Shown one piece after another: positions 1 through 64,000 of a stretch of 64,000 bases of DNA. The DNA comes from Thioalkalivibrio thiocyanodenitrificans ARhD 1 (GTDB taxonomy: Bacteria > Pseudomonadota > Gammaproteobacteria > Ectothiorhodospirales > Ectothiorhodospiraceae). The DNA is taken from the NCBI RefSeq assembly GCF_000378965.1, contig NZ_KB900536.1:2977407-3041406 (forward strand). The letters run 5' to 3'. Under the pieces are notes generated by a model, which saw nothing but the letters and a program-made list of their open reading frames with translations, was not told the DNA's origin and searched no databases. The stretch's first letter is position 1; every line of letters starts with the position of its first letter. Both the position numbers and the translations under genes were made by a program.

Positions 1-152
1 CGGCCGCCCACGCCGATCCAGTTTTCGGGAGCCACCTCCATGAAATCCACGCGCCCGGGCGCGGCGGTTTCCAGGTCCTCCATCAGATCCCGGCGCAGGC
101 CGAGCCCGGCCCCGTGTACCGCGTAGCGGGTTCTGGATTCGTTGTCCGGCAT
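1..152 (-). CDS. DUF692 (MNIO) family enzyme, N-terminal part, cut by window edge
   Basis: The ATG is at 152-150, preceded by AAGGATC on the minus strand, and the frame is open to the edge (50 codons seen). The peptide contains [14 protein letters not shown] and then [10 protein letters not shown]. This matches the N-terminal beta strand and 'E-x-x-PEN' region of DUF692 proteins (MbnB, TglH, HvfB, BufB), which are TIM-barrel multinuclear iron oxidases that convert cysteines of RiPP precursors into oxazolone/thioamide or related copper-binding groups. A DoxX gene and a Cys-repeat precursor lie within 4 kb on the same strand, which supports this reading. The metal ligands lie beyond the edge, so function is inferred from the N-terminus and context. 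Confidence 0.8.
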
Positions 153-253
153 GATCCTTAGAGAATTGTCGTGGGTTCAGTTCATTGTACGCAAGAAGCT
201 CCGGAGGGGATTCAGGGCCTGCTCTTCTTCTGATCCGCCAGTTGAACGAGGGG

Positions 254-322
254 GACGCAGAGTCGCGGAGGGCGCGGAGTCACTCATAGAAAAAACTCCG
301 CGTTCTCCGCGTCTCTGCGTTA
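254..322. repeat. Imperfect palindrome of GACGCAGAG/GCGGAG words
   Basis: The left arm (254-280) and right arm (295-322) are near-complementary and surround an A-rich loop. It lies in the 267-bp spacer between the divergent DUF692 and DUF1841 genes. It would form a hairpin in RNA from either strand. Related words occur at 11660-11764 and 12489-12599. Confidence 0.7.
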
Positions 323-419
323 CAGTCCCCTTGTCCGCGCAAGCCCGTCGGTACACCGAGCCACGTGCCCAACGCTTGCGTTCATTCCGTCAATCCTGTC
401 AATCCTGCCCATTCATCCC

Positions 420-845
420 ATGTACGAGCAAGCCTCCCGTGAACAGCTCCGCCGCATGTACGCCGAGGCCTGGCGCAAGCGCCGGTCAGGGGACGCTCTG
501 GAGCCACTGGAGCGGCAGATCGCCGAGCTGGTGGCCGAACACCCAGAGTACCAGCCCATGCTGGAGGGTCCCGATGCGACGCTCGCCGCCGAATTCACCC
601 CCGAGGGCGGGCGGTCCAACCCCTTTCTGCACATGGGCATGCACTTGGCCATCCGCGAGCAGGCGGGTACCGATCGCCCCACGGGCTTTACCGAGGCCTA
701 TCAGCGTGCGGTGCACAAGCTCGGTGCCCACGAGGCCGAGCACGCCATCATGGAATGTCTCGGCACGGCACTCTGGGAGGCCCAGCGCGGCGGACGTATG
801 CCTGATGAGCAGGCCTATCTGGAATGCGTAAGGCGGCTGGCCTGA
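420..845 (+). CDS. DUF1841 family protein
   Basis: 141 aa, soluble, with no signal peptide. The N-terminus SREQLRRMYAEAW, the central NPFLHMGMHLAI and the C-terminal HEAEHAIMECLG are typical of the short proteobacterial DUF1841 family, whose biochemical role is unknown. Conserved His and Glu residues in HLAIREQ and HEAEH could bind a metal, but that is a guess. It is transcribed away from the DUF692 gene. No clear Shine-Dalgarno precedes the ATG, whose upstream sequence (CATTCATCCC) is part of a low-complexity stretch. Confidence 0.8.
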   Translation: MYEQASREQLRRMYAEAWRKRRSGDALEPLERQIAELVAEHPEYQPMLEGPDATLAAEFTPEGGRSNPFLHMGMHLAIREQAGTDRPTGFTEAYQRAVHKLGAHEAEHAIMECLGTALWEAQRGGRMPDEQAYLECVRRLA

Positions 846-904
846 GGGCCAGCCGCCAGAGACAGGATGCAGTCTCAGGTTGGGCTTCGCTGCGCTCAGC
901 AGTC

Positions 905-1011
905 GTAGGTTGGGGTGAACGCAGTGAACCCCAACGCGGTCGCTCGTCGATCCCGGCTCGTCGGGCTTCGTTGCGCTCAGCCCAACCTGCCAGTACCGGA
1001 ATGCATCAGGC
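905..1011. repeat. REP-like palindromes of the GTAGGTTGGGGT type
   Basis: The spacer 846-1073 holds a palindrome of the form GTAGGTTGGGGTGAACGC..GAACCCCAAC and then a related GGGCTTCGTTGCGCTCAGCCCAACCT arm pair. The same family recurs at 17966-18052 and 57919-58010. At 1040-1105 lie short 'CTTGTATCTTGTACTTTG' words. No gene is seen in this spacer. Confidence 0.6.
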
Positions 1012-1073
1012 GTCCGGGTTAAGCGCAGGCACAGGGCACAAGGTAAGACGCACAAGGGGCCTTGACCGTCCCT

Positions 1074-1544
1074 TTACCCTTGTATCTTGTACTTTGTACC
1101 TGCCTTTATCAGCGCATCGACGCTCAGTTTGCCCGGCCCCGTGAACAGCAGCGTCACCAGCATCACCATAAAGAACAGCGGCAGCAGCCAGCCGTTGTCG
1201 CAGACGTTGTAGCCGTTGCCGGCGTGCACGCTGTGCCAGGCGACGATGTCCAGGATAATCAGGGAGATCACGGCAAAGCGGGTGCCCAGCCCGATGACCA
1301 GCGCGATGGCGGCGAGGATCTCCGTCCAGGTGGCCAGGAACCAGGAAAGCCCAACGGGGAGGATGCTGAAGGGGAAGAGAAAGTCATCCTGAATGTGTGC
1401 GAACCAGTTGTCGCCCCGCAGTTTTTCAAGGCCTGCGTTGCCGAACTCGAAGGCCAGCAACAGCCGGATCGGCAGGGTTGCCAGCCATTGCCCGGCGCGG
1501 TCCAGCCCTTCGAAGGCACGTCGTACCACTTCAGCCAGCCACAT
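1074..1544 (-). CDS. DoxX family membrane protein (HvfD/GigD-like)
   Basis: 156 aa from the ATG at 1544, chosen because AGGAGAG sits 7 bases upstream; an in-frame extension to 1619 lacks such a site. The sequence has the DoxX layout: RLLLAFEFGNAGLEKL in the first membrane helix, then three hydrophobic helices (about residues 55-75, 80-100, 115-135). DoxX proteins accompany DUF692/DUF2063 genes in copper- and gold-responsive RiPP clusters (hvf, gig), where a role in membrane redox or metal handling is proposed but unproven. It follows the unknown gene 1616-2377 by 71 bases and probably shares its transcript. Confidence 0.85.
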   Translation of the reverse strand: MWLAEVVRRAFEGLDRAGQWLATLPIRLLLAFEFGNAGLEKLRGDNWFAHIQDDFLFPFSILPVGLSWFLATWTEILAAIALVIGLGTRFAVISLIILDIVAWHSVHAGNGYNVCDNGWLLPLFFMVMLVTLLFTGPGKLSVDALIKAGTKYKIQG

Positions 1545-1615
1545 GGGTTCTCTCCTCTTGATCCGGTGGTCGTGTGCCAGTGATACGCGTCGGATCCGGC
1601 GTTGGATGCACGACG

Positions 1616-2377
1616 TCACAGAGCGGAGGAGAATTCGATGGTGGTGCCCGGTGTGGCCAGTGCCAGGGAACAGTGCTTTGGCAGGATCAGGATGCGGGCT
1701 TCCGCCTGTTGCAGTTCACGCGCTTCGGCATACCGGTCCGCCTGCTCCAGCAGGTACTGCAGGGCCAGCCCCAGCCGTGCGCGCCGGGCACGGGGCAGGC
1801 CCAGCCGCTTCCAGCTGCGCAACGCATGATCCTGACCACTGTCACCCAATGCCCTGAAGCGCAAGACGAGCCGGCGTACCAGTTCGTGCTCGCCCAGGCG
1901 CGCTCGTAGGTCATCGACCAGCGCGCGCGGATCCTCCGGGTCGGCATCCGTCAGACCGGTCAGGCCGGTCCCCAGAAACCGGTGCATGGGTTCTCCCAGA
2001 ACCCGGCCCGCCAGCAGGTCTTCCCGCGCCATCTGCTCGAAATCCGGGTCGATATCGGAACCGGTGCGGCCCCTCAGCTGAGTCAGTGCCATCGCTTCGG
2101 CCCGGTGACCGCTGGGGCGGAACCCGCTGAGCAGATGGTCGAGGACGTCGTGGACAAATACCGACGTGGCAATGGTACTTCCCGTCTCCCGGGTGCTGGC
2201 GATGATCTCCGGATCATCCAGGGTGCTGTTCAGCTTCCATCCCCGGGCGCCGAATCCGTCCATCCAGACCTGCCGGTAGCGTGCGCCGATGGTGATCCGG
2301 GCCTCGTCCACGTAAAGCATGTGCGGCGGATAGGCCAGCACGTCGCGTTCGGGGCAGGCGGGATCATCGGCCGCCAT
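1616..2377 (-). CDS. Hypothetical protein, 253 aa
   Basis: I do not recognise this protein. It is soluble, with no signal peptide or membrane segment. It is Arg/Leu rich in its C-terminal half (DDLRARLGEHELVRRLVLRFRALG, helical) and has a His/Asp-rich central segment (FVHDVLDHLLSGF). An H-x3-DH motif could bind metal, but nothing proves it. It starts 6 bases after the AhpD-like gene ends and precedes doxX on the same strand, so the three probably form one operon under the TetR regulator. Long shadow frames on the opposite strand are not credible genes. Confidence 0.6.
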   Translation of the reverse strand: MAADDPACPERDVLAYPPHMLYVDEARITIGARYRQVWMDGFGARGWKLNSTLDDPEIIASTRETGSTIATSVFVHDVLDHLLSGFRPSGHRAEAMALTQLRGRTGSDIDPDFEQMAREDLLAGRVLGEPMHRFLGTGLTGLTDADPEDPRALVDDLRARLGEHELVRRLVLRFRALGDSGQDHALRSWKRLGLPRARRARLGLALQYLLEQADRYAEARELQQAEARILILPKHCSLALATPGTTIEFSSAL

Positions 2378-2383
2378 GGCGAT

Positions 2384-2956
2384 TCACCGCCCCTGTCCGG
2401 GTCCCTGCCATGCGCGTCCCGCAAAGGCCTCGTCCAGGGGCGTGTCCGCCAGATGATTGGTGTAGTTGCTCAGGGTCTTCAGGCCGATACCAAGCACAAC
2501 CTCCAGGGCCTGCTGCGGGGTAAAGCCGGCGTTGAGGAAATCGTTCACCCGGTCGGGTGCCACCCAGCCCCTTTGTTCCACCATGGCCCGGGTGAACTGG
2601 CGCAGGGCCTCCAGCCGCCGGTCCGCGAGGGTGCGCCCCTCGCGCAGGGCCTCCGTGATCTCGCCGGGCACCTGGTTCATGTCGGCGGTGATGCTGTGGG
2701 CGGCCATGCAGTAGTGGCATTCATGACCGGCACTGACCGTGAGGAGCACCACGTGGCGCTCGGCAACCGACAGGCTGGTTTGCTCGAACAGGGTGCTCAG
2801 CGCCAGGTAGCCCTCGGCCAGTTGCGGGGAGGTGCACATGGTGCGGATCAGGTTCGGCACCATGCCGAACTTGGCGGTACTGGCCTCGAACGCCGGGCCG
2901 GCCTCCCGGGGGGCGGAAGCATCGTCGTGGCAGGGGAATCGGGTGGTCGCGTTCAT
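2384..2956 (-). CDS. Carboxymuconolactone decarboxylase / AhpD-like protein
   Basis: 190 aa. The key motif GHECHYCMAAH (about residues 77-87) is the E-x-x-C-x-x-C-x3-H redox centre of the AhpD-like branch of the CMD family, which uses the Cys pair for thiol peroxidase or alkylhydroperoxidase chemistry. The helical remainder fits the all-alpha CMD fold. An inverted TGACCGG palindrome (2981-2996) lies 25-40 bases upstream of the ATG and matches that before tetR, so expression is probably derepressed by the TetR ligand. It leads the operon continuing to the unknown gene and doxX. Confidence 0.88.
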   Translation of the reverse strand: MNATTRFPCHDDASAPREAGPAFEASTAKFGMVPNLIRTMCTSPQLAEGYLALSTLFEQTSLSVAERHVVLLTVSAGHECHYCMAAHSITADMNQVPGEITEALREGRTLADRRLEALRQFTRAMVEQRGWVAPDRVNDFLNAGFTPQQALEVVLGIGLKTLSNYTNHLADTPLDEAFAGRAWQGPGQGR

Positions 2957-2980
2957 GTGGTAATCTCCTTCACGGCAAAG

Positions 2981-2996
2981 ATGACCGGTCGGTCAA
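2981..2996. promoter_or_regulatory. TetR operator copy 1
   Basis: The plus strand reads ATGACCGGTCGGTCAA. Its reverse complement TTGACCGACCGGTCAT matches the site at 3635-3650 in 14 of 16 positions. It sits between tetR and the AhpD-like gene. Confidence 0.75.
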
Positions 2997-3015
2997 GTTG
3001 GTGGCCAAAAAAACG

Positions 3016-3621
3016 TCAATCTGCAGGGGAGGGGATGCGTATATCGCTCACTGCGGGGCCCAGCTCCAGGATCAGGCGTGCATCGTTGCGTGTCCTGGCG
3101 AGCAGGAGCACCCCCTCCAGGTAGGCGAGCATCGCCTCGGCCGTGGCGCGCGGATCCGTCCCCGTCAGGATGCCTTCGGCCAGGGCGTCCTCCAGGGCAG
3201 CCTGGAAATACCCACGGATGCGCTGCAGGAGGGACTCCACCTTGATACGGATGGGTTCATCGTGGGCGGCCAGTTCCAGCCCCAGGTTGCCGAACGGGCA
3301 TCCCGGCAGATGCCCGGTGCCGGCCGCGGTGCCCGCCTGGTGGTCGTGGAGGTGCCGTACAAAGGCCTCGAAGCGTTCCATGGGGGGGGTCCGGCGATCG
3401 AAGGCCGGAACGAGCAGTTGGTCTTCGAAGATCTCAAAGTGGTCCTCCAGCATGGCCAGAGTCAGGGCCTGTTTGCTGGGAAAGAAGTGATAGAAGCTGC
3501 CCTTTCGCACCCCGGACCGGGCACAGATCTCCGCCACGCCGACCGCACCGTAGCCACGCAGGTGGATGAGGGAGCGGGCGTTGTCCAGCAGACGCCGCCG
3601 CGTGTCGGGTGAGGTTGCCAT
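3016..3621 (-). CDS. TetR/AcrR family transcriptional regulator
   Basis: 201 aa. The N-terminal helix-turn-helix is clear (VAEICARSGVRKGSFYHFFPSKQAL, residues about 28-52), with the family's typical 'GSFYHFF-SK' recognition helix. The C-terminal ligand domain includes the TetR_C-like segment GCPFGNLGLELA around residues 107-118. This N-terminal sequence and 'PGCPFGNL' are seen in regulators of electrophile or reactive-aldehyde responses (NemR/YxaF-like). It probably represses itself and the AhpD-like gene through the palindromes on both sides of it. Confidence 0.9.
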   Translation of the reverse strand: MATSPDTRRRLLDNARSLIHLRGYGAVGVAEICARSGVRKGSFYHFFPSKQALTLAMLEDHFEIFEDQLLVPAFDRRTPPMERFEAFVRHLHDHQAGTAAGTGHLPGCPFGNLGLELAAHDEPIRIKVESLLQRIRGYFQAALEDALAEGILTGTDPRATAEAMLAYLEGVLLLARTRNDARLILELGPAVSDIRIPSPAD

Positions 3622-3634
3622 GCCTGGATCCTAG

Positions 3635-3650
3635 TTGACCGACCGGTTAA
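3635..3650. promoter_or_regulatory. TetR operator copy 2 (autoregulation)
   Basis: TTGACCGACCGGTTAA, an imperfect dyad TTGACC-N4-GGTTAA, lies 14-29 bases upstream of the tetR ATG. The same site in the opposite sense stands before the AhpD-like gene. Confidence 0.75.
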
Positions 3651-3681
3651 ATACAAGCCTGGGCCGCATCTGCGAACGCCC

Positions 3682-3719
3682 ATAAAAGGAAAGGCCGCGA
3701 TCCGATCCGGATCGCGGCC
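3682..3719 (-). terminator. Rho-independent terminator after the precursor gene
   Basis: A perfect GC-rich hairpin (3693-3719, stem GGCCGCGATCC) is followed on the minus strand by TTTCCTTTT. It closes the transcript of the 3756-4058 gene before tetR. Confidence 0.85.
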
Positions 3720-3755
3720 CGCACATGGTTGGGAGGAACGGGGTGGCGAGTGCGC

Positions 3756-4058
3756 TCAGTTGCTGCCGCAGCGGCCTTCACCGCACTTGCCTTCCGAACC
3801 CTTGTCCTTGTCGGACGAGGCGTCACCGCCGCACTTGCCTTCGGCATCCTTGTCCTTGTCGGACGAGGCGCCGCCGCAACGGCCTTCACCGCAGCGGCCT
3901 TCGCCGCCGTGCTTGTCGGCCACGGTGTAGCCGCTGGACAGGCTCTGCATGCTGAAGGGGTTCTCGGCGGCAGAGGCCATGGGAGCGACGGCCATTGAGC
4001 CGACGAACAGGGCGCCCAGGGCTGCGGCACCGAGAGGCTTGCGAATATTGCTGGACAT
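3756..4058 (-). CDS. HvfA/BufA2-like copper RiPP precursor with five EG(K/R)CG motifs
   Basis: 100 aa. The start has AAGGAGA 6 bases upstream. A signal peptide ends near ASAAENPF (residue ~30). The mature part carries five EGxCG units (EGRCG, EGRCG, EGKCG, EGKCG, EGRCG) spaced by SSDKDKD/SSDKDKG linkers, and the only five cysteines are all in these motifs. EGKCG repeats after a Sec signal define the HvfA-type precursors whose cysteines are modified by a DUF692 enzyme plus a DUF2063 partner to bind copper in the periplasm. It stands 118 bases downstream of an ECF sigma/anti-sigma pair on the same strand and ends at a strong terminator. Modification here is inferred. Confidence 0.88.
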   Translation of the reverse strand: MSSNIRKPLGAAALGALFVGSMAVAPMASAAENPFSMQSLSSGYTVADKHGGEGRCGEGRCGGASSDKDKDAEGKCGGDASSDKDKGSEGKCGEGRCGSN

Positions 4059-4176
4059 GGTGATTCTCCTTGCTCATTCGTCTGGGTTTGTGAGACCCGG
4101 GCCAGGGAGGCTTTCGAGTCTGGGCATGATACGTTTCATCGCGTCGGGTGGATTCAGGTGCTGCGCGTTCCCGAAG

Positions 4177-4881
4177 TCAGAGCTCCATCCAGGGGCCTCG
4201 ATAGACGTTCGGCCCCGCCGGAGAATCCATGGGGATGTCGCTGACGCGTTCGATGGTCACGGCCACCTGTGCCTGATAGGGCTGGCGATCCGTAATCGGC
4301 ATGGCGAGAGTCGCCTGGCCGTATTCCGGAAGGACGCCCACGGCACGCACCGTGCCGTCCGGCCACACCAGCCACAGGACGCAGACCTCGCCCTCGGGCA
4401 TCTCGGGCGGGGACAGGGCCCGTGCCCGGATCTGTTGCCCGCCCGCGGCGGCTGTCACCACCCAGCCCATGGCATCACTGCCGGATTCGGCGATCATCGC
4501 CACCCGTTCGGGCATCGCGTCCGGCGCCCGGGTGGGCGGATCCACGGGCAGCACCAGCAGCACGAGGGCGACAGCCGTGGCGGCAAAGCCCATGCCCCGC
4601 CAGAAGGCAAGGCTGTTCCAGAGCCCGTGCCGCCGGGCCGTCGAGCCCGAAGCCTCGACGCGTCCGGAGACGGTCGTCCAGATCCGCTCCGGCACCCGGG
4701 CCTCGGGCGCCGCCGTCCAGGCCATGCCGGCGAGACGTTCCTCCCACGCGGCGACCCGGGCCTGCAGGTCCGGGTCCCGGACGAGCAGGCGCTCGAAACG
4801 CCGCCGGGCCGCACCGCGCAGGGTGCCCAGCGCATACTCGGCAGCGAGCCGCCGGCGCAGTTCCGGGTTGTCATAGTTCAT
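4177..4881 (-). CDS. Anti-sigma factor (RskA/ChrR-like membrane protein)
   Basis: 234 aa. The N-terminal helix region (RRRLAAEYALGTLRGAARRRFE, residues 9-30) is the 'AEYVLGTL' zinc-less anti-sigma domain. A single membrane helix lies at about residues 101-117 (ATAVALVLLVLPV), followed by a C-terminal periplasmic RskA domain ending in ITIER/PAGPNVYRGPW. Such proteins hold an ECF sigma factor at the membrane until a periplasmic signal. The gene starts 12 bases after the sigma gene ends, a co-transcribed pair. Confidence 0.88.
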   Translation of the reverse strand: MNYDNPELRRRLAAEYALGTLRGAARRRFERLLVRDPDLQARVAAWEERLAGMAWTAAPEARVPERIWTTVSGRVEASGSTARRHGLWNSLAFWRGMGFAATAVALVLLVLPVDPPTRAPDAMPERVAMIAESGSDAMGWVVTAAAGGQQIRARALSPPEMPEGEVCVLWLVWPDGTVRAVGVLPEYGQATLAMPITDRQPYQAQVAVTIERVSDIPMDSPAGPNVYRGPWMEL

Positions 4882-4893
4882 GGCGGGGACCTC

Positions 4894-5448
4894 TCAGACG
4901 TCCAGACACTTCCTCAGTTGCTCCAACCCCCGCCGGATCCACGTCTTGACCGTGCCCAGGGGCGTGCGGGTCAGTTCCGCCACTTCAGCGTGGCTAAGGC
5001 CCTGAAAATAGGCGATCTCCAGACAACGGCGCTGATCATCGCTCAATTGGCCGAGACAGTCCCGGAGCCTGTCGCTGTCATTGTCGAGGCCGTCCGGTCC
5101 GGGTGCCGTGTTCCACTCATCCATGAGGAACTCCAGGTGTGCCGGGTCCTGCAGCGTAATCTGACGGCGATTGCGTCGCAGAGTGTCAAGGGCGCCGTTG
5201 CGCACGATGGTCACCAGCCAGGTGACCGGGCTGGCCAGGTGGGGACGGTAATCCCCCGCCCGGTGCCAGATCTTCACGTAGGCGTCCTGCAGGCACTCCT
5301 CGGCCAGGGCCTCGCTGTTCAATATACGCACGGCGATGGCAAACAGTTTCGGCGAGGTTGCGCGATACAACTGTTCGAAGGCGGCCCGGTTGCCGAGGGC
5401 GCATTGGCTGAGCAGTTGTGCGAGGTCGGGGGATCGGGCGTTTGTCAC
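4894..5448 (-). CDS. ECF RNA polymerase sigma factor
   Basis: 184 aa if the GTG at 5448 is used. Region 2 (FEQLYRATSPKLFAIAVRIL..LAEECLQDAYVKIW) and region 4 (DDQRRCLEIAYFQGLSHAEVAELTRTPLGTVKTWIRRGLEQLR) are complete. It resembles sigma-K-like ECF factors paired with RskA anti-sigmas. The frame stays open to 5595, but that extension covers CAAGATACAAGATG repeat words and is improbable; neither start has a good Shine-Dalgarno. Sigma/anti-sigma pairs control DUF692/DoxX RiPP clusters elsewhere (for example rpoQ-gig in Cupriavidus), so the adjacent Cys-repeat precursor is the likely target (inference). Confidence 0.88.
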   Translation of the reverse strand: MTNARSPDLAQLLSQCALGNRAAFEQLYRATSPKLFAIAVRILNSEALAEECLQDAYVKIWHRAGDYRPHLASPVTWLVTIVRNGALDTLRRNRRQITLQDPAHLEFLMDEWNTAPGPDGLDNDSDRLRDCLGQLSDDQRRCLEIAYFQGLSHAEVAELTRTPLGTVKTWIRRGLEQLRKCLDV

Positions 5449-5521
5449 GGGATCGCAGGGTGGGGGGGCAGAGACAAGATACAAGATGCCGGCTGCAAGG
5501 GGAAACCCGTTGCCGGGGCCA

Positions 5522-6202
5522 TCAGGCTTTGGACGCGGCCTTCCCCTGCCTCCCGGATCCCGCCTCCTGTATCCCGGTTTTTCCCTTGTATTCACACAGA
5601 TCCGAAATGATGCAGTCCGGGCATTTGGGGTTGCGCGCCGTACAGGTGTAGCGCCCGTGCAGGATCAGCCAGTGGTGGGCGTCCTTGAGGAATTCGAGGG
5701 GGATGACCTTGAGCAGTTTCTTTTCCACGGCCAGCGGCGTTCCGCCCGGGGCGAGCCCGGTGCGGTTGGCCACCCGGAAGATGTGTGTGTCCACGGCCAT
5801 GGTGGGTTCGCCGAATGCGGTGTTGAGGATCACGTTGGCGGTCTTGCGGCCCACCCCGGGCAGGGCTTCCAGGGACTCCCGGTCCCGGGGCACTTCACCG
5901 CCGTGCCGTTCGACGAGGATGCGGCAGGTCCGGATGATGTTCTCGGCCTTGCTGTTGTAGAGGCCAATGGTCCGGATGTGGTCCTTCAGGCCTTCGAGCC
6001 CCAGGTCCAGGATCGCCGTCGGCGTATCGGCCACGGGAAACAGACTGGCCGTGGCCTTGTTGACGCCCTTGTCCGTGGCCTGCGCCGACAGCACCACCGC
6101 CACCAGCAGCTCGAAGGGCGTGCGGTAGTTCAGCTCCGTGGTGGGATGCGGGTTCGCGGCGCGAAGGCGCTCGAAGATCTCGCGGCGCTTGGAAGCGTTC
6201 AT
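5522..6202 (-). CDS. nth: Endonuclease III
   Basis: 226 aa from the ATG at 6202. It is the bifunctional DNA glycosylase/AP lyase for oxidised pyrimidines. It shows the helix-hairpin-helix LPGVGRKTANVIL with the catalytic Lys, the catalytic Asp in VDTHIFRVANR, and the [4Fe-4S] ligands C-x6-C-x2-C-x5-C (CTARNPKCPDCIISDLC). It lies directly after rnfE, as nth does in E. coli. The C-terminal tail after CEYKGKTG (about 15 residues) is encoded by repeat-like CTCCTGTATCCCG sequence and looks like a late extension. Confidence 0.96.
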   Translation of the reverse strand: MNASKRREIFERLRAANPHPTTELNYRTPFELLVAVVLSAQATDKGVNKATASLFPVADTPTAILDLGLEGLKDHIRTIGLYNSKAENIIRTCRILVERHGGEVPRDRESLEALPGVGRKTANVILNTAFGEPTMAVDTHIFRVANRTGLAPGGTPLAVEKKLLKVIPLEFLKDAHHWLILHGRYTCTARNPKCPDCIISDLCEYKGKTGIQEAGSGRQGKAASKA

Positions 6203-6296
6203 GGGTGTGAACGCAGATACCGGATACGGGACGCAGGCGGGCAAACCACATCCTGCCGGTCTCCTGTATCCCGCATCATCCTGTTTCCGCGCCTTC

Positions 6297-6983
6297 TCAG
6301 CCCGCTGCCCCGGCCGGCTGCGGGGCGCGCACGGCGGCGCGCTTCGCCAGCCCCGAGTCGATGATGTTCTTCAGGGCGATGAGCAGCCCCAGGGCGATGA
6401 ACGCGCCCGGGGGCAGCAGGGCCAGCAGAAAGCCCCGGTATTCCCGAATGAGCGTCAGGCTGAAGCCGCGCGCCGCCTCGCCGAACATGAGATGGGCATC
6501 GGACAGCAGGGTGCCGTGGCCCACCACCTCGCGCAGAGCGCCCAGGGCCACCAGCACGCAGGTGAAGCCCAGGCCCATGGCCAGACCGTCGGCCAGCGCC
6601 TTGGGGATGGGCTGCTTGGAGGCGAAGGCCTCGGCCCGCCCGATGATGGCGCAGTTGGTGACGATCAGCGGAATGAAGATCCCGAGGATCAGGTAGAGCT
6701 CGTGGAAAAAGGCGTTCATGGCCAGTTCAATGGCGGTCACCACCGAGGCGATGATCAGCACGAACACGGGGATGCGGATCTCGGGACGCACCCAGTGGCG
6801 GATCAGGGAGACGGTCACGTTGGAGGCCACCAGCGTCAGCGTGGTGGCAAGCCCCAGGCCCAGGGCGTTGATCACCGTTCCGGAGATGGCCAGCAGCGGA
6901 CACAGGCCCAGGAGCTGCACCAGCCCCGGGTTGTTGTGCCAGAAGCCGTTGGCGTTGATCTCGCGGTAGGTGATGTCACTCAA
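6297..6983 (-). CDS. rnfE: Rnf complex subunit E
   Basis: 228 aa, starting at a TTG (6983) preceded by AGGAGGA; the start overlaps the rnfG end by 8 bases. It is an integral membrane protein of the NqrD/RnfE family with six helices. It carries the conserved half-channel cysteines in [12 protein letters not shown] and [15 protein letters not shown], which with RnfA coordinate the intramembrane Fe-S cluster. It is part of the ion-translocating ferredoxin:NAD+ oxidoreductase. Confidence 0.95.
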
Positions 6984-7614
6984 GGGGGGATTCCTCCTCG
7001 TCCGCCGTTTCGCGCATGAACACGGTGTCGCGATGGGCCTCGAAGTATACCAGCGTGTCACGCACCGCTGTCACCACGGCCCGGGCGGTGATGGTGGCGC
7101 CGGTGAACTGGTCGAAGACGCCGGCGTCACGGCGCACGGCCCACTGATTGTAGGCCGGGTTTGCCAGGCTGCGGCCGTCGAAGTCCAGGATCCAGTCGGA
7201 GCGCTGCACCTCGATATCGTCGCCCAGGCCCGGGGTCTCCCGGTGGGCGACCACCCGCACGCCGGCCACCTCGCCGTACTCCTCCACGCCCACCAGCAGG
7301 CGAATGGGGCCGCTGTACCCGCCCGGGGCAATGACCGTGAACACCACGGCCACCGGTTCGTCTCCCAGGTAGGCCCGGTAGGCCATCAGGTCCGTTCCCC
7401 CCAGCAGCTCGTCGGACAGCGGGATGGCGTCCTCCAGGATGTCATTGTCGTAGGCCTCGTGCTGCAGGATCGCGTGCAGGCTGGACAGCATGATGGCCTC
7501 TTCGTTGGCGGCGATCCGATCCGCCGTGCCCTGGAACACGAACGCCACCAGACCCGCACCGACCACGCCGAACAGGGCCAGCAGCACGCCGGACATGAGG
7601 ATGTTGCGCACCAC
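6976..7614 (-). CDS. rnfG: Rnf complex subunit G (covalent FMN)
   Basis: About 212 aa. GTG codons at 7614 and 7611 and an ATG at 7596 are possible starts; the first lies just after the rnfD stop and no Shine-Dalgarno decides between them. One N-terminal helix ([22 protein letters not shown]) anchors a periplasmic FMN-binding domain. The FMN attachment motif TGATIT is present ([12 protein letters not shown]), where the last Thr is esterified to FMN by ApbE. No apbE is in the window. Confidence 0.93.
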
Positions 7615-7616
7615 GG

Positions 7617-8675
7617 CTACGGCCCGTTGTCGCGCCGCGTGGGCGGCGGCTTCTGTCCGAACACCCGGGGCTGGGTGTAATGGTCGATGGTGGGAGCGGC
7701 CATGTTCATGAGCAGCACCGCGAAGGCGACGGCATCCGGGTAGTTGCCCCAGGTGCGGATCACGTACAGAAGCACGCCGATGCCCGCGCCATAGACCAGA
7801 CGCCCGCGGGGCGTGGTGCTGGCCGAGACCGGATCGGTGGCGATGAAGAAGGCGCCCAGGATCGCCGCGCCGCTGAACACGTGGAAGGCCGGTGATGCAA
7901 AGGTGTCCGGATCGACGATCCAGAACATGCCTGCCGTGACGGCGAGGGAACCCAGCATGGCCGCCGGAATCTGCCAGCTGATCACGCGCATGAACAGCAG
8001 CCACAATCCGCCCAGCAGGAACCAGTTGCCGATCCACTCCCAGCCGTGTCCCGAAAAGTCCCCGAACAGGGGGTGCTCCCGGATCTCGCTGATGGTGCGG
8101 TTCATGGACAGCTCGGTCTTCATGAGGTCCAGCGGTGTGGCGGTGGTGATGGCATCCCAGGAGACACCGGCGGGCAGTTGCCCGAGGAAGATGGCGGTCA
8201 GCACCTCGCCCGGGCTGAAGGCCGGCTCGGTGAGTGCCAGGGGGGGCAGCCACTGGATCATCTCCCTCGGGAACGAGAGCAGCACCACCACGTAGCCCAC
8301 CATGGCCGGGTTGAACGGGTTGTAACCCAGGCCGCCGTACAGGTGCTTGGCCACCACCATGGCGAAGCCGATACCCACCAGTGTCACCCACCAGGGCGTG
8401 AGCGGCGGCAGGGCCAGTGCGAACAGCCAGCCCGTGACCACCGCGCTGTAGTCACCCAGGGTCGGGATGACCGGCCGCTTGCGGGCGAGCAGCATCAGCG
8501 CCTCGAAACCCACGGCGAGCGCGACCGCCAGCGCCACGTTCACCAGCACGCCCCAGCCGAAATACCAGGTCATGGCCAGTGTGCCGGGGACAAGCGCGTA
8601 GAGCACGCGACGCATCATCCGGCCCACGCTGTGGGCCGGCGTCATGTGCGGCGAGCTGTGTGTGGGGAAGCGCAT
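7617..8675 (-). CDS. rnfD: Rnf complex subunit D (covalent FMN)
   Basis: 352 aa from the ATG at 8675; the frame is open to 8726 but that part is GTGGCAA repeat. It is an NqrB/RnfD family membrane protein with about nine helices, the YNPFNPAMVGY motif, and the flavinylation segment DPVSASTTPRGR, whose Thr carries FMN. It drives ion transport together with RnfA, E and G. Confidence 0.94.
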   Translation of the reverse strand: MRFPTHSSPHMTPAHSVGRMMRRVLYALVPGTLAMTWYFGWGVLVNVALAVALAVGFEALMLLARKRPVIPTLGDYSAVVTGWLFALALPPLTPWWVTLVGIGFAMVVAKHLYGGLGYNPFNPAMVGYVVVLLSFPREMIQWLPPLALTEPAFSPGEVLTAIFLGQLPAGVSWDAITTATPLDLMKTELSMNRTISEIREHPLFGDFSGHGWEWIGNWFLLGGLWLLFMRVISWQIPAAMLGSLAVTAGMFWIVDPDTFASPAFHVFSGAAILGAFFIATDPVSASTTPRGRLVYGAGIGVLLYVIRTWGNYPDAVAFAVLLMNMAAPTIDHYTQPRVFGQKPPPTRRDNGP

Positions 8676-8679
8676 TAAG

Positions 8680-8712
8680 GCAGTGGCAAGTGGCAAGTGG
8701 CAAGTGGCAAGG
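8680..8712. repeat. Tandem GTGGCAA heptamers
   Basis: Four adjacent AAGTGGC units lie in the short rnfC-rnfD spacer. Similar units occur at 17257-17283 and 62475-62507. Confidence 0.75.
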
Positions 8713-8739
8713 AAATGCAAGGACAACTCCGCTGCCTGA

Positions 8740-10344
8740 TCAGCCGGAGGGCTCCTTGTCCTCTTGCGTTTTGCCTGTGCTCATCTGCTCGGGTTCCTCT
8801 GCGGCCTTCCTGGCCTTGGCGCGTTCCAGGGCGGCCTGGATGGCGGCTTTCTTGGGGTCATCGCCGTCCTCGCCGTTCCTGGCGGCGAGAGCGGCCTTCT
8901 TGCGTGCCATACGCTCGGCCTTCTCTCGTTCCTCCTGTTCCAGGCGCTGCTGGCGGAACTCGTGGCGCTCACGGGCGATGTCCGCCTTGCGGCGTTCCCG
9001 CTCCTGGGCCCAGATCTCCGTCTTGGCGTAGCGGTAGTACTGTACCAGAGGAATGTTGCTGGGACAGACGTAGGCGCAGCAGCCGCACTCGATGCAGTCG
9101 AACAGGTTGTAGTCCTGTGTCTTGTCGAAGTCCTTGGCCCGGGCGTACCAGTAGAGCTGCTGCGGGAGCAGTTGCGCCGGACAGACCCGGGTGCATTCGC
9201 CGCAGCGGATGCAGGGCATGACCGGCCCGGGTGGCGCCACGTCCTCGTCGGTGGCTGCCAGGATGCAGTTGGTGGCCTTGACCACCGGGACCTCGTCGCT
9301 GGGCATGGCGAATCCCATCATGGGACCGCCCATGATCAGGCGGGCCACCTGCGCCGAGTAGCCGCCTGCGGCGGCGATCAGATCCGAGAACGGCGTGCCG
9401 ATGAGCACTTCCAGGTTGCGCGGATGGTTTACGCCGCGGCCGGCCACCGTGACGATGCGCGAGATCAGTGGCTCGCCCAGGGCAACAGCCCGGTAGATCG
9501 CGGCCGCGGTACCGACGTTCTGGCATACCATGCCGATGTCCGCAGGCAGTCCCTGGCTGGGCACTTCGCGTCCGGTGAGCACCTGGATCAACTGCCTTTC
9601 GCCCCCGGCAGGGTACTGACTCGGGATGGGCACGATGCGGATGCCGTCCGCCTCCTCACCGCCCAGCGCCTGACGCATGGCCCCGATGGCGGCGGTCATG
9701 TGATCCTCGATGCCGATCAGGCAGCGGCGCGGCTGAACCGCCTGCATGAGGATGCGCACGCCCTCGATCACCTCGCGTGCACGGGTCCGCATGAGCATGT
9801 CGTCGCAGGTGATAAAGGGCTCGCACTCGGATCCGTTGATGACCAGGCAGTCGAGCGCCTGTCCCGGGCGCGGCGTGATCTTCACCGCGGCGGGGAATGC
9901 CGCCCCGCCCAGACCCACGATGCCCGCCTCGCGGATGCAGTTGCGCAGGTCGGATGGATCCGCGTTGAGGTAATCCTCGACGGGCGGGAGGCGGCTGTCG
10001 CCCCAGTGGTCGCGGCCATCGGTCTCGATCACCACGCAGGGTGCGGAGAGTCCGGACGGGTGAGGCACCGGGTGGTCCGCCACTTCCGCGACGTAACCGG
10101 ACGTGGGGGCGTGCACGGCCGCGCCCACGTAGGTGTCGCAGCGGCCGATCACCTGTCCCTTCTCGACCGCGTCGCCCGCCTTCACGCAGGCCTCGGCGGC
10201 CTCGCCGATATGCTGGCGCAGCGGCACCACCAGGCGCGCCGGCACGGGCATGGTCAGCACGGGATCGCGGGTACTGGCCTCCTTGTCGGGAGGCAGTTTC
10301 AGACCGCCGTGGAAATGCCGCAGCTTGGGGATGAGTTCGGACAT
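8740..10344 (-). CDS. rnfC: Rnf complex subunit C (NADH/FMN and two [4Fe-4S])
   Basis: 534 aa. The N-terminal lipoyl/SLBB-like domain begins FHGGLKLPPDK; the central Complex1_51K-like domain has GLGGAAFPAAVKI (NAD/FMN site). Two ferredoxin motifs follow: CIRCGECTRVCP and CIECGCCAYVCPSNIP. The last ~90 residues are a charged Lys/Arg/Glu helix (coiled coil), shorter than the long repetitive tail of E. coli RnfC. It is the peripheral subunit thought to exchange electrons with NAD(H). Confidence 0.95.
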   Translation of the reverse strand: MSELIPKLRHFHGGLKLPPDKEASTRDPVLTMPVPARLVVPLRQHIGEAAEACVKAGDAVEKGQVIGRCDTYVGAAVHAPTSGYVAEVADHPVPHPSGLSAPCVVIETDGRDHWGDSRLPPVEDYLNADPSDLRNCIREAGIVGLGGAAFPAAVKITPRPGQALDCLVINGSECEPFITCDDMLMRTRAREVIEGVRILMQAVQPRRCLIGIEDHMTAAIGAMRQALGGEEADGIRIVPIPSQYPAGGERQLIQVLTGREVPSQGLPADIGMVCQNVGTAAAIYRAVALGEPLISRIVTVAGRGVNHPRNLEVLIGTPFSDLIAAAGGYSAQVARLIMGGPMMGFAMPSDEVPVVKATNCILAATDEDVAPPGPVMPCIRCGECTRVCPAQLLPQQLYWYARAKDFDKTQDYNLFDCIECGCCAYVCPSNIPLVQYYRYAKTEIWAQERERRKADIARERHEFRQQRLEQEEREKAERMARKKAALAARNGEDGDDPKKAAIQAALERAKARKAAEEPEQMSTGKTQEDKEPSG

Positions 10345-10446
10345 GATCGTGAAACATTCTAACCCGGATCTCCGGCTCGCCGGGGGCTTACCCGCATATT
10401 GCCCCGGGCCGGCCTGTCGCGGGTCCCGGTGCCGGGCGTTTCCCGC

Positions 10447-11007
10447 TCAGGAATCGGCCAGGTCGCGGTCCCTGAGGTGCTTCCCGGCCGCTGGGAACGG
10501 CCACTTCCATGTGTCGATGTCTTCCGGGATGGGCACCATGTGGATGCAGTCCACCGGACAGGGTTCGACGCACAGTTCGCAGCCGGTGCATTCGCTTTCG
10601 ATCACCGTGTGCATCTGCTTGGCGGCGCCCAGGATCGCATCCACCGGGCAGGCCTGTATGCACAGGGTGCAGCCGATGCACACCTGCTCGTCGATGACCG
10701 CCAGGCTCGGGGCCTTGATTTCGCCCTCCACGGGTTTGGGATCGCGGCCGAGCAGGTCGGCCAGTGCCAGCACCGTGGCTTCGCCGCCGGGGGGACAGCG
10801 ATTGATGTCCGCCTCGCCGGCCGCGATGGCCTCGGCGTAGGGGCGGCAGCCGGCAAAGCTGCACTGGCCGCACTGGGTCTGGGGCAGCAGCGCGTCGATC
10901 TGGTCCACCACCGGGTCGCTCTCCACCCGGAACCGTACCGCGGAGTAGCCCAGCAGCAGGCCGAACACGGCGGCCAGGGCACTGATGGCGAGGATGGCGG
11001 CCAGCAC
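10447..11007 (-). CDS. rnfB: Rnf complex subunit B (ferredoxin-like)
   Basis: 186 aa with a GTG start. An N-terminal membrane helix ([19 protein letters not shown]) precedes the four-Fe-S-cluster motif C-G-Q-C-x4-C..C ([17 protein letters not shown]), then two 4Fe-4S sets [16 protein letters not shown] and [16 protein letters not shown]. It accepts electrons from, or donates them to, soluble ferredoxin. The gene starts 3 bases after rnfA. Confidence 0.96.
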
Positions 11008-11010
11008 GGG

Positions 11011-11592
11011 CTATCTCACCAGACCGACGAAACCCATGAAGCCGAGCGACATGAGCCCGGCGGTAATGAGTGCGATGGCATTGCCGCGAAATGGCAGGGG
11101 TACGTCGGCTACGGCCACGCGTTCGCGCATCGAGGCGAACAGGATCAGCACCAGGGAGAAGCCCGTTGCCGCGCCCAGGCCGTAGAGGGCGGACTCGATG
11201 AAGCCGTGGGCCTCCTGCACGTTGAGCAGGGCCACGCCCAGCACGGCGCAGTTGGTGGTGATCAGCGGCAGAAAGATGCCCAGCACGTTGTACAGCAGCG
11301 GGCTGGTCTTGTGCACCACCATCTCGGTGAACTGCACCACCGCTGCGATCACCAGAATGAATGCGATGGTGCGCAGGTACTCCAGCCCCAGGGGTGCGAG
11401 CATGTACTCGTTGACCAGATAACTGCACACCGAGGAGAGCGTGAGCACGAAGGTGGTGGCGAGCCCCATGCCAGTAGCGGTCTCCACCTTGCGCGACACC
11501 CCCATGAACGGACACAGCCCCAGGAACTTCACCAGGACGAAGTTGTTCACCAGCACGGTGCCGATCAGGATGAGGGCGTATTCGGTCATCAT
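11011..11592 (-). CDS. rnfA: Rnf complex subunit A
   Basis: 193 aa. It is an NqrE/RnfA membrane protein of six helices with the paired cysteine motifs [15 protein letters not shown] and [14 protein letters not shown], which mirror those of RnfE. It is the first gene of rnfABCDGE-nth. Two tandem ATGs (11592, 11589) are possible starts. The upstream spacer holds the repeat at 11660-11764. Confidence 0.96.
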
Positions 11593-11659
11593 TCGTCAGT
11601 ATCCGGCAGCCTCCGACAGTGCTGCAACCGGGGCGCGACTATGGGAATTCGCTTGAACT

Positions 11660-11764
11660 GCGACGCAAAGACGCAAAGACGCAGAGGAGCGCAAAGGTTT
11701 TTTGGTTTTCAATCTCAGGAATTTCTCTTTGCGAACCTTTGCGTCTTCGCGGCTTTGCGTCGCG
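11660..11764. repeat. 105-bp palindromic CGACGCAAAGACGC element, copy 1
   Basis: The left arm (11660-11699) carries CGACGCAAAGACGCAAAGAC and the right arm (11727-11764) carries the complementary TTTGCGTCTTCGCGGCTTTG. The loop is AT-rich. It fills the mtnC-rnfA spacer and could act as a transcript-end hairpin. Copy 2 is at 12489-12599, in the same orientation. Confidence 0.8.
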
Positions 11765-11784
11765 CTTTCATGATCTCGGTCAAT

Positions 11785-12459
11785 TTAGAGCCCGATCTCA
11801 TGGAAGTCCCGCGCCACCGGGTGGGGGCCGAAGTCCTCGCCGCCGGCGGCGCGGTCCAGGGCGGTGGTCCGCATGCCGGCCTCGGCGGCCGCGTCCAGTT
11901 CCGCGCGCAGGTCGGAGAGGAACAGGATCTCGCGGGGCTCCACGCCCAGTTCGCCGGCGATGGTCTTGTAGGAGGCGGTATCCCGTTTGCCCCCGACGCG
12001 GGTGTCGAAGTAGGCATCGAACAACGGGTTGAGATCCCCGAAGGCCGTGTGGCCGAACAGCAGTTTCTGGGCATGCACCGAGCCGGAGGAGTAGACGGCC
12101 AGCCGGATGTCCTCCTCGTGCCAGCGGCGCAGCCGCTCCACGGCATCCTCGTACACATGGCCCTGGAAATCCCCCCGCGTATAGCCCTCCTCCCAGATGA
12201 GTCCCTGGAGCGCCTTCAGCGGTGTGATCTTCTGATCGTGGTCGATCCAGGCGAGCATGCGTTCGATGAGCGCCTCGTCATCCAGATCGCCGCCCGCGTA
12301 GGCGCCTGCGTCGGCCAGCAGGCGCCTGACCTCCGTGTCGTCGCCATGAGCGCGCACGAACTCCGGCAGATGCGCCCGCGCATACGGAAACAGCACGTCC
12401 TTCACAAAGGACAGGCTGGAGGTGGTGCCTTCGATGTCAGTGAGAATGATTCTGGTCAT
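11785..12459 (-). CDS. mtnC: Enolase-phosphatase E1 (methionine salvage)
   Basis: 224 aa from the ATG at 12459. It is a HAD-superfamily enzyme with DIEGTTSSLSFV (motif I, first Asp nucleophile), YSSGSVHAQKLLFG (motif II Ser), the Lys of GGKRDTASY, and FLSDLRAELDAA (motif III/IV). It enolises and dephosphorylates 2,3-diketo-5-methylthiopentyl-1-phosphate to the acireductone used by MtnD. It is bracketed by two copies of a palindromic repeat, so it is probably not tightly co-transcribed with mtnBD. Confidence 0.95.
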   Translation of the reverse strand: MTRIILTDIEGTTSSLSFVKDVLFPYARAHLPEFVRAHGDDTEVRRLLADAGAYAGGDLDDEALIERMLAWIDHDQKITPLKALQGLIWEEGYTRGDFQGHVYEDAVERLRRWHEEDIRLAVYSSGSVHAQKLLFGHTAFGDLNPLFDAYFDTRVGGKRDTASYKTIAGELGVEPREILFLSDLRAELDAAAEAGMRTTALDRAAGGEDFGPHPVARDFHEIGL

Positions 12460-12488
12460 GTGCTGGCCTTCGGGTTCGAAGAAATCAA

Positions 12489-12599
12489 CCGCGACGCAAA
12501 GACGCGAAGACGCAGAGATTCGCAAAGAAGATCCTTTCTGGGTTCAAAGATGAGAATTTTTGCGCCCCTTTGTGTCTTCGCGGCTTTGCGTCGCGGTTG
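12489..12599. repeat. CGACGCAAAGACGC palindromic element, copy 2
   Basis: The arms 12489-12527 and 12559-12599 are complementary and related to those of copy 1 (11660-11764), but the loops differ. It sits between mtnD and mtnC. Confidence 0.8.
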
Positions 12600-12604
12600 C
12601 GCCT

Positions 12605-13147
12605 TCACTCGCCGAAGCGCGGAAAGCGGCTGGCGATGTCGCTGCCGGTGAAGTTGGCCACCCAGCCTTCCGGGTTTGAGAACAGGCGGATGGCGGTAAA
12701 GCGCGGTTCCGGCCCCATGTCGAACCAGTGGGTGGTGTTGTCGGGCACGCTGATGAGATCGCCCTTCCCGCACAGGACGCCGTAGACCTGCCGGCTCTTG
12801 TGGATGTAGAACAGGCCCTGGCCGTCCACGAAGAACCGAACCTCGTCCTCGCTGTGGGTGTGCTCGTCCAGAAATTTGGCCCGCAGGGCCTCGCGCTGGG
12901 GATGATCCGGCGTCAGGCTGACCACGTCCGCGGATCGGAACCCGTTCTCGCGCATCAGCCGGTCCACGTCATCCCGGTAGGCGTCCAGGATCTCCTCCTG
13001 GGAGGCGCCGGGCGCGAGGGGCCTGCCTGCGTCCCAGCGCTCGAAGCGGATGCCGATGGCATTCAGTTCACGGCGGATGTCGTCGAACCCGGTGAAACGC
13101 CGGGGGCTGCCCGGATCGTTCTCCGGGTAGATGCTGAGCTCGCTCAT
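12605..13147 (-). CDS. mtnD: Acireductone dioxygenase
   Basis: 180 aa. It is a cupin with the ARD metal set: His, His and Glu in DEHTHSEDEVRFF and the last His in TTHWFDMGPEP. It cleaves acireductone with O2 to formate plus 4-methylthio-2-oxobutanoate (Fe form) in methionine salvage. The ATG at 13147 overlaps the mtnB end by 4 bases (ATGA), indicating translational coupling. Confidence 0.95.
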   Translation of the reverse strand: MSELSIYPENDPGSPRRFTGFDDIRRELNAIGIRFERWDAGRPLAPGASQEEILDAYRDDVDRLMRENGFRSADVVSLTPDHPQREALRAKFLDEHTHSEDEVRFFVDGQGLFYIHKSRQVYGVLCGKGDLISVPDNTTHWFDMGPEPRFTAIRLFSNPEGWVANFTGSDIASRFPRFGE

Positions 13148-13770
13148 GTGCGCAACCTCCTCGTGAGCACTTCGCATTCGAACAGGAACTCGAACGCCTC
13201 CATGTGCCGGCGTGCGGTCTGCACATCGGTGCCCCAGGTGTAGAGACCGTGGCCTTCGATCAGATAGCCGGCGGTGTCGGGCTCGCGGTTCAGCAGATCG
13301 TCCACCCGGGCGGCCAGCCGGCGGATGTCCTGATCGTTGGCGAACACGGGCACATTGAGGGCCGCCTCGTGGGTGTCGAAGCCCGGCAGGGCCTTGAGCA
13401 CCTCATAGTCTTCCAGCGCGAGACCGTCCGGCGAGAGCCGCGAGAGCACCGTGGCGTTCACCGAATGGGTATGCAGCACGGCACCGGTCCGCGGTGACCG
13501 CCGGTACATGATGGTGTGCAGAAAGGCCTCCGCCGACGGCTGCTCGCCCTCGGAGACGACATTGCCCTCCAGATCCATCACCATCAGATCGTCCCCGGTG
13601 AGTTCGCCCTTGTGGCGGCCCGATACCGTGATGGCCATGTGGTGGTCGTCCAGACGGGCGGAAAGATTGCCCGCCGTGGCCGGCACCCAGCCTCGCTCGA
13701 AGAAGAAGCGCCCCACGGAAACCAGCTCCGCCGCACGCGCCCTGAATATGGGATTCAGTTCATTCATCAT
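13144..13770 (-). CDS. mtnB: Methylthioribulose-1-phosphate dehydratase
   Basis: 208 aa. It is a class II aldolase/adducin fold enzyme with zinc ligands in VLHTHSVNATVLSRL and IEGHGLYTWG, and the family N-terminus PATAGNLSARL. It dehydrates methylthioribulose-1-phosphate ahead of MtnC and MtnD. Two tandem ATGs (13770, 13767) are possible starts; there is no strong Shine-Dalgarno, and the upstream sequence is a palindromic repeat. mtnA and mtnP (or mtnN/K) are not in this window. Confidence 0.94.
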   Translation of the reverse strand: MMNELNPIFRARAAELVSVGRFFFERGWVPATAGNLSARLDDHHMAITVSGRHKGELTGDDLMVMDLEGNVVSEGEQPSAEAFLHTIMYRRSPRTGAVLHTHSVNATVLSRLSPDGLALEDYEVLKALPGFDTHEAALNVPVFANDQDIRRLAARVDDLLNREPDTAGYLIEGHGLYTWGTDVQTARRHMEAFEFLFECEVLTRRLRT

Positions 13771-13780
13771 AAAGGCTGTT

Positions 13781-13838
13781 CGTTGTCAGTGGTCCGTTGT
13801 CCTTTACAACTGACAACTGACAACGGACCACTGACCAA
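13781..13838. repeat. GTTGTCAGTGGTCC palindrome
   Basis: Perfect complementary arms (GTCAGTGGTCCGTTGTC near 13785-13801 and its complement at 13819-13835) include a repeated ACAACTGAC word in the loop. It fills the spacer between metG and mtnB and would form a hairpin after metG, or in the leader of mtnB. Confidence 0.85.
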
Positions 13839-13839
13839 C

Positions 13840-15894
13840 TCACTTGACCCTCATGCCCGGGCGGGCGCCATCGTCCGGGCTGAGGATGAACAATTCCTTC
13901 CCACCCGGCCCGGCGGCCAGGACCATGCCCTCCGAGACGCCGAACTTCATCTTCCGCGGGGCCAGATTGGCGACCATCACCGTGAGCTTGCCCTCGAGCA
14001 CCGCCGGGTCGTAGGCGGACCGGATGCCGGCGAACACCCGGCGGGTCTCGCCGCCGAGATCCAGGGTCAGGCGCAGCAGCCTGTCGGCGCCTTCCACGTG
14101 CTCGGCGCGAATGATACGGGCGATGCGCAGATCGACCCGGGCGAAATCCTCGATGCCGATCTCACCGGCGATGGGGCCGCCTTCCAGTGCCTGTGTCGAT
14201 TCCGTGGCTTCCCCGCCGGCCGTGGCCAGATCCTCCCGGGAGGCGATCTGCAGTTGCTCCACTGCCGCGGGATCCACGCGGGTCATCAGCGGCTGGAAGG
14301 CGTTGATCCGATGTCCGGTGAGGGGTTCCGCGATGTGATCCCAGGCAAGCGGCGGCACGTTGAGGAAGGCTTCGGCCTTCTCCGCCATGCGCGGCAGCAC
14401 GGGCTTGAGACAGGCCATCAGCACCCGGAAGAGATTGAGCCCCTGGCTGCATACCGCCTGCACCCGGTCGCCGGCCCCTTCCTGTTTGGCCAGCACCCAG
14501 GGCTTGTGTTCGTCGATGTACTGGTTGGCCGCGTCGGCGAGCGCCATGATCTCGCGCATGGCCTGGCCGAACTCCCGGCCCTCGTAGAGTTTCGCGATCT
14601 CCTCGCGGCTGCGGGCGAACCGGTCATGGAGGTCCGGATCGGGCAGGCTGTCCGCCAGGCGCCCGTTGAAATGCTTGTGGATGAACCCCGCGCAGCGCGA
14701 GGCGATGTTGACCACCTTGCCCACCAGGTCGCTGTTCACGCGGGCGATGAAGTCCTCGAGGTTGAGGTCGATGTCGTCCACGCCGGGGCCGAGCTTGGCG
14801 GCGAAGTAGTAGCGCAGGTATTCCGGATCCAGGTGGTCCAGGTAGGTACGCGCCTTGATGAAGGTGCCCCGGGACTTGGACATCTTCTGGCCGTTGACGG
14901 TGAGAAAACCGTGGCAATGCACCGCCGTGGGGGCGCGAAAGCCCGCGCCCGTGAGCATGGCGGGCCAGAACAGAGTGTGGAAATAGGCGATATCCTTGCC
15001 GATGAAGTGATGCAGTTCGGCGCGGCTGTCCGGCGACCACCAGGCGTCGAAATCCAGGCCGTGCGACTCGCAATAGCGCTTGAAGCTCGCCATGTAGCCG
15101 ATGGGCGCGTCCAGCCATACGTAGAAGTATTTGCCCGGGGCGTCGGGGATCTCGAAGCCCCAGTAGGGGGCGTCCCGGGAGATGTCCCAGTCGGACAGCC
15201 CCGCCTGGAACCACTCATTGAGCTTGTTGCGGATCTCCGGTTGCAGGCTGCCGGAGGCCGTCCAGGTGCGCAGAAACTTCGCGAAGTCGGCGAGCTGGAA
15301 GAAATAGTGTTCCGATTCCTTCTCCACCGGCGTGGCGCCCGACAGGGCGGAGACGGGATTCTTCAGGTCCGTGGGGGTATAGGTGGCGCCGCAGGCCTCG
15401 CAGGAATCTCCGTACTGGTCCGGCGCGCCGCACCTGGGACACTCGCCCTTGATGAACCGGTCGGGCAGGAACATGCCCGCCTCGGGGTCATAGGCCTGGC
15501 GGATGGTGCGCCGGGCGATGTGACCCTTGTCCCGCAGCCGGGTATAGATCAGTTCGGCGAAGTGGCGGTTCTCCGGCGAGTGCGTGCTGTGGTACTGGTC
15601 GAAGGCCACGCGGAAATCGGCAAAGTCGGCCCGGTGCTCGTGACCGATGCGCTCGATGAGGGCCTCGGGCTCGATCCCCTCGGCGCGCGCCTTGAGCATG
15701 ATGGGCGTGCCGTGGGCATCATCGGCGCACACATAGATGCATTCATGGCCGCGCATGCGCTGGAAACGCACCCAGATGTCGGTCTGGATGTACTCCACCA
15801 GGTGGCCCAGGTGAATGGGACCGTTGGCGTAGGGCAGGGCGCTGGTCACCAGGATCTGCCGCCCGGCTGCGTTGTGATCGGGGCTTGGGCTCAT
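13840..15894 (-). CDS. metG: Methionyl-tRNA synthetase
   Basis: 684 aa, full length. Class I motifs are HLGH (in [11 protein letters not shown]) and KMSKS (in [12 protein letters not shown]). The zinc knuckle is [18 protein letters not shown]. The C-terminal ~110 residues form the tRNA-binding OB fold ([17 protein letters not shown]..), giving a dimeric MetRS1-type enzyme like that of E. coli. It is divergent from apbC across a 263-bp spacer that shows no other gene. Confidence 0.98.
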
Positions 15895-16157
15895 GAGGTA
15901 TACGGAATTGGCGGGAAAAGTGAGCTAAGTTAGCAGGTTGCCGGCCCGATGGCCACCGGCCGGGCCGGCGGCATGCCCCCGGCGGTGGCGCGGCTCATGG
16001 CGCTCGCGGCCGCCGGTCCCGGCGGCTACCCCACAATGGGTGGTTTTTTTGCGGGCCGCGCGATGGTGTAGAATCCCGACTCCTGTCCCCGCCCTTTCGA
16101 TGTCCGTGCGGGGCCCGTGTGAATCAGAATTCGATACTGACCCCAAGGAGTTCAGTC

Positions 16158-17249
16158 ATGTCAGAGGTATCCCGGCTACAGGTTGAGACCGCACTCAAGG
16201 AGATCCAGGACCCGTATGTGGAGAAGGACCTTGTCAGCGCGGGCGAGGTGGGGGATATCCGCATCGACGGAGACCGTGTCGAGGTGGACGTGAAGTTGGG
16301 CTACCCGGCCGTCGGCACCCACGAGGCCCTGGCGGAACAGGTGCGCGCGAAGGTGGGCGCCATCCAGGGTGTCTCGGGCGTCGAGGTCAAGGTGGAGACC
16401 CGCATCACCGCCCATGCCGTGCAAAAGAACCTCAAGCCCATGGAGGGCATCAAGAACATCATCGCCGTGGCCTCCGGCAAGGGCGGAGTGGGCAAGTCCA
16501 CCACCGCTGTGAACCTGGCCCTGGCGCTGGCCGCCGAGGGCGCCAGCGTGGGCATCCTGGACGCCGATATCTACGGCCCCAGTCTGCCCCGCATGCTGGG
16601 TATCCAGGGCCGCCCCGAGTCCCAGGACGGGCAGCACATGGAGCCCCTGGAGAACCACGGCCTGCAGGCCATGTCCATCGGCTTCCTCATCGAGGAGGAC
16701 ACCCCGATGATCTGGCGCGGTCCCATGGTCACCCAGGCCCTGGAGCAGCTGCTGCGCGAGACCCGTTGGTCGGGGCTCGACTACCTGGTGGTGGATCTCC
16801 CCCCGGGCACCGGCGACGTGCAGCTGACCCTGGCCCAGAAGATCCCGGTGAGCGGCGCGGTGATTGTCACCACCCCCCAGGACATCGCCCTGCTGGATGC
16901 CCGCAAGGGTCTGAAGATGTTCGAGAAGGTGGAGGTGCCGGTGCTGGGCATCGTGGAGAACATGAGCATCCATATCTGCTCCAAGTGCGGTCACGAGGAG
17001 CACATCTTCGGCGAGGGCGGCGGGGAGCGCATGGCCAAAGACTTCGGCGTGGAGATGCTGGGCGCTCTGCCGCTGGACATCCACATCCGCGAGCAGGCCG
17101 ACGGCGGCACGCCCACGGTGATTGCCGACCCGGATGGTCGCGTGGCGGAGATCTACCGGGAGATCGCCCGACGGGCGGCGGCGCGGCTGGCCGTGCAGTC
17201 CCGCGACTACAGCGCCAAGTTCCCGAGCATCGTGATTCAGAACACTTAA
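16158..17249 (+). CDS. apbC: Fe-S cluster carrier ATPase (Mrp/ApbC)
   Basis: 363 aa from the ATG at 16158, with AAGGAG 8 bases upstream; an in-frame ATG at 16119 is less likely. It has an N-terminal MIP18/DUF59-like domain (residues 1-90), deviant Walker A SGKGGVGKSTTAVNLA, DADIYGPS, VDLPPGTGDVQLTL, and the CxxC (ICSKCGHEEHIFG) that binds a bridging 4Fe-4S cluster. It delivers Fe-S clusters to apoproteins; the Rnf and Nth proteins nearby are possible clients in the general sense only. Divergent metG and downstream dcd is a frequent gammaproteobacterial arrangement. Confidence 0.96.
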   Translation: MSEVSRLQVETALKEIQDPYVEKDLVSAGEVGDIRIDGDRVEVDVKLGYPAVGTHEALAEQVRAKVGAIQGVSGVEVKVETRITAHAVQKNLKPMEGIKNIIAVASGKGGVGKSTTAVNLALALAAEGASVGILDADIYGPSLPRMLGIQGRPESQDGQHMEPLENHGLQAMSIGFLIEEDTPMIWRGPMVTQALEQLLRETRWSGLDYLVVDLPPGTGDVQLTLAQKIPVSGAVIVTTPQDIALLDARKGLKMFEKVEVPVLGIVENMSIHICSKCGHEEHIFGEGGGERMAKDFGVEMLGALPLDIHIREQADGGTPTVIADPDGRVAEIYREIARRAAARLAVQSRDYSAKFPSIVIQNT

Positions 17250-17256
17250 ATTCAGT

Positions 17257-17283
17257 GGCAAGTCTCAAGTGGCAAGTGGCAAG
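17257..17283. repeat. GTGGCAA words between apbC and dcd
   Basis: AGTGGCAAGTCTCAAGTGGC and further AAGTGGC units. The same words, with the same CAAGTCTCAAG variant, lie at 62475-62507. Confidence 0.7.
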
Positions 17284-17329
17284 GTAAGGGACCCATGCCG
17301 CTTGTGGCTTGCCCTTGGGGCTGGCATTC

Positions 17330-17896
17330 ATGTCAATCAAATCGGATCGGTGGATCCGCCGCATGGCGGAGCAGCATGGAATGATCGAGCCCTTCGAGCC
17401 GGGGCAGGTGCGTCATGTGAACGGGGAGCGCATCGTGTCTTACGGCACGTCCAGCTACGGCTATGACGTGCGATGTGCCGACGAATTCAAGATATTCACC
17501 AACATCAATTCCAGCATCGTCGATCCCAAGGGATTCGATGAACGCAGTTTCGTGGATGTGAAATCCGACGTCTGCATCATTCCGCCCAATTCCTTCGCAC
17601 TGGCCCGCACCGTGGAGTACTTCCGCATCCCGCGGTCTGTGCTGACCATCTGTCTGGGCAAGAGCACCTACGCCCGCTGCGGCATCATCGTCAACGTGAC
17701 CCCGCTGGAACCCGAGTGGGAGGGCCACGTGACGCTGGAGTTCTCCAATACGACACCGCTGCCCGCCAAGATCTACGCCAACGAGGGCGTGGCGCAGATG
17801 CTGTTCCTGGAATCCGACGAGATCTGCGAGACCTCCTACAAGGACCGGGGCGGCAAATACCAGGGCCAGCGCGGAGTCACCCTGCCCAAGACGTGA
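17330..17896 (+). CDS. dcd: dCTP deaminase
   Basis: 188 aa from the ATG at 17330 ([12 protein letters not shown]); this fits the E. coli length of 193. Motifs are [52 protein letters not shown] (with the catalytic Glu in 'VTLEFSN'), and the C-terminal [12 protein letters not shown] that closes over the substrate. It converts dCTP to dUTP for dTMP synthesis. Confidence 0.97.
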
Positions 17897-18520
17897 CCTT
17901 CGGAAGGATGAAGGATGATGTAGCCACAGAGGGCACAGAGGTCACAGAGAAAAACCGAAAGGATCGTAGGTTGGGGTGAGCGCAGCGAACCCCAACATGG
18001 AGGAGGTTCCCCGGGCCCCGGCTGTTGGGGTTCGTTCCTCACCCCAACCTACAACTGCTAAAAGCTTTTCCTCGGTGCCCTCTGTGGCAGGAAAGCAGTG
18101 CAGTAGGATGGGTCAAGCGAAGCGGACCCATGCTGTGCGGCCAGTCGAGGTGGCAGAATGCGCGGGAGGTCCGCATGGGCACGCTGCGCTTTGCCCATCC
18201 TACGGTCCTGTTGGTTTTCCTCGGTGCCCTCTGTGGCAGGAAAGCAGCGCAGTAGGATGGGTCAAGCGAAGCGGACCCATGCTGTGCGGCCAGTCGAGGT
18301 GGCAGAATGCGCGGGAGGTCCGCATGGGCACGCTGCGCTTTGCCCATCCTACGGTCTGCTAAAAGCTTTTCCTCGGTGCCCTCTGTGGCAGGAAAGCAGC
18401 GCAGTAGGATGGGTCAAGCGAAGCGGACCCATGCTGTGCGGCCAGTCAGGGAGGCAGGAGTCGGGCTGACCTTCATCCTTCACCCCTCTCTCCTCACGCC
18501 TTTCCCCTCACGCGGCCCCA
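17897..18520. repeat. Nested palindromes and a ~150-bp direct repeat in three copies
   Basis: No credible gene lies here. A CCTCGGTGCCCTCTGTGGC-containing unit starts at 18070, 18219 and 18371 (periods 149 and 152; the third is cut at ~18450). Each unit holds a GTAGGATGGGTCAAGCGAAG / CTTTGCCCATCCTAC palindrome of REP type. Upstream, 17927-17955 has the complement (CCACAGAGGGCACAGAGG), and 17966-18052 is a GTAGGTTGGGGTGAGCGCAG palindrome. Small frames through the repeats are repeat translations. Confidence 0.85.
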
Positions 18521-18523
18521 GCC

Positions 18524-19036
18524 TCAGAAATTCTCCGTGGAGGTGAACAGCCCCACGCGCAGGTCCCTGGCGGTGTAGATCTCACGCCCGTCCACGCTCA
18601 CCGAGCCGTCGGCAATACCCAGCACCAGCTTGCGGGTGATCACGCGCTTGACGTCCACCTGGTAGGTGACCTTTTTCGCCGTGGGCAGTACCTGGCCGGT
18701 GAACTTCACCTCGCCCACGCCAAGGGCGCGTCCGCGCCCCGGATTGCCCAGCCAGGCAAGATAGAAACCCACCAACTGCCACATGGCGTCCAGGCCCAGG
18801 CATCCGGGCATCACCGGGTCTCCGGGGAAGTGACAGTCGAAGAACCACAGGTTCGGGTTGATATCCAGCTCGGCCTTCATCTCGCCCTTTCCGAAGGCAC
18901 CGCCCTCATCGCAGATGCGCGTGACGCGGTCCATCATGAGCATGTTGGGTACGGGCAGCTGAGCGTTGCCCGGCCCGAACATCTCGCCATAACCGCATTT
19001 CAGAAGCTGTTCACGATCAAAAGTTTCCACGCGCAT
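18524..19036 (-). CDS. fabA: 3-hydroxydecanoyl-ACP dehydratase/isomerase
   Basis: 170 aa, the standard length. The active-site His is in [24 protein letters not shown], with the Asp in GLDAMW. It makes and isomerises trans-2-decenoyl-ACP, the branch point to unsaturated fatty acids in gammaproteobacteria. fabB is not adjacent here; a separate locus must supply it. It is convergent with dcd across the repeat block. Confidence 0.97.
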
Positions 19037-19444
19037 GAAGGGGTCCGCCAGAGTCCATGGAGCCGCCTATTGGACCGGAATACGTCTGCCGGTACAAGTT
19101 TGGCGGCGCGGTGTCGGAGCCCGACCCGAATGCCTTCTCCCGCAAGGAGAGCGACGCTGATATGCTGGGTGGCGCAAGTTATACGGATCACGACCCCGGA
19201 CCGGTTGCAAGGGTCGCCAGGGCGTGACGCATTGCGCTCTTCGAATGCTGACGGCGTTCGGCCATTGCGCGGGCCCTGTACACTGGATCCAACGCCGGAT
19301 CGATCCGCATGTTCCACGGTCCGTGAACGATACACCGCGATCCAGGCACCCGGCGCCTGGATCGGCAGCGCCGCTGGAGGCGGGGCCGTGCTGTTGCATC
19401 AGGGGCAGGCCATCGGGTCCCGGTCGGCAACCAAGGGGGAATCC
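19037..19444. other. 408-bp spacer, divergent promoters, one hairpin
   Basis: No gene seen. It must hold the promoters for fabA (minus) and for the 19445 gene (plus). A 10-bp hairpin CGATCCAGGC..GCCTGGATCG lies at 19338-19364, about 80 bases before the next ATG. Confidence 0.5.
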
Positions 19445-20866
19445 ATGTCCATAGAAGCCGTGTTGGGACTCTGGAGCGACGCCATGGTTCTGTCCGTGGT
19501 GATCTGGCTGGTACTGATAGTGGCGGTGCTTTACGCGGGCCGGCGCTGGATCGAGCCCCTCGGGACGGCCCTGTTTCAGGGCGTGTATCACCTGCTGCGA
19601 TTGAGCGCCCGATCTGTCCGGGCGGCCGCGCGTCACGTGGAGCAACGCCATCGGGCGTACCTTCGGGCCCTCGAGCGCGAGCATCTGGATCATCAGCTGT
19701 ACCGCGAACTGCACGGTCTGCACGATCGTGTGAACCGTGATCTGGGCGGGTATCCGGTGTTGCAAAGGGCCATGCACGAGCAGATCCAGCGCCTGGAGCA
19801 GGATTACCACGCGGCCGAGGCATTGCCGCCGGCGGAGCCGCCCTGGCTGCGCACGGTGGCCGAGCTGGCAAAGAACCAGCCCCATGGTGACCCGGCCGTG
19901 GCCCGCGTCCTGGAGGATATCCATGACGGCCTGCAACGGGCCGGCCGCGCCGCGCAGGACGAGTACCACGCTGCCAGCCGCGAGCGTCTTGAACTGCTGC
20001 GGGCCATGCTGCCCGCCTGGCGGGCTCTGGGCGAACGTCTGAATGCGGTGGAACACGCCATCCAGCGCGTCGTGTCCAGAAGCCGCCAGGTGGATGAGAT
20101 CGTGGGCCGCCATGAAGCCCTGGCCCAGGGCGGGGCGGAGATCGATGCGGGTCTGGTGGCGGGCTCGGTGGGCCGCCTGCTGGTGAGCGGCGCCCTGCTG
20201 GCGCTTGCGGCGCTGGCCGCCGTGGTGAGTTTTCACCTGATCGAGCGCCCCATGGCGGAGGCGGTGGGCCTCGCGGATCACATCGGTCCCTGGCCCCTGT
20301 CAGCACTCGCTTCCGGCCTGCTGATTCTGCTGGCCGTGGCCACCGGTCTGCTGATGACGGAAACCCGGCACCTGACCCGTCTGGTCCCGGGTCTGGGCAA
20401 CGTGGATCCGGGTGTCCGGCGTTGGCTGTTCGGGGCCGGGTTGCTGATGCTGCTGGTGGTGGCCGGTCTGCAGGGGGCCCTGGCCTTCTCCCGGGAGTTT
20501 CTCATTGCGCAGGATGAGCGGCTGACCCTGATGATGACCCTCGAACCGGACGTCTCGGCAACGATGGTGCGGTGGATTCCCATGCTCACGCAGATGGGGA
20601 TGGGCTTTATCCTGCCGCTGCTCGTGGCCCTGACAGCCGTGCCCCTGGAATCCTTCCTGCGCCACCTGCGCGTGGTGCTCGGCGTGACGCTGGCCGTGGC
20701 GCTGCGTCTGCTGGGTTTTGTGCTGGGCTTCCTTGCCCGGCTGGTGCGTTGGGTGGCGTCGCTGGTGCGGGTGGTCTACGGCCTGCTGATCTTCGTGCCC
20801 GTGACGATCGGGCAACGGGTGCGGGAGAAATCCAACGGGCGGGAACCGGGGGAGCGTGAGGCGTGA
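19445..20866 (+). CDS. Unknown multi-pass membrane protein, 473 aa
   Basis: I do not recognise a family. The start is the ATG at 19445 with AAGGGGG just upstream. One helix at residues ~14-32 is followed by a long Arg/Glu/His-rich helical segment (~residues 45-235, coiled-coil-like: RAYLRALEREHLDHQLYRELHGLHDRV). At least five hydrophobic helices then occur (about 245-265, 290-310, 330-352, 385-405, 415-465). The pattern of a membrane anchor, long cytoplasmic coiled coil and C-terminal membrane bundle recalls structural or mechanosensitive proteins, but no motif supports any function. It is monocistronic and convergent with the rhodanese gene. Confidence 0.75.
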   Translation: MSIEAVLGLWSDAMVLSVVIWLVLIVAVLYAGRRWIEPLGTALFQGVYHLLRLSARSVRAAARHVEQRHRAYLRALEREHLDHQLYRELHGLHDRVNRDLGGYPVLQRAMHEQIQRLEQDYHAAEALPPAEPPWLRTVAELAKNQPHGDPAVARVLEDIHDGLQRAGRAAQDEYHAASRERLELLRAMLPAWRALGERLNAVEHAIQRVVSRSRQVDEIVGRHEALAQGGAEIDAGLVAGSVGRLLVSGALLALAALAAVVSFHLIERPMAEAVGLADHIGPWPLSALASGLLILLAVATGLLMTETRHLTRLVPGLGNVDPGVRRWLFGAGLLMLLVVAGLQGALAFSREFLIAQDERLTLMMTLEPDVSATMVRWIPMLTQMGMGFILPLLVALTAVPLESFLRHLRVVLGVTLAVALRLLGFVLGFLARLVRWVASLVRVVYGLLIFVPVTIGQRVREKSNGREPGEREA

Positions 20867-20953
20867 ATTGAAGTGAGAAGGGTGAATTGGGAAGTGGGAA
20901 ATTCAACGGCCTTTACTTCTTACTTCCCAATTCACCCTTCTCACTTCAATTCA
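20864..20953. repeat. Perfect 32-bp-arm palindrome of the GAATTGGGAAGTGGG family, no ORF
   Basis: The arms 20864-20895 and 20922-20953 are exact complements; the loop contains GGCCTTTACTTC. The palindrome includes the stop codons of both convergent genes. Its arms share GAAGGGTGAATTGGGAAGT with the inverted ends of the element at 26728-27266, and its loop word occurs again at 48885-48949. It could serve as a bidirectional terminator, although it lacks a T-run at the stem end. Confidence 0.9.
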
Positions 20954-21382
20954 GCACTGTTCCCACGGCAGGCCCCGGAAGCGCCAGCCGCCGATGGTGG
21001 AGCGGTGGTGACCCTCGTCCAGTTCGCCCTCGAAGCCTTCGGTCACGTTGTAGACCTTGATCAGCCCCGATTGCATCAGGGCACGGCCGGCTTCCCGTGA
21101 GCGTTTGCCGCTTCGGCAGATGAGCACCACCGGGGCACATTCCCCCTCCTCTTCGCAGACCGCGCCACCGAGCAGCAGTTTGCGCACTTCCGTGACGAAG
21201 TGCGGGTTCACTGTCCAGTCCGGCTCGTCGATCCAGGATACGTGTATGGCGCCCACGGGATGACCCACGAACAGGAACTCCATGGTGGAGCGCACATCCA
21301 CCAGTATCGCGCGGGGGTTGTGTTGCAGGAGGTCGAAGGCCTCCTGCGGGCTCAGTCCGATGGGCGTGTGGTCGTCTTTCAT
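20951..21382 (-). CDS. Rhodanese-like sulfurtransferase
   Basis: 143 aa from the ATG at 21382. A single rhodanese domain: DVRSTMEFLFVGHPVGAIHV, and the active-site loop LICRSGKRSREAG with the catalytic Cys. The C-terminus ends in GLPWEQC. It probably carries persulfide sulfur; the acceptor is unknown. It is a stand-alone gene, divergent from ompW across a 208-bp AT-rich spacer. Confidence 0.92.
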   Translation of the reverse strand: MKDDHTPIGLSPQEAFDLLQHNPRAILVDVRSTMEFLFVGHPVGAIHVSWIDEPDWTVNPHFVTEVRKLLLGGAVCEEEGECAPVVLICRSGKRSREAGRALMQSGLIKVYNVTEGFEGELDEGHHRSTIGGWRFRGLPWEQC

Positions 21383-21492
21383 TGCGGGTGAGTTCCTTTG
21401 CCGGGCACGCATTGGCCTTCCATAAGCATAGTGCAGGCAAGCGACACCATGCCCGGCTTCTCGTCGTAATAACCATTCAAAAATTAGGATTT

Positions 21493-21506
21493 TTGATCCC
21501 CGTCAA
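21493..21506. promoter_or_regulatory. FNR-like box upstream of ompW
   Basis: TTGATCCCCGTCAA matches the FNR consensus TTGAT-N4-ATCAA at 9 of 10 fixed positions. It lies 85 bases before ompW in an AT-rich stretch unlike the surrounding DNA. ompW is FNR-controlled in E. coli. The divergent rhodanese gene could also be affected. Confidence 0.6.
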
Positions 21507-21590
21507 AAACCATAATCATCATATGGGTTAAAAGGTTCCCGTCTCTACCTTTCCTGCATTTCTTACCATTTTCGAGGGAGAACGGCCTAC

Positions 21591-22262
21591 ATGAATATCT
21601 GGCAAAAGACGATCGTTGCGGGGTGCATGGTCCTGACCGCTGCTCCGGCACTGGCCCTTGACCGGGGCGATATGCTGGTCCGATTCGGGCCCACGTGGGT
21701 CATGCCCAACGACAGCAGCGGCGAAGTGACGCCGCCCGGCGTCGAAGGGGTGTCGGTGGATAACGGCTCGGCGCTGGGTGTGAGCTTCACCTACATGGCC
21801 ACCCCCAACGTGGGTATCGAGGTCCTGGCCGCCACCCCGTTCAAGCACGACATCAAGAGCAGCGGCGATCTGGCTGGCGTAGTCCCCGGCAAGATCGGCG
21901 ATACCTACCACCTGCCGCCCACGGTCTCGTTGCAGTATCACTTCACAGACCTGGGCGCCATGCGTCCCTATCTGGGCGCGGGCATCAACTACACCAACTT
22001 CTTCAAGAGCAGGACCCGGGGAGGGCTGCGCGATGCCGGCTACGACGGCCTGAGTCTGAGTGATTCATGGGGCTGGTCGCTGCAGGCGGGCGTGGACGTG
22101 GATGTCAACGAGCGCTGGTTCGTGGGCGCGAGCCTGTACTACATGTCCATCGACACCACCGCCAAGGTGCGCGGCGAGGGCGGCCCCTTCGGCGACGAAC
22201 TCCGGGTGAACGTGGATATCGACCCGTGGGTACTCATGGTGGGCGCCGGGCTGCGTTTCTGA
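21591..22262 (+). CDS. ompW: OmpW family outer-membrane protein
   Basis: 223 aa. Signal peptide with a cut near ALALDRGD (residue ~22). Family signs are DMLVRFGPTWVMP at the first strand, the PPTVSLQYHF segment, GAGINYTNFF, and a C-terminal Phe (VGAGLRF) for BAM recognition. It is an eight-strand barrel thought to pass small hydrophobic molecules. An FNR-like box is upstream and a 12-bp GC hairpin (22270-22297) directly follows. Confidence 0.93.
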   Translation: MNIWQKTIVAGCMVLTAAPALALDRGDMLVRFGPTWVMPNDSSGEVTPPGVEGVSVDNGSALGVSFTYMATPNVGIEVLAATPFKHDIKSSGDLAGVVPGKIGDTYHLPPTVSLQYHFTDLGAMRPYLGAGINYTNFFKSRTRGGLRDAGYDGLSLSDSWGWSLQAGVDVDVNERWFVGASLYYMSIDTTAKVRGEGGPFGDELRVNVDIDPWVLMVGAGLRF

Positions 22263-22269
22263 CCGCCAC

Positions 22270-22297
22270 GGGCCGCCGGCCGTCCGGCCGGCGGCCC
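22270..22297 (+). terminator. Possible terminator hairpin after ompW
   Basis: A perfect 12-bp stem, GGGCCGCCGGCC with a four-base loop, starts 7 bases after the ompW stop. No T-run follows, so termination may be weak or the hairpin may only protect the 3' end. Confidence 0.5.
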
Positions 22298-22660
22298 GGA
22301 TCCGGGCGAAACCGCCGTTGCCGACGAAGGTTTTCCATTCGAGACGTCGAAGAACCTGTCTGAACCCCCATGGTTGTCTTTGCGGGCTTGCCGGCCGTTA
22401 AACAAACCCGCGGCCCTTGATGCCGACCTGCCGGTGCGCCGCTTCTCCCGCGACGTTCACCGATGATCCCTTTTTTTGGTACCTTACCCGGGTCAGGTCT
22501 GCCCGGCGCGTCCCATGTGCGTCTCACCCGAGTGACCGGTGGCAGCGGGCTGTTCAGGCCGCCCGGGCGCATACTTTATGTGAAGTTCGCGCGGCCCGGC
22601 TCGCGGGCCGGCACGTAGAATGTGAACCTTTTTCAGCCGCCCCGTCGGCGGAGGTCCCGA
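22298..22660. other. 363-bp spacer without a recognised gene
   Basis: It contains a T7 run at 22471-22477 and short GC hairpins, and must include the promoter of the following gene. No ORF with coding character was found on either strand. Confidence 0.5.
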
Positions 22661-23320
22661 GTGAAGTTCCTTGTGCTGTTTCTCCTGGTGATCCTCGCCG
22701 CCGGGTTCGCCCATGCCGATACCGCTTACATCAGCGACGACCTTAATGTGGCCATCCGCTCGGGCAAGACCTTCCAGCATCGCATCATGCGTTTCGTGCC
22801 CAGCGGTACCCCGGTGGAGGTGCTGCAGCGGGATGATGACGGCTATGTGCTGGTCCGTACCCCGGAAGGCACCGAGGGCTGGCTCGAGGGGGCCCAGCTT
22901 TCGCGGCAGCCCCATGCCAGGGACCGCCTGGCCCAGACGGAGCGGGAGATGGATGGACTGCGCGAAAGGCTGACGCAGGCCGAGGAGCGCGTCTCCACGC
23001 TTCGCGATGAGCGCGCTCAGGCGCGTGCCCGTGTGCGGGAGACGGAGGCGGCGATCGAGGCCATGGTCATGGAGATGGAGACGCTGCGCGAGACCGCCGC
23101 GCGGCCCATGGAGATCGCCCGGGAGAACGAACGGCTGCAGGACCTCGCGGGTCAGTACCGGATGCGAGCCGAGGCCCTGGAGTCACGCATGGAGGAACTG
23201 CGCCAGTCGGAACAGCGGCAGTGGTTCATGATCGGCGCGGGCGTGGCCGTGGGCAGCGCGCTGTTGGGTATCATTCTCACACGCATCCGCTGGCGCCGCC
23301 GAAACGACGGATGGGCGTAG
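22661..23320 (+). CDS. SH3 domain plus C-terminal membrane anchor protein (TIGR04211-like)
   Basis: 219 aa from the GTG at 22661, which has GGAGGT 6 bases upstream; an upstream in-frame GTG at 22622 lacks one. Signal peptide to about AHADTAY. A bacterial SH3 domain follows (residues ~20-85; YISDDLNVAIRSG, TEGWLEGAQL). Then comes a long coiled coil (DRLAQTEREMDGLRERLTQAEERVSTLRDE) and a terminal membrane helix (FMIGAGVAVGSALLGIILTRI) with a basic tail. This layout matches the YgiM-type 'SH3 and anchor' family, of uncertain envelope function. Confidence 0.88.
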   Translation: MKFLVLFLLVILAAGFAHADTAYISDDLNVAIRSGKTFQHRIMRFVPSGTPVEVLQRDDDGYVLVRTPEGTEGWLEGAQLSRQPHARDRLAQTEREMDGLRERLTQAEERVSTLRDERAQARARVRETEAAIEAMVMEMETLRETAARPMEIARENERLQDLAGQYRMRAEALESRMEELRQSEQRQWFMIGAGVAVGSALLGIILTRIRWRRRNDGWA

Positions 23321-23375
23321 ACAGAACGAGGAGGAAGGTTTTCGTCTGAGGGATGGCGGGACAGACGGTCCGCGC

Positions 23376-23633
23376 TCAACTGGACAGGCCGCAGGTGATG
23401 AGGCGGTGCTGCGCGCGTCGCGCGAGGTTGTTCTGGACCAGACCGACGAGGGTGTCGACGGGGTTCATGATCTCCGTATCGCACGGCTGAGCGGCCAGCG
23501 TCCGGGTACCGAGTCCGGCCAGGCGGGCCAGCTCCTCGTCCGTGAGTGCGTCCAGACTGAAACGCTCCCCGTAACGGGCCTCCAGGTACGCGAAGTATTC
23601 GCTCAACGGCGAGGGCTTCCGGGCGTTCTTCAT
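23376..23633 (-). CDS. Small hypothetical protein, 85 aa
   Basis: The chosen ATG at 23633 (MKNARKPSPLSEYFAYLEARYG) has GGTAGGT 5 bases upstream. The frame runs open to 23855, but that part consists of repeat words. The helical segment RFSLDALTDEELARLAGLGTRTL and a C-terminal Arg/Asn-rich helix are the only features. No family recognised. It is convergent with the SH3-anchor gene. Confidence 0.5.
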   Translation of the reverse strand: MKNARKPSPLSEYFAYLEARYGERFSLDALTDEELARLAGLGTRTLAAQPCDTEIMNPVDTLVGLVQNNLARRAQHRLITCGLSS

Positions 23634-23999
23634 GGCACCTACCCATGTATCCATGGCTGGATTTTTTATGGCACGGGGTGCCCGGGGAGACAACGATCGG
23701 GTGACAGAAATGGGCAGTGGTCCCCGATTTTCTCCCCGGTCCTTGACGACGCGCACACTCCGGGCCGGTGGGGCACCCCGACCGGGTCCCCGGGCAGACC
23801 TCCTTGTATCTTGTATCCCGCCTCTTGTATCGTGACCCCTGTATCTGCGCTTCATATGAACCTTCCGTTCGGCTTCGGTTGCATTCGGCGGGTTCGCGCT
23901 GTCCGTGAATGCGCCATGGCGCCGGTCCGGGCCTGTCGGGTCCGGCGCTTTGCACCCCCAAACTCAACAAAAACACGCCAACCGCGACCCCCATAGCCG
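23634..23999. other. 366-bp spacer with TTGTATC words; mrp promoter region
   Basis: At 23800-23855 lie repeated CTTGTATC(T/C)TGTATCC words like those at 1090-1105, 5471-5493 and 6214-6270. No gene was found; the mrp operon promoter must lie here. Confidence 0.5.
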
Positions 24000-26300
24000 A
24001 TGCTGCTTGCCGTCCTTTCGGGATTCCTCATTGCCGCCATCGCCCCCTGGGTCCACCGGTTCAGCGGTCGGCACAGCGGCTGGGTGCTGGCGGTCCTGCC
24101 CGGGGCCCTGTTCGTCTACTTCCTGGGTTTCATCCCCGAGATCGCCGACGGCGGCCAGGTGCGCTTCGTCTATCCCTGGGTGCCCGGGCTGGATATCCAG
24201 CTCTCGTTCCTGGTGGACGGGCTGTCCCTGCTGTTCGCGCTGCTGATATCGGGCATCGGCTTCTTCATCGTCTCCTACGCGGGCCGCTACCTGGAGAAGC
24301 ACCGGGATGTGGGACGTTTCTACGTGCTGATCCTGGCCTTCATGGGCTCCATGCTGGGCCTGGTGCTGGCGGACAACCTGGTCGCCCTGTTCGTGTTCTG
24401 GGAGCTGACCAGCATCACCTCCTACCTGCTGATCGGTTACAACCACGAGGACGCCCGGGCACGTTATTGCGCGTTGCAGGGGCTGTTCGTCACCGTGGGC
24501 GGGGGGCTTGCGCTGCTCGTGGGTCTTGTCATGCTCGCCGTGGCCGGCGGCAGCTATGAACTCTCGGAGATCCTCGCCGGCGATGGCTTGCAGGAGCACG
24601 CGTGGTACCTGCCCATTCTGCTGCTGGTGCTGGCGGGCGCCTTCACCAAGTCCGCCCAGGTCCCGTTTCACTTCTGGCTGCCCAACGCCATGGCGGCGCC
24701 CACGCCCGTCTCCGCCTACCTGCATTCCGCCACCATGGTCAAGGCAGGGGTGTACCTGCTGGCGCGTCTCAATCCGGGGTTGGGCGGCACGGACGAATGG
24801 CTTCTGATCCTGTCCCTGTTCGGCGGCGTGACCATGCTGACGGGCGTCTTCCTGGCGGCGCGCAGCACGGGCGTGAAGCAGGTGCTTGCCTACTCGACGG
24901 TCATGGCGCTTGGCACGCTCACCATGCTCATCGGCGTGGGCACGGAGACGGCCATCATCGCGGCGGTCACCTTTCTCATGGCGCACTCGCTCTACAAGGG
25001 CGCGCTGTTCCTGATCGCGGGCATCCTGGATCACGAGGCCGGCTGCAAGGACTTTCTGCAGACCGGCGGTCTGCGCAGCGCCCTGCCGGTGACCACCTTC
25101 TTCGCCGCCATCGCGGCCCTCTCGCTGGGCGGCGTGATCCCCATGTTCGGCTTCATCGCCAAGGAACTGATGCTGGAGGCCGTCCTGGAGGCCCCGACGG
25201 TCTCGGGTGTGCTCACGGCCCTGGCTGTCGCCACCGCCATCCTGGGCGTGCTGGTGGCGGCCGTCGTCGGCATCAAACCCTGGTTTGGCCCACGCGTGAA
25301 GACACCAAAGGACCCTCACCACGAAGCGCCTCCGGCCATGCTGGCCGGCCCCGCGGTGCTGGGCAGCCTGGGCCTGCTGTTCGGGCTTGCGCCCATGCTG
25401 CCGGAATGGGGCGTGCTGGGGGCTGCGGCCGGTGCCGTGTACGGCGCTCCGCTGGACCCGAACCTGTCGCTCTGGCACGGCATCAACGCGCCGCTGATGA
25501 TCAGCGCCGCGAGTCTGCTGCTGGGCTTAGCACTGTACACGCAATGGGACCGTTTCCGCGCCGCCTTCGCGTGGCTGGACGGGGTCGCCGGCAGCATCGG
25601 CCCGGAACGCCAGTATGACCGCACCATGGCGGGCCTCGTCCGGATCTCGGACTGGCAGACGCGCGTGCTGCAGAACGGCTACCTGCGTTACTACCTGATG
25701 ACGATCCTGATCATGACCCTCGTGATGGTCGGTGTCAGTGCGGAGCTTTACGGGATCTCGGTCGGGGAACTGTCCTTCGCCGACATACAGATCCAGGAGT
25801 GGACCGTGCTGGGCATGCTGCTGGCCGCGGCGGCCGTTGCGGTGGTGATCCGCTCGAGACTTGCGGCGGTGGCCTCTCTGGGGGCGGCGGGCTTCGGTGT
25901 CGCGCTGGTGTATGTGCTGTTCAGCGCACCCGACGTGGGCATCACCCAGGTGCTGGTGGAAACCCTCACGGTGCTGCTGCTGGTACTGGTGCTGTTCCGG
26001 TTGCCCGGGTTCCTGGACCTCTCCACGCCCCTGGTGCGGGCACGCGATGCGCTCATCGCCCTGGCCGTGGGCGGCATGATGACCCTGATCATGCTTTCCA
26101 CCCTGCACATGCGGGCCCACGAAAGCATCTCCGCCTACCACGTGGCGGAGAGCATGCCCTCCGGGTACGGGCGCAACATCGTCAACGTGATCCTGGTGGA
26201 TTTCCGTGCCCTGGATACCCTCGGTGAGATCTTCGTGTTGGCACTGGCCGCCGTGGGTGTCTACGCCATGATCAAGCTGCGCGCGGAGGACCGGAAATGA
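24000..26300 (+). CDS. mrpA: Mrp Na+/H+ antiporter subunit A
   Basis: 766 aa. The NuoL-like core has the conserved Glu in [16 protein letters not shown] and Lys in [19 protein letters not shown], the quinone-antiporter signature shared with complex I. The C-terminal ~200 residues hold the DUF4040/MbhE-like helices ([22 protein letters not shown] and [23 protein letters not shown]). It is the first gene of a complete mrpABCDEFG set; group I Mrp systems export Na+ in exchange for protons and matter for alkaline pH homeostasis. The end overlaps mrpB by 4 bases. Confidence 0.96.
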
Positions 26301-26725
26301 GCACCATGCATTCCCTGATCCTGCGCACCGCAGGCAATTTCCTTCTGCCCCTGCTGCTGCTGTTCTCCATCTTCCTGCTCCTGCGCGGCCACGACGAGCC
26401 GGGAGGCGGCTTCATCGGCGGGCTGGTGGCGGCATCGGCCATCGTGCTGAACCTGTTCGCCCTGGAGATCAAGTCGGCCAAGGCGGTTCTCTGGGTGGAC
26501 CCCCGCCATGTGCTCGGTATCGGCATGACACTGGCGGTGCTGTCCGCAATACCGGCCGTGTTCATGGGCGAGCCCTTCTTCACCGCCCAGTGGCTCACCT
26601 TCGAGGTTCCCGCCGTAGGCGAGCTCAAGGTGGGCACGGTGCTGATGTTCGACATCGGGGTGTACCTGGTGGTGATCGGGGCGGTGCTGACGATCATGTT
26701 GTCGCTGGCGGAGGCGGAGGACTGA
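26297..26725 (+). CDS. mrpB: Mrp antiporter subunit B
   Basis: 142 aa with four membrane helices. The family motif is [17 protein letters not shown] (residues ~30-46). It is translationally coupled to mrpA (ATGA). The stop codon stands 3 bases before the inverted-repeat element that separates it from mrpC. Confidence 0.95.
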
Positions 26726-26727
26726 TT

Positions 26728-27266
26728 TGAAGTGGGAAGGGTGAATTGGGAAGTGGGAATGGAAGTACGAAGTGAGAATTGGGAAGTGGGAAGTGGGAAG
26801 TGGGAGATAACAAGTGAATTGATGGGGGCAGGGAGGCTCCGGGGATATGGACGACTTGCAGGGCAGGACGAAGCGGCTGGCGCTTGAGGTGATCCGGCTG
26901 GTGGGGAGATTGCCGGGGTCCACGGAAGGCCGAATCATCGGCAGGCAGGTGCTGCGCTCGGCGACATCGGTGGGCGCGCACTATCGGGAATGCCGGCACA
27001 GTCGCTCCCGGGCGGAGTTCAGAAGCAAGCTGGGCCTCGCGTTACAGGAGCTTGAAGAGACGCTCTACTGGCTGGAGCTGCTGAAGGAATCCAATGTGTC
27101 CGCGGGCCCGAGGCTTGCGGCGCTGATGAACGAATGCGACGAGTTGATCGCCATACTGATCACATGTATCAAAACGACCAGACAATCGGGCAGACGTTGA
27201 TGGCCAACGCAAGGGTGAACGAAGCGGGCTCCCATTCCCACTTCCCAATTCCCCCTTCCCACTTCA
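26728..27266 (+). mobile_element. 539-bp inverted-repeat element carrying an S23/IVP-type gene inside the mrp operon
   Basis: Near-perfect terminal inverted repeats of 36 bp (26728-26763 and 27231-27266, two mismatches) enclose one ORF (26847-27200). The left end is followed by tandem GGGAAGT heptamers (26778-26804). The element fills almost the whole gap between mrpB (stop 26725) and mrpC (ATG 27280), genes that normally abut. ORF-less palindromes sharing the end sequence lie at 20864-20953 and 48885-48949. It resembles the intervening sequences of bacterial 23S rRNA, which also consist of a long stem around an S23 gene. No target-site duplication could be defined with confidence, so mobility is inferred. 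Confidence 0.75.
26847..27200 (+). CDS. Four helix bundle protein, 23S rRNA intervening-sequence (S23/IVP) type
   Basis: 117 aa, the usual size of the family (~115-125). It has the signature order: [17 protein letters not shown] (helix 1), [26 protein letters not shown] (with the 'Q-x-x-RSA-x-S-x-xANxxE'-like core), [26 protein letters not shown] (helix 3), and a C-terminal helix of [15 protein letters not shown]. These proteins form basic pentameric four-helix bundles related to the DGR accessory protein Avd; function unknown, nucleic-acid binding assumed. It is the only gene within the inverted-repeat element, in the same direction as the mrp genes. Confidence 0.9.
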
Positions 27267-27279
27267 GGAGCGTTTCCCC

Positions 27280-27627
27280 ATGGAAACGCTGATGGCCTTC
27301 GCCGTCGGCGGCCTCTATGCCGCCGCCGTGTACATGATCCTGCGCCGCTCCATCGTGAAGCTGGTGATCGGGCTCATCCTGCTGTCCAACGCGGCCAACC
27401 TGCTGATCTTCACGGCGGCGGGCATGGACCGGGGCCTTCCGCCGCTGGTGGCCGAGGGTGCGCTGGTGCCGGACGGACCGGTGGCGGATCCGCTGGCGCA
27501 GGCGCTCATCCTCACGGCCATCGTGATCGGTTTCGGCGTGCTGGCCTTTGCCGTGGTGCTTATCCACCGGGCCTACGAGGTGGTCGGTGCCGATGACATG
27601 GACCAGATGAAGGATACCGACACATGA
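27280..27627 (+). CDS. mrpC: Mrp antiporter subunit C
   Basis: 115 aa, NuoK-like, with three membrane helices; [27 protein letters not shown] is typical. CAGGAG stands 12 bases upstream of the ATG, within a few bases of the element's right end, so the element provides or preserves its ribosome site. It overlaps mrpD by 4 bases. Confidence 0.95.
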
Positions 27628-29135
27628 CCACGGTGGTGGCGTTGCCGGTCATCATTCCGCTGCTGGCGGGCGCCGTGTCGCTGGCCCTGTGGCAGTCGCG
27701 CCTGGCCCAGCGCGCCATCGGCGTGATCGGCACGCTGGCGCTCATGTGGGTGTCGGTGGATCTGTTGCTTGCCACCTGGCGCGAGGGCATCCTCGTGATG
27801 CACATGGGCAACTGGCAGGCGCCGTTCGGGATCGTGCTGGTGTCCGACATGCTCGGGGCCATCATGGTGGTGCTCACCGCCATCATCGGCCTGGCGGTAG
27901 CCGTCTACTCGCTGTCCGGCGTGAGCGCGCGCCACGAGCACTTCGGGTATTACCCGCTCATGCACCTGCTGCTGGCCGGCGTCAACGGCGCCTTCCTGAC
28001 AGGCGACATCTTCAACCTGTACGTGTGGTTCGAGGTCATGCTGGTGGCCTCGTTCGCATTGCTGATCCTGGGCGGCGAACGCGCGCAGATGGAAGGGGCC
28101 ATCAAGTACGTCACCCTGAACCTGCTGTCCTCCGTGCTGCTGCTCTCGGGCATCGGACTGCTCTATGGCCTGACCGGCACCCTCAACATGGCCGATTTGG
28201 CCGTGAAGCTGGCCGACGTGGACGACCCGGGGATCATCACAGTCATCGCCATGCTGTTCATGGTGTCGTTTGGCATCAAGGCGGCGGCGTTTCCGTTCTT
28301 CTTCTGGCTGCCGGCCTCCTATCACACGCCGCTGGTGGCCGTGTCGGCACTGTTCGCCGGCCTGCTCACCAAGGTGGGGGTGTACGCGCTGTTCCGGGTA
28401 TTCACGCTGATCTTCGACCAGGACGTGGGCTATACCCACACGTTGCTCCTGTGGATGGCCGGGCTGACCATGCTCACGGGCGTGCTGGGCGCCGCGGCGC
28501 AGTTCGAGATCCGGCGCATCCTGTCGTTTCACATCATCAGCCAGATCGGCTACATGATCCTCGGGCTCGCCCTGTTCACCCCGCTGGCTATCGTGGGCGG
28601 CGTGTTCTACATCATGCACCACATCATCGTGAAGGCGAACCTGTTCCTGGTGAGCGGCGTGGTGCACCGCCTCAAGGGCACCCATGACCTCAAGAAGCTG
28701 GGCGGGCTGTACCGCACGCACCCGTGGCTTGGTGTGTTGTTCATGGTGCCGGCGCTCTCGCTGGCCGGGCTGCCGCCGTTGTCCGGATTCTTCGCCAAGT
28801 TCATCCTGATCCGTGCCGGCGTGGAGGTCGAGGCCTGGTGGATCGTGGGGGTCGCGCTGCTGGTGGGCCTGCTGACGCTCTACTCCATGATCAAGATCTG
28901 GGCGGAGGTCTTCTGGAAGGCCCAGCCCGATGGCGGTGACGGGCAGGCAGCGGCGGTGTCCGGGCAGGGCGGCGGCCTGTGGCTGATGGTGTTGCCGATT
29001 GTCGGGCTTGCCCTTATGACCCTGTTCATCGGTCTGTATGGCCAGCCCATCTACCTGCTGGCCGAGCGCGCGGCCCACGAGATGCTCAACCCCGCGCTCT
29101 ACATCGACGCCGTGCTGGGAGGGCGGGCCACATGA
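27624..29135 (+). CDS. mrpD: Mrp antiporter subunit D
   Basis: 503 aa, NuoM/N-like with about 14 helices. The key Glu is in [17 protein letters not shown] and the key Lys in [22 protein letters not shown]. It also has the broken-helix region [10 protein letters not shown]-like [16 protein letters not shown]. It carries the proton pathway with MrpA. It overlaps mrpC and mrpE by 4 bases each. Confidence 0.96.
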
Positions 29136-29605
29136 TCGCGCTCACCTGGAACATCATCCTGGCGCTGATCTGGGTGTCGCTGTCCGGCCACTTCACCGCC
29201 ATCAACCTGTTCATCGGTTTCGTGCTGGGTTATCTGATCCTGGCCTATGCGCTGCGCGACCTGCCCGCGTTCGCCAACTACGCGGGCAAGGGGCCGCGTT
29301 TCGTGCGCTTCGTGGGCTTCTTCATCAAGGAACTGGTCAAGTCCAACCTGCGCGTGGCCCATGACGTGCTCACGCGCACCCATCACATGCGCCCGGCGGT
29401 GATCGCCTTTCCGTTGATAGCCCAGAGCGACGGCGAGATCACCATCCTGGCGAACCTCATCTCGCTCACCCCGGGAACGCTGAGCCTCGATGTCTCCAGT
29501 GACCGGAAGGTGCTCTACATCCACGTCATGTATTTCGATGACGAGGAGGAGGTGCACGCCAGTATCCGGTACATGGAGACCCGGATGCTGGAAGTGCTGC
29601 GCTGA
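29132..29605 (+). CDS. mrpE: Mrp antiporter subunit E
   Basis: 157 aa from the ATG at 29132 (overlapping the mrpD stop). Two or three N-terminal helices (TWNIILALIWVSLSG, NLFIGFVLGYLILAYAL) are followed by a cytoplasmic domain with LANLISLTPGTLSLDVSSD, the MrpE hallmark. Confidence 0.95.
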   Translation: MIALTWNIILALIWVSLSGHFTAINLFIGFVLGYLILAYALRDLPAFANYAGKGPRFVRFVGFFIKELVKSNLRVAHDVLTRTHHMRPAVIAFPLIAQSDGEITILANLISLTPGTLSLDVSSDRKVLYIHVMYFDDEEEVHASIRYMETRMLEVLR

Positions 29606-29617
29606 CGCGGAGGAATC

Positions 29618-29893
29618 ATGCTCACTGTCGCCTCGTTCATCGCTTATGTACTGCTCGGTCTGGCGCTGCTGTTCAGCCTGATCCGGTTGGTGCGCGGCCC
29701 CAGTCTGCCGGACCGTGTGGTGGCGCTCGAACTGATCGCATCGCTCACGGTGGGTTTCATCGCCGTGTACGTGATCACCAGCGGCAAGACCGCATTCCTG
29801 GACGTGGCCATGGTGCTCGCGCTGACCGCTTTCCTGGCCGCCATCGGCTTCGCCAGGTACCTGGAGAAGGGAGGGCATCGCGAAGATGATTGA
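29618..29893 (+). CDS. mrpF: Mrp antiporter subunit F
   Basis: 91 aa with three helices. RLVRGPSLPDRVVALELI is the MrpF motif with the conserved Asp/Arg. GGAGGAATC lies just before the ATG. The end overlaps mrpG by 8 bases. Confidence 0.95.
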   Translation: MLTVASFIAYVLLGLALLFSLIRLVRGPSLPDRVVALELIASLTVGFIAVYVITSGKTAFLDVAMVLALTAFLAAIGFARYLEKGGHREDD

Positions 29894-30272
29894 GTGGGTG
29901 ACCAGCTTCTTCCTGATCATCGGCGCCGGCTTCATGCTGGTGGCCGGCCTGGGTGTCTGGCGCATGCCGGATCTGCTCACCCGCATGCACGCCACCACCA
30001 AGGCCGGTGTGCTCGGCGCCGGCCTCATGCTGGTCGGGGTGGGCGTGTACTTCTGGGAGGTCAGCGTGCTGGTGCGCGTCGTTGCGGTGATCGGCTTCAT
30101 CATGCTCACCGCGCCCGTGGCCGCCCACATGATCGGCCGTGCCGGGTACTTCGTGGGCGTGCCCTTGTGGGAAGGCACCCTCAAGGACGAACTCAAGGGG
30201 CGCTACGACGAGGAGACGCACATTCTGGCGAGTCCGCCGACCGCCGAAGGCGGTCGGAAGGATGAAGGATAG
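29886..30272 (+). CDS. mrpG: Mrp antiporter subunit G
   Basis: 128 aa with three helices. GVWRMPDLLTRMHATTKAGVLGAGLML is the MrpG motif, followed by VAAHMIGRAGYF. It is the last gene of the operon. The soluble tail (KGRYDEETHILASPPT) is a little longer than in Bacillus MrpG; the final residues are encoded by GGAAGGATGAAGG repeat words. Confidence 0.95.
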   Translation: MIEWVTSFFLIIGAGFMLVAGLGVWRMPDLLTRMHATTKAGVLGAGLMLVGVGVYFWEVSVLVRVVAVIGFIMLTAPVAAHMIGRAGYFVGVPLWEGTLKDELKGRYDEETHILASPPTAEGGRKDEG

Positions 30273-30278
30273 CCTTTG

Positions 30279-30399
30279 GAAGGATGAAGGATGAAGGATG
30301 AAGGTTAAGTTAAACCCCTGATCTCCCCCCCTCATGGGGAGGGCCGGGGTGGGGTGGTTTCATTCAACCTTCATCCTTCAACCTTCAACCTTTGACTCA
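30279..30399. repeat. Palindrome built from GGATGAA heptamers, mrpG/osmC junction
   Basis: The left arm (30279-30306) has four GGATGAA units and the right arm (30366-30395) has the complementary TTCATCC/TTCAACC units. An inner CTCCCC..GGGGAG hairpin is at 30322-30341. It lies between convergent genes and overlaps the end of the osmC-like gene. The same heptamers form the array at 41665-41755. Confidence 0.8.
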
Positions 30400-30851
30400 A
30401 CCACCTCCAGCTCCACGTCCACGTTGCCCAGCAGTGCCTTGTGCACGGGGCACAGGTCCAGCATGCGGTGGAACGTCTCCCGGGCCATTTCATCCAGGGT
30501 GGTGGCGATATGAAGGGTCACGCACAGTGATTCGACGGTGCATCGCCGGATGCTTACCTTCCACCGGATTTCAAGGCGCATGGCGGCGGGCAGCCGGCGG
30601 CGTTCCATGAAACGGCCCGCGAATTCGGACAGGCAGCCGCCCAGGGCGAGGGCCAGGTGCTCCACGGGACACAGTCCGTAAGCGCCGTCCCCGGCCCGGG
30701 GCCCGCCTTGCGGCTCCACCTCCAGCGTGCTGTCGTCCCGGCGGCGCAGGATCAGCAGTCCCTCGCTGGGCGCACGTGCCCCGTGGCCTCCCATGGGACA
30801 GATGCCCTGCGATGACGGGGGGGCGGGTGCGGGGGTGGCGTCCGGTTCCAT
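30378..30851 (-). CDS. OsmC/Ohr family protein
   Basis: 157 aa. It has the two family cysteines: CPVEHLALALGGCLSEF (first, in the long central helix) and MLDLCPVHKALLGNVDVEL (second). OsmC proteins reduce organic hydroperoxides with this Cys pair, but many paralogues are uncharacterised. It is unusual in an N-terminal Pro-rich extension (APAPPSSQGICPMGGHG) of ~25 residues with a CPMGGHG segment that might bind metal. Confidence 0.82.
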   Translation of the reverse strand: MEPDATPAPAPPSSQGICPMGGHGARAPSEGLLILRRRDDSTLEVEPQGGPRAGDGAYGLCPVEHLALALGGCLSEFAGRFMERRRLPAAMRLEIRWKVSIRRCTVESLCVTLHIATTLDEMARETFHRMLDLCPVHKALLGNVDVELEVVESKVEG

Positions 30852-31110
30852 GATCTAGGAGGCTAGAACCCCACAAGCTCCGGGGAAACAACCTGTTTGG
30901 GATATGACCGTACCCTGTATATGGGATACGCGCATGGAGATCGGCCGGGACAGAGCGGGCCGACGGTTCATTCAGGTACTCAATTGAATCATGTATGGCG
31001 CGCGCCATAGTACCATGCGCCTTGCGGGGCGGATCACCGCGTGTTCCGGCAGGACGGGCGCGCGCTGATCCGCCGGGCACCCGCAGTCACGATCATCCCG
31101 GGAGGCGGCA

Positions 31111-31668
31111 ATGCCGGATCATCGGATATCCAGGGGACAGCAATCGCGTTCGAACGGCCGCGGAGACCTGTGGCCCTCGGCCCGGTATCACCGGCTCGTG
31201 CGGTCACTCGAACGGCGCGTGGGTGAGGAGATCTACATCTCCGTCGTCTCCTTCAACGGGGCCTTCCGCAAGGAGGGCCAGCCCTACCGGCTCCTGGCCG
31301 TGACCCCCTATCCGAGTCCCCGCGCGCATCCGCATCCCCCGAAGCGGGCCTATCCGCACATGCTGGTTCTGGAGTCCGTTCGCGGGGCCGGTCAGAAAGA
31401 CATTGACTGGCGCAGCGGCCAGTACCACGGCGGGGCCGTCAACCTGGCCCATGTGGGCACCATCACCACGCGCCCTTTTCCGCAAAGGGCCGGAGAGTTC
31501 CTCTACGCCAACCTGGACCTGCTGGCCGCCTACTACGGCCGTTCCACCGCCGCCCTGCTGGCCGACCGGGTGGTGCCCGCGCGCGCCTGCGTCGAGTCCG
31601 GTATGCCCGCTGGCCGGGGTGGACAGCCTTCGCTGCCGGCCGGTTCCGATTGCGGCCCGTCCAACTGA
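31111..31668 (+). CDS. Hypothetical protein, 185 aa
   Basis: The start at 31111 has GGGAGG 6 bases upstream. It is basic and soluble, with no signal peptide. Features are EEIYISVVSFNGAFRKEGQPYR in the middle, a His/Pro-rich stretch (PYPSPRAHPHPPKRAYPHM), and GEFLYANLDLLAAYYGRST near the C-terminus. I do not recognise it. It is followed by 260 bases and then the MerR-controlled operon. The 259-bp spacer before it contains near-palindromic GTACCC..GGGATAC (30909-30930) and GGCGCGCGCC; nothing else is seen. Confidence 0.6.
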   Translation: MPDHRISRGQQSRSNGRGDLWPSARYHRLVRSLERRVGEEIYISVVSFNGAFRKEGQPYRLLAVTPYPSPRAHPHPPKRAYPHMLVLESVRGAGQKDIDWRSGQYHGGAVNLAHVGTITTRPFPQRAGEFLYANLDLLAAYYGRSTAALLADRVVPARACVESGMPAGRGGQPSLPAGSDCGPSN

Positions 31669-31709
31669 ACCGGCCGGCCCGTCGTGCCGGGCCGCCCGAC
31701 TCGAAGGAC

Positions 31710-31740
31710 TTGACCTGGAGTCAGCTCCAGGTCGTAGTCT
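31710..31740 (+). promoter_or_regulatory. MerR-type promoter with 19-bp spacer and dyad operator
   Basis: The -35 TTGACC (31710-31715) and -10 TAGTCT (31735-31740) are 19 bp apart. The spacer holds the dyad ACCTGGAG-TCAG-CTCCAGGT. This over-long spacer with a central palindrome is the hallmark of promoters that MerR-family activators untwist. It precedes an operon that ends in a merR-type gene. The leader to the first gene is about 180 bases and could encode a 38-codon peptide (31750-31866), which I do not call. Confidence 0.8.
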
Positions 31741-31927
31741 TGGTTTCTGATGAACCGCCCCGACAATCGCGGAGGCTGGTCACGGATCGGGACGGGGATC
31801 CGAGGGTGTTCCAGGGCAGCGCCGTCAGCGCTGGCTCCGGGGCGTATCTTCGACCATCTCCACTGAGACGGATCGGGGGAAGGATGTCAAAACCCCGGGC
31901 GGCGTAATGACCCGAGGAGGAACGGCC

Positions 31928-32197
31928 ATGGCGATCGAGATCGAGATCTTCGCTTCGCCCGGCTGCACCAAGTGCGGCCATGCGAAGGACGTGCTGCGCC
32001 GGCTGGTGGACGAGGTGGGCGCAGGGCGCATCCACTGGCGCGAGGTCAACGTGCTGGAGGAACTGGACCACGCCGTGGAGGTCGGCGTGCTGACGACACC
32101 GGCCATTGCCATCGACGGCGTCCTGGTGTTCGCGGGTCTGCCCCGGGCCGCGCAACTGCGCGGTGAACTGCAGCGCCGGCTCGGAGGGGCGGCGTGA
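31928..32197 (+). CDS. Thioredoxin/glutaredoxin-fold protein
   Basis: 89 aa from the ATG at 31928, with GAGGAGGAA 6 bases upstream. The redox motif CTKC is in EIFASPGCTKCGHAKDVL, and the cis-Pro is in VLTTPAIAIDGVLVF. It resembles the small 'thioredoxin family' proteins (TrxA-like/MTH895) that sit beside CcdA-type permeases. It probably passes electrons to, or receives them from, the membrane protein encoded next (overlap of 4 bases). Confidence 0.85.
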   Translation: MAIEIEIFASPGCTKCGHAKDVLRRLVDEVGAGRIHWREVNVLEELDHAVEVGVLTTPAIAIDGVLVFAGLPRAAQLRGELQRRLGGAA

Positions 32198-33498
32198 TGG
32201 AGATCTGGCTGCTCGCCGGCGCCGCTGCACTCGGCATCCTGTCGTTCTTCGAGCCCTGCACCATCGCCACCCACACGGTCTTCGCGGCGCGCACCCATCG
32301 CGGCGCGTCGGGGCATCGGGCCGCGGAACTGATCCTGCTGTGGGCGACCCGAAGCCTCCTGTGTGTCGGGCTGCTCCTGCTCGCCGTGACCTGGATTCCC
32401 TCGGGGCTCCCGGGGCCGGCGACGGCGATCACTGCCCTGCTGGTCATGGGCAGTGTCTATCTGGTATCACGCTATCTCTACGTCCCCGTGCCCCATCTGG
32501 CGTTCCATCGCCTGCTGCCCGGCGGAGCCCGTCTGCCGCACGCGATGCAACTGGGCCTCACGCTGCCCGCCTGCACCATCCCGCTGTTTGCGGTGGTGGC
32601 CGGCCTGAGTTCGGTGGTGGGCGATACAAGGCTCGCGGTCGCGGCGGGGCTTCTGTTTGCGGGCCTGTTCACACTGCCCACGGCCTGGGCCGGCTGGCAC
32701 GGAGTGGGCGAGGGGACGCAGCGTGTACTCACCGCGGCGGCGCGATCGGTGCCGGTGCTTACCGCATTACTGCTTTTCGGTGCCGCGCTGCTGATCGTTC
32801 TCAATACATGGGATCTCGATCTGGATGCCTATGCCGCGGGGCTCGATGCGGGGGGCATCGCAGCCCTGGCGATCGCCTTCGGCGCCGGCGTGCTGTTCAG
32901 TTTCAATCCCGTGGCATTCGGCTCGATCCCCGTGGCTATCGCCTACGTGACCCGGGCGCGCACCCAGGGCGAGGCCCTGAAGCTCGGCGGTGCATTCATT
33001 GCGGGTCTGGTGCTGACCCATGTGCTGCTCGGTGTTTTCGCCGCCCTGGCGGGCGGTTTCGCCGCGGTGCGATTCTTCGGTCGGGAATGGGGTCTGGTGC
33101 TCGGTCCCCTGCTCATTGTTCTGGGTCTGATCTGGGCCGGCTGGCTGCGCGTGCGTCTGCCCTGGTTCGGCCTCCGGGGGCGGCGGGTGAACGGGTCCCT
33201 TGGGGCCTTTGCCCTGGGCATCCCTTTTGCCGTGGCCCTGTGCCCGTTCTGCACGCCTGTCCTTCTCGTGGCGCTGACCACGGCGGCGGCGGTCGGCTCC
33301 GTGGCTTTCGGTGCCGCTCTGCTGCTGGCCTTCGGCCTGGGCCGGGCGGTGCCCATCGCCCTGGGCGCCTGGAGCATGGGCTGGCTGGAGACACTGGAAC
33401 CGTTGCGACGCCATCAGCGTCTGTTTGAGCTCATCGGTGCGCTGGTGCTGATCGCGGTGGGGGTCTACCTGATCCATGAATATCTGTTCCCGGCATGA
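32194..33498 (+). CDS. Duplicated CcdA/DsbD-type membrane protein
   Basis: 434 aa, about 12 helices in two similar halves. Half 1 begins LGILSFFEPCTIA and has GLTLPACTIPLFAVVAGL; half 2 begins AGVLFSFNPVAFGSIPVAIAYV and has VALCPFCTPVLLVALTT. CcdA and DsbD carry one Cys in each of two repeats to move reducing power across the membrane. Here half 2 has lost the first Cys (FNPVAF) but has a C-x2-C pair. The MerR-type regulator, thioredoxin partner and promoter suggest a metal-responsive (for example mercury or copper) thiol-transport system; this is inference. Confidence 0.8.
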   Translation: MMEIWLLAGAAALGILSFFEPCTIATHTVFAARTHRGASGHRAAELILLWATRSLLCVGLLLLAVTWIPSGLPGPATAITALLVMGSVYLVSRYLYVPVPHLAFHRLLPGGARLPHAMQLGLTLPACTIPLFAVVAGLSSVVGDTRLAVAAGLLFAGLFTLPTAWAGWHGVGEGTQRVLTAAARSVPVLTALLLFGAALLIVLNTWDLDLDAYAAGLDAGGIAALAIAFGAGVLFSFNPVAFGSIPVAIAYVTRARTQGEALKLGGAFIAGLVLTHVLLGVFAALAGGFAAVRFFGREWGLVLGPLLIVLGLIWAGWLRVRLPWFGLRGRRVNGSLGAFALGIPFAVALCPFCTPVLLVALTTAAAVGSVAFGAALLLAFGLGRAVPIALGAWSMGWLETLEPLRRHQRLFELIGALVLIAVGVYLIHEYLFPA

Positions 33499-33917
33499 AC
33501 AAGGCGCGCCTGATCACCATCGGTGAGGCAGCACGGTCCCTCGGCGTCGGGGTCGACACGCTGCGTTACTACGAACGGATCGGCCTCGTGCCGAGGCCCG
33601 CTCGTACCCCGGGCAACGCGCGGCTCTACGACAGCCGCGACATGTCGCGGCTGCGCTTCATACGGCGCGCGCAGAAGATGGATTTCAGCCTCGAGGAGAT
33701 CGGTGTGCTGTTGCGCATGCGCGCAGATCCCGCCAACGCGAAGGACGAAGTGCGCAGGCTGACGGCGCGCAAGCTGGAGATCACCGATGCCCGGCTCAGG
33801 GAGCTGACGCAACTGCGTGACGAACTCCGTCTGCTGCTCAACCTCTGTAAAGCGGGTAGCGAGGGTTGTGCCATCCTGGACGAACTCGATGCGCCGGATG
33901 ATGCCGGCCAGATGTAA
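33495..33917 (+). CDS. MerR family transcriptional regulator
   Basis: 140 aa. The N-terminal winged helix is LITIGEAARSLGVGVDTLRYYERIGLVPRP, followed by the dimerisation helix. The effector end LLNLCKAGSEGCAILDEL has two Cys (C-x6-C), as in metal-sensing members such as CueR, ZntR and MerR. It is the last gene of the operon, overlapping the CcdA-like gene by 4 bases, so it probably controls the promoter at 31710-31740. The metal cannot be named from sequence alone. Confidence 0.93.
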   Translation: MNKARLITIGEAARSLGVGVDTLRYYERIGLVPRPARTPGNARLYDSRDMSRLRFIRRAQKMDFSLEEIGVLLRMRADPANAKDEVRRLTARKLEITDARLRELTQLRDELRLLLNLCKAGSEGCAILDELDAPDDAGQM

Positions 33918-34029
33918 AAACGCATTGCTCATGGATGGAACCCCGATAGGACCCGGTGTATGAACTACTCGCCGTTTGCACGATCATACCAGCACACGGT
34001 GCCGCGGCGCGGTGCCGGTGAGGTGAATC

Positions 34030-35172
34030 ATGCAGCAGGAAAAACCCGTCCCGGGCCACGTGGATCCGGAAAGCACTGTGGATACCCGCTACTGGCATGC
34101 GCTTGACGACGGGCGCGCGCAGTGCGATCTCTGCCCGCGCTACTGCAAACTGCGCGAGGGGCAGCGCGGGCTGTGCTTCGTGCGCGCCAACATGGGCGGG
34201 CGGGTGGTGCTGACCACCTACGGGCGCTCCAGCGGCTATTGCGTCGACCCCATCGAAAAAAAGCCGCTCAACCACTTTCTGCCCGGTACCCCGGTGCTCT
34301 CCTTCGGCACTGCCGGCTGCAACCTGGCCTGCAAGTTCTGCCAGAACTGGGACATCAGCAAATCCCGGGAGATGGACACCCTCATGGACCGGGCCGACCC
34401 GCAGACCATCGCGCGCGCCGCCGAGCGGCTGGGCTGTGCGAGCGTGGCCTACACCTACAACGACCCCATCATCTTTCACGAGTACGCCATCGACGTGGCG
34501 AAGGCCTGCCGGGAACGGGGGGTGCGCTCGGTGGCGGTCACCTCGGGTTATGTGTGCGAGGAGCCGCGCCGTGAATTCTACGCGTACATGGACGCCGCCA
34601 ACGTGGACCTCAAGGCCTTTACCGAGGACTTCTACCACAAGGTGACGGGCGGTCACCTGCAGCCGGTGCTCGACACCCTGGTCTACCTGAAGCACGAGAC
34701 CCGCGTCTGGCTCGAAACCACCACCCTGCTCATCCCGGGGCTCAATGACTCCGACGAGGAGCTCGACGAGATGACCCGCTGGGTGGTCCGGGAACTGGGG
34801 CCGGACGTGCCCATGCACTTCACCGCCTTTCATCCGGACTGGAAGATACTGGATCGCCCGCCCACGCCGCGCGTCACCCTCACGCGGGCACGGGAGATCG
34901 CCCTGCGCAACGGCGTGCGCTACGCCTACACCGGCAACGTCCACGACCCGGCGGGGCAGAGCACCTGGTGCCACCACTGCGGCAGGCGCCTGATCGAGCG
35001 CGACGGCTACGTGCTGGGGGAATGGAATCTCACCGAGGATGGGCATTGCCGCTTCTGTGCCTCCCCCTGTGCCGGGGTGTTCGAAGGTCCGGCCGGGCAA
35101 TGGGGCAGCCGGCGCATGCCGGTGCGGCCGGGCGAGTACAGCGAGGCGGTGTCGGGCGAGAAGCTCTCGTAG
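34030..35172 (+). CDS. amrS: Radical SAM enzyme AmrS (AmmeMemoRadiSam system)
   Basis: 380 aa. The radical SAM motif is GCNLACKFCQNWDIS (C-x3-C-x2-C). Outside it are CDLCPRYCKL and C-terminal CHHCGRRL..CRFCASPCAGVF Cys clusters that may hold a further metal. PIEKKPLNHFLPGT and TAGCNLAC are diagnostic of the family linked to MEMO1-like (AmrB) and AMMECR1-like (AmrA) proteins. Neither partner is in this window. Substrate unknown. Confidence 0.92.
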   Translation: MQQEKPVPGHVDPESTVDTRYWHALDDGRAQCDLCPRYCKLREGQRGLCFVRANMGGRVVLTTYGRSSGYCVDPIEKKPLNHFLPGTPVLSFGTAGCNLACKFCQNWDISKSREMDTLMDRADPQTIARAAERLGCASVAYTYNDPIIFHEYAIDVAKACRERGVRSVAVTSGYVCEEPRREFYAYMDAANVDLKAFTEDFYHKVTGGHLQPVLDTLVYLKHETRVWLETTTLLIPGLNDSDEELDEMTRWVVRELGPDVPMHFTAFHPDWKILDRPPTPRVTLTRAREIALRNGVRYAYTGNVHDPAGQSTWCHHCGRRLIERDGYVLGEWNLTEDGHCRFCASPCAGVFEGPAGQWGSRRMPVRPGEYSEAVSGEKLS

Positions 35173-35250
35173 GATGGGCAAAGCGCAGCGTGCCCATGCG
35201 GTCCCGGTCGGCCGCACCGCATGGGTCCGCTTCGCTTGACCCATCCTACG
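35169..35250. repeat. GTAGGATGGG palindrome (REP-type)
   Basis: GTAGGATGGGCAAAGCGCAG at the left and the complementary CCCATCCTAC at 35240-35249. It includes the amrS stop codon and could act as its transcript end. Same family as 18070-18450 and 57795-57895. Confidence 0.8.
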
Positions 35251-35301
35251 GGACTCACCCCTGACCCCGCGCGCCCGGGATCGACGAGCCCGCCCCTGCG
35301 T

Positions 35302-35982
35302 TCAGCGCTGCATGCCGCCCCGCATTCCGGGTCCCATGCCGCCGCCCATGCCGTCCTGCATGCCCGGCATCATGCCCGTGCCGCGCGGCCCTGAACGCAT
35401 CCGTTCACGCTGCTCGTCGGTGAGCAGGGCGCGCATCTCGTTCATGGCCTTGACCCGTGCCTCGATCATGGGACGCTTGAGTTCCGCCATGCGGGCGTGG
35501 GCCTGACCGACCGCCGCGGGATCGGGACTTTCAGACGCCATCAGTTCGTGCATGTCCTCCTTCGCTTCCATCAGCTGGCCCATGCGCTCCCAGTTCTGGC
35601 GGCGCAGTTCCCGCTGGATGCGGCGCATCTCGACCTGTTGTTCGCGGTCGAGATCCATGCCGTACATCATGCCCATGCCGCCCGGGCCCATCATGCCCAT
35701 GCCGCCATGGCCCATCATGCCGCCGGGGCCCATCATGCCCATGCCGCCACGACCCATCATGCCCATACCTTGACCCTGCATCATGCCCTGCATCATCGGG
35801 CAACCGCCCATCATGGCGCCTGGGCCCATCATGCCCATCCCGCCGCGCTGCTGCATCATGGGTCTGTTGTCCGGGTCACCCATGGGCATGCCGTGCTGGG
35901 CGGTCCAGGCGGCCGCCGGTGCGAAGGCCAGCGTGAGCAGGCCGGCGGCGACCAGGTGTCTGATTGATTGCGTTGTCTTCAT
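35302..35982 (-). CDS. Spy/CpxP-like periplasmic protein with Met/Gly-rich N-terminal repeats
   Basis: 226 aa. GAGGAG is 8 bases upstream of the ATG. Signal peptide to about AAAWTAQHG. Residues ~35-110 are nearly all Met, Gly, Pro and His in GMGMMGPGGMM-type repeats. A helical Spy/CpxP-like domain follows (LDREQQVEMRRIQRELRRQNWERM, then LLTDEQRERMRSG, an LTxxQ-like motif), and a second Met/Gly tail closes it. Met-rich repeats bind Cu(I) in many periplasmic proteins. It leads the copper island. Confidence 0.85.
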   Translation of the reverse strand: MKTTQSIRHLVAAGLLTLAFAPAAAWTAQHGMPMGDPDNRPMMQQRGGMGMMGPGAMMGGCPMMQGMMQGQGMGMMGRGGMGMMGPGGMMGHGGMGMMGPGGMGMMYGMDLDREQQVEMRRIQRELRRQNWERMGQLMEAKEDMHELMASESPDPAAVGQAHARMAELKRPMIEARVKAMNEMRALLTDEQRERMRSGPRGTGMMPGMQDGMGGGMGPGMRGGMQR

Positions 35983-36052
35983 GGGGATACTCCTCAGTTG
36001 TGTCGTCGGTGTAAAGGTTCGTTGGACGATCCCGCCGTGCCGGCAGTGGTAC

Positions 36053-36529
36053 TCACCGGCTCGGGGGAGGATGGGAAAATTGCACTGTCACCGGCTCGTC
36101 CGCACCGGGCAGCGTGATCGTGATCTCGATGTCGTGGACGCCTTCGCCACGCAGGTTGAAATAATTTCCGAACGTGACGGTATCGGCGATGCGCATGATC
36201 TCGAGTTGCCGTGTCGTTCCCCGGCTTCCCCTCAGGGCGACGTATGCCTGCACCGCCGCCGTCTCGATGCGTTCTCCGCTCTGCGCGTCGAACAGGGCGA
36301 CGGTGACATGGTGGGAATCGCGCCCGCGCGGGATGCCGCCGTGCATGGCGCGCTCAGGATGGTCTGCGGGATGGCCCCGGATCATGGCCGCGGGCACCAC
36401 GCCCAGATAGACGGCGATACCGTGCGCGATCCTGGCGCTCTCGTCCTGGCCCGCTGCCGACACGGGCAGGCCCAGCACGGCCAGCAGCATCATCGTCGTC
36501 GCATGTCGCAGTGCCCTTGCAGGTTTCAC
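36053..36529 (-). CDS. Hypothetical exported protein, 158 aa
   Basis: GTG start with GGAGGA 7 bases upstream. Signal peptide to about PVSAAGQDE. The mature part has the segment YLGVVPAAMIRGHPADHPE, HHVTVALFDAQSGERIETA and FNLRGEGVHDIEITITLPG, a beta-rich pattern like small immunoglobulin-like copper or iron chaperones (FixH/YtkA-like), though no family is certain. It follows copA on the same strand by 22 bases and is likely part of the copper transcript. Confidence 0.65.
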   Translation of the reverse strand: MKPARALRHATTMMLLAVLGLPVSAAGQDESARIAHGIAVYLGVVPAAMIRGHPADHPERAMHGGIPRGRDSHHVTVALFDAQSGERIETAAVQAYVALRGSRGTTRQLEIMRIADTVTFGNYFNLRGEGVHDIEITITLPGADEPVTVQFSHPPPSR

Positions 36530-36551
36530 GGTGTTGTCCTCCGCCGGGTTT

Positions 36552-39089
36552 TCATCGCTCGCCCTTCAGTATCGAGCGCCGCAGCAGCATCGAGTTGCCG
36601 ATCACCGAGAGCGAGCTGGCGGTCATGGCGATCACGCCGATCATGGGGTGCAGCAGGCCGATGGCGGCTATGGGGATGGCGACCACGTTGTAGAAGAAGG
36701 CCCAGAACAGGTTCTGCACGATCTTGCCGAAGGTGGCCCTGGAGAGCCGGATGGCCTCGACCACCTTGGTCAGCTCGCCGGACACCAGGGTGACGTCGGC
36801 GGCCTCGATGGCCACGTCGGCGCCGGCGCCGATGGCGATGCCCACGTTGGCCTGCTTGAGCGCGGGGGCGTCGTTGATGCCGTCGCCCACCATGGCCACG
36901 CGGGGGCCGAAACGCGCCTGCAGCTTGCGGATCTCGTCCACCTTGCCCTCCGGCAGCACGCCGGCGAGCACCTCGTCGATGCCCACCTCGTCGGCAACGG
37001 CACGGGCTGCCCGCTCGTTGTCGCCGGTGACCATGGCCACCTTGAGCCCCAGTGCGTGCATGGCCTCGATGGCGCCTTTGGAGTCCGGCTTCACGGCGTC
37101 GGCCACGGCCACGATGCCGACCGCATGGCCGTCCCGGGCCACCAGCACGGCGGTCCGGCCCCGGGCCTCCAGGCGGGACAGATCCCCGTCCAGCGCATCC
37201 AGGCCCTCGATGCCGGATTCCTCCAGCAGACGCCGGTTGCCGATGAGCACCTGCCTGCCGTCCACGGTTCCCTCCACCCCGCGGGCGGTGACCGACCTGA
37301 AATCCTGCACCTGCCCCGGGTTCACGCCCCGCGCTTTCGCGCCGTCCACAACGGCCCGGGCGAGGGGGTGCTCGGAGGCGTTTTCCACGGCGGCGGCAAG
37401 CCGAAGCACCGTCTGTTCGTCGCCGTCTGTGGCGACCACCTCGGTGAGTTCCGGCTCGCCCCGGGTGATGGTGCCGGTCTTGTCCAGAACCACCATGCGG
37501 ATGTCCTTGAGCGTCTGGATGGCCTCGCCGGAGCGGATCAGGACGCCGCGCTCGGCGCCCAGACCGGAACCCACCATCAGCGCGGTGGGCGTGGCGAGCC
37601 CCAGGGCGCAGGGGCAGGCGATCACCAGCACCGCGATGGTGGCGAGTATCGCCAGGATCACGGAGGTGGCTTCCGGATTCACCCAGGGCAGGAACGTGGC
37701 GCCCCAGTCAAGGATCGGGCGCATGGGCTCGGGGAAGACCAGCCAGGCGAGCAGACTGGCGAAGGCGATCACGATCACCACCGGTACGAACCGGGCCGTG
37801 ACGCGGTCGGCAAACTCCTGGATCGGGACCTTGGAGGACTGGGCCTGTTCCACCAGTTTGATGACCTGGGAGAGGAAGGTGTCGGCGCCGATCCGGGTGG
37901 CCCTGACCTTGAGCCGGCCTTCCTTGTTGATGGTTGCGCCCAGCACGGTGTCTCCCGGCGCCTTGTCCACGGGGATGGATTCCCCCGTGGCGATGGATTC
38001 GTCGACGTGGCTTTGACCTTCGACCACTTCGCCGTCGGTGGGGATCTTCTCGCCCGGACGCACGATCATCACATCGCCGATGGCCAGTGCCTTGACCGGT
38101 ACTTCCACTTCCTCGCCGTCGCGCTCCACACGCGCCGTCTTCGCCCCCAGGGTGAGCAGTTTTCTGATCGCCTGTGAGGCCCGTCCCTTGGCCTTGTTCT
38201 CCAGGTACCGCCCCAGCAGGTGGAAGGTCATGATGGTGGCGGCCATCTCGATGAACGAGGTCATGGGGAAGAAAAAGCCCACCAGTCCGATGAGATACGG
38301 CGGCAGGCTGCCCATGGAGATCAGCACGTCCATGTTGGCTGTGCGGTTGGTCAGCGATCGCCACGCGGAGACATGGGTGGCCCAGCCGCCGTACAGAAAC
38401 ACCACGGGCAGCGCCAGCAGCGCGATGACGGCCAGGTAACCGGGCACGGCCGCCACGAACATGTGCACCATCATCAACACCATGATCAGCGTGGTGGGCA
38501 CCGCGGCAATCACGAAACGACGCCAGGCCCGGGTCAGGAAGATCTCCTCCACGTCCGATTCTTCCGCCTGCGCGCCGGTGGACACGGAGGCGACCTCGTA
38601 ACCCGCCCGCTCGACGGCGGCCTTGAGCGCCTCGGGCGCGGGGCCGTCGGCGGTGCGTTCCACGACGACCTGGTGATTGGAGATATTGGTGCGGATCCCG
38701 CCCACGCCGCTCAGACGTGCGAGGGAGTCCTTCACCAGTCCCGCGCAGTGGTCGGAGCCCATGCCGGGCACCACCAGCCGGACTTCCGCGACGGACGCCG
38801 ACTGACCGGAATCGGATACTGCGGCCACCTCGTAGCCCGCCCGCTCGACCGCCTTGCGCAGTTCCGCCGCGGTGACCAGGGCGGGATCGAAACCGACCTG
38901 AACGCGGTGGTTTGCAATGTTGGTGTGAACCTCGCTGATGCCGGGCAGCCGGCGCAACGAGGTGGAGACAATGCCGGCGCAATGATCCGAACCCATGCCC
39001 GGCACGGTGAGTTCGGCCAGTTGATCCTGACCGCCCGGCGCGCTCGTGTCTGTGCCGGCCTCGGTTACATGTTCATTGGACATGTCCAT
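36552..39089 (-). CDS. copA: Cu+-type P1B ATPase with two atypical HMA domains
   Basis: 845 aa. Start ATG 39089 with AGGAGA 8 bases upstream. Two N-terminal HMA domains (residues ~25-90 and ~105-170) each carry GMGSDHCAG in place of GMTCxxC. Membrane metal site [11 protein letters not shown], phosphorylation loop [21 protein letters not shown] and [10 protein letters not shown] are complete, and eight helices are expected, so it should be an active exporter. CPC plus the C-terminal NxxxYN/MxxSS-type residues ([21 protein letters not shown]) indicate P1B-1 (Cu+) specificity. It sits between an exported protein and a beta-propeller gene. Confidence 0.93.
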
Positions 39090-39184
39090 TTACCGCTTCT
39101 CCTGTCGGGGCGGAATCCTCACCGGGACGTGCCTTCCATGTGCAGGCGCATCGGCCGTGGATGCCTGTTCAGGCCGCATCGGAA

Positions 39185-40174
39185 TCATTGCGCCACCACG
39201 GCCATCTGATGCCCTTCACCCGCCGGCAGTTCAATGGTCGCGATCAGCTCAAGGGACTGCTGATCGATCACCCGGATCACGGGTTCCCTGCTGCTGGACA
39301 CGTACACCGTGCCCGTGCCGGGGATGGTGTTCAGGTGATACGGTGCGGGCGCCAACACCACCGAGCGCATCTCCCCGCTCGCGGTGTCCACCGCGGTCAG
39401 GGTCTCGGCCTGCTGGCTGGTGACGAACAGGGTCCGGCCGTCGTCGCCCATGTCCAGACCGTGTACGTTGGGTCCGATTTCGTAGGTTCCGGCCACCTTC
39501 CCGGTGTCCACCGACACCGCCGATACCGTGCCGGCGCGCGGATTGGTGACGAAGATGGTCTGCTCGTCCGCTGAGAACACCATGTGTTCCGGCCCCGGGC
39601 CGCCCTCCAGGCTGCGCACTGGTTTCCAGGTCGCCAGATCGATCTCGGTGACCGTGCCGTCGCCGCTGTTGCTGACGTAGGCGCGGTCCCCTTCCCGGGT
39701 GATCAGCGTGTAGTTGGGCGCCGGGCCGGTCGCGATGCGCCGCACGATCTGATCGGTGGTCATGTCCAGGACGCTGATGTCCCCGCGGGCGGTGTGGGTC
39801 GAGATCACATGACGCCCGTCCGGGGTGATTGCCTGGTGATGGGTCCAGCCGGCCACGGGGATGGTCAGCATCACATGGCCGTGGGCCGGGTGGATCAGGT
39901 AGAGACTGCTGGTGGGGCTCTCATGGGAGGCGCCCGCGGGCGCCGGTGTCTCCGAAAGGCTTCCGGCCACCAGGTACTCGCCGTCGGGTGTGACTACGAG
40001 TCCATGGGGGTTCTCGACGCCCTCGTAGCGCGCCGTGATCCGATGCGTGGCCGCATCCACGGCGATCACCTGGTTGCCGGCGCCCAGGGGGATGTAGACC
40101 GTGGGGCCGGCCATGGCGCCGAGCGGCCAGCCGAGCGCCGCCAGAAAGATCACTGTGCGAATGGATGGGAACAT
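39185..40174 (-). CDS. YncE/YVTN family beta-propeller protein
   Basis: 329 aa. GAGGAGA upstream; signal peptide to about AMAGPTVY. Seven-bladed propeller repeats of the form 'VIAVDAATHRITARYEGVENPHGLVVTPDG', with DISVLDM, TVTEIDLATW, TVSAVSVDTGK and LTAVDTASG. Periplasmic YncE-like proteins are common in metal-resistance loci, but no enzyme activity is known. It is in the copper island, upstream of copA. Confidence 0.85.
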   Translation of the reverse strand: MFPSIRTVIFLAALGWPLGAMAGPTVYIPLGAGNQVIAVDAATHRITARYEGVENPHGLVVTPDGEYLVAGSLSETPAPAGASHESPTSSLYLIHPAHGHVMLTIPVAGWTHHQAITPDGRHVISTHTARGDISVLDMTTDQIVRRIATGPAPNYTLITREGDRAYVSNSGDGTVTEIDLATWKPVRSLEGGPGPEHMVFSADEQTIFVTNPRAGTVSAVSVDTGKVAGTYEIGPNVHGLDMGDDGRTLFVTSQQAETLTAVDTASGEMRSVVLAPAPYHLNTIPGTGTVYVSSSREPVIRVIDQQSLELIATIELPAGEGHQMAVVAQ

Positions 40175-40202
40175 GACGGTCTCCTCGGGTTGTGCCGGGC
40201 GC

Positions 40203-40334
40203 TCATTTGCCGCTGAACAGGTACTTGATCACCGCGGCGAGACCCAGCACCAGCAGCGCCAGGATCAGAATCCAGATCAGTGAATGTCCCAGGCCGAAGC
40301 CCCACATCCAGCCGGTGCCTTGTTCGTGCATCAT
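40203..40334 (-). CDS. Small membrane protein, 43 aa
   Basis: The frame MMHEQGTGWMWGFGLGHSLIW.. runs to ..KYLFSGK, with AGGAGA 8 bases before the ATG at 40334. One membrane helix (LIWILILALLVLGLAAVI). Its His/Trp/Gly N-terminus resembles short membrane proteins found next to copper genes and near SHOCT-type proteins. It lies 28 bases before the beta-propeller gene, in the same direction. Confidence 0.7.
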   Translation of the reverse strand: MMHEQGTGWMWGFGLGHSLIWILILALLVLGLAAVIKYLFSGK

Positions 40335-40497
40335 CGTTTTGTTCTCCTGACTCGTTGCGCATTGCCGCGCGGGCATGAAGATGGTGTGTATGGGGAGGTC
40401 TCTCCCCGGTGCGCCATGCCGCGTGAACGGCGTTCCCTGCCAGGTGGCATCTTCGGGAATGACGCGGGGCGCCGGACGCGGTCGTCCGGGCGGAGGG

Positions 40498-40878
40498 TCA
40501 GCCGGCTTTGGGCGGGCGGTGCGAGGGGGCGGTGTGCAGGTCGGTCAGGGAGGCGAACGGGGATTGCGGGAGGATCATGTGCGCCGGGGTGCCTGTGGCG
40601 GGCTCGGCGGGAAGGCTGGTGACAGGGCAATGCCCGCACTGTGCGCAGGGCGGGTCGCAGCACTCTGCGGCGGCTCCGTCATGCGCGAGCTCCGGCAGGG
40701 CTTCGAATGGGTCCGTGTGCCCGGCACCGGCGCGGTCCACGACGGTTTCCGGACAATCGGCGGCCGCGGTGTGGTCGCCCCCGGACAGACCGCCCATGGC
40801 CAGGGCACCGCCAAGAGGCGCCAGTATCAGCGATACGGCGATCATGAGCGCCAACAGAAGGCGGCAGGGGTGGGCCAT
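40498..40878 (-). CDS. CopL/DUF2946-like Cys- and His-containing exported protein
   Basis: 126 aa. Signal peptide (LLLALMIAVSLILAPLGGALA). The Cys-dense segment AAAECCDPPCAQCGHCPVT (residues ~70-88) and the C-terminal SHRPPKAG are typical of small copper-associated proteins of the CopL/DUF2946 type; a second one with YRPPRNTAA lies at 46080-46514. Function is unproven: copper sensing or chaperone roles are suggested. Confidence 0.65.
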   Translation of the reverse strand: MAHPCRLLLALMIAVSLILAPLGGALAMGGLSGGDHTAAADCPETVVDRAGAGHTDPFEALPELAHDGAAAECCDPPCAQCGHCPVTSLPAEPATGTPAHMILPQSPFASLTDLHTAPSHRPPKAG

Positions 40879-41039
40879 GTGGGGCGGAACTCCCGATCAG
40901 TGACAGACCTTGCCTGGAGTTTAGCAACTGCGGGCCCATAAGCGAGCCCGGAATGGGCGGAGCATGATGCCGGTCAAGACATGCCGAAAACACCTTGGTG
41001 GGCCGGAACTGAGCCGCCGACGACGTATCGCGCAAGGGA

Positions 41040-41483
41040 TCAGCGCCGCGCCCACCACAGGCCGAGAACCGGCAGCACGATCCATTGCAGCATGGGCGTC
41101 AGGCCCGCGCCGATCAGCGGGATGACGGGCATGATGTCCCGGTAGGCCCAGGCCTCCCGGATCTCGATGTTCAGCCATTCGCTGAAGATCGTATAGCCGA
41201 GCCCCAGGACCACCGCGATGATCCCGACACGTACATAGCCCTCACCCGGCCACGCGGGGGTACCAAGAACGAACAGCGCGACAGCGAGCGCGCTCAGGGC
41301 GATGAGGATGTCGCCCGCCGTGCAGTGCAGCCCGTAAAGGATGATCTGCTCCGTGGTGCCTGTTTCCCAGAGCGTGTAGAGCGGCATGTGGGCGAACTCC
41401 CACGCCAGGTTGCCGGCGGCGATGAACAGCAGGTATCGCCTGAGCACCTGCAGCCAGTTGCGTGTGCCGGACATGGGGATCAT
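41040..41483 (-). CDS. Unknown four-helix membrane protein, 147 aa
   Basis: No family recognised. Hydrophobic stretches at residues ~15-35, 48-72, 80-102 and 120-145. Motifs are AGNLAWEFAHMPLYTLWETG and YTIFSEWLNIEIREAWAY, which recall small membrane proteins in copper or cytochrome loci. The ATG at 41483 overlaps the stop of the 54-aa gene upstream (ATGA), so the two are coupled. Confidence 0.7.
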   Translation of the reverse strand: MIPMSGTRNWLQVLRRYLLFIAAGNLAWEFAHMPLYTLWETGTTEQIILYGLHCTAGDILIALSALAVALFVLGTPAWPGEGYVRVGIIAVVLGLGYTIFSEWLNIEIREAWAYRDIMPVIPLIGAGLTPMLQWIVLPVLGLWWARR

Positions 41484-41644
41484 CGCGACCCGTGCCGTTC
41501 AGTGCGCCGTCGTATCAGCCAGCTCACGGCCGCGCCCACCGCCACGGCCAGGAGGGCCACGACGATCAGGGTGGGCACCGCCTGCCATGGCAACCAATGC
41601 CAGAGCAGCCAGTGTTCGAGGGTCATGCCGGGATCATGGGACAT
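41480..41644 (-). CDS. Small membrane protein, 54 aa
   Basis: MSHDPGMTLEHWLLWHWLPW.. is followed by one helix (VPTLIVVALLAVAVGAAVSWL) and a basic tail (IRRRTERHGSR). GGAGGA is 9 bases upstream. Translationally coupled to the 147-aa membrane protein. Function unknown. Confidence 0.65.
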   Translation of the reverse strand: MSHDPGMTLEHWLLWHWLPWQAVPTLIVVALLAVAVGAAVSWLIRRRTERHGSR

Positions 41645-41664
41645 GTCCGCTGTATCCTCCGTGC

Positions 41665-41755
41665 TTCATCCTTCATCCTTCATCCTTCATCCTTCATCCT
41701 TCATCCTTCATCCTTCATCCTTCATCCTTCAACCTTCAACCTTCAACCTTCAACC
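41665..41755. repeat. Tandem heptamer array: 9 x TTCATCC then 4 x TTCAACC
   Basis: Thirteen exact 7-bp units occur without interruption, between the cytochrome c gene end and the 54-aa gene. Not a CRISPR (no spacers). The same heptamers form the arms at 30279-30399. Confidence 0.95.
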
Positions 41756-41768
41756 TCCATCCTTTCAA

Positions 41769-42236
41769 TCACTGAATGCCTGCCGCGCGCTGTTCCCGGC
41801 GGATCCAGGATATGATGTGTGCGGCGTCCTCGCCGTCCACCTCGGGTACCGGCGCCATGTCGCCGAACTGCCAGTGATGCTGGTGGGTGCCCCGGGCGAT
41901 GGCGATGTAGAAGGCGAGATCCGAGTGGTGCGAGGGTTCGTAGATGCGATGGATCAGCGGCGGCCCCTGTTCCGTGCCGTGGGCATCGTTGCCATGGCAT
42001 TGGGCGCAGTGGGCGACGAACAGTTCCTGTCCGCGACCGGCATCGGTCTGGAAACCCTCGGGCGGGATCTGGAAATCCTCGCGCGGGGTGACGGCCTGGG
42101 TCGGCGCCTCGGCCCGAGCCTGGGTGGCGGGCGGTTCACTTCGCGGGGGCTCCTGCGTGGCTTCGGGGGACTCGCCGCAGCCGGCCAGCAGCCCGAGGGA
42201 TACCAGCGCGGCTATGAGTGTCTGGTTCGCTTTCAT
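41769..42236 (-). CDS. Cytochrome c lipoprotein (class I, single heme)
   Basis: 155 aa. Lipobox LGLLAGCGES; a Pro/Glu-rich linker; then the heme motif CAQCH and an axial Met candidate in GDMAPVPEV. The C-terminal helix AAHIISWIRREQRAAG is of the cytochrome c class. It probably sits on the outer face of a membrane and shuttles electrons for the adjacent His-rich cytochrome and the multicopper oxidase-like protein. Confidence 0.88.
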   Translation of the reverse strand: MKANQTLIAALVSLGLLAGCGESPEATQEPPRSEPPATQARAEAPTQAVTPREDFQIPPEGFQTDAGRGQELFVAHCAQCHGNDAHGTEQGPPLIHRIYEPSHHSDLAFYIAIARGTHQHHWQFGDMAPVPEVDGEDAAHIISWIRREQRAAGIQ

Positions 42237-42295
42237 GACATTGCTCTCCCTTTAAAGTGGGAGGGGGGCGGTGGATACCGCCCCCCGACTGACGG

Positions 42296-43387
42296 TTAAC
42301 GGGCCTGATAGTGTGCGGACTGTCGTCCCGGGGACAGGTCACGAAGATAGTTCACCACGTCCCAGATCTCCCGGTCCGTGAGCTCTTCCCCGAAGGCCGG
42401 CATTGGGCCATTGCCGGTGCGGATCTTCCAGGCATAGTCTCCGTCCGAGTGGTGGGACAGATGTGCCACCAGGTCCGCGGGCGGAGTGCCCAGACCGTTT
42501 GCCTCCGGCCCGTTGCCCCGGGCATCGGCGCCGTGACAACTCATGCAGTTGGCCTGGTAGACGGCCTGCCCGCGACGGACCGATTCCCGGTTCGCGGGGA
42601 CCGGATTGGCCATGGCCACCGCTTCGGGCGGCGCCTGCCAACCATGGTCGTGGGCGCTGTGATCGTGCCCGCCATCGCTGCCATGCGCCCCGTGGTCCTC
42701 ATGACCCTCATGGCCGCCCGGCATGCCGTGACCTTCATGAGTGTTGTGGCCACCAGGGTCCATGTGGTCGCCGTGACCCTCATGGCCGCCCGGCATCATG
42801 CCGTGACCTTCATGGGTGTTGTGGTCGCCATGGTCCATATGGGCACCATGATCGCCGTGCCCCTGATGGTCACCGTGGTCCTCATGGCCATCCATGTCCG
42901 CGGCCATGGCCACGCCGTGAAAGGGCATGGCCGCGGGGCGTGAAGCGCAGGCCTCCCGGGTGGCCCGATCCACCATGACGCGGCGCTCGTCGAGACCGGC
43001 GCACACATCGGCTTCGTCCACGCTGCGCACGAACCGGTACCCGGACTGGATGCCCGGCATGGGCACCATCACCCAGCGCCCCCCGTCATGGGGCGCGGGG
43101 TTGTCGCGATCCAGGTAGGACCACGAACCGCGTGTGACGCCGGGGCCCATGTCATGGCCGGCATGAGCATCGTGCCCGCCGTGGTCTGCCTGGCCCCCGT
43201 CGGTTTCGTGCCCTGCGTGGCCCTGGTGACCGCCGTGTCCTTCATGGTCCGATTGCGGCTGCGCCTGCTGTGCGCCGTGATCACCGTGCCCGTGATGGTC
43301 GTGGCCCGCGTGCTGCGCGGCGAGGCCCATGGGCATGGCGAGCAGGCTGGTCAGCAGCAGCGCGCGGGTGATTGGAGACAGGTTCAT
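42296..43387 (-). CDS. His-rich, single-heme cytochrome c
   Basis: 363 aa from the ATG at 43387, which overlaps the stop of the upstream gene. Signal peptide to about GLAAQHAGH. Residues ~25-85 and ~165-255 are HGxH/DHGxH repeats (HEGHGMMPGGHEGHGDH, then a second near-copy), flanking a globular segment (RGSWSYLDRDNPAPHDGGRW..). The C-terminal cytochrome domain has CMSCH and the axial Met in NGPMPAFGEEL. The His arrays could store Cu or other metals near the heme domain. I know no close family for the whole arrangement. Confidence 0.85.
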   Translation of the reverse strand: MNLSPITRALLLTSLLAMPMGLAAQHAGHDHHGHGDHGAQQAQPQSDHEGHGGHQGHAGHETDGGQADHGGHDAHAGHDMGPGVTRGSWSYLDRDNPAPHDGGRWVMVPMPGIQSGYRFVRSVDEADVCAGLDERRVMVDRATREACASRPAAMPFHGVAMAADMDGHEDHGDHQGHGDHGAHMDHGDHNTHEGHGMMPGGHEGHGDHMDPGGHNTHEGHGMPGGHEGHEDHGAHGSDGGHDHSAHDHGWQAPPEAVAMANPVPANRESVRRGQAVYQANCMSCHGADARGNGPEANGLGTPPADLVAHLSHHSDGDYAWKIRTGNGPMPAFGEELTDREIWDVVNYLRDLSPGRQSAHYQAR

Positions 43388-44625
43388 CAATGACCTCCCC
43401 GGGCCGGGCCCACGTCAAGCATGTTGTGTTCAAGGAACATGATGCTGTCGCGTCCGGCCACGTGCTTGTTGAGTGTGTGGTCGAAGTCGAAGGACAGGCC
43501 GAGGTAGATGCGCTGGTCGTTGTCGACACCGGTGGCATCGGCTAGCCCGCTCGAGTTGCTCCGATACTGGTACTGGGCCAGTGCGTGGATGCCGCTTCCG
43601 AGCCGGTACATGAGGCTCGGCGCCACAGTCCATGCGGAGGCGTCGGAGAAGTCGTCGTAGTCCTTCCAGCCGACCGTCACCGCCGCCTGCCAGCGGGTCT
43701 GAAGCCAGGGCCGGTGGCCGTAGCGGATAGCCGCGGCCACGGATTTCTGCTCCGCCTTTGAACGGTTGGCGATGGAAGCCAGATCCGGGACGCTGATGCC
43801 GTTCACGTACGTGGCCTGCAGGTCCAGGTTCCAGGTGGCCTCCGGGTTGTCGCTCAGGTTGATTACCGCGCCTGCCTGGAAGGCGTCCATCTCGCCCTCG
43901 CCATCATTGAGGTCCTGGCGGTCCCAGGCGAGTGCCGTGTAGCGAAGTCCGCGGTCGAACTTTATGGCCTCGGGCACGTCGTAGGCGAACTTCAGGTTGT
44001 AGCCGTTGAACTCCGACGAGCTGGTTCGGCTGCCGGTGCCGTCCGTTTCCGTACGTGCGGTGATCGTGCCCGTGGCGGACATGCGCTGCGCGGGCCAGAA
44101 CAAGGTGCCCTGCACCACGCCGCCGTAGAGCTGATAGACCTCGTCCGGCGCGTGGGAGAAGGCGTTGCCCACGTGGGTGAAGTCCATCAGGTCGTCGTCG
44201 CGAAGGGTCGGGAACACGACCAGCGTGTTGGGCAGTCCGGTGCGTCCCAGCACCACCTCGAAGCGTTCGCCGCCCACGCCCGCGTGCATCTGGTGCAGGT
44301 AGATGTCATCGCGGACATCGTGATGGGCATCGTCCTCGATGGCTTTGATGCCGATGGCGCCGAAGGCGTAGTTCTCGCTGTCGAAGAGGTACTTGGAGAA
44401 GCCGAACAGGAGACTCGAGTCGGCGAATTCCAGTTCGCTGTCGCTGTCGGTGCCGCCGTCGGCCTCCTTCACCCGGTGGGCCTTGGTGGTGATCAGGGCG
44501 CGTCCGCCGATATCCACCTGGGGCGCCACGTGGGGGTCGATCTCCAGCGCCTGGCCCGGTCCCGTCGCGAGACCGAACGCGCAGGCCGCCGCCAGAGTGA
44601 TGCGTATCTTCTTGGTGTGATTCAT
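43387..44625 (-). CDS. Beta-barrel outer-membrane protein (porin-like) of the copper island
   Basis: 412 aa from the ATG at 44625. Signal peptide to about GPGQALEID. The rest alternates in barrel style (RALITTKAHRV, KYLFDSENYAFGAIGIKAI, AAIRYGHRPWLQTRWQAAVTVGWKDYD, ALAQYQYRSNSSG, YLGLSFDFDHTL) but lacks a clear C-terminal Phe; it ends with DSIMFLEHNMLDVGPARGGH. It lies 11 bases after the multicopper gene and overlaps the His-rich cytochrome. Possibly a porin or metal channel; family uncertain. Confidence 0.7.
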   Translation of the reverse strand: MNHTKKIRITLAAACAFGLATGPGQALEIDPHVAPQVDIGGRALITTKAHRVKEADGGTDSDSELEFADSSLLFGFSKYLFDSENYAFGAIGIKAIEDDAHHDVRDDIYLHQMHAGVGGERFEVVLGRTGLPNTLVVFPTLRDDDLMDFTHVGNAFSHAPDEVYQLYGGVVQGTLFWPAQRMSATGTITARTETDGTGSRTSSSEFNGYNLKFAYDVPEAIKFDRGLRYTALAWDRQDLNDGEGEMDAFQAGAVINLSDNPEATWNLDLQATYVNGISVPDLASIANRSKAEQKSVAAAIRYGHRPWLQTRWQAAVTVGWKDYDDFSDASAWTVAPSLMYRLGSGIHALAQYQYRSNSSGLADATGVDNDQRIYLGLSFDFDHTLNKHVAGRDSIMFLEHNMLDVGPARGGH

Positions 44626-44636
44626 GGTCCGGATCC

Positions 44637-45977
44637 TTATTGGTTGATGGAGATGGACGGGCCATACGGCACTTCGCCCAGGTCCTCGTACTCGAGCATG
44701 GTCATCATCCCGCCCGGGTAGATCATGTTGTTGGTGGACTGCAGCTCGTTGTGGTCGTGGAAGTCCCACAACCCCGGGTTGTCGCCGTGCACCACGATGT
44801 CGAAGGTCTTGCCCGGCGTGACCGCGATGGTGTTGCAGCGCTTGTAGTAGGGCAGGGGGTTGCCGTCCTCGGCCACCACGTAGAACTGGTGCCCGTGCAG
44901 GTGCATGTGATGCGTGGCGATGCCCCCGTTGATCAGCCGGATGCGGATGTTCTCGCCCCGGCGGATCTTGATGTGCCCCTGCTCCTTGGTGGCCGGGAAG
45001 GCCTTGCCGTTGATGGCGAAAAAGCGCGGCTGGACCGTCGGCAGCTCCGCGTTGCCCCGCGTATAGGGAGGCCGCCAGCCGTCGTCCATGGCCTTGACGA
45101 ACTCCTCGTAGTTGCGGAAGAAGGCATGGGTGCGCGGCGTGAGACGCCCCTGGCGCATCAACGCGTTGACCCGCTTCATGCCCTCGTGCACCGCGTTCAT
45201 GTGCTCACGGGCGAAGTTCACGTCGAAGGCCTCGAGCACCAGCACGTAGTCGCGCTCGTAGGGGAAGTCCCGGCGGATCGGATCGTTGGGGGAGTCGATG
45301 ATGAACGCCCCGTGCAGGCCCGCCATGAAGTGCAGCGGTGTGCCCCAGTGGCAGTGATAGAAACGCGTGCCGTGGGGCCGTGCCTGGAAGCGGTAGATGA
45401 AGGTCTCCTCCGGGTGCACCGGATCCTGGGTCATCATCGGCACGCCGTCCATGGTGTAGATGAGGTCCACTCCGTGCCAGTGGATGGTGTGCATCTCCTC
45501 GGTGCGGTTGCGCACCACGACCTTGATCCAGTCGTTCTCCTGGACCCGGAACACCGGTCCCGGCACCTGGCCGTTAAATGCGAACATGGGCGCCTTCACC
45601 CCGGGCAGGATCTCGTGCTCGATGACGTCGAAGGTCATCTCGAACTCCCGGTAGTTGACCGCGTCATCGGGCGGCGCACCGGGTGGTTCGCTGACCACGC
45701 CGTGCATGTCGTGCCCCTCCATGTACATCATCGAGCCCTGGCCGCCCTGCCAGCCATGGGCGGGAGCGCCGGCGGGAGAGGGGGGGGTGGTGCCGTGGCC
45801 GGCGTGGGCGTCGTGGCCGGCATTCTGGGCCTGTGCCGCAAGGCCCGAGCCGGCCGCGAGCATGCCGGTGGCGGTCGCGGTGGCGGTTCGCAGGAACTTC
45901 CGCCGGCCCGGATCGTCGGGAACGGCACGGGCGGCGTCGAGCGGTGCGGGTGCGCCGCGCATCGTCTTGTCTTTCAT
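44637..45977 (-). CDS. Multicopper-oxidase-like protein lacking the type 1 copper cysteine
   Basis: 446 aa from the ATG at 45977; a GTG at 45992 is also possible. A Tat signal (GRRKFLRTATATATGMLAAG) and a His/Gly linker precede three cupredoxin-like domains. Trinuclear copper ligands are present: HWHG, FYHCHWG, HHMHLHGH, and DFHDHN. The last motif is normally HCHxxxH: here Cys is Asp (HDH) and the following His is missing (ELQST). So T2/T3 ligands are kept, but the type 1 site is not. Exported, folded protein; a copper oxidase role is uncertain. Confidence 0.85.
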   Translation of the reverse strand: MKDKTMRGAPAPLDAARAVPDDPGRRKFLRTATATATGMLAAGSGLAAQAQNAGHDAHAGHGTTPPSPAGAPAHGWQGGQGSMMYMEGHDMHGVVSEPPGAPPDDAVNYREFEMTFDVIEHEILPGVKAPMFAFNGQVPGPVFRVQENDWIKVVVRNRTEEMHTIHWHGVDLIYTMDGVPMMTQDPVHPEETFIYRFQARPHGTRFYHCHWGTPLHFMAGLHGAFIIDSPNDPIRRDFPYERDYVLVLEAFDVNFAREHMNAVHEGMKRVNALMRQGRLTPRTHAFFRNYEEFVKAMDDGWRPPYTRGNAELPTVQPRFFAINGKAFPATKEQGHIKIRRGENIRIRLINGGIATHHMHLHGHQFYVVAEDGNPLPYYKRCNTIAVTPGKTFDIVVHGDNPGLWDFHDHNELQSTNNMIYPGGMMTMLEYEDLGEVPYGPSISINQ

Positions 45978-46079
45978 CTGGTTTGACTCCACTGCTTGGA
46001 TCGTTGCCTAACCCGGCGCGCACGGGTACGTGCCCGCATGCGCAGGGGCGTTACGGTCCGGCCGCGTCGCGGCCGGTGA

Positions 46080-46514
46080 TCAGGCAGCGGTGTTTCTGGG
46101 GGGGCGGTAGAGCGCGCCGGGGGGAGGGGTGGTCACGACGACGGGCAAGGTCTCGCAGACGAGCTCCTCGCTGTCAGCCGATGCCAGGGGTGTGGCAGGC
46201 GGGGCATGACACCCGGTGCAGCCGGCACATACGCTCGCGCACGGGGCGTCGCCGCAGTCATGATGCAGGGAGGACGGAAGCGGGGCGATGTCCCGTGTTT
46301 CGTGTTCGGCCGGGGGTATATCCGCGCCATGGCGGGCATGATCATGCCCGTGGCGGGCGTGCACGGCGTGGTGCCCCTGGTCCACGTGGATCTGCGGGGT
46401 TCCCTGATCCGATGCCGGGGCGAGCGTGGCGGCCAGCAGTGTGCCACTGACGGGCAGCAGGGCGATCACCATTACCAGCCACAGGGACACGAGTTGTCGT
46501 ACAGTCGGATGCAT
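46080..46514 (-). CDS. CopL/DUF2946-like His/Cys-rich exported protein
   Basis: 144 aa from the ATG at 46514 (MHPTVRQLVSL). Signal peptide (LWLVMVIALLPVSGTLLA). His-dense middle (HHAVHARHGHDHARHGAD), Cys cluster CGDAPCASVCAGCTGCHAPP and the C-terminal ALYRPPRNTAA. Copper chelation is likely. It stands upstream of the multicopper gene on the same strand, so it may lead the transcript. The frame extends further to 46955, but that part is a shadow of other sequence. Confidence 0.7.
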   Translation of the reverse strand: MHPTVRQLVSLWLVMVIALLPVSGTLLAATLAPASDQGTPQIHVDQGHHAVHARHGHDHARHGADIPPAEHETRDIAPLPSSLHHDCGDAPCASVCAGCTGCHAPPATPLASADSEELVCETLPVVVTTPPPGALYRPPRNTAA

Positions 46515-46766
46515 GGCCAGGGTTGGTGTCCCGCAGGTTTCCGATTTAGACCGGGTCCAGAGCGTAACACGGCTAAGCCTGTGACTGCATCCGTGCCTCT
46601 TGGTTCCTGCGTGTCTCGCGACCTCCGTCACATGCGCTCGCCGAGCGCCGGGGCGGCCCGCGGCCCTTTCCGGACCCGCAAGCGGCGGGCGTTCACGCCG
46701 TGGTTGCCATTCCACGGCGCAGGTCAGTAGCGGCACCCCGTCAATGGCCCGTATGGGTCCGGCCAT

Positions 46767-46800
46767 GAAAAAGGCCCCGATGCTCACGCACCGGGGCCTT
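46767..46800 (-). terminator. Rho-independent terminator after the 46841 gene
   Basis: A stem of AAGGCCCCG with an 11-base loop is followed on the minus strand by TTTTTC. The rest of the 326-bp spacer 46515-46840 shows no gene. Confidence 0.9.
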
Positions 46801-46840
46801 TGTCTTCGGGCAGGTCCGGGGACCTCCCTGTCCCCGCGGT

Positions 46841-47299
46841 TTACGCCGCCGCGTGACGTGCCTTGGCTTCCTTGGCCGCCTTGGCCTCGTCCGGCGAGTA
46901 GGCCTTGCCGGACCACAGCATCTCGTAGGCGATCTCCTCGTTGCCGTTCTCGCACAGCGCCAGCACGTCCTTGAACAGGGGCTGGAAGGTTTCGCTGCGA
47001 TGGGAGGCCTCGTGCTCCTCCATGCTGTTCCAGAAGGTGATGATCAGCGCCTCCTTGCCCTTCAGCGGGCTCTCCACCGCCTGGCCCACGGTGGAGCCCT
47101 CGTTGGAGACGTCACCGCTGTTCAGGCAGACGAAGCCGCCCACGAAGCCGGTGTCGGAGTGATAGGTCTTGACGTTCTCGCACAGCACCGCAACCCGCTC
47201 CTGCAGGTCGTCCACGGTGTAGCCGTCCTTGAGGATCACGCGGTTTACGGTTACCACGCCGTCATGGGGAAAGTTGGGAATCAGACCGCTCATGGTCAC
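46841..47299 (-). CDS. Dimeric alpha/beta-barrel (ABM-like) protein, sulfur-oxygenase-like sequence
   Basis: 152 aa. Soluble, no signal. The segment ALIITFWNSMEEHEASHRSETFQPLF followed by ALCENGNEEIAYEMLW resembles the helix and strand pattern of sulfur oxygenase reductase (YTFWKDWKDHEEMHR..) and of antibiotic-monooxygenase (ABM)-type ferredoxin-like folds. SOR itself is about twice as long. Cys at VAVLCENV, FVCLNSG and ALCENG are notable. The basic C-terminal tail (AKAAKEAKARHAAA) is Ala/Lys rich. Function inferred only from fold; its strong sigma-70 promoter (47343-47370) suggests high expression. Confidence 0.6.
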   Translation of the reverse strand: MTMSGLIPNFPHDGVVTVNRVILKDGYTVDDLQERVAVLCENVKTYHSDTGFVGGFVCLNSGDVSNEGSTVGQAVESPLKGKEALIITFWNSMEEHEASHRSETFQPLFKDVLALCENGNEEIAYEMLWSGKAYSPDEAKAAKEAKARHAAA

Positions 47300-47342
47300 C
47301 TCCTGCTCATTGAATTAGCTGATAAGCACATCAGTGGGTACT

Positions 47343-47370
47343 AATATATATTCCTGAGAGAATTTGTCAA
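47343..47370 (-). promoter_or_regulatory. Sigma-70-like promoter of the 46841 gene
   Basis: On the minus strand, -35 TTGACA (47370-47365) and -10 TATATT (47348-47343) are 16 bp apart, about 45 bases upstream of the ATG. The AT-rich spacer stands out from the GC-rich background. Confidence 0.7.
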
Positions 47371-47513
47371 GTAATGCGACCGGCCGACCGAGCCCCCCCT
47401 ACAATTTGTGGTTTCAATCCCGGGAAAACCCCATATGAGCGTGCTAAGCTTTCGCGCAATCGGCCGGATTCCGATACCGGTCACCGGACACATTCACCTC
47501 AGGAGTCTCGTCT

Positions 47514-48080
47514 ATGCGATTCAGACTGTTCGTCATGGTGCTGCTCGCCGGCTGCGCCTCCGCGGGGCAGGCCGCCGGCCTGGAGGTCTATCTCAGCGAC
47601 AAGACCGCCCAGTTCAGGTTCATCAATGACGCGGGCGTCATCGGCCTGCCTGGGGCGGATATGTCCTTCGGCCTGTTCTACAGCGACGACAAGGACTACA
47701 TGGGCACCGTCGGTCTGCACGCCGCCGGCACGCCCGCCGGAGAGCATCCGGTCACCTTCGGGCTGGGCGGCCGGTTCTACGCGGGCAGCATCGATGATCC
47801 GGACCAGAGCTTTCAGGCCCTGGCGCTGGGCGGTGAGGCGCGCCTGACCATCCCCGCCAACATGCCCATGGCCGTGGTCGGCGAACTCCACTTCGCCCCG
47901 TCCGTGACCAGCTTCGGTGACGCTGACCAGTTGCTGGACTGGGGTTTCCGCTATGAACTGGAGGTCACCCCCGGGGTGTCCGGTTTCGCGGGCTACCGCC
48001 GCCTGACCCTGGACCTGGACGAGGACAGCAACTACCGGGTGGACAAGCGGGTGCACTTCGGTATCCGCTTCAGTTACTAG
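47514..48080 (+). CDS. YfaZ-like outer-membrane beta-barrel
   Basis: 188 aa. Signal peptide to about GQAAGLEVY; a lipobox-like LLAGCAS lies in it. Short beta strands (FSFGLFYSDD-like, GTVGLHAAG, VTFGLGGRFYAG, ALALGGEARLTIP) end in a terminal aromatic (HFGIRFSY), as in the YfaZ family. Role unknown. The stop overlaps the mazG start by one base. Confidence 0.75.
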   Translation: MRFRLFVMVLLAGCASAGQAAGLEVYLSDKTAQFRFINDAGVIGLPGADMSFGLFYSDDKDYMGTVGLHAAGTPAGEHPVTFGLGGRFYAGSIDDPDQSFQALALGGEARLTIPANMPMAVVGELHFAPSVTSFGDADQLLDWGFRYELEVTPGVSGFAGYRRLTLDLDEDSNYRVDKRVHFGIRFSY

Positions 48081-48886
48081 TGGCGCGTTCCGCGGCGCAG
48101 GACCGGGATCCGCTGGCCCGCGTGCTGGCCATCATGGCCCGCCTGCGGGACCCGGAGACCGGCTGCGCCTGGGACGTGAAGCAGACCTTCGAGAGCATCG
48201 CCCCCTACACCCTGGAGGAGGCCTACGAGGTGGCCGACGCCATCGCCCGGGGCGATCACGCGGGCCTGTGCGACGAACTGGGCGACCTGCTGCTGCAGGT
48301 GGTGTTTCACGCCCGCATGGCCGAGGAGGCCGGGCACTTCGATTTCGGCCGGGTGGCCGAGGGGCTGGCCGAGAAGCTGGTACGCCGTCACCCTCACGTG
48401 TTCGGCGATGTGCGTTTCGACTCCGAAGCCGACCAGCACGCCGCCTGGGAGGCGGAGAAGGCCCGGGAGCGGGCGGCCGGGGGCGAATCACCGCCCGGAC
48501 ACCTGGACGGGGTCGCCCGCTCGCTGCCCGCACTTATCCGGGCGGTGAAGCTGCAGAAGCGCGCCGCGCGGGTCGGTTTCGACTGGCCCGGGCCCGGACC
48601 CGTGCTGGACAAGATCGACGAGGAACTGCGCGAGTTGCATGCCGAGCTGGAGCAGGGCGCGCCCCGCGCGCGCATCGAGGACGAGTTGGGCGATCTGCTG
48701 TTCGCCGTCACCAACCTGGCCCGCCACCTGGACGTGGATCCGGAGGCCGCCCTGCGCGGCAGCAACGCGAAGTTCGAGCGCCGCTTCCGTTACATCGAGG
48801 ACGCCCTCGCCCGGCAGGGGCGGACGGTCGAGGATGCGGACCTGGCGGAGATGGATGCGCTGTGGGAGGAGGCGAAATCCAAGTAG
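48080..48886 (+). CDS. mazG: Nucleoside triphosphate pyrophosphohydrolase
   Basis: 268 aa from the GTG at 48080. Two MazG repeats are present: residues ~12-110 (CAWDVKQTFESIAPYTLEEAYEVADAI, GDLLLQVVFHARMAEE) and ~165-235 (VGFDWPGPGPVLDKIDEELRELHAELE, DELGDLLFAVTNLARHL). Metal-binding EExxE/ExxD helices are intact. It hydrolyses NTPs to NMPs and PPi as a housecleaning enzyme, and may also influence (p)ppGpp. Confidence 0.95.
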   Translation: MARSAAQDRDPLARVLAIMARLRDPETGCAWDVKQTFESIAPYTLEEAYEVADAIARGDHAGLCDELGDLLLQVVFHARMAEEAGHFDFGRVAEGLAEKLVRRHPHVFGDVRFDSEADQHAAWEAEKARERAAGGESPPGHLDGVARSLPALIRAVKLQKRAARVGFDWPGPGPVLDKIDEELRELHAELEQGAPRARIEDELGDLLFAVTNLARHLDVDPEAALRGSNAKFERRFRYIEDALARQGRTVEDADLAEMDALWEEAKSK

Positions 48887-48949
48887 GAAGTGTGAATTGG
48901 GAAGTGCGAAGTGAAAGGCCTTTACTTCCCACTTCCCAATTCACACTTC
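48885..48949. repeat. Palindrome of the GAATTGGGAAGT family, no ORF
   Basis: The arms (48887-48905 and 48931-48949) are exact 19-bp complements. The loop contains GGCCTTTACTTC, the word also in the loop at 20864-20953. It follows the mazG stop directly. It shares arm sequence with the ends of the 26728-27266 element. Confidence 0.9.
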
Positions 48950-49029
48950 TCACTTCAATTGTGGTTTTTCCCCCGCCCCCCGATCCCTGATAAGCTTCGC
49001 CCTTCACGGACATTCCCGTACGCCGTTCC

Positions 49030-49755
49030 ATGAACCACGCCGTTGCCGTTCCCCCCGATCTGATTCCCGCCACCATCGCCGAGATCCGCCAGGAGACGCC
49101 GAGGGTCAAGTCCGTGCGCCTGGCGGTGGGCGAGGGGTTCCGCTTCCGCCCGGGCCAGTGGATCGACCTGGCGGTGAACATCGGGGGCGAGACGGTGGTG
49201 GCCGGCTATTCCATCGTCTCCACCCCGGCGACCCGCGGGACCATCCAACTGGCGGTCAAGTCGGCGGAACACCACCCGGTCACCCGCTACCTGCACGAGA
49301 TGGCGCGCCCGGGCGATACGGTGCGCATCTCGCCATCCGGACAGGGCAATTTCTACTTCGAGCCGGACATGGCGGACAAGGTGGTACTGCTGGGTGCCGG
49401 CATCGGCGTCACGCCGCTGGTGGGCATCCTGCGCTCCATCCACGAGCAGATGCCGGAGGTGCGGGCCACGCTTCTCTACAGCGTGACCGAGAGCAACGAG
49501 ATCCTGTTCTGGGACGAACTCGAGCGCATGGGTCTCGCCCCCAACATCCGCTGCGTGATCACCGTGACCCGGGAGGCCGAGGACTGGCAGGGCCACACCG
49601 GGCGCATCAGCCACGACCTGCTGCGCGCCATGAACCTGCCGCCGGACGCCCTGTACTACTACTGCGGCAGCCGCGAGTTTATCGAGGACATGACGGTCAT
49701 GCTCGAGGAACTGGGGATCGAGAAAGGCAGGTTGGTATTTGAAAAATGGTGGTAG
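49030..49755 (+). CDS. Ferredoxin-NADP+ reductase-type FAD oxidoreductase
   Basis: 241 aa. FAD-binding beta-barrel (residues 1-100; FRPGQWIDLAV, GYSIVSTPA-like GYSIVSTPATRG), then the NAD(P) domain VVLLGAGIGVTPLVGILRSI and the C-terminal YYYCGSREFIEDM..LVFEKWW. No [2Fe-2S] domain, so it passes electrons to a separate partner. FAD loop and NADPH loop look complete; partner unknown. Confidence 0.9.
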   Translation: MNHAVAVPPDLIPATIAEIRQETPRVKSVRLAVGEGFRFRPGQWIDLAVNIGGETVVAGYSIVSTPATRGTIQLAVKSAEHHPVTRYLHEMARPGDTVRISPSGQGNFYFEPDMADKVVLLGAGIGVTPLVGILRSIHEQMPEVRATLLYSVTESNEILFWDELERMGLAPNIRCVITVTREAEDWQGHTGRISHDLLRAMNLPPDALYYYCGSREFIEDMTVMLEELGIEKGRLVFEKWW

Positions 49756-49780
49756 GCGCGGGCGGTCTGCCCGATTCACC

Positions 49781-50440
49781 GTCAAAGGCGTTTCGATCCC
49801 CGCTGCGCGGGGCTCGAGTTACTTTCTTTGCTTGTCCAAAGAAAGTAACCAAAGAAAAGACACCACGGATGTCTCGCCCCTTCGGGGTGCCCTGCGCGCG
49901 GAGCTGTCCCGGGGAGGTCGATCGACAGGCCATCCTTGGCCTGACGATCGACGCGCCGCGTCCGTGCGGCGCCCCTGACGGGCTTTGACCCCGGGACAGC
50001 CCCGTGCTCGGCGAGCCATACGGGGAAAGGTTAAAACCCCTTTGATCAGCATGAGCGGGGCACTTGGTATTGGTGGCCTTGGGTTTCCCTGCAGAGGAGG
50101 CCGGCCCTTCGGCCGAACCGGGGAGGGAATGGCGATTCAAGAAGGCACCAAGATCAACATTGCGCCGATGCCACTCGAAGCGCTCTTGACCTTCTCCCCT
50201 ATGACGCACCGAGTAGCGCAGGCTTCGAGGGTAAAAGCCCGAAGGGGCGCCGCAGGGACGCGGCGCGTCGGCAGTCAGGCCATGGATGGCCTGTCTGCCG
50301 ACCCCCTCGAAGCCGAGCAACGCAGGGCACCCGCCACAGCGGGTGCGGCATCGGGGTGTCCTTCTTTTGGTTACTTTTCTTGGACAAGCAAGAAAAGTAA
50401 CTCGAGCCGCCTGCAAGGCGGATCGAAACGCCGTTGACTT
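49781..50440. repeat. 660-bp inverted element of two structured, covarying ~320-bp arms
   Basis: Arm 1 (49781 to about 50105) and the reverse complement of arm 2 (about 50106 to 50440) align over their length and share six hairpins in the same order, but paired bases differ between arms. Examples: 49798-49812 vs 50407-50421; 49818-49849 vs 50370-50401 (13-bp stems, loop CTTGTC in both); 49875-49889 vs 50328-50345; 49903-49914 with 49989-50000 vs 50221-50231 with 50304-50314; 49917-49924 with 49945-49952 vs 50267-50274 with 50295-50302. The loops stay constant while stems change on both sides. No ORF in it is credible. It could be a structured RNA locus or a transposable element end pair; no transposase is nearby. 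Confidence 0.85.
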
Positions 50441-50570
50441 TGGGTTTGGCTTGAGTACTTCACCAAGGCCGGTTCGAAGCGTTTTTCCAGGTCGCCTGCT
50501 GCCCACATGCAGATGCTCGACCCCGGTACACGGATCGAGACATCCTCCGTTCAACGCGCACCGAACATTT

Positions 50571-51640
<1,070 letters not shown>

Positions 51641-51721
51641 TCAGGGTCCGGGATGGCCATGCTGTCTGTCACACCCGGTATGCTATGGTCTGACTCAGTG
51701 CACGGGCAAGGCGAACCGGTG

Positions 51722-52093
51722 ATGAAGGAACACGGTCGGTCAAAGGGCAAGCTGCTGGTTGCAGTGGTGGCGGACGAGCTGGAGGAGCGCGCGCGGGACA
51801 TCCTGCGCGAGGAAGGCGCGCAGGGCGTGACCATCCTGGCAGGCCGCGGCATCGGTTTTCCGGAGCACATGACCTTTTTCGGCATCACCTACCGTGGTGC
51901 GGAGAGCATCCTGGCCTGCGTGCTCGATGGCGACTCGGCCGAGCGCATGGCGGAACGCCTGAATTGCGAGCTGGAGTTGCTCAAGCCTTTCAAGGGGCTC
52001 GCCTTCTGCCTGGCCGTGAACCGGTCCGGCGGCATCGACCTGGACTTGGTGCGAGACGCGATTCGGCGGCGCACCCCCGATCCCGGCGCATAA
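51722..52093 (+). CDS. PII-like protein 1 upstream of the DUF1538 permease
   Basis: 123 aa from the ATG at 51722 (MKEHGRSKGKLLVAVVADELEERA); the in-frame ATG at 51659 is less likely. The pattern KLLVAVVADELEERARDILREEGAQGVTILAGRGIG mirrors the first beta-alpha-beta of PII signal proteins (K-x-I-x-A-x(n)-L-x(n)-A-L-x-x-x-G-x-x-G-x-T-x-x-x-x-x-G-x-G). The T-loop region is FPEHMTFFGITYRGAE; the second half AERMAERLNCELELLKPFKGLAFCLAV. No Tyr51-type uridylylation site can be defined. It shares about a third of its residues with PII-like 2 (53627). Confidence 0.75.
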   Translation: MKEHGRSKGKLLVAVVADELEERARDILREEGAQGVTILAGRGIGFPEHMTFFGITYRGAESILACVLDGDSAERMAERLNCELELLKPFKGLAFCLAVNRSGGIDLDLVRDAIRRRTPDPGA

Positions 52094-52118
52094 CCCGAAC
52101 CAGACCGGCCGACGACAC

Positions 52119-53630
52119 TTGGACCAACTCAGAGAATTCCTCGGGATCCTCAAGCATTCCTTCCGGAATCTGCTGCCCATTATCGTGGTGGTGGCGTTCT
52201 TTCAGTTCGCCGTCATGCAGCAGGTGCCCGACGACCTGCTCCCCATGGCCATCGGCCTGCTGGTCGTGGTCCTGGGCGTGGCCCTGTTCCTGCAGGGGCT
52301 GGAGTTGGGCATCTTCCCCATCGGCAAGAACCTTTCCAACGATTTCGCCAAGAAGGGTTCGCTGTCCCTGCTGATGATCTTCGGCTTCTGCCTCGGGTTC
52401 TCCGCGGTGATCGCGGAGCCCGCCCTCATTGCCGTGGCAGACCAGGCGGAGATCATCAGCGAGGGACGCGTCAACGGTCTCACCCTGCGCCTGCTGGTGG
52501 CCGCCTCGGTGGGCGTGGTGGTGGCGCTGGGCGTGGTGCGCATCATCCTCGGCCACAGCCTGCACTGGTACATGATCATCGGTTACATCCTGGTGGTGGC
52601 GGTCACCTTTTTCGCCCCCGAGGAGATCGTCGGGCTTGCCTACGACTCGGGCGGCGTGACCACCAATATCGTCACCGTGCCCCTGATCGCCGCGCTGGGC
52701 ATCGGCCTTGCGGTCTCCCTGCGCGGGCGCAACGCGCTGACACACGGTTTCGGGCTGGTGGGGCTGGCGGTGATGGTGCCCATGATCTCGGTGCAGCTCT
52801 ACGGCATTGCCGTCTACAGCTTCGGCGAGGCGGGAAGCGTGGAGGCCAACGGCGCGCTGATGGATCCGGGCGTGGACGAGGTGGTCACTCCCGCCGCCGG
52901 GAGCCTGCTGCTGGGCATGCTCACCGATCTGCTGGTCATGTTCCGCGACGTGCTGCCCATCATCGCCGTGGTGCTGTTCTTCCAGTACCTGGTGATCCGC
53001 AAGCCCATTGCGCACATCCATAAGGTCATGGGCGGGTTCGTGCTGGTGATCGTGGGCCTGTACGCCTTCGTGGTGGGCCTGAAGCTGGGGCTCTTCCCCA
53101 TCGGGCGGAGCATGGCCGAGCAGCTCATCGGTCTGGAGATGATCTTCTTCGTCTACCTGTTTGCCTTCACCATCGGCTTTGCCACCACCATGGCCGAACC
53201 CGCGCTGATCGCCATCGGCCAGAAGGCCGAGGAGGCGGGCAAGGGCAGGCTCGACGGCAACCTGATCCGCATCCTGGTGGCCCTGGGCGTGGCCATCGGC
53301 ATCACCATCGGCGTGCACCGTATCATCAGCGGGGATTCCATCCACTACTACATCATGGGCGGCTATACGGTGGTGATTCTGCTCACCTGGCTGTCGCCCC
53401 GCTACATCGTGGCGCTGGCCTACGACCTGGGCGGCGTGACCACCTCGGAGGTAACGGTGCCCCTGGTCACGGCGCTGGGCATCGGGCTCGCCACCCACAT
53501 CGAGGGGCGCAACGTGCTCATCGACGGATTCGGCCTGATCGCCTTCGCATCCATCTTTCCGATCATCACGGTCATGCTCTATGCTATTTTCGTGGAAGCC
53601 TATGCACGGCTCAAAGGAGTCGAGACATGA
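52119..53630 (+). CDS. DUF1538 membrane transporter-like protein
   Basis: 503 aa with a TTG start at 52119. Two homologous halves (residues ~1-240 and ~265-503) each begin with F(R)NLLPIIVVVAFFQF / FRDVLPIIAVVLFFQY and carry the repeated LGIFPIGKNLSNDF / LGLFPIGRSMAEQL and AEPALIAVADQA / AEPALIAIGQKA motifs, plus LAYDSGGVTT / LAYDLGGVTT. This internal duplication is typical of two-fold pseudosymmetric transporters. Substrate unknown. Flanking PII-like proteins suggest inhibition by a nucleotide-sensing partner, as PII/SbtB proteins do to AmtB or SbtA (inference). Ends in a 4-base overlap with PII-like 2. Confidence 0.85.
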   Translation: MDQLREFLGILKHSFRNLLPIIVVVAFFQFAVMQQVPDDLLPMAIGLLVVVLGVALFLQGLELGIFPIGKNLSNDFAKKGSLSLLMIFGFCLGFSAVIAEPALIAVADQAEIISEGRVNGLTLRLLVAASVGVVVALGVVRIILGHSLHWYMIIGYILVVAVTFFAPEEIVGLAYDSGGVTTNIVTVPLIAALGIGLAVSLRGRNALTHGFGLVGLAVMVPMISVQLYGIAVYSFGEAGSVEANGALMDPGVDEVVTPAAGSLLLGMLTDLLVMFRDVLPIIAVVLFFQYLVIRKPIAHIHKVMGGFVLVIVGLYAFVVGLKLGLFPIGRSMAEQLIGLEMIFFVYLFAFTIGFATTMAEPALIAIGQKAEEAGKGRLDGNLIRILVALGVAIGITIGVHRIISGDSIHYYIMGGYTVVILLTWLSPRYIVALAYDLGGVTTSEVTVPLVTALGIGLATHIEGRNVLIDGFGLIAFASIFPIITVMLYAIFVEAYARLKGVET

Positions 53631-53974
53631 AATTCGCGGTACTGGTGGCCATCCTGGCCGAGGAACTTGAAGAGAAGGCCATCGACGCGGCGAAGCAGGC
53701 CGGCGCCGGTGGCGTCACCATCCTGGATGCCCGGGGCATCGGCAGCGAGGAGAAGAAGACCTTCTTCGGCCTGACCTATGAAGGCAGCCAGTCGGTGCTG
53801 GTCTTCGTGCTGGAGAAGAAGCTCTCGGTCTCGGTGCTCAAGCGCATCACCCGGGACCTGGATCTCGCCTCCACCAGCAAGGGCGTGGTGTTTACCATTC
53901 CGCTGGAGCATATCGCCGGTATCGACGTGGGGCAGATCGAGCGCTTCGAGGAGCGCATCAAGGACGACATCTGA
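53627..53974 (+). CDS. PII-like protein 2
   Basis: 115 aa. FAVLVAILAEELEEKAIDAAKQAGAGGVTILDARGIGSEEKKTFFG follows the PII fold, with a T-loop in EEKKTFFGLTYEGSQ and second-half VLKRITRDLDLASTSKGVVFTIPL. The ATG overlaps the DUF1538 stop (ATGA), so it is translated with the transporter. It carries no classical Tyr in the T-loop apex (Y is later). Confidence 0.78.
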   Translation: MKFAVLVAILAEELEEKAIDAAKQAGAGGVTILDARGIGSEEKKTFFGLTYEGSQSVLVFVLEKKLSVSVLKRITRDLDLASTSKGVVFTIPLEHIAGIDVGQIERFEERIKDDI

Positions 53975-54008
53975 CCCTCCACCCATCCTGCATCCCCCGG
54001 GAGAAGAC

Positions 54009-54398
54009 ATGCTGGTCAAAGACATCATGAAGACCGATGTGGCGACCATCTCGCCGTTCGCCACCATCCGCGAGGCCATGCGGCAGATGAAGGCACGCGG
54101 CGTGAAGTCGCTGGTGGTGGAGAAACAGGGCGAGCACGACGCCTGGGGCATCATCACCTACACCACCATCCTGCGTACCATCGTGGCGGAGGAAGGCGAC
54201 ATCGACCTGATCAATGTCTACGACGTCGCCTCCAAGCCGGTGATCTCCGTGTTCAGCGGGATGGACGTCAAGCACGTGGCCCGGCTGATGGTCAACGAGG
54301 ACTACCGCCGCCTGGTGGTGCTGCGCAACAACGAACTGGAAGGCATCGTGACCATGAACGACATCGTCACGGCGGTGCTCGCGATGGTGGAGGAGTAG
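54009..54398 (+). CDS. CBS-pair domain protein
   Basis: 129 aa; the ATG at 54009 lies 34 bases after PII-like 2. It is almost only a CBS tandem: LVKDIMKTDVATISPFATIREAMRQM, GIITYTTILRTIVAEEG, then VYDVASKPVISVFSGMDVKHVARLM, GIVTMNDIVTAVLAM. CBS pairs bind adenosine ligands. With the two PII-like proteins it suggests nucleotide control of the DUF1538 transporter. Confidence 0.9.
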   Translation: MLVKDIMKTDVATISPFATIREAMRQMKARGVKSLVVEKQGEHDAWGIITYTTILRTIVAEEGDIDLINVYDVASKPVISVFSGMDVKHVARLMVNEDYRRLVVLRNNELEGIVTMNDIVTAVLAMVEE

Positions 54399-54435
54399 CC
54401 GGCCGCGCGCCGTCGCACGGCGCACCCGGCCGAAC

Positions 54436-56593
54436 ATGAAACGCCCGCCCGTGGCATCGGGCGGGCAACCGGTGGGCGAGGTCGTGGCAGGAAGCAGAAG
54501 TCCATCATTCCATCGTCTGGCCAGACGCATCGCCCTGCGCATCGTCGCCCTTTACCTTGTCCTGGGTTTCACATACATCGCCCTGTCCGACCGCGTCGTC
54601 ATCGCCCTGGTGGACGATCCCCGGGTGTTCACCTGGGTGCAGACGTTCAAGGGCTGGGCCTACGTCGCCGTCACCGGCGCGCTGCTCTACGGGCTGATCT
54701 TCTGGCAGACCCGGCGGATCGCCGCGGCCAACGAGGCGCTAACGGAACGCGACCGCCACATCACCCGTCTGAACCGCGTCTACACCATGCTCAGCGCCAT
54801 CAACGGCGCCATTCTGCGGGGCGACGATCAGGACGCGCTGCTCGACGAGGTCGCCCGCATCGCCGTGGACAAGGGCGGTTTCCCCCTGGCCTGGGTCGGG
54901 CTGGTGGATGCCGACCAGTCCGTGCTGCGCCCCGTGGCCAGCGCCGGGGCGGGCCTGGACTGCCTGGACGGTCTCGCGCTGCACGTGGACCCTGATCATC
55001 CGGAGGCCCATGCCATGGCGGCGGACCTGACCCGCGGCCGTCCCTTCGTCATCAACGACCTCGCGGAGAGGTCCCCTGTGGACAAGTGCCACGCCCGGGC
55101 CTCGGCCCACGGGTATCGTGCCCTGGCGGTGGTGCCCATCCTCACGAATATGCGGTTGCTGGGCGCCATCGGCCTGTTCACCCGGGAGGCGGGGGACCGG
55201 GGCGGCCCGGTGTTCGACGACGACGAACTGCGCCTGCTCACCGAGATCGCGGCGGACACGGGGCTGGGCATGACGCTCATCGCCCAGGCCACGGCGCTGG
55301 ACTGGGCCAGCCGTTTTGATGTCCTCACCGGGCTCGCCAACCGGGATCTGCTGAAGGAACGCATCGATCAGGCCCTGCTGCGGGCCCGCCACCAGCGCCG
55401 TTACGTGGGGGTGCTGGCCATGGAGGTGCCGGGCCTGCGCGCGGTGGTCGACTCCCTGGGCCGCCAGCAGGGCGACCGCCTGCTGCAGGCCGTTGCCCTG
55501 CGCCTGGCCGGTCACGTGCGCGAGGGCGACACGGTGGCCGCGCTGGGCAACGGCGAGTTCGCGGTGCTGCTGGCCGACGTGCGTGAAGGTCTGGACGTGG
55601 CCGAGGTGGCCCGCAAGCTGCTCACGCCCTTTGAGCTGGAACTGCAGGCGGACGCGCCGCCGCATTTCGTCACGCTGGCCGCCGGGGCCGCCGTCTTTCC
55701 GAACGACGCCGACACCGCCGACGGGCTCATCCAATGCGCCGGGGTCGCCCTGCACCAGGGCGGTTCCCAGGCCCCCGCGAGGGATTGCGTGTTCTACGCC
55801 CCGGAGATGGACCAGCGGGCGCGCGAGTACCAGGCCCTGGACAACGAGCTGCTCGGCGCACTGGAGCGGGGCGAGATGCAGCTTCACTATCAGCCCGTGG
55901 TGCGCCTGGACACCGGCGGGATCCGCGGGGTGGAGGCCCTGCTGCGCTGGAACAACCGACGCTTCGGCCCCGTGTCCCCGGACCGCTTCATCCCCATGGC
56001 CGAGCACAGCGGCGTGATCCGCCCCCTGGGGGACTGGGTGATGGAGCAGGCCTGCGCCCAACTCGCCCGCTGGCAGGAACGGGGCTGGCGCCTGAGGATG
56101 AGCGTGAACCTTTCCACGCGCCAGCTGCTGGCCCCGGGTTTCGCCGAGCGTATCCGCGAGACCATCATGCGCCATCATCTGGACGCGGAGCGCATGGTGC
56201 TGGCGCTGGAGGTCACGGAAACCGCGGTGATCGAGGACATGGAGGCGGTGTCCAAGGCCCTTGCCCGGGTCAAGGAACTCGGCATCGCCGTGCACCTGGA
56301 CGATTTCGGCACCGGCTACGCCTCGCTCAGCTACCTGCAGCGTCTTCCCGTGGACACCATCAAGATCGACAAGAGTTTCGTGCAGACCCTGTCCGGTGGC
56401 GGAAAACCTGGTCCGCTCAGTGATCGCGCTGGCCCGGAGCCTGGACATGGGGGTCGTGGCCGAGGGCGTGGAAACCACCGAGCAGCGCGATGCGCTCAAG
56501 GCGCTGGGTTGCCACGTGGCCCAGGGTTACCTGTTCGCCCGTCCTCAGCCCGCCGAGGACGTGGAGCGCTTGCTGGAGGCGTCGAACCCGTGA
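54436..56593 (+). pseudogene. GGDEF-EAL signalling protein with a frameshift in the EAL domain
   Basis: About 718 codons. Two membrane helices (residues ~28-50 and ~70-90), a GAF-like domain (~120-290), a degenerate GGDEF (~295-455; LGNGEF in place of GGDEF, so no cyclase activity expected), and an EAL domain (~470-700; GVEALLRW, LDDFGTGYASLSYL, DTIKIDKSFVQTL). Near 56395-56405 the reading frame shifts by +1: the frame-1 continuation becomes GGGKPGPLS.., while frame 2 continues as AENLVRSVIALARSLDMGVVAEGVETTEQRDALKALG, the true EAL end. The break may be a real mutation or a sequencing error. Confidence 0.8.
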
Positions 56594-56610
56594 TCTCCCG
56601 GCGGCCTGCC

Positions 56611-56688
56611 CCCCGTAGGAGCCCGGTCCTCCGGGCGATGGGGGTTTGGCCTGGACAGGATCGCCCGGAGGACCGGGCTCCTACGGGG
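56611..56688. repeat. Perfect 29-bp-arm palindrome GTAGGAGCCCGGTCC
   Basis: The arms 56611-56639 and 56660-56688 are exact complements with a 20-base loop. It lies between the EAL gene and the ZIP gene. A related word, GTAGGAGCC, is at 63916. Confidence 0.9.
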
Positions 56689-56845
56689 CACAGGCCAAAC
56701 GCATGATGCTTTCCATGCCTCGCGAGCGACCCGAGCGTGCTGGCTGTGAATCACCGGGCGGACTTGTCACCCGCATGATTTCCAGTCCGGCAGGAATCCT
56801 TCGCGTGCTTCGCCGCTCCTTGATGCCTCTTGCGTGGGAGCTTTC

Positions 56846-57757
56846 ATGCCTGGTCCCCTGACCGAAGACGACAACGCCTCGCACGGCTGGGTCCTGCCCC
56901 TGCTGGCGCTGTGCGTCGCGCTGCTGCTGATCCTCGCGGTGGTGAACCACTGGGCGGCGCTGCAGGCGCGGCTCGCGGACCTGGGCACCGTGCAGCTCGG
57001 GCTGCTGGCGAGCCTCGCGGCCGGGCTGTTCACCGCCGTGGGGGCGCTGCCGGTGATGGTGCTGTCGCGCATCCGGCGCAGGGTTGAGGATGCCCTCATG
57101 GGCTTCGGCGCCGGCGTCATGCTGGCGGCCACGGCCTTCTCCCTGGTGCTGCCCGGAGTGGATGCCGCCGCGGTGTACACCGGCCACACGCTCTCGGCGG
57201 CGCTGCTGGTGGGGGCGGGGATCGCCCTGGGCGGCCTGTTCCTGCTCGCCTGCCACCGCTACGTGCCCCATGAGCATTTCATCATCGGCCCCCAGAGCGG
57301 CGCGGACCCGGAGAAGATGCGGCGCATCTGGCTGTTCGTGTTCGCCATCGCCCTGCACAATTTTCCGGAAGGACTGGCCGTGGGCGTGGGCTTCGGCACC
57401 GGCGACCTGGCCGCCGGCGTCGCGCTTACCATCGGCATCGGCCTGCAGAACATGCCCGAGGGCCTGGTCGTGGCCGTGGCCATGCTGACCCTGGGTTATT
57501 CCCGCTGGACCGCCCTGGGCGTCGCCCTGCTCACCGGCCTGGTGCAGCCCGTGGGCGGCCTGTTCGGCGCGGCGGTGGTCACCCTCGCCGCACCCCTGCT
57601 GCCCTTCGGCCTGGCCTTCGCCGCCGGGGCCATGCTGTTCGTCATCAGCCACGAGATCATCCCCGAGTCCCACCGCAAGGGCCACGAGGGCCACGCCACC
57701 CTGGGCGTACTGGTGGGTTTCATCGTCATGATGGTGCTGGACGTGGCCCTGGACTGA
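56846..57757 (+). CDS. ZIP family divalent metal transporter
   Basis: 303 aa from the ATG at 56846, with GGGAG 5 bases upstream (a GTG at 56834 is the alternative). Eight helices; helix 4 has ALHNFPEGLAVG and helix 5 has GLQNMPEGLVVAV with the conserved metal His/Asn/Glu, and helix 7 carries SHEIIPESHRKGHEGH. A variable loop between helices 3 and 4 is short. Zinc or iron uptake or export is likely; direction unknown. Confidence 0.9.
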   Translation: MPGPLTEDDNASHGWVLPLLALCVALLLILAVVNHWAALQARLADLGTVQLGLLASLAAGLFTAVGALPVMVLSRIRRRVEDALMGFGAGVMLAATAFSLVLPGVDAAAVYTGHTLSAALLVGAGIALGGLFLLACHRYVPHEHFIIGPQSGADPEKMRRIWLFVFAIALHNFPEGLAVGVGFGTGDLAAGVALTIGIGLQNMPEGLVVAVAMLTLGYSRWTALGVALLTGLVQPVGGLFGAAVVTLAAPLLPFGLAFAAGAMLFVISHEIIPESHRKGHEGHATLGVLVGFIVMMVLDVALD

Positions 57758-58145
57758 GGCGCCTATGGGAAGTCAGGAGCACAAACCCCCGGCAGTAGGA
57801 TGGGTCAAGCGCAGCGGACCCATGCTGTGCGGCCAGTCGAGGGGGCAGGATGCGCGGGAGGTCCGCATGGGCACGCTTTGCTTTGCCCGTCCTACTACGG
57901 CCTTCGGAAGGTGAATGGGTAGGTTGGGGTGAACGGGGTGAACCCCAACAGGCGGTGGTTGCCGAAGCCACCTGTGTTGGGATTTGCTTTGCCCACCCCG
58001 ACCTGCCGGGCCGGAAGCGGGAAGGGGCCTTTCGCGGACCGGGTGCTGCCCTCGGTTCATGAACCCTCTCTTTTTCTGCGTCCTTGCTGATTCTGATCTC
58101 CTGACGACCTGTAGGATGGGTCAAGCGCAGCGGACCCATGCGGAC
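57758..58145. repeat. REP-type palindromes: 57795-57895, 57919-57949, 57974-58010, 58112-58145
   Basis: GTAGGATGGGTCAAGCGCAG with complement CCCGTCCTAC at 57886-57895, a GTAGGTTGGGGTGAACGG palindrome at 57919, and a third half-copy at 58112. No gene is found between the ZIP stop and the nrdA promoter (684 bp). Confidence 0.8.
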
Positions 58146-58278
58146 GGCCGCTGTCCATGAAAGTTTTTTATCGTGTTTGCCCCCAAAATTTGATGCCTCT
58201 CCAGCCCTGTCCGGGGCTCGTTCCGGGAAACCGTGACGCGGCGCGGCCTTGCGCCGGGCAGGGCCCTTCATGCCCAGC

Positions 58279-58287
58279 TTATCCACA
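58279..58287 (+). promoter_or_regulatory. DnaA box upstream of nrdA
   Basis: TTATCCACA is the consensus DnaA box. It lies about 45 bases before the -35 element. DnaA binding regulates nrdAB in E. coli. Confidence 0.65.
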
Positions 58288-58316
58288 GCCTGTCCCCATC
58301 TCTTGCACCCCCTTAC

Positions 58317-58364
58317 ACACAAGATCTTGTGCTTGACGGTTTTCCAAACCCCGTCCTATAGTGT
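58317..58364 (+). promoter_or_regulatory. nrdA promoter with two NrdR boxes
   Basis: Box 1 is 58317-58332 (ACACAAGATCTTGTGC, 13 of 16 matches to the NrdR consensus). Box 2 is 58349-58364 (CCCCGTCCTATAGTGT, 10 of 16). They are 16 bp apart, the spacing (three turns) NrdR needs. Promoter -35 TTGACG (58333-58338) and -10 TATAGT (58357-58362) are 18 bp apart; box 2 overlaps the -10. Repression of nrdAB by NrdR when dATP is high is expected. nrdR itself is not here. Confidence 0.85.
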
Positions 58365-58441
58365 TTCTTAGTCACCGGGCCTTACAAGACCCGGGACCTT
58401 CTCCTCTCCCCGACACCTGCCACCCGCGAGGCCACACGCAT

Positions 58442-61400
58442 ATGCAAACGGACGTCAGCATCGAAGAACAATCCCGGCCGGCCGCCGCAGGCGCCGCCCC
58501 AGAATCCGCCGTGACCGCCGCTGAAGTGGCGGCCACCGCACCCGGTCAGCACCACGTCATCCGACGCAACGGCAAGGTCACCGCCTTTGACGACGCCAAG
58601 ATCAAGGTGGCCATCACCAAGGCCTTCCTGGCCGTGGAGGGCGGCAACGCCGCCGCCAGCCGCCGCATCCACGACATCGTGGACGAACTCACCGCCCAGG
58701 TGGCCGACAACCTGTTCCGCCGGGCCGGCGGGTCCTCCGCCACCGTGCACATCGAGGATATCCAGGACCAGGTGGAACTGGCCCTGATGCGCGGCGGCCA
58801 CCACAAGGTGGCCCGCGCCTACGTGCTCTACCGCGAGCAGCAGGCCCAGAAACGCGCCGCCGAGGCCGCCACGAAGAAGCCCGGGAAGAAGGCCGAGACC
58901 CCGGTAATCCATGTCACCCGGGCCGACGGCGCCCGCGTGCCCCTGGACGAGGCCCGCATGGAGGCTGTCGTGGCCGAGGCCTGCGCGGGGCTCGAGGCCG
59001 TGGACGGCCGGCTGATCCTCGACGAGGCCCGGCGCAACCTGTTCGACGGCGTGGCCGAGAAGGACGTGGGCACGGCGCTGGTCATGAGCGCCCGGGTGCT
59101 CATCGAGAAGGAGCCCAACTACTCCCAGGTCACCGCCCGCCTGCTCATGGACACGGTGCGCCGCGAGGCCCTGAGCTTCCTCGCCGGTATGCCCCAGGCC
59201 GCCACCCAGGCCGAGATGGCCGGGCGCTATGCCGAGTACTTCAAGGCATACGTGAAGCGCGGAGCGGAGCTGGAGCTGCTGGACGGCGAGCTGACCCGCT
59301 ACGACCTGGAGCGCCTGGGCGCCGCGCTCAAGCCCGAGCGCGACCTGCAGTTCACCTATCTGGGCCTCCAGACCCTCTACGACCGCTACTTCATCCACTC
59401 CGGCGGCACCCGCTTCGAGCTGCCCCAGGCCTTTTTCATGCGCGTGGCCATGGGGCTGGCCATCAACGAGATCGACCGGGAAGGGCGCGCCATCGAGTTC
59501 TACAACCTGCTCAGCTCGTTCGACTTCATGAGCTCCACGCCGACGCTGTTCAACTCCGGCACCCTGCGCCCGCAGCTCTCAAGCTGCTACCTCACCTCGG
59601 TGCCCGATGATCTCGACGGCATCTTCGGCGCCATCAAGGACAACGCCCTGCTCTCCAAGTTTGCCGGCGGTCTCGGCAACGACTGGACCCGCGTGCGCGG
59701 CATGGGCGCCCACATCAAGGGCACCAACGGCAAGTCCCAGGGCGTGGTGCCGTTCCTGAAAGTGGCCAACGACACCGCCGTGGCCGTCAACCAGTGCTTC
59801 GCCCCCGACACCCTGATCTTCACCGCCGACGGCGTGCGCCCCATCCGCGACGTGCGCCCGGGCGATCTGGTGCTGGGCATCTCCGGCACCTACCGCGAGG
59901 TGCAGGATCGCTACACCTACAACCAGACCGATCCGATGGTCTCGCTGGATATCAAGCATGCCATCGAGCCGCTGACCGTCACCGCCGGCCATCCCTTCTA
60001 CGCCATCCGCGGTGTGCCCATGGAGCAGTCCTGCGCACGTACCCTGGCCTGGCTGGGCAAGGGCAAGGTTCGTCCCGAGTGGGTGGACGCGGGAGAACTG
60101 GCCAAGGGTGACTATGTGGCTCAGGTAATTCCGTCCGAGACTGTCGCCGTTCCCGGCTTCACCGCGGACGACGCCCGGATGTACGGCATTCTCCTCGGTG
60201 ACGGGCACCTGTCGAAGGACGGCATGCAGTGGGGTGTGTCCGGCAATCCCTCCCGTGATGGACACGTGGCCTTCGTGCGCGAGTACCTGGAAGCGCGTGG
60301 CATCCACTACTGGGAGACCGGCCGCGGCGAGACCTACGGGCAGGTCCACTGGGCATCGGGCCGGGGCGTGGTGCGTGACGCCACCACCGGGCGCATCACC
60401 GGCGCGGGCCCGCGCACGCTGCCCTTCGAACCCGAAGACATCTACGACGCCGACCACAACAAGCGCATCAGCCGGCGCTTCGCCCATCTGCCGCGCCCGC
60501 AGGCCCTGGCGCTCGTGCGCGGGCTGCTGGAGACCGACGGCGGCATCTCCCGTGGCAAGGAGATCTATTTCACCAACACCTCCCGCGCCCTGGTGGAGGG
60601 GCTGCGCTACCAGTTGCTGCGCCTCGGCGTGCCCACCGCCGGTCAGTATCGGGAGCGTTGCCAGGATCACACCGGGCACCGCGCCGACGGCAGCGAGATC
60701 CGGTTCAACGGTGTGTGCAGGGCCTTTGATCTGCGTATCCCGGCGGTACCGGAGATCGCGGCACTGGCGGGCTGCCGCCCCATCGGAAAGCGCAACTGGA
60801 TCGAGTACAACGGCTGCCTGTTCACCCGTGTGCGCGCCGTGTGTCCTGCCCCCGTCACCCCCTTTGTGTTCGACCTGAAGGTGGAGGGCGACGCCTCCTA
60901 CATGACCACCGCCGGCCTCGCCCACAACGGCGGCAAGAGAAAGGGCGCCGTGTGCGCCTACCTCGAGACCTGGCACGTCGACGTGGAGGAGTTCATCGAG
61001 CTGCGCAAGAACACGGGCGATGACCGGCGCCGCACCCATGACATGAACAGCGCCAACTGGATCCCCGATCTGTTCATGAAGCGCGTGGCCGAGGAGGGCG
61101 AATGGACGCTGTTCTCCCCCAACGAGGTGCCCGACCTGCACGATCTCGTCGGCGAGGCCTTCGAGCAGCGCTACACGGAATACGAGGAGAAGGCCGCCCG
61201 GGGCGAGATCAAGGTCTTCAAGAAGCTCAAGGCCGTGGATCTGTGGCGCAAGATGCTGGCCATGCTGTTCGAGACCGGCCATCCCTGGATGACCTTCAAG
61301 GACCCGTGCAACCTGCGCAGCCCCCAGAGCCACATCGGCGTGGTGCACAGCTCCAACCTGTGCACCGAGATCACCCTCAACACCAGCGATGACGAGATCG

Positions 61401-62473
61401 CCGTGTGCAACCTGGGCTCCGTGAACCTGGCCGCCCATGTGGACGAGAACGGCCTGAATCTCGAGAAGCTGGAGCGCACCGTCACCACGGCCCTGCGCAT
61501 GCTGGACAACGTCATCGACTACAACTATTACTCCGTGCCCCAGGCCCGCAGGTCCAATCTGCGCCACCGCCCGGTGGGGCTTGGCATCATGGGCTTCCAG
61601 GATGCCCTCTACCAGCAGCGCACCCCCTACGCCTCCGAGGAGGCGGTGGAGTTCGCCGACCGTTCCATGGAGGCGGTGTCCTACTACGCCATCAAGGCCT
61701 CCACGGATCTGGCCGAGGAACGCGGGCGTTACCAGACCTTCGAGGGCAGCCTGTGGAGCCAGGGCATCCTGCCCATCGACTCCATTGAGCGGCTGGCGAA
61801 GGCCCGCGGCCAGTACCTGCAGCAGGACACCTCGGTGACCTTCGACTGGGACAGCCTGCGCGAGCGGGTCAAGACGGTGGGCATGCGCAACTCCAACACC
61901 ATGGCCATCGCGCCCACCGCGACCATCTCCAACATCTGCGGCGTGGCCCAGTCCATCGAGCCCACCTACCAGAACCTGTTCGTGAAATCGAACCTCTCCG
62001 GCGAGTTCACCGTGATCAACCCGAACCTGGTGAACGATCTGAAGACGCGCGGGCTGTGGGACGAGGTGATGGTCAACGACCTCAAGTACTACGACGGCTC
62101 CGTACAGCCCGTCGACCGGGTGCCCGACGACCTCAAGCAGCTCTACGCCACGGCGTTTGAATTGGACGCCCGCTGGCTGGTGGAGGCCGCCTCGCGCCGC
62201 CAGAAGTGGATCGACCAGGCCCAGAGCCTGAACCTCTACATGGCCGAGCCCTCCGGCAAGAAGCTGGACGTGCTCTACAAGCTCGCCTGGATCCGCGGCC
62301 TCAAGACCACCTACTACCTGCGCTCCATGGGCGCGACCCACGTGGAGAAGAGCACCGTGGCCGATGCCAGCAAGGCGAACAAGCTGAACGCAGTGAAAGG
62401 CGCCGAGGCGGCGGCACCGGAGGCACCGAAGATGTGTTCGATTCTGGATCCCGAATGCGAAGCGTGCCAGTAA
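58442..62473 (+). CDS. nrdA: Ribonucleoside-diphosphate reductase alpha subunit (class Ia), intein-containing
   Basis: 1343 aa including an intein of 378 aa; extein 965 aa. Start ATG 58442 (MQTDVSIEEQSR). Two ATP-cones (residues ~40-125 and ~150-245), as in Pseudomonas NrdA. Catalytic residues: SSCYLTSVPDD (first redox Cys), NLCTEITL (Asn/Cys/Glu of the active site), EIAVCNLGSV (second redox Cys), TTYYLRSMG (radical-transfer Tyr pair) and the C-terminal CEACQ redox pair. The intein sits between VAVNQ and GGKRKGAVCAYLETW. After splicing it should reduce NDPs with NrdB. Start and end are complete. Confidence 0.96.
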   Translation: MQTDVSIEEQSRPAAAGAAPESAVTAAEVAATAPGQHHVIRRNGKVTAFDDAKIKVAITKAFLAVEGGNAAASRRIHDIVDELTAQVADNLFRRAGGSSATVHIEDIQDQVELALMRGGHHKVARAYVLYREQQAQKRAAEAATKKPGKKAETPVIHVTRADGARVPLDEARMEAVVAEACAGLEAVDGRLILDEARRNLFDGVAEKDVGTALVMSARVLIEKEPNYSQVTARLLMDTVRREALSFLAGMPQAATQAEMAGRYAEYFKAYVKRGAELELLDGELTRYDLERLGAALKPERDLQFTYLGLQTLYDRYFIHSGGTRFELPQAFFMRVAMGLAINEIDREGRAIEFYNLLSSFDFMSSTPTLFNSGTLRPQLSSCYLTSVPDDLDGIFGAIKDNALLSKFAGGLGNDWTRVRGMGAHIKGTNGKSQGVVPFLKVANDTAVAVNQCFAPDTLIFTADGVRPIRDVRPGDLVLGISGTYREVQDRYTYNQTDPMVSLDIKHAIEPLTVTAGHPFYAIRGVPMEQSCARTLAWLGKGKVRPEWVDAGELAKGDYVAQVIPSETVAVPGFTADDARMYGILLGDGHLSKDGMQWGVSGNPSRDGHVAFVREYLEARGIHYWETGRGETYGQVHWASGRGVVRDATTGRITGAGPRTLPFEPEDIYDADHNKRISRRFAHLPRPQALALVRGLLETDGGISRGKEIYFTNTSRALVEGLRYQLLRLGVPTAGQYRERCQDHTGHRADGSEIRFNGVCRAFDLRIPAVPEIAALAGCRPIGKRNWIEYNGCLFTRVRAVCPAPVTPFVFDLKVEGDASYMTTAGLAHNGGKRKGAVCAYLETWHVDVEEFIELRKNTGDDRRRTHDMNSANWIPDLFMKRVAEEGEWTLFSPNEVPDLHDLVGEAFEQRYTEYEEKAARGEIKVFKKLKAVDLWRKMLAMLFETGHPWMTFKDPCNLRSPQSHIGVVHSSNLCTEITLNTSDDEIAVCNLGSVNLAAHVDENGLNLEKLERTVTTALRMLDNVIDYNYYSVPQARRSNLRHRPVGLGIMGFQDALYQQRTPYASEEAVEFADRSMEAVSYYAIKASTDLAEERGRYQTFEGSLWSQGILPIDSIERLAKARGQYLQQDTSVTFDWDSLRERVKTVGMRNSNTMAIAPTATISNICGVAQSIEPTYQNLFVKSNLSGEFTVINPNLVNDLKTRGLWDEVMVNDLKYYDGSVQPVDRVPDDLKQLYATAFELDARWLVEAASRRQKWIDQAQSLNLYMAEPSGKKLDVLYKLAWIRGLKTTYYLRSMGATHVEKSTVADASKANKLNAVKGAEAAAPEAPKMCSILDPECEACQ
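59795..60928 (+). other. Intein in NrdA with LAGLIDADG-type domain
   Basis: 378 aa, NrdA residues 452-829. Block A: CFAPDTLIFTADGVRPIRDV (Cys1). Block B: LTVTAGHPFYAI (TxxH). Endonuclease blocks C and E: YGILLGDGHL and VRGLLETDGGIS, both with acidic residues kept, so homing may be active. Blocks F/G: FVFDLKVEGDASYMTTAGLAHN with the penultimate His and final Asn. The +1 extein residue is Gly (N|GGKRKG), not Cys, Ser or Thr. The insertion point lies in the conserved VNQ|GGKRKGAVCAYLETW sequence of intein-free NrdA. The reading frame is intact. Confidence 0.93.
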
Positions 62474-62474
62474 G

Positions 62475-62587
62475 GCAGTGGCAAGTGGCTAGTGGCAAGT
62501 CTCAAGGTTTAAACCCCCTCTCCCTCAGGGAGAGGGTTGGGGTGAGGGTGGTTCTACCTGCCCCCGGCCGCTTGAGACTGGCCAGTT
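62475..62587. repeat. GTGGCAA/CTTGAGACT palindromic spacer between nrdA and nrdB
   Basis: The left word AGTGGCAAGTCTCAAG (62491-62506) is partly mirrored by CTTGAGACTGGCCAGT (62572-62587). Between them is an inner CCCTCTCCCTCAGGGAGAGGG hairpin, which would form in the nrdAB mRNA and could adjust the nrdA:nrdB ratio. Confidence 0.7.
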
Positions 62588-62648
62588 GGCCGCGGCTCCA
62601 TCTGAATCCGCCAAAGTCACAACCGAACAAGAGAAGGGGATAAAACAA

Positions 62649-63875
62649 ATGCTTCAATGGGACGATCCGATCGCCGCCGTCACCGGAAAGAAGGTCCAGG
62701 AACCCGCAGTCCGCCCGGGAATGGGCTTCCAGGACAACGAATCACTCATGGTCACCGCCGGCGCGGCGCCGAGCGTGAACCCGGATCCCGAGGCGGTCGC
62801 GGATGTGGAGGCCGAGGGCGTCGGCAACACCGGCCTCGAAGACATCGAGATGGGCGCCGAGCGCATCCGCGTGGACGACAAAAAGATCATCAACTGCCGG
62901 GCGGATCTGAACCAGCTCGTCCCCTTCAAGTACCAGTGGGCCTGGCAGAAATACCTGGACGGCTGCGCCAATCACTGGATGCCCCAGGAAATCAACATGA
63001 ACGCCGACATCGCCCTGTGGAAGGACCCCAACGGTCTGACCGAGGACGAGCGCACCATCGTCAAGCGCAACCTGGGCTTCTTCTCCACCGCCGATTCGCT
63101 GGTGGCCAACAACCTGGTGCTGGCCGTCTACCGCCACATCACCAACCCCGAGTGCCGCCAGTACCTGCTGCGCCAGGCCTTCGAGGAGGCCCTGCACACC
63201 CACGCCTACCAGTACTGCGTGGAGAGCCTGGGCCTGGACGAGGGCGAGATCTTCAACATGTACCGGGAGGTGCCCTCCGTGGCCCGCAAGGCCGAGTGGG
63301 CCCTGCCGTTCACGCGCTACCTCGCCGATCCCGACTTCCACACCGGCATGCCCGAGAACGACCAGCGCCTGCTGCGCGAGCTGATCGCCTTCTACGTGAT
63401 CTTCGAGGGCATCTTCTTCTACGTGGGCTTCGTGCAGATCCTGTCCATGGGCCGGCGCAACAAGATGACCGGCGTCGCCGAGCAGTTCCAGTACATCCTG
63501 CGCGACGAGTCCATGCACATGAACTTCGGCATCGACGTGATCAACCAGATCAAGGTGGAGAATCCCCACCTCTGGAGCGCGGCGTTCAAGCAGGAGATGT
63601 CCGACATGATCCGCGAGGCGGTGGAACTGGAGGCACAGTACGCGCGCGACACCATGCCCCGCGGCGTGCTCGGCATGAACGCCGCCATGTTCGAGGAATA
63701 CCTGCATTTCATCGCCAACCGCCGCTGCGCGCAGATCGGCCTGGCCGAACTCTATCCCGGCGCGGACAACCCGTTCCCGTGGATGAGCGAGGTGCTGGAC
63801 CTGAAGAAGGAGAAGAACTTCTTCGAGACGCGGGTCACCGAATACCAGACGGGGGGTGCCCTGAGCTGGGACTGA
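62649..63875 (+). CDS. nrdB: Ribonucleoside-diphosphate reductase beta subunit (class Ia)
   Basis: 408 aa from the ATG at 62649, preceded by AAGGGGATAAAACAA. An N-terminal extension of ~60 residues precedes the ferritin-like core. Iron ligands lie in [21 protein letters not shown] and [19 protein letters not shown], with the radical Tyr expected near [10 protein letters not shown]-terminal tail GGALSWD docks into NrdA. It lies 175 bp after nrdA on the same transcript. Confidence 0.95.
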
Positions 63876-63959
63876 GTGTGCAACCACCCCCACCCCCTCT
63901 CCGGTTCCCGATCACGTAGGAGCCGGGGAGGGGGCTCGGGGGAGGAGCAGAGAGGGTGA

Positions 63960-64000
63960 ATGATCCGAAAGGACGCACTGCACGTCGAACCGTTTCAGCA
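63960..64000 (+). CDS. Possible start of a further gene, cut by window edge
   Basis: ATG at 63960 preceded by AGAGGG, reading MIRKDALHVEPFQ to the edge. Only 13 codons are visible, so no identity is possible. The spacer 63876-63959 contains G-rich CCCTCTCC/GGGAGGGGG words. Confidence 0.35.
   Translation, partial: MIRKDALHVEPFQ

What the first reader, a model, noticed from the sequence alone, without database searches (positions are those of the whole stretch)
26728..27266. S23/IVP four-helix-bundle gene inside a 539-bp inverted-repeat element between mrpB and mrpC
Seen: 36-bp terminal inverted repeats (26728-26763 and 27231-27266, two mismatches) enclose one intact 117-aa four-helix-bundle ORF in operon direction, exactly in the mrpB/mrpC junction where these genes usually abut. 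Established: S23/IVP proteins are best known from intervening sequences in bacterial 23S rRNA, which also form long stems around the ORF and are cut out by RNase III. Inference: here the same kind of element lies in a protein-coding operon, an 'mRNA intervening sequence' that could fold into a long stem in mrp mRNA, be processed, and move by an unknown mechanism. The element keeps the mrpC ribosome site, so operon function may persist. I know of no described system of this kind in an mRNA.
Basis: partly seen in the sequence, partly recalled or inferred. Interest (0 to 1): 0.88.

Follow-up and report, generated by a model that had tools for sequence, protein, structure and literature searches.

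The report
Small-protein gene inside seven-letter repeat arrays
A small bacterial protein gene wedged into an ion-pump operon sits between mirrored arrays of a seven-letter DNA word, and relatives of this gene in many bacterial phyla show the same layout, each gene family with its own word, which points to an unrecognised family of repeat elements and a likely partner for puzzling seven-letter repeats in bacterial genomes.

Summary
The inverted repeats are convergent arrays of a 7-nt word (GGGAAGT/GGGAATT) around an S23/IVP four-helix-bundle gene. All 4 IVP genes found in this Thioalkalivibrio genome sit in inverted heptamer arrays, each with a different word. In three locus sets the best repeat period beside IVP genes is 7 in 83-95% of flanks (controls 12%). 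Window-type relatives (51-60% identical) from about a dozen phyla mostly carry GAAGGAT-like words; heptamer similarity tracks protein similarity. ORF-less hairpins of the same words are scattered here, 23 convergent pairs to 0 divergent. The mrpB/mrpC element is in all 5 genus genomes and in none of 18 family relatives read; one species has another IVP with another word there, and a further IVP in 23S rRNA, so the classical 23S intervening sequence looks like a special case. DGR Avd proteins (same fold) lack arrays. Best reading: a REPIN/RAYT-like two-part element whose protein reads heptamer arrays. Binding and movement are inferred; RNase III processing is untested. Nine paper searches found no such link.

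The parts
26297..26725 (+). mrpB, upstream neighbour
   Evidence: PF04039 E 1.9e-36
26728..26765 (+). 5' arm: convergent heptamer array (GGGAAGT/GGGAATT units) that pairs with the 3' arm
   Evidence: the repeat finder I1, 38 nt, 95% complementary
26768..26810 (+). inner continuation of the 5' heptamer array
   Evidence: lag-7 island; 21 nt (3 heptads) shorter in G003/G004
26831..26836 (+). probable Shine-Dalgarno (GGGAGG) of the IVP gene
   Evidence: read in the sequence; inference
26847..27200 (+). S23/IVP four-helix-bundle protein, 117 aa
   Evidence: PF05635 E 9.6e-18, TIGR02436 E 3.2e-25; AF2 pLDDT 92.6, four helices; Foldseek 2rld E 1.5e-6; dN/dS 0.11 against G003
27229..27266 (+). 3' arm: reverse-complement heptamers (ACTTCCC/AATTCCC)
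27266..27270 (+). Shine-Dalgarno of mrpC, overlapped by the last base of the arm
   Evidence: sequence
27280..27627 (+). mrpC, downstream neighbour
   Evidence: PF00420 E 6.4e-21
30275..30397 (.). ORF-less convergent hairpin of GAAGGAT arrays after mrpG; shared with G002; G003 and G004 have only a short GAAGGA/TGAAGG stub there
41655..41765 (-). GAAGGAT array (read as ATCCTTC); at this site G002 has TCAGCGT, G004 no array, and G003 CCCCTAA (same downstream border, upstream side rearranged)
48881..48956 (.). ORF-less GGGAAGT convergent hairpin beginning at an apparent stop codon
8677..8715 (+). GGCAAGT array (word of the L001 IVP of this genome)
13803..13838 (-). GTTGTCA-type array (word of the L003 IVP of this genome)
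17254..17283 (+). GGCAAGT array
62477..62506 (+). GGCAAGT array

Best explanation
The feature is a two-part repeat element: a gene for an S23/IVP four-helix-bundle protein framed by convergent arrays of a short 7-nt word that serves as the protein's own address. SHOWN: the arrays, their period of 7, their convergent polarity, one word per protein type, the coupling over many phyla, ORF-less convergent hairpins of the same words scattered in this genome, presence/absence and word changes at orthologous sites, purifying selection on the protein. INFERRED: the protein forms a pentameric ring like its solved relatives and binds the arrays as DNA or as transcript, roughly one heptad per subunit. 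Through that binding the element, and ORF-less hairpins in trans, are kept and copied with host enzymes, much as RAYT proteins relate to REPINs. In the window one such element entered the mrpB/mrpC junction before the genus split, left mrpC's ribosome site intact, and still encodes a constrained protein. The 23S rRNA intervening sequence is the same element in an rRNA gene.
For: 4 of 4 over-cutoff IVP genes of this genome lie in inverted heptamer arrays, each with another word. Best lag among 4-13 is 7 in 41.5/48 upstream and 44.8/47 downstream flanks of over-cutoff loci, 67.0/76 and 73.5/77 of window-type loci, 20.0/24 and 22.3/25 of a third set; control windows 21.8/181; Avd-type loci 0/10 flanks. 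Own-flank inverted-repeat score 12 or more in 37/48, 63/73 and 21/23 loci against 1/90 shifted controls; 0/2000 permutations. Protein and heptamer similarity: Mantel r 0.51, and 0.41 for diverged pairs, 0/999 permutations. GAAGGATGAAGGATGAA occurs in 2 of 150 phylum genomes (own genome included), the only two in which I identified a window-type IVP (Fisher 8.9e-5), and in 38 of 50 genomes picked by protein (the IVP's own arms can count). GGGAATCGGGAATCGGG occurs in 1 of 369 genomes, on contigs other than the IVP's, and that genome's IVP sits in GGGAATC arms (36 of the 369 have such an IVP). 23 convergent pairs, 0 divergent. 7 of 7 IVP-less genomes had no lag-7 island in 100 kb. Word changes at one site among congeners. 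dN/dS 0.11. Fold of 2rld, 2gsc and Avd. T. denitrificans 23S element.
Against: No movement was seen and no target-site duplication or clean empty site of a recent full element was obtained. In seven other IVP-bearing genomes outside the genus, unbiased 100-kb samples held 0,0,0,0,1,0,0 lag-7 islands, so wide spread in trans is not general. In Planctomycetota the word-protein association is weak when diverged proteins count (3/31 vs 2/118, Fisher 0.06; 2/3 vs 3/146 for close proteins, 0.003). This genome has many GAAGGAT arrays although none of its four IVP genes sits in that word. Array length has its mode at 4, not 5, heptads. The order of units is mirrored between arms only modestly (29 up, 15 down of 55 loci). 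The co-inheritance of word and protein could reflect shared descent rather than binding, and loci in each set are not independent (orthologues and near copies are among them). 12 of 50 genomes with a window-type protein lack the exact word, and the reversed control rings in 6 of those 50.
Confidence: 0.6

Rival explanations
1. mRNA intervening sequence: the element matters as RNA; its stem in mrp mRNA is cut by RNase III, like 23S rRNA intervening sequences, splitting the operon message.
For: Strong predicted stem. RNase III excision is published for the Coxiella 23S IVS, which also has tandem heptamers before the S23 ORF (PMC4990558, passages). Where both neighbouring ORFs run one way, IVP genes run with them in 58 cases and against them in 14 (of 113 loci; 23 mixed, 18 with a neighbour not seen).
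Against: Many arrays are single or lie in ORF-less hairpins. Arms of G000, G003 and G004 carry unpaired changes. It explains neither the one-word-per-protein coupling nor the purifying selection on the protein.
Confidence: 0.12
2. Regulator: the IVP ring binds heptamer arrays in mRNA, as TRAP binds its triplets (recalled), and sets translation or decay of neighbouring genes; arrays are regulatory sites rather than mobile DNA.
For: Purifying selection, orientation bias, arrays next to stop and start codons. TAACTGA heptamers upstream of start codons were proposed as sites of an unknown binding protein (PMC4679880, passages). Avd, the structural relative, is part of a solved RNA-protein particle (8ub7, 8ube).
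Against: Host genes are diverse (mrp, succinyl-CoA ligase subunits, rpsI and tRNA-Gln, sugar-nucleotide genes, plasmid defence-type genes, 23S rRNA), and arrays come, go and change word among congeners.
Confidence: 0.15
3. Ordinary short tandem repeats grown by replication slippage, with IVP genes there by coincidence.
For: Array lengths differ by whole heptads between relatives. Heptanucleotides are reported as over-represented repeats (PMC4692102, PMC4679880, passages).
Against: Period 7 beside IVP genes far above controls, inverted layout, cognate words, permutation tests; 0 divergent pairs.
Confidence: 0.03
4. MITE-type DNA moved by a conventional transposase, IVP being a passenger.
For: Terminal inverted repeats and ORF-less short copies.
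Against: No transposase among the eight mrp-operon proteins tested; one word per IVP type over many phyla fits a passenger poorly. A genome-wide transposase search was not made.
Confidence: 0.1

Closest known systems
REPIN-RAYT (REP sequences and REP-associated tyrosine transposases; PMC3116915, PMC8049555, PMC8266576, listings and abstract starts; details of RAYT genes recalled)
   Same: A low-copy protein gene framed by the same short repeat that is also dispersed as inverted pairs; sequence coupling between protein and repeat.
   Different: The protein is a four-helix bundle of the S23 family, not an HUH tyrosine nuclease; the repeat is a tandem heptamer array, not a REP palindrome; movement is not shown.
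23S rRNA intervening sequence with S23 ORF (Coxiella, Leptospira; PMC4990558, passages)
   Same: S23/IVP protein, terminal inverted repeats, and heptamers beside the ORF; a T. denitrificans 23S copy lies in the genus of the window.
   Different: Here the element lies between protein genes; RNase III excision is not shown.
GGGAATC heptamers of Xanthomonas and GGGGA(C/T)T of Nostoc (PMC4692102, abstract and passages)
   Same: Dispersed heptamer arrays, in Xanthomonas often as convergent inverted pairs, near gene ends; in genome G730 the same word frames an IVP gene.
   Different: Described as G-quadruplex repeats, not linked to a protein; 'S23' and 'four helix' have 0 hits in the text.
TAACTGA repeats of marine Beggiatoaceae (PMC4679880, passages)
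   Same: Heptamer arrays mostly between genes; the author raises a repeat-binding protein as the possible mobile element.
   Different: Protein not identified; inverted pairs rare.
Avd of diversity-generating retroelements (4dwl, 8ub7)
   Same: Same fold (Foldseek TMq 0.76-0.79 for 4dwl).
   Different: The Avd-type loci seen here neighbour a reverse transcriptase (4 of 5) or an HRDC protein (2 of 5) and have no heptamer arrays.

Membership tests
PF05635 / TIGR02436 (S23, IVP, four-helix-bundle protein) | score over the curated cut-off | tested here: met
   64.8 bits vs 33.8; 88.5 vs 24
PF05635 / TIGR02436 (S23, IVP, four-helix-bundle protein) | pentameric ring | not testable with these tools
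   relatives 2rld and 2gsc have 5 chains each; window protein modelled as monomer only
23S rRNA intervening sequence | lies in a 23S rRNA gene | tested here: not met
   between mrpB and mrpC; no Rfam match in 20000-45000
23S rRNA intervening sequence | terminal inverted repeats that can form a long stem | tested here: met
23S rRNA intervening sequence | excision by RNase III | not testable with these tools
   needs RNA end mapping
REPIN-RAYT | HUH/Y1 tyrosine transposase | tested here: not met
   Pfam gives PF05635 alone; NCBIfam TIGR02436 and a below-cut-off NF008911
REPIN-RAYT | short REP palindrome as repeat unit | tested here: not met
   units are tandem heptamers
REPIN-RAYT | protein gene flanked by the repeat that is dispersed in the genome | tested here: met
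REPIN-RAYT | dispersed copies as convergent inverted pairs | tested here: met
   23 convergent, 0 divergent pairs in 371 kb held; many arrays are single
Diversity-generating retroelement Avd | four-helix Avd fold | tested here: met
   4dwl TMq 0.76-0.79, Foldseek E 0.026-0.08
Diversity-generating retroelement Avd | adjacent reverse transcriptase and template/variable repeats | tested here: not met
   the neighbours tested are mrp genes
MITE / IS derivative | target-site duplication | tested here: inconclusive
   sites without the element in relatives are too diverged to read a duplication
MITE / IS derivative | parent element with transposase and the same ends | not tested
   no genome-wide transposase search was made

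The most novel reading that the evidence does not exclude
S23/IVP proteins are pentameric rings that read a 7-nt address, about one heptad per subunit, and are the drivers of heptanucleotide repeat arrays in bacteria. They and their arrays form a class of protein-addressed repeat elements found in about a dozen phyla, with 23S rRNA intervening sequences as one special case and DGR Avd as a relative captured by a reverse transcriptase. Single residues set the word: for example S107 goes with GAACGAT/GAATGAT and C107 mostly with GAAGGAT (serine and C/T at word position 4 in 11 loci, C/T without serine 2, serine without C/T 3, neither 56; post hoc).
Probability: 0.5. Interest if true: 0.95.

Novelty: categorically new. 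Interest (0 to 1): 0.9.

Why it matters
Two old puzzles may share one answer: what S23 proteins do (the solved structures are titled as of unknown function or hypothetical) and why heptanucleotides are reported as the most abundant class of longer simple repeats in most repeat-rich genomes surveyed (PMC4679880, passage). Coupling a small protein to a 7-nt word gives a directly testable recognition code, would explain 23S rRNA intervening sequences, and would add a protein-addressed repeat system that works like REPIN-RAYT but has an unrelated protein.

Tried and rejected
Rejected: chance or slippage alone; the idea that the element is unique; arms of exactly five heptads matched to a pentamer, since arrays have a median of 4.6/4.4 and a mode of 4. 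A first mirror-order test was biased by choosing the best arm and was replaced by a fairer one with a modest result. The claim that every IVP genome is full of ORF-less arrays failed outside the genus. The residue-by-position scan was not significant by permutation except marginally at word position 1 (8/200); the S107 link was found by looking and is reported as post hoc.

Led nowhere: a clean empty site for the G003 sugar-nucleotide element in G004 (the gene there is a diverged copy, 74%); phages (1 weak match in 50,697 records); no near-identical Xcc0516 appeared in the class sample (best 58-61%), so Xanthomonas campestris itself was not seen.

Samples and dropped rows: the 10 own-genome stretches were partly placed at known GGGAAGT hits, so searches are not random samples, and looked for six words chosen by me; one search uses fixed spacing. 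One search used 48 over-cutoff loci plus 5 below cut-off out of the 55 (L081 and L084 dropped, contig ends); the 48 include genus orthologues, near copies (L088/L094, L099/L100) and three gene fragments (L108-L110). One search kept the best 80 of 190 relatives. One search includes 4 Thioalkalivibrio loci that repeat genes of G001-G003. One search dropped these, loci with short flanks, and L082. One search dropped L320, L337, L338, L339 (genes already used). Searches kept loci whose word resembled GAAGGAT above a threshold (72 sequences, about four loci dropped). Matches without a locus were not typed, so 'only two window-type IVPs of 150' rests on those fetched and on their scores. In G001 the mrp element is seen as its 3' half with mrpC at a contig end; a second contig end holds a 5' half (L084, L155) whose link to mrpB was not checked. 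My first print of family junctions was not turned for minus-strand loci; one search does it for all 18.

Full report
What is there. Between mrpB (26297-26725) and mrpC (27280-27627) lies a 539-bp insert with 38-nt arms, 95% complementary (26728-26765 and 27229-27266), around a 117-aa S23/IVP protein (26847-27200; PF05635 64.8 bits, TIGR02436 88.5 bits). The arms are not plain inverted repeats: they are tandem heptamers, GGGAAGT and GGGAATT, on the 5' side and their reverse complement on the 3' side. AlphaFold gives a four-helix bundle (pLDDT 92.6) that matches S23 structures 2rld and 2gsc (five chains each in the entries) and, more weakly, Avd of diversity-generating retroelements.

The genome. 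The window is 64 kb of a 3.75-Mb Thioalkalivibrio genome (genus from the titles of records that match its genus mates). PF05635 has four genes over the cut-off here, and all four lie in inverted heptamer arrays with four different words: GGGAAGT (window), GGCAAGT (between ribosomal protein S9 and tRNA-Gln), TTCAAAG (between two succinyl-CoA-ligase-type genes) and GTTGTCA (beside an ABC transporter gene) (neighbours). The same words are scattered without the ORF. In 264 kb partly placed at known hits there were 32 islands at lag 7 and 0-4 at the other lags from 4 to 15, apart from the harmonic 14 with 24. In an evenly spaced 100 kb there were 7. In 371 kb held, 23 neighbouring pairs of opposite arrays were all convergent and none divergent, the layout of the IVP elements themselves.

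Other genomes. Over-cutoff PF05635 loci from the genus and from 150 genomes of the phylum: the best lag among 4-13 is 7 in 41.5 of 48 upstream and 44.8 of 47 downstream flanks, against 21.8 of 181 control windows. The two flanks of a locus are complementary to each other (score 12 or more in 37 of 48, against 1 of 90 shifted controls; 0 of 2000 permutations). A second set comes from named genomes found by the window-type protein (best 80 of 190 loci, about a dozen phyla by record title): 67.0 of 76 and 73.5 of 77, and 63 of 73. A third set comes from 369 Gammaproteobacteria searched with Xcc0516: 20.0 of 24 and 22.3 of 25, and 21 of 23. Of 17 plasmid records with a match I read six; all six show heptamer arms by eye, three of them near copies. 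The negative control is in the data: five below-cutoff matches are the DGR type (reverse transcriptase beside four, HRDC proteins beside two), and in none of their ten flanks is 7 the best lag. In evenly spaced 100-kb samples, seven IVP-less genomes had no lag-7 island; seven IVP-bearing genomes outside the genus had 0,0,0,0,1,0,0; two of the genus had 7 and 4.

One word per protein. Window-type proteins that are 51-60% identical to ours, from Cyanobacteria to Planctomycetes and Acidobacteria, mostly have GAAGGAT or a near variant (106 exact units; consensus GAAGGAT itself in 21 of 72 loci and within two letters of it in 68 of 72, after a filter that dropped about four unlike loci). Heptamer and protein similarity correlate over 115 loci (r 0.51; 0.41 for diverged pairs; 0.38 for diverged pairs within the canonical branch; 0 of 999 permutations each). 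Two genome-wide predictions held. GAAGGATGAAGGATGAA is in 2 of 150 phylum genomes, the own genome and G058, the only other one in which I identified a window-type IVP (Fisher 8.9e-5). GGGAATC, published as a dispersed repeat of Xanthomonas without a known partner (PMC4692102), is in 1 of 369 genomes (three-unit pattern, nine hits on five contigs), and the IVP gene of that genome, on another contig, sits in GGGAATC arms; 36 of the 369 have such an IVP. A weaker result: in 149 Planctomycetota the GAAGGAT pattern is in 3 of 31 genomes with any hit and 2 of 118 without (Fisher 0.06), or 2 of 3 with a close protein against 3 of 146 (0.003). Of 50 genomes picked by protein 38 have the exact pattern; the reversed control rings in 6. 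Shared descent of word and gene could produce part of this; keeping the word at 51-60% protein identity argues for function.

Dynamics. The mrpB/mrpC IVP is in all five genus genomes, in G001 as the 3' half at a contig end. None of 18 family relatives whose junction I read has it: the genes lie within 5 nt in 11, 19-48 nt apart in 2, 103-157 nt in 5, without a period-7 array; and none of the 32 other family genomes searched has an IVP over the cut-off. At another intergenic site (window 41655) G000 has GAAGGAT, G002 TCAGCGT, G004 no array, and G003 CCCCTAA with the same downstream border but a rearranged upstream side; the words of G002 and G003 are those of IVP arms in the same genomes (L065; 3' arm of L073). 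A hairpin of the family lies in frame inside a sugar-nucleotide dehydratase gene of G003 (rmlB by eye; Pfam epimerase family, frame open over 380 codons). The window IVP evolves under constraint (dN/dS 0.11 against G003; mrpC 0.09). By mechanical ORFs, of 113 loci both neighbours run with the IVP in 58, against it in 14, mixed in 23, one not seen in 18.

The rRNA link. In T. denitrificans one IVP element lies in 23S rRNA near LSU model position 1206-1218 with CAGAT-type heptamers; that this is the helix-45 region is recalled from E. coli numbering. Coxiella's 23S element is reported in helix 45 with GACAGAT heptamers before the S23 ORF (PMC4990558, abstract and passages). By recalled motifs, this is the only one of 165 loci in 23S rRNA (the 165 include repeats of some genes and the Avd type). 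So the rRNA case looks like the exception.

Mechanism. I think the protein is a ring that binds heptamer arrays and that the pair persists like REPIN-RAYT. Binding and movement are inferred. The number of units (mode 4, median 4.6 and 4.4) does not settle a one-heptad-per-subunit fit. A candidate specificity residue is 107: serine goes with GAACGAT/GAATGAT and other residues with GAAGGAT-like words (11, 2, 3, 56; Fisher 8.6e-9, post hoc, at roughly four places on a weak tree); the general scan was not significant by permutation except marginally at word position 1.

Novelty. Nine paper searches in an open-licence library found heptamer papers without a protein and S23 papers without this link; the Coxiella paper describes the heptamers of one 23S element only as a variable stretch. 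The nearest remark is that an unknown TAACTGA-binding protein might be the mobile element (PMC4679880). Papers in subscription journals were not searchable. I call the system categorically new because no known kind that I tested has its defining features met, while saying that it works like REPIN-RAYT and that its parts were known apart.

Noticed in passing
L073 1120-1222 (G003): An ORF-less heptamer hairpin fills a variable loop inside an rmlB-like coding sequence, in frame, net +63 nt against four relatives.
   Followed up: partly
L350, L351, L352, L353, L354: Plasmid IVP elements lie between large genes, several annotated as defence or restriction-modification genes: DrmD and PglX or MmeI-type enzyme (Planktothrix), helicase and N6 methylase (Chlorohelix), DUF1156 and Swt1-HEPN (Gloeocapsa).
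   Followed up: partly
window 41655-41765: Intergenic hot spot where Thioalkalivibrio genomes carry different heptamer words or none.
   Followed up: partly
L074 1420-1890 (T. denitrificans): IVP element with CAGAT-type heptamers inside 23S rRNA.
   Followed up: yes
G000 genome-wide: 88 overlapping hits of GAAGGATGAAGGATGAA although none of the four IVP genes sits in this word; perhaps the window protein also serves it, or its partner was lost.
   Followed up: no
L350 vs L352: Array lengths differ by whole heptads between Planktothrix plasmids, at least in the 5' array.
   Followed up: no
L082 (G002): A decayed IVP gene with an in-frame stop still framed by arrays.
   Followed up: no
L040, L043, L044, L045, L046: Five family relatives have a 103-157 nt mrpB/mrpC spacer without heptamers or IVP; its nature is unknown.
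   Followed up: partly
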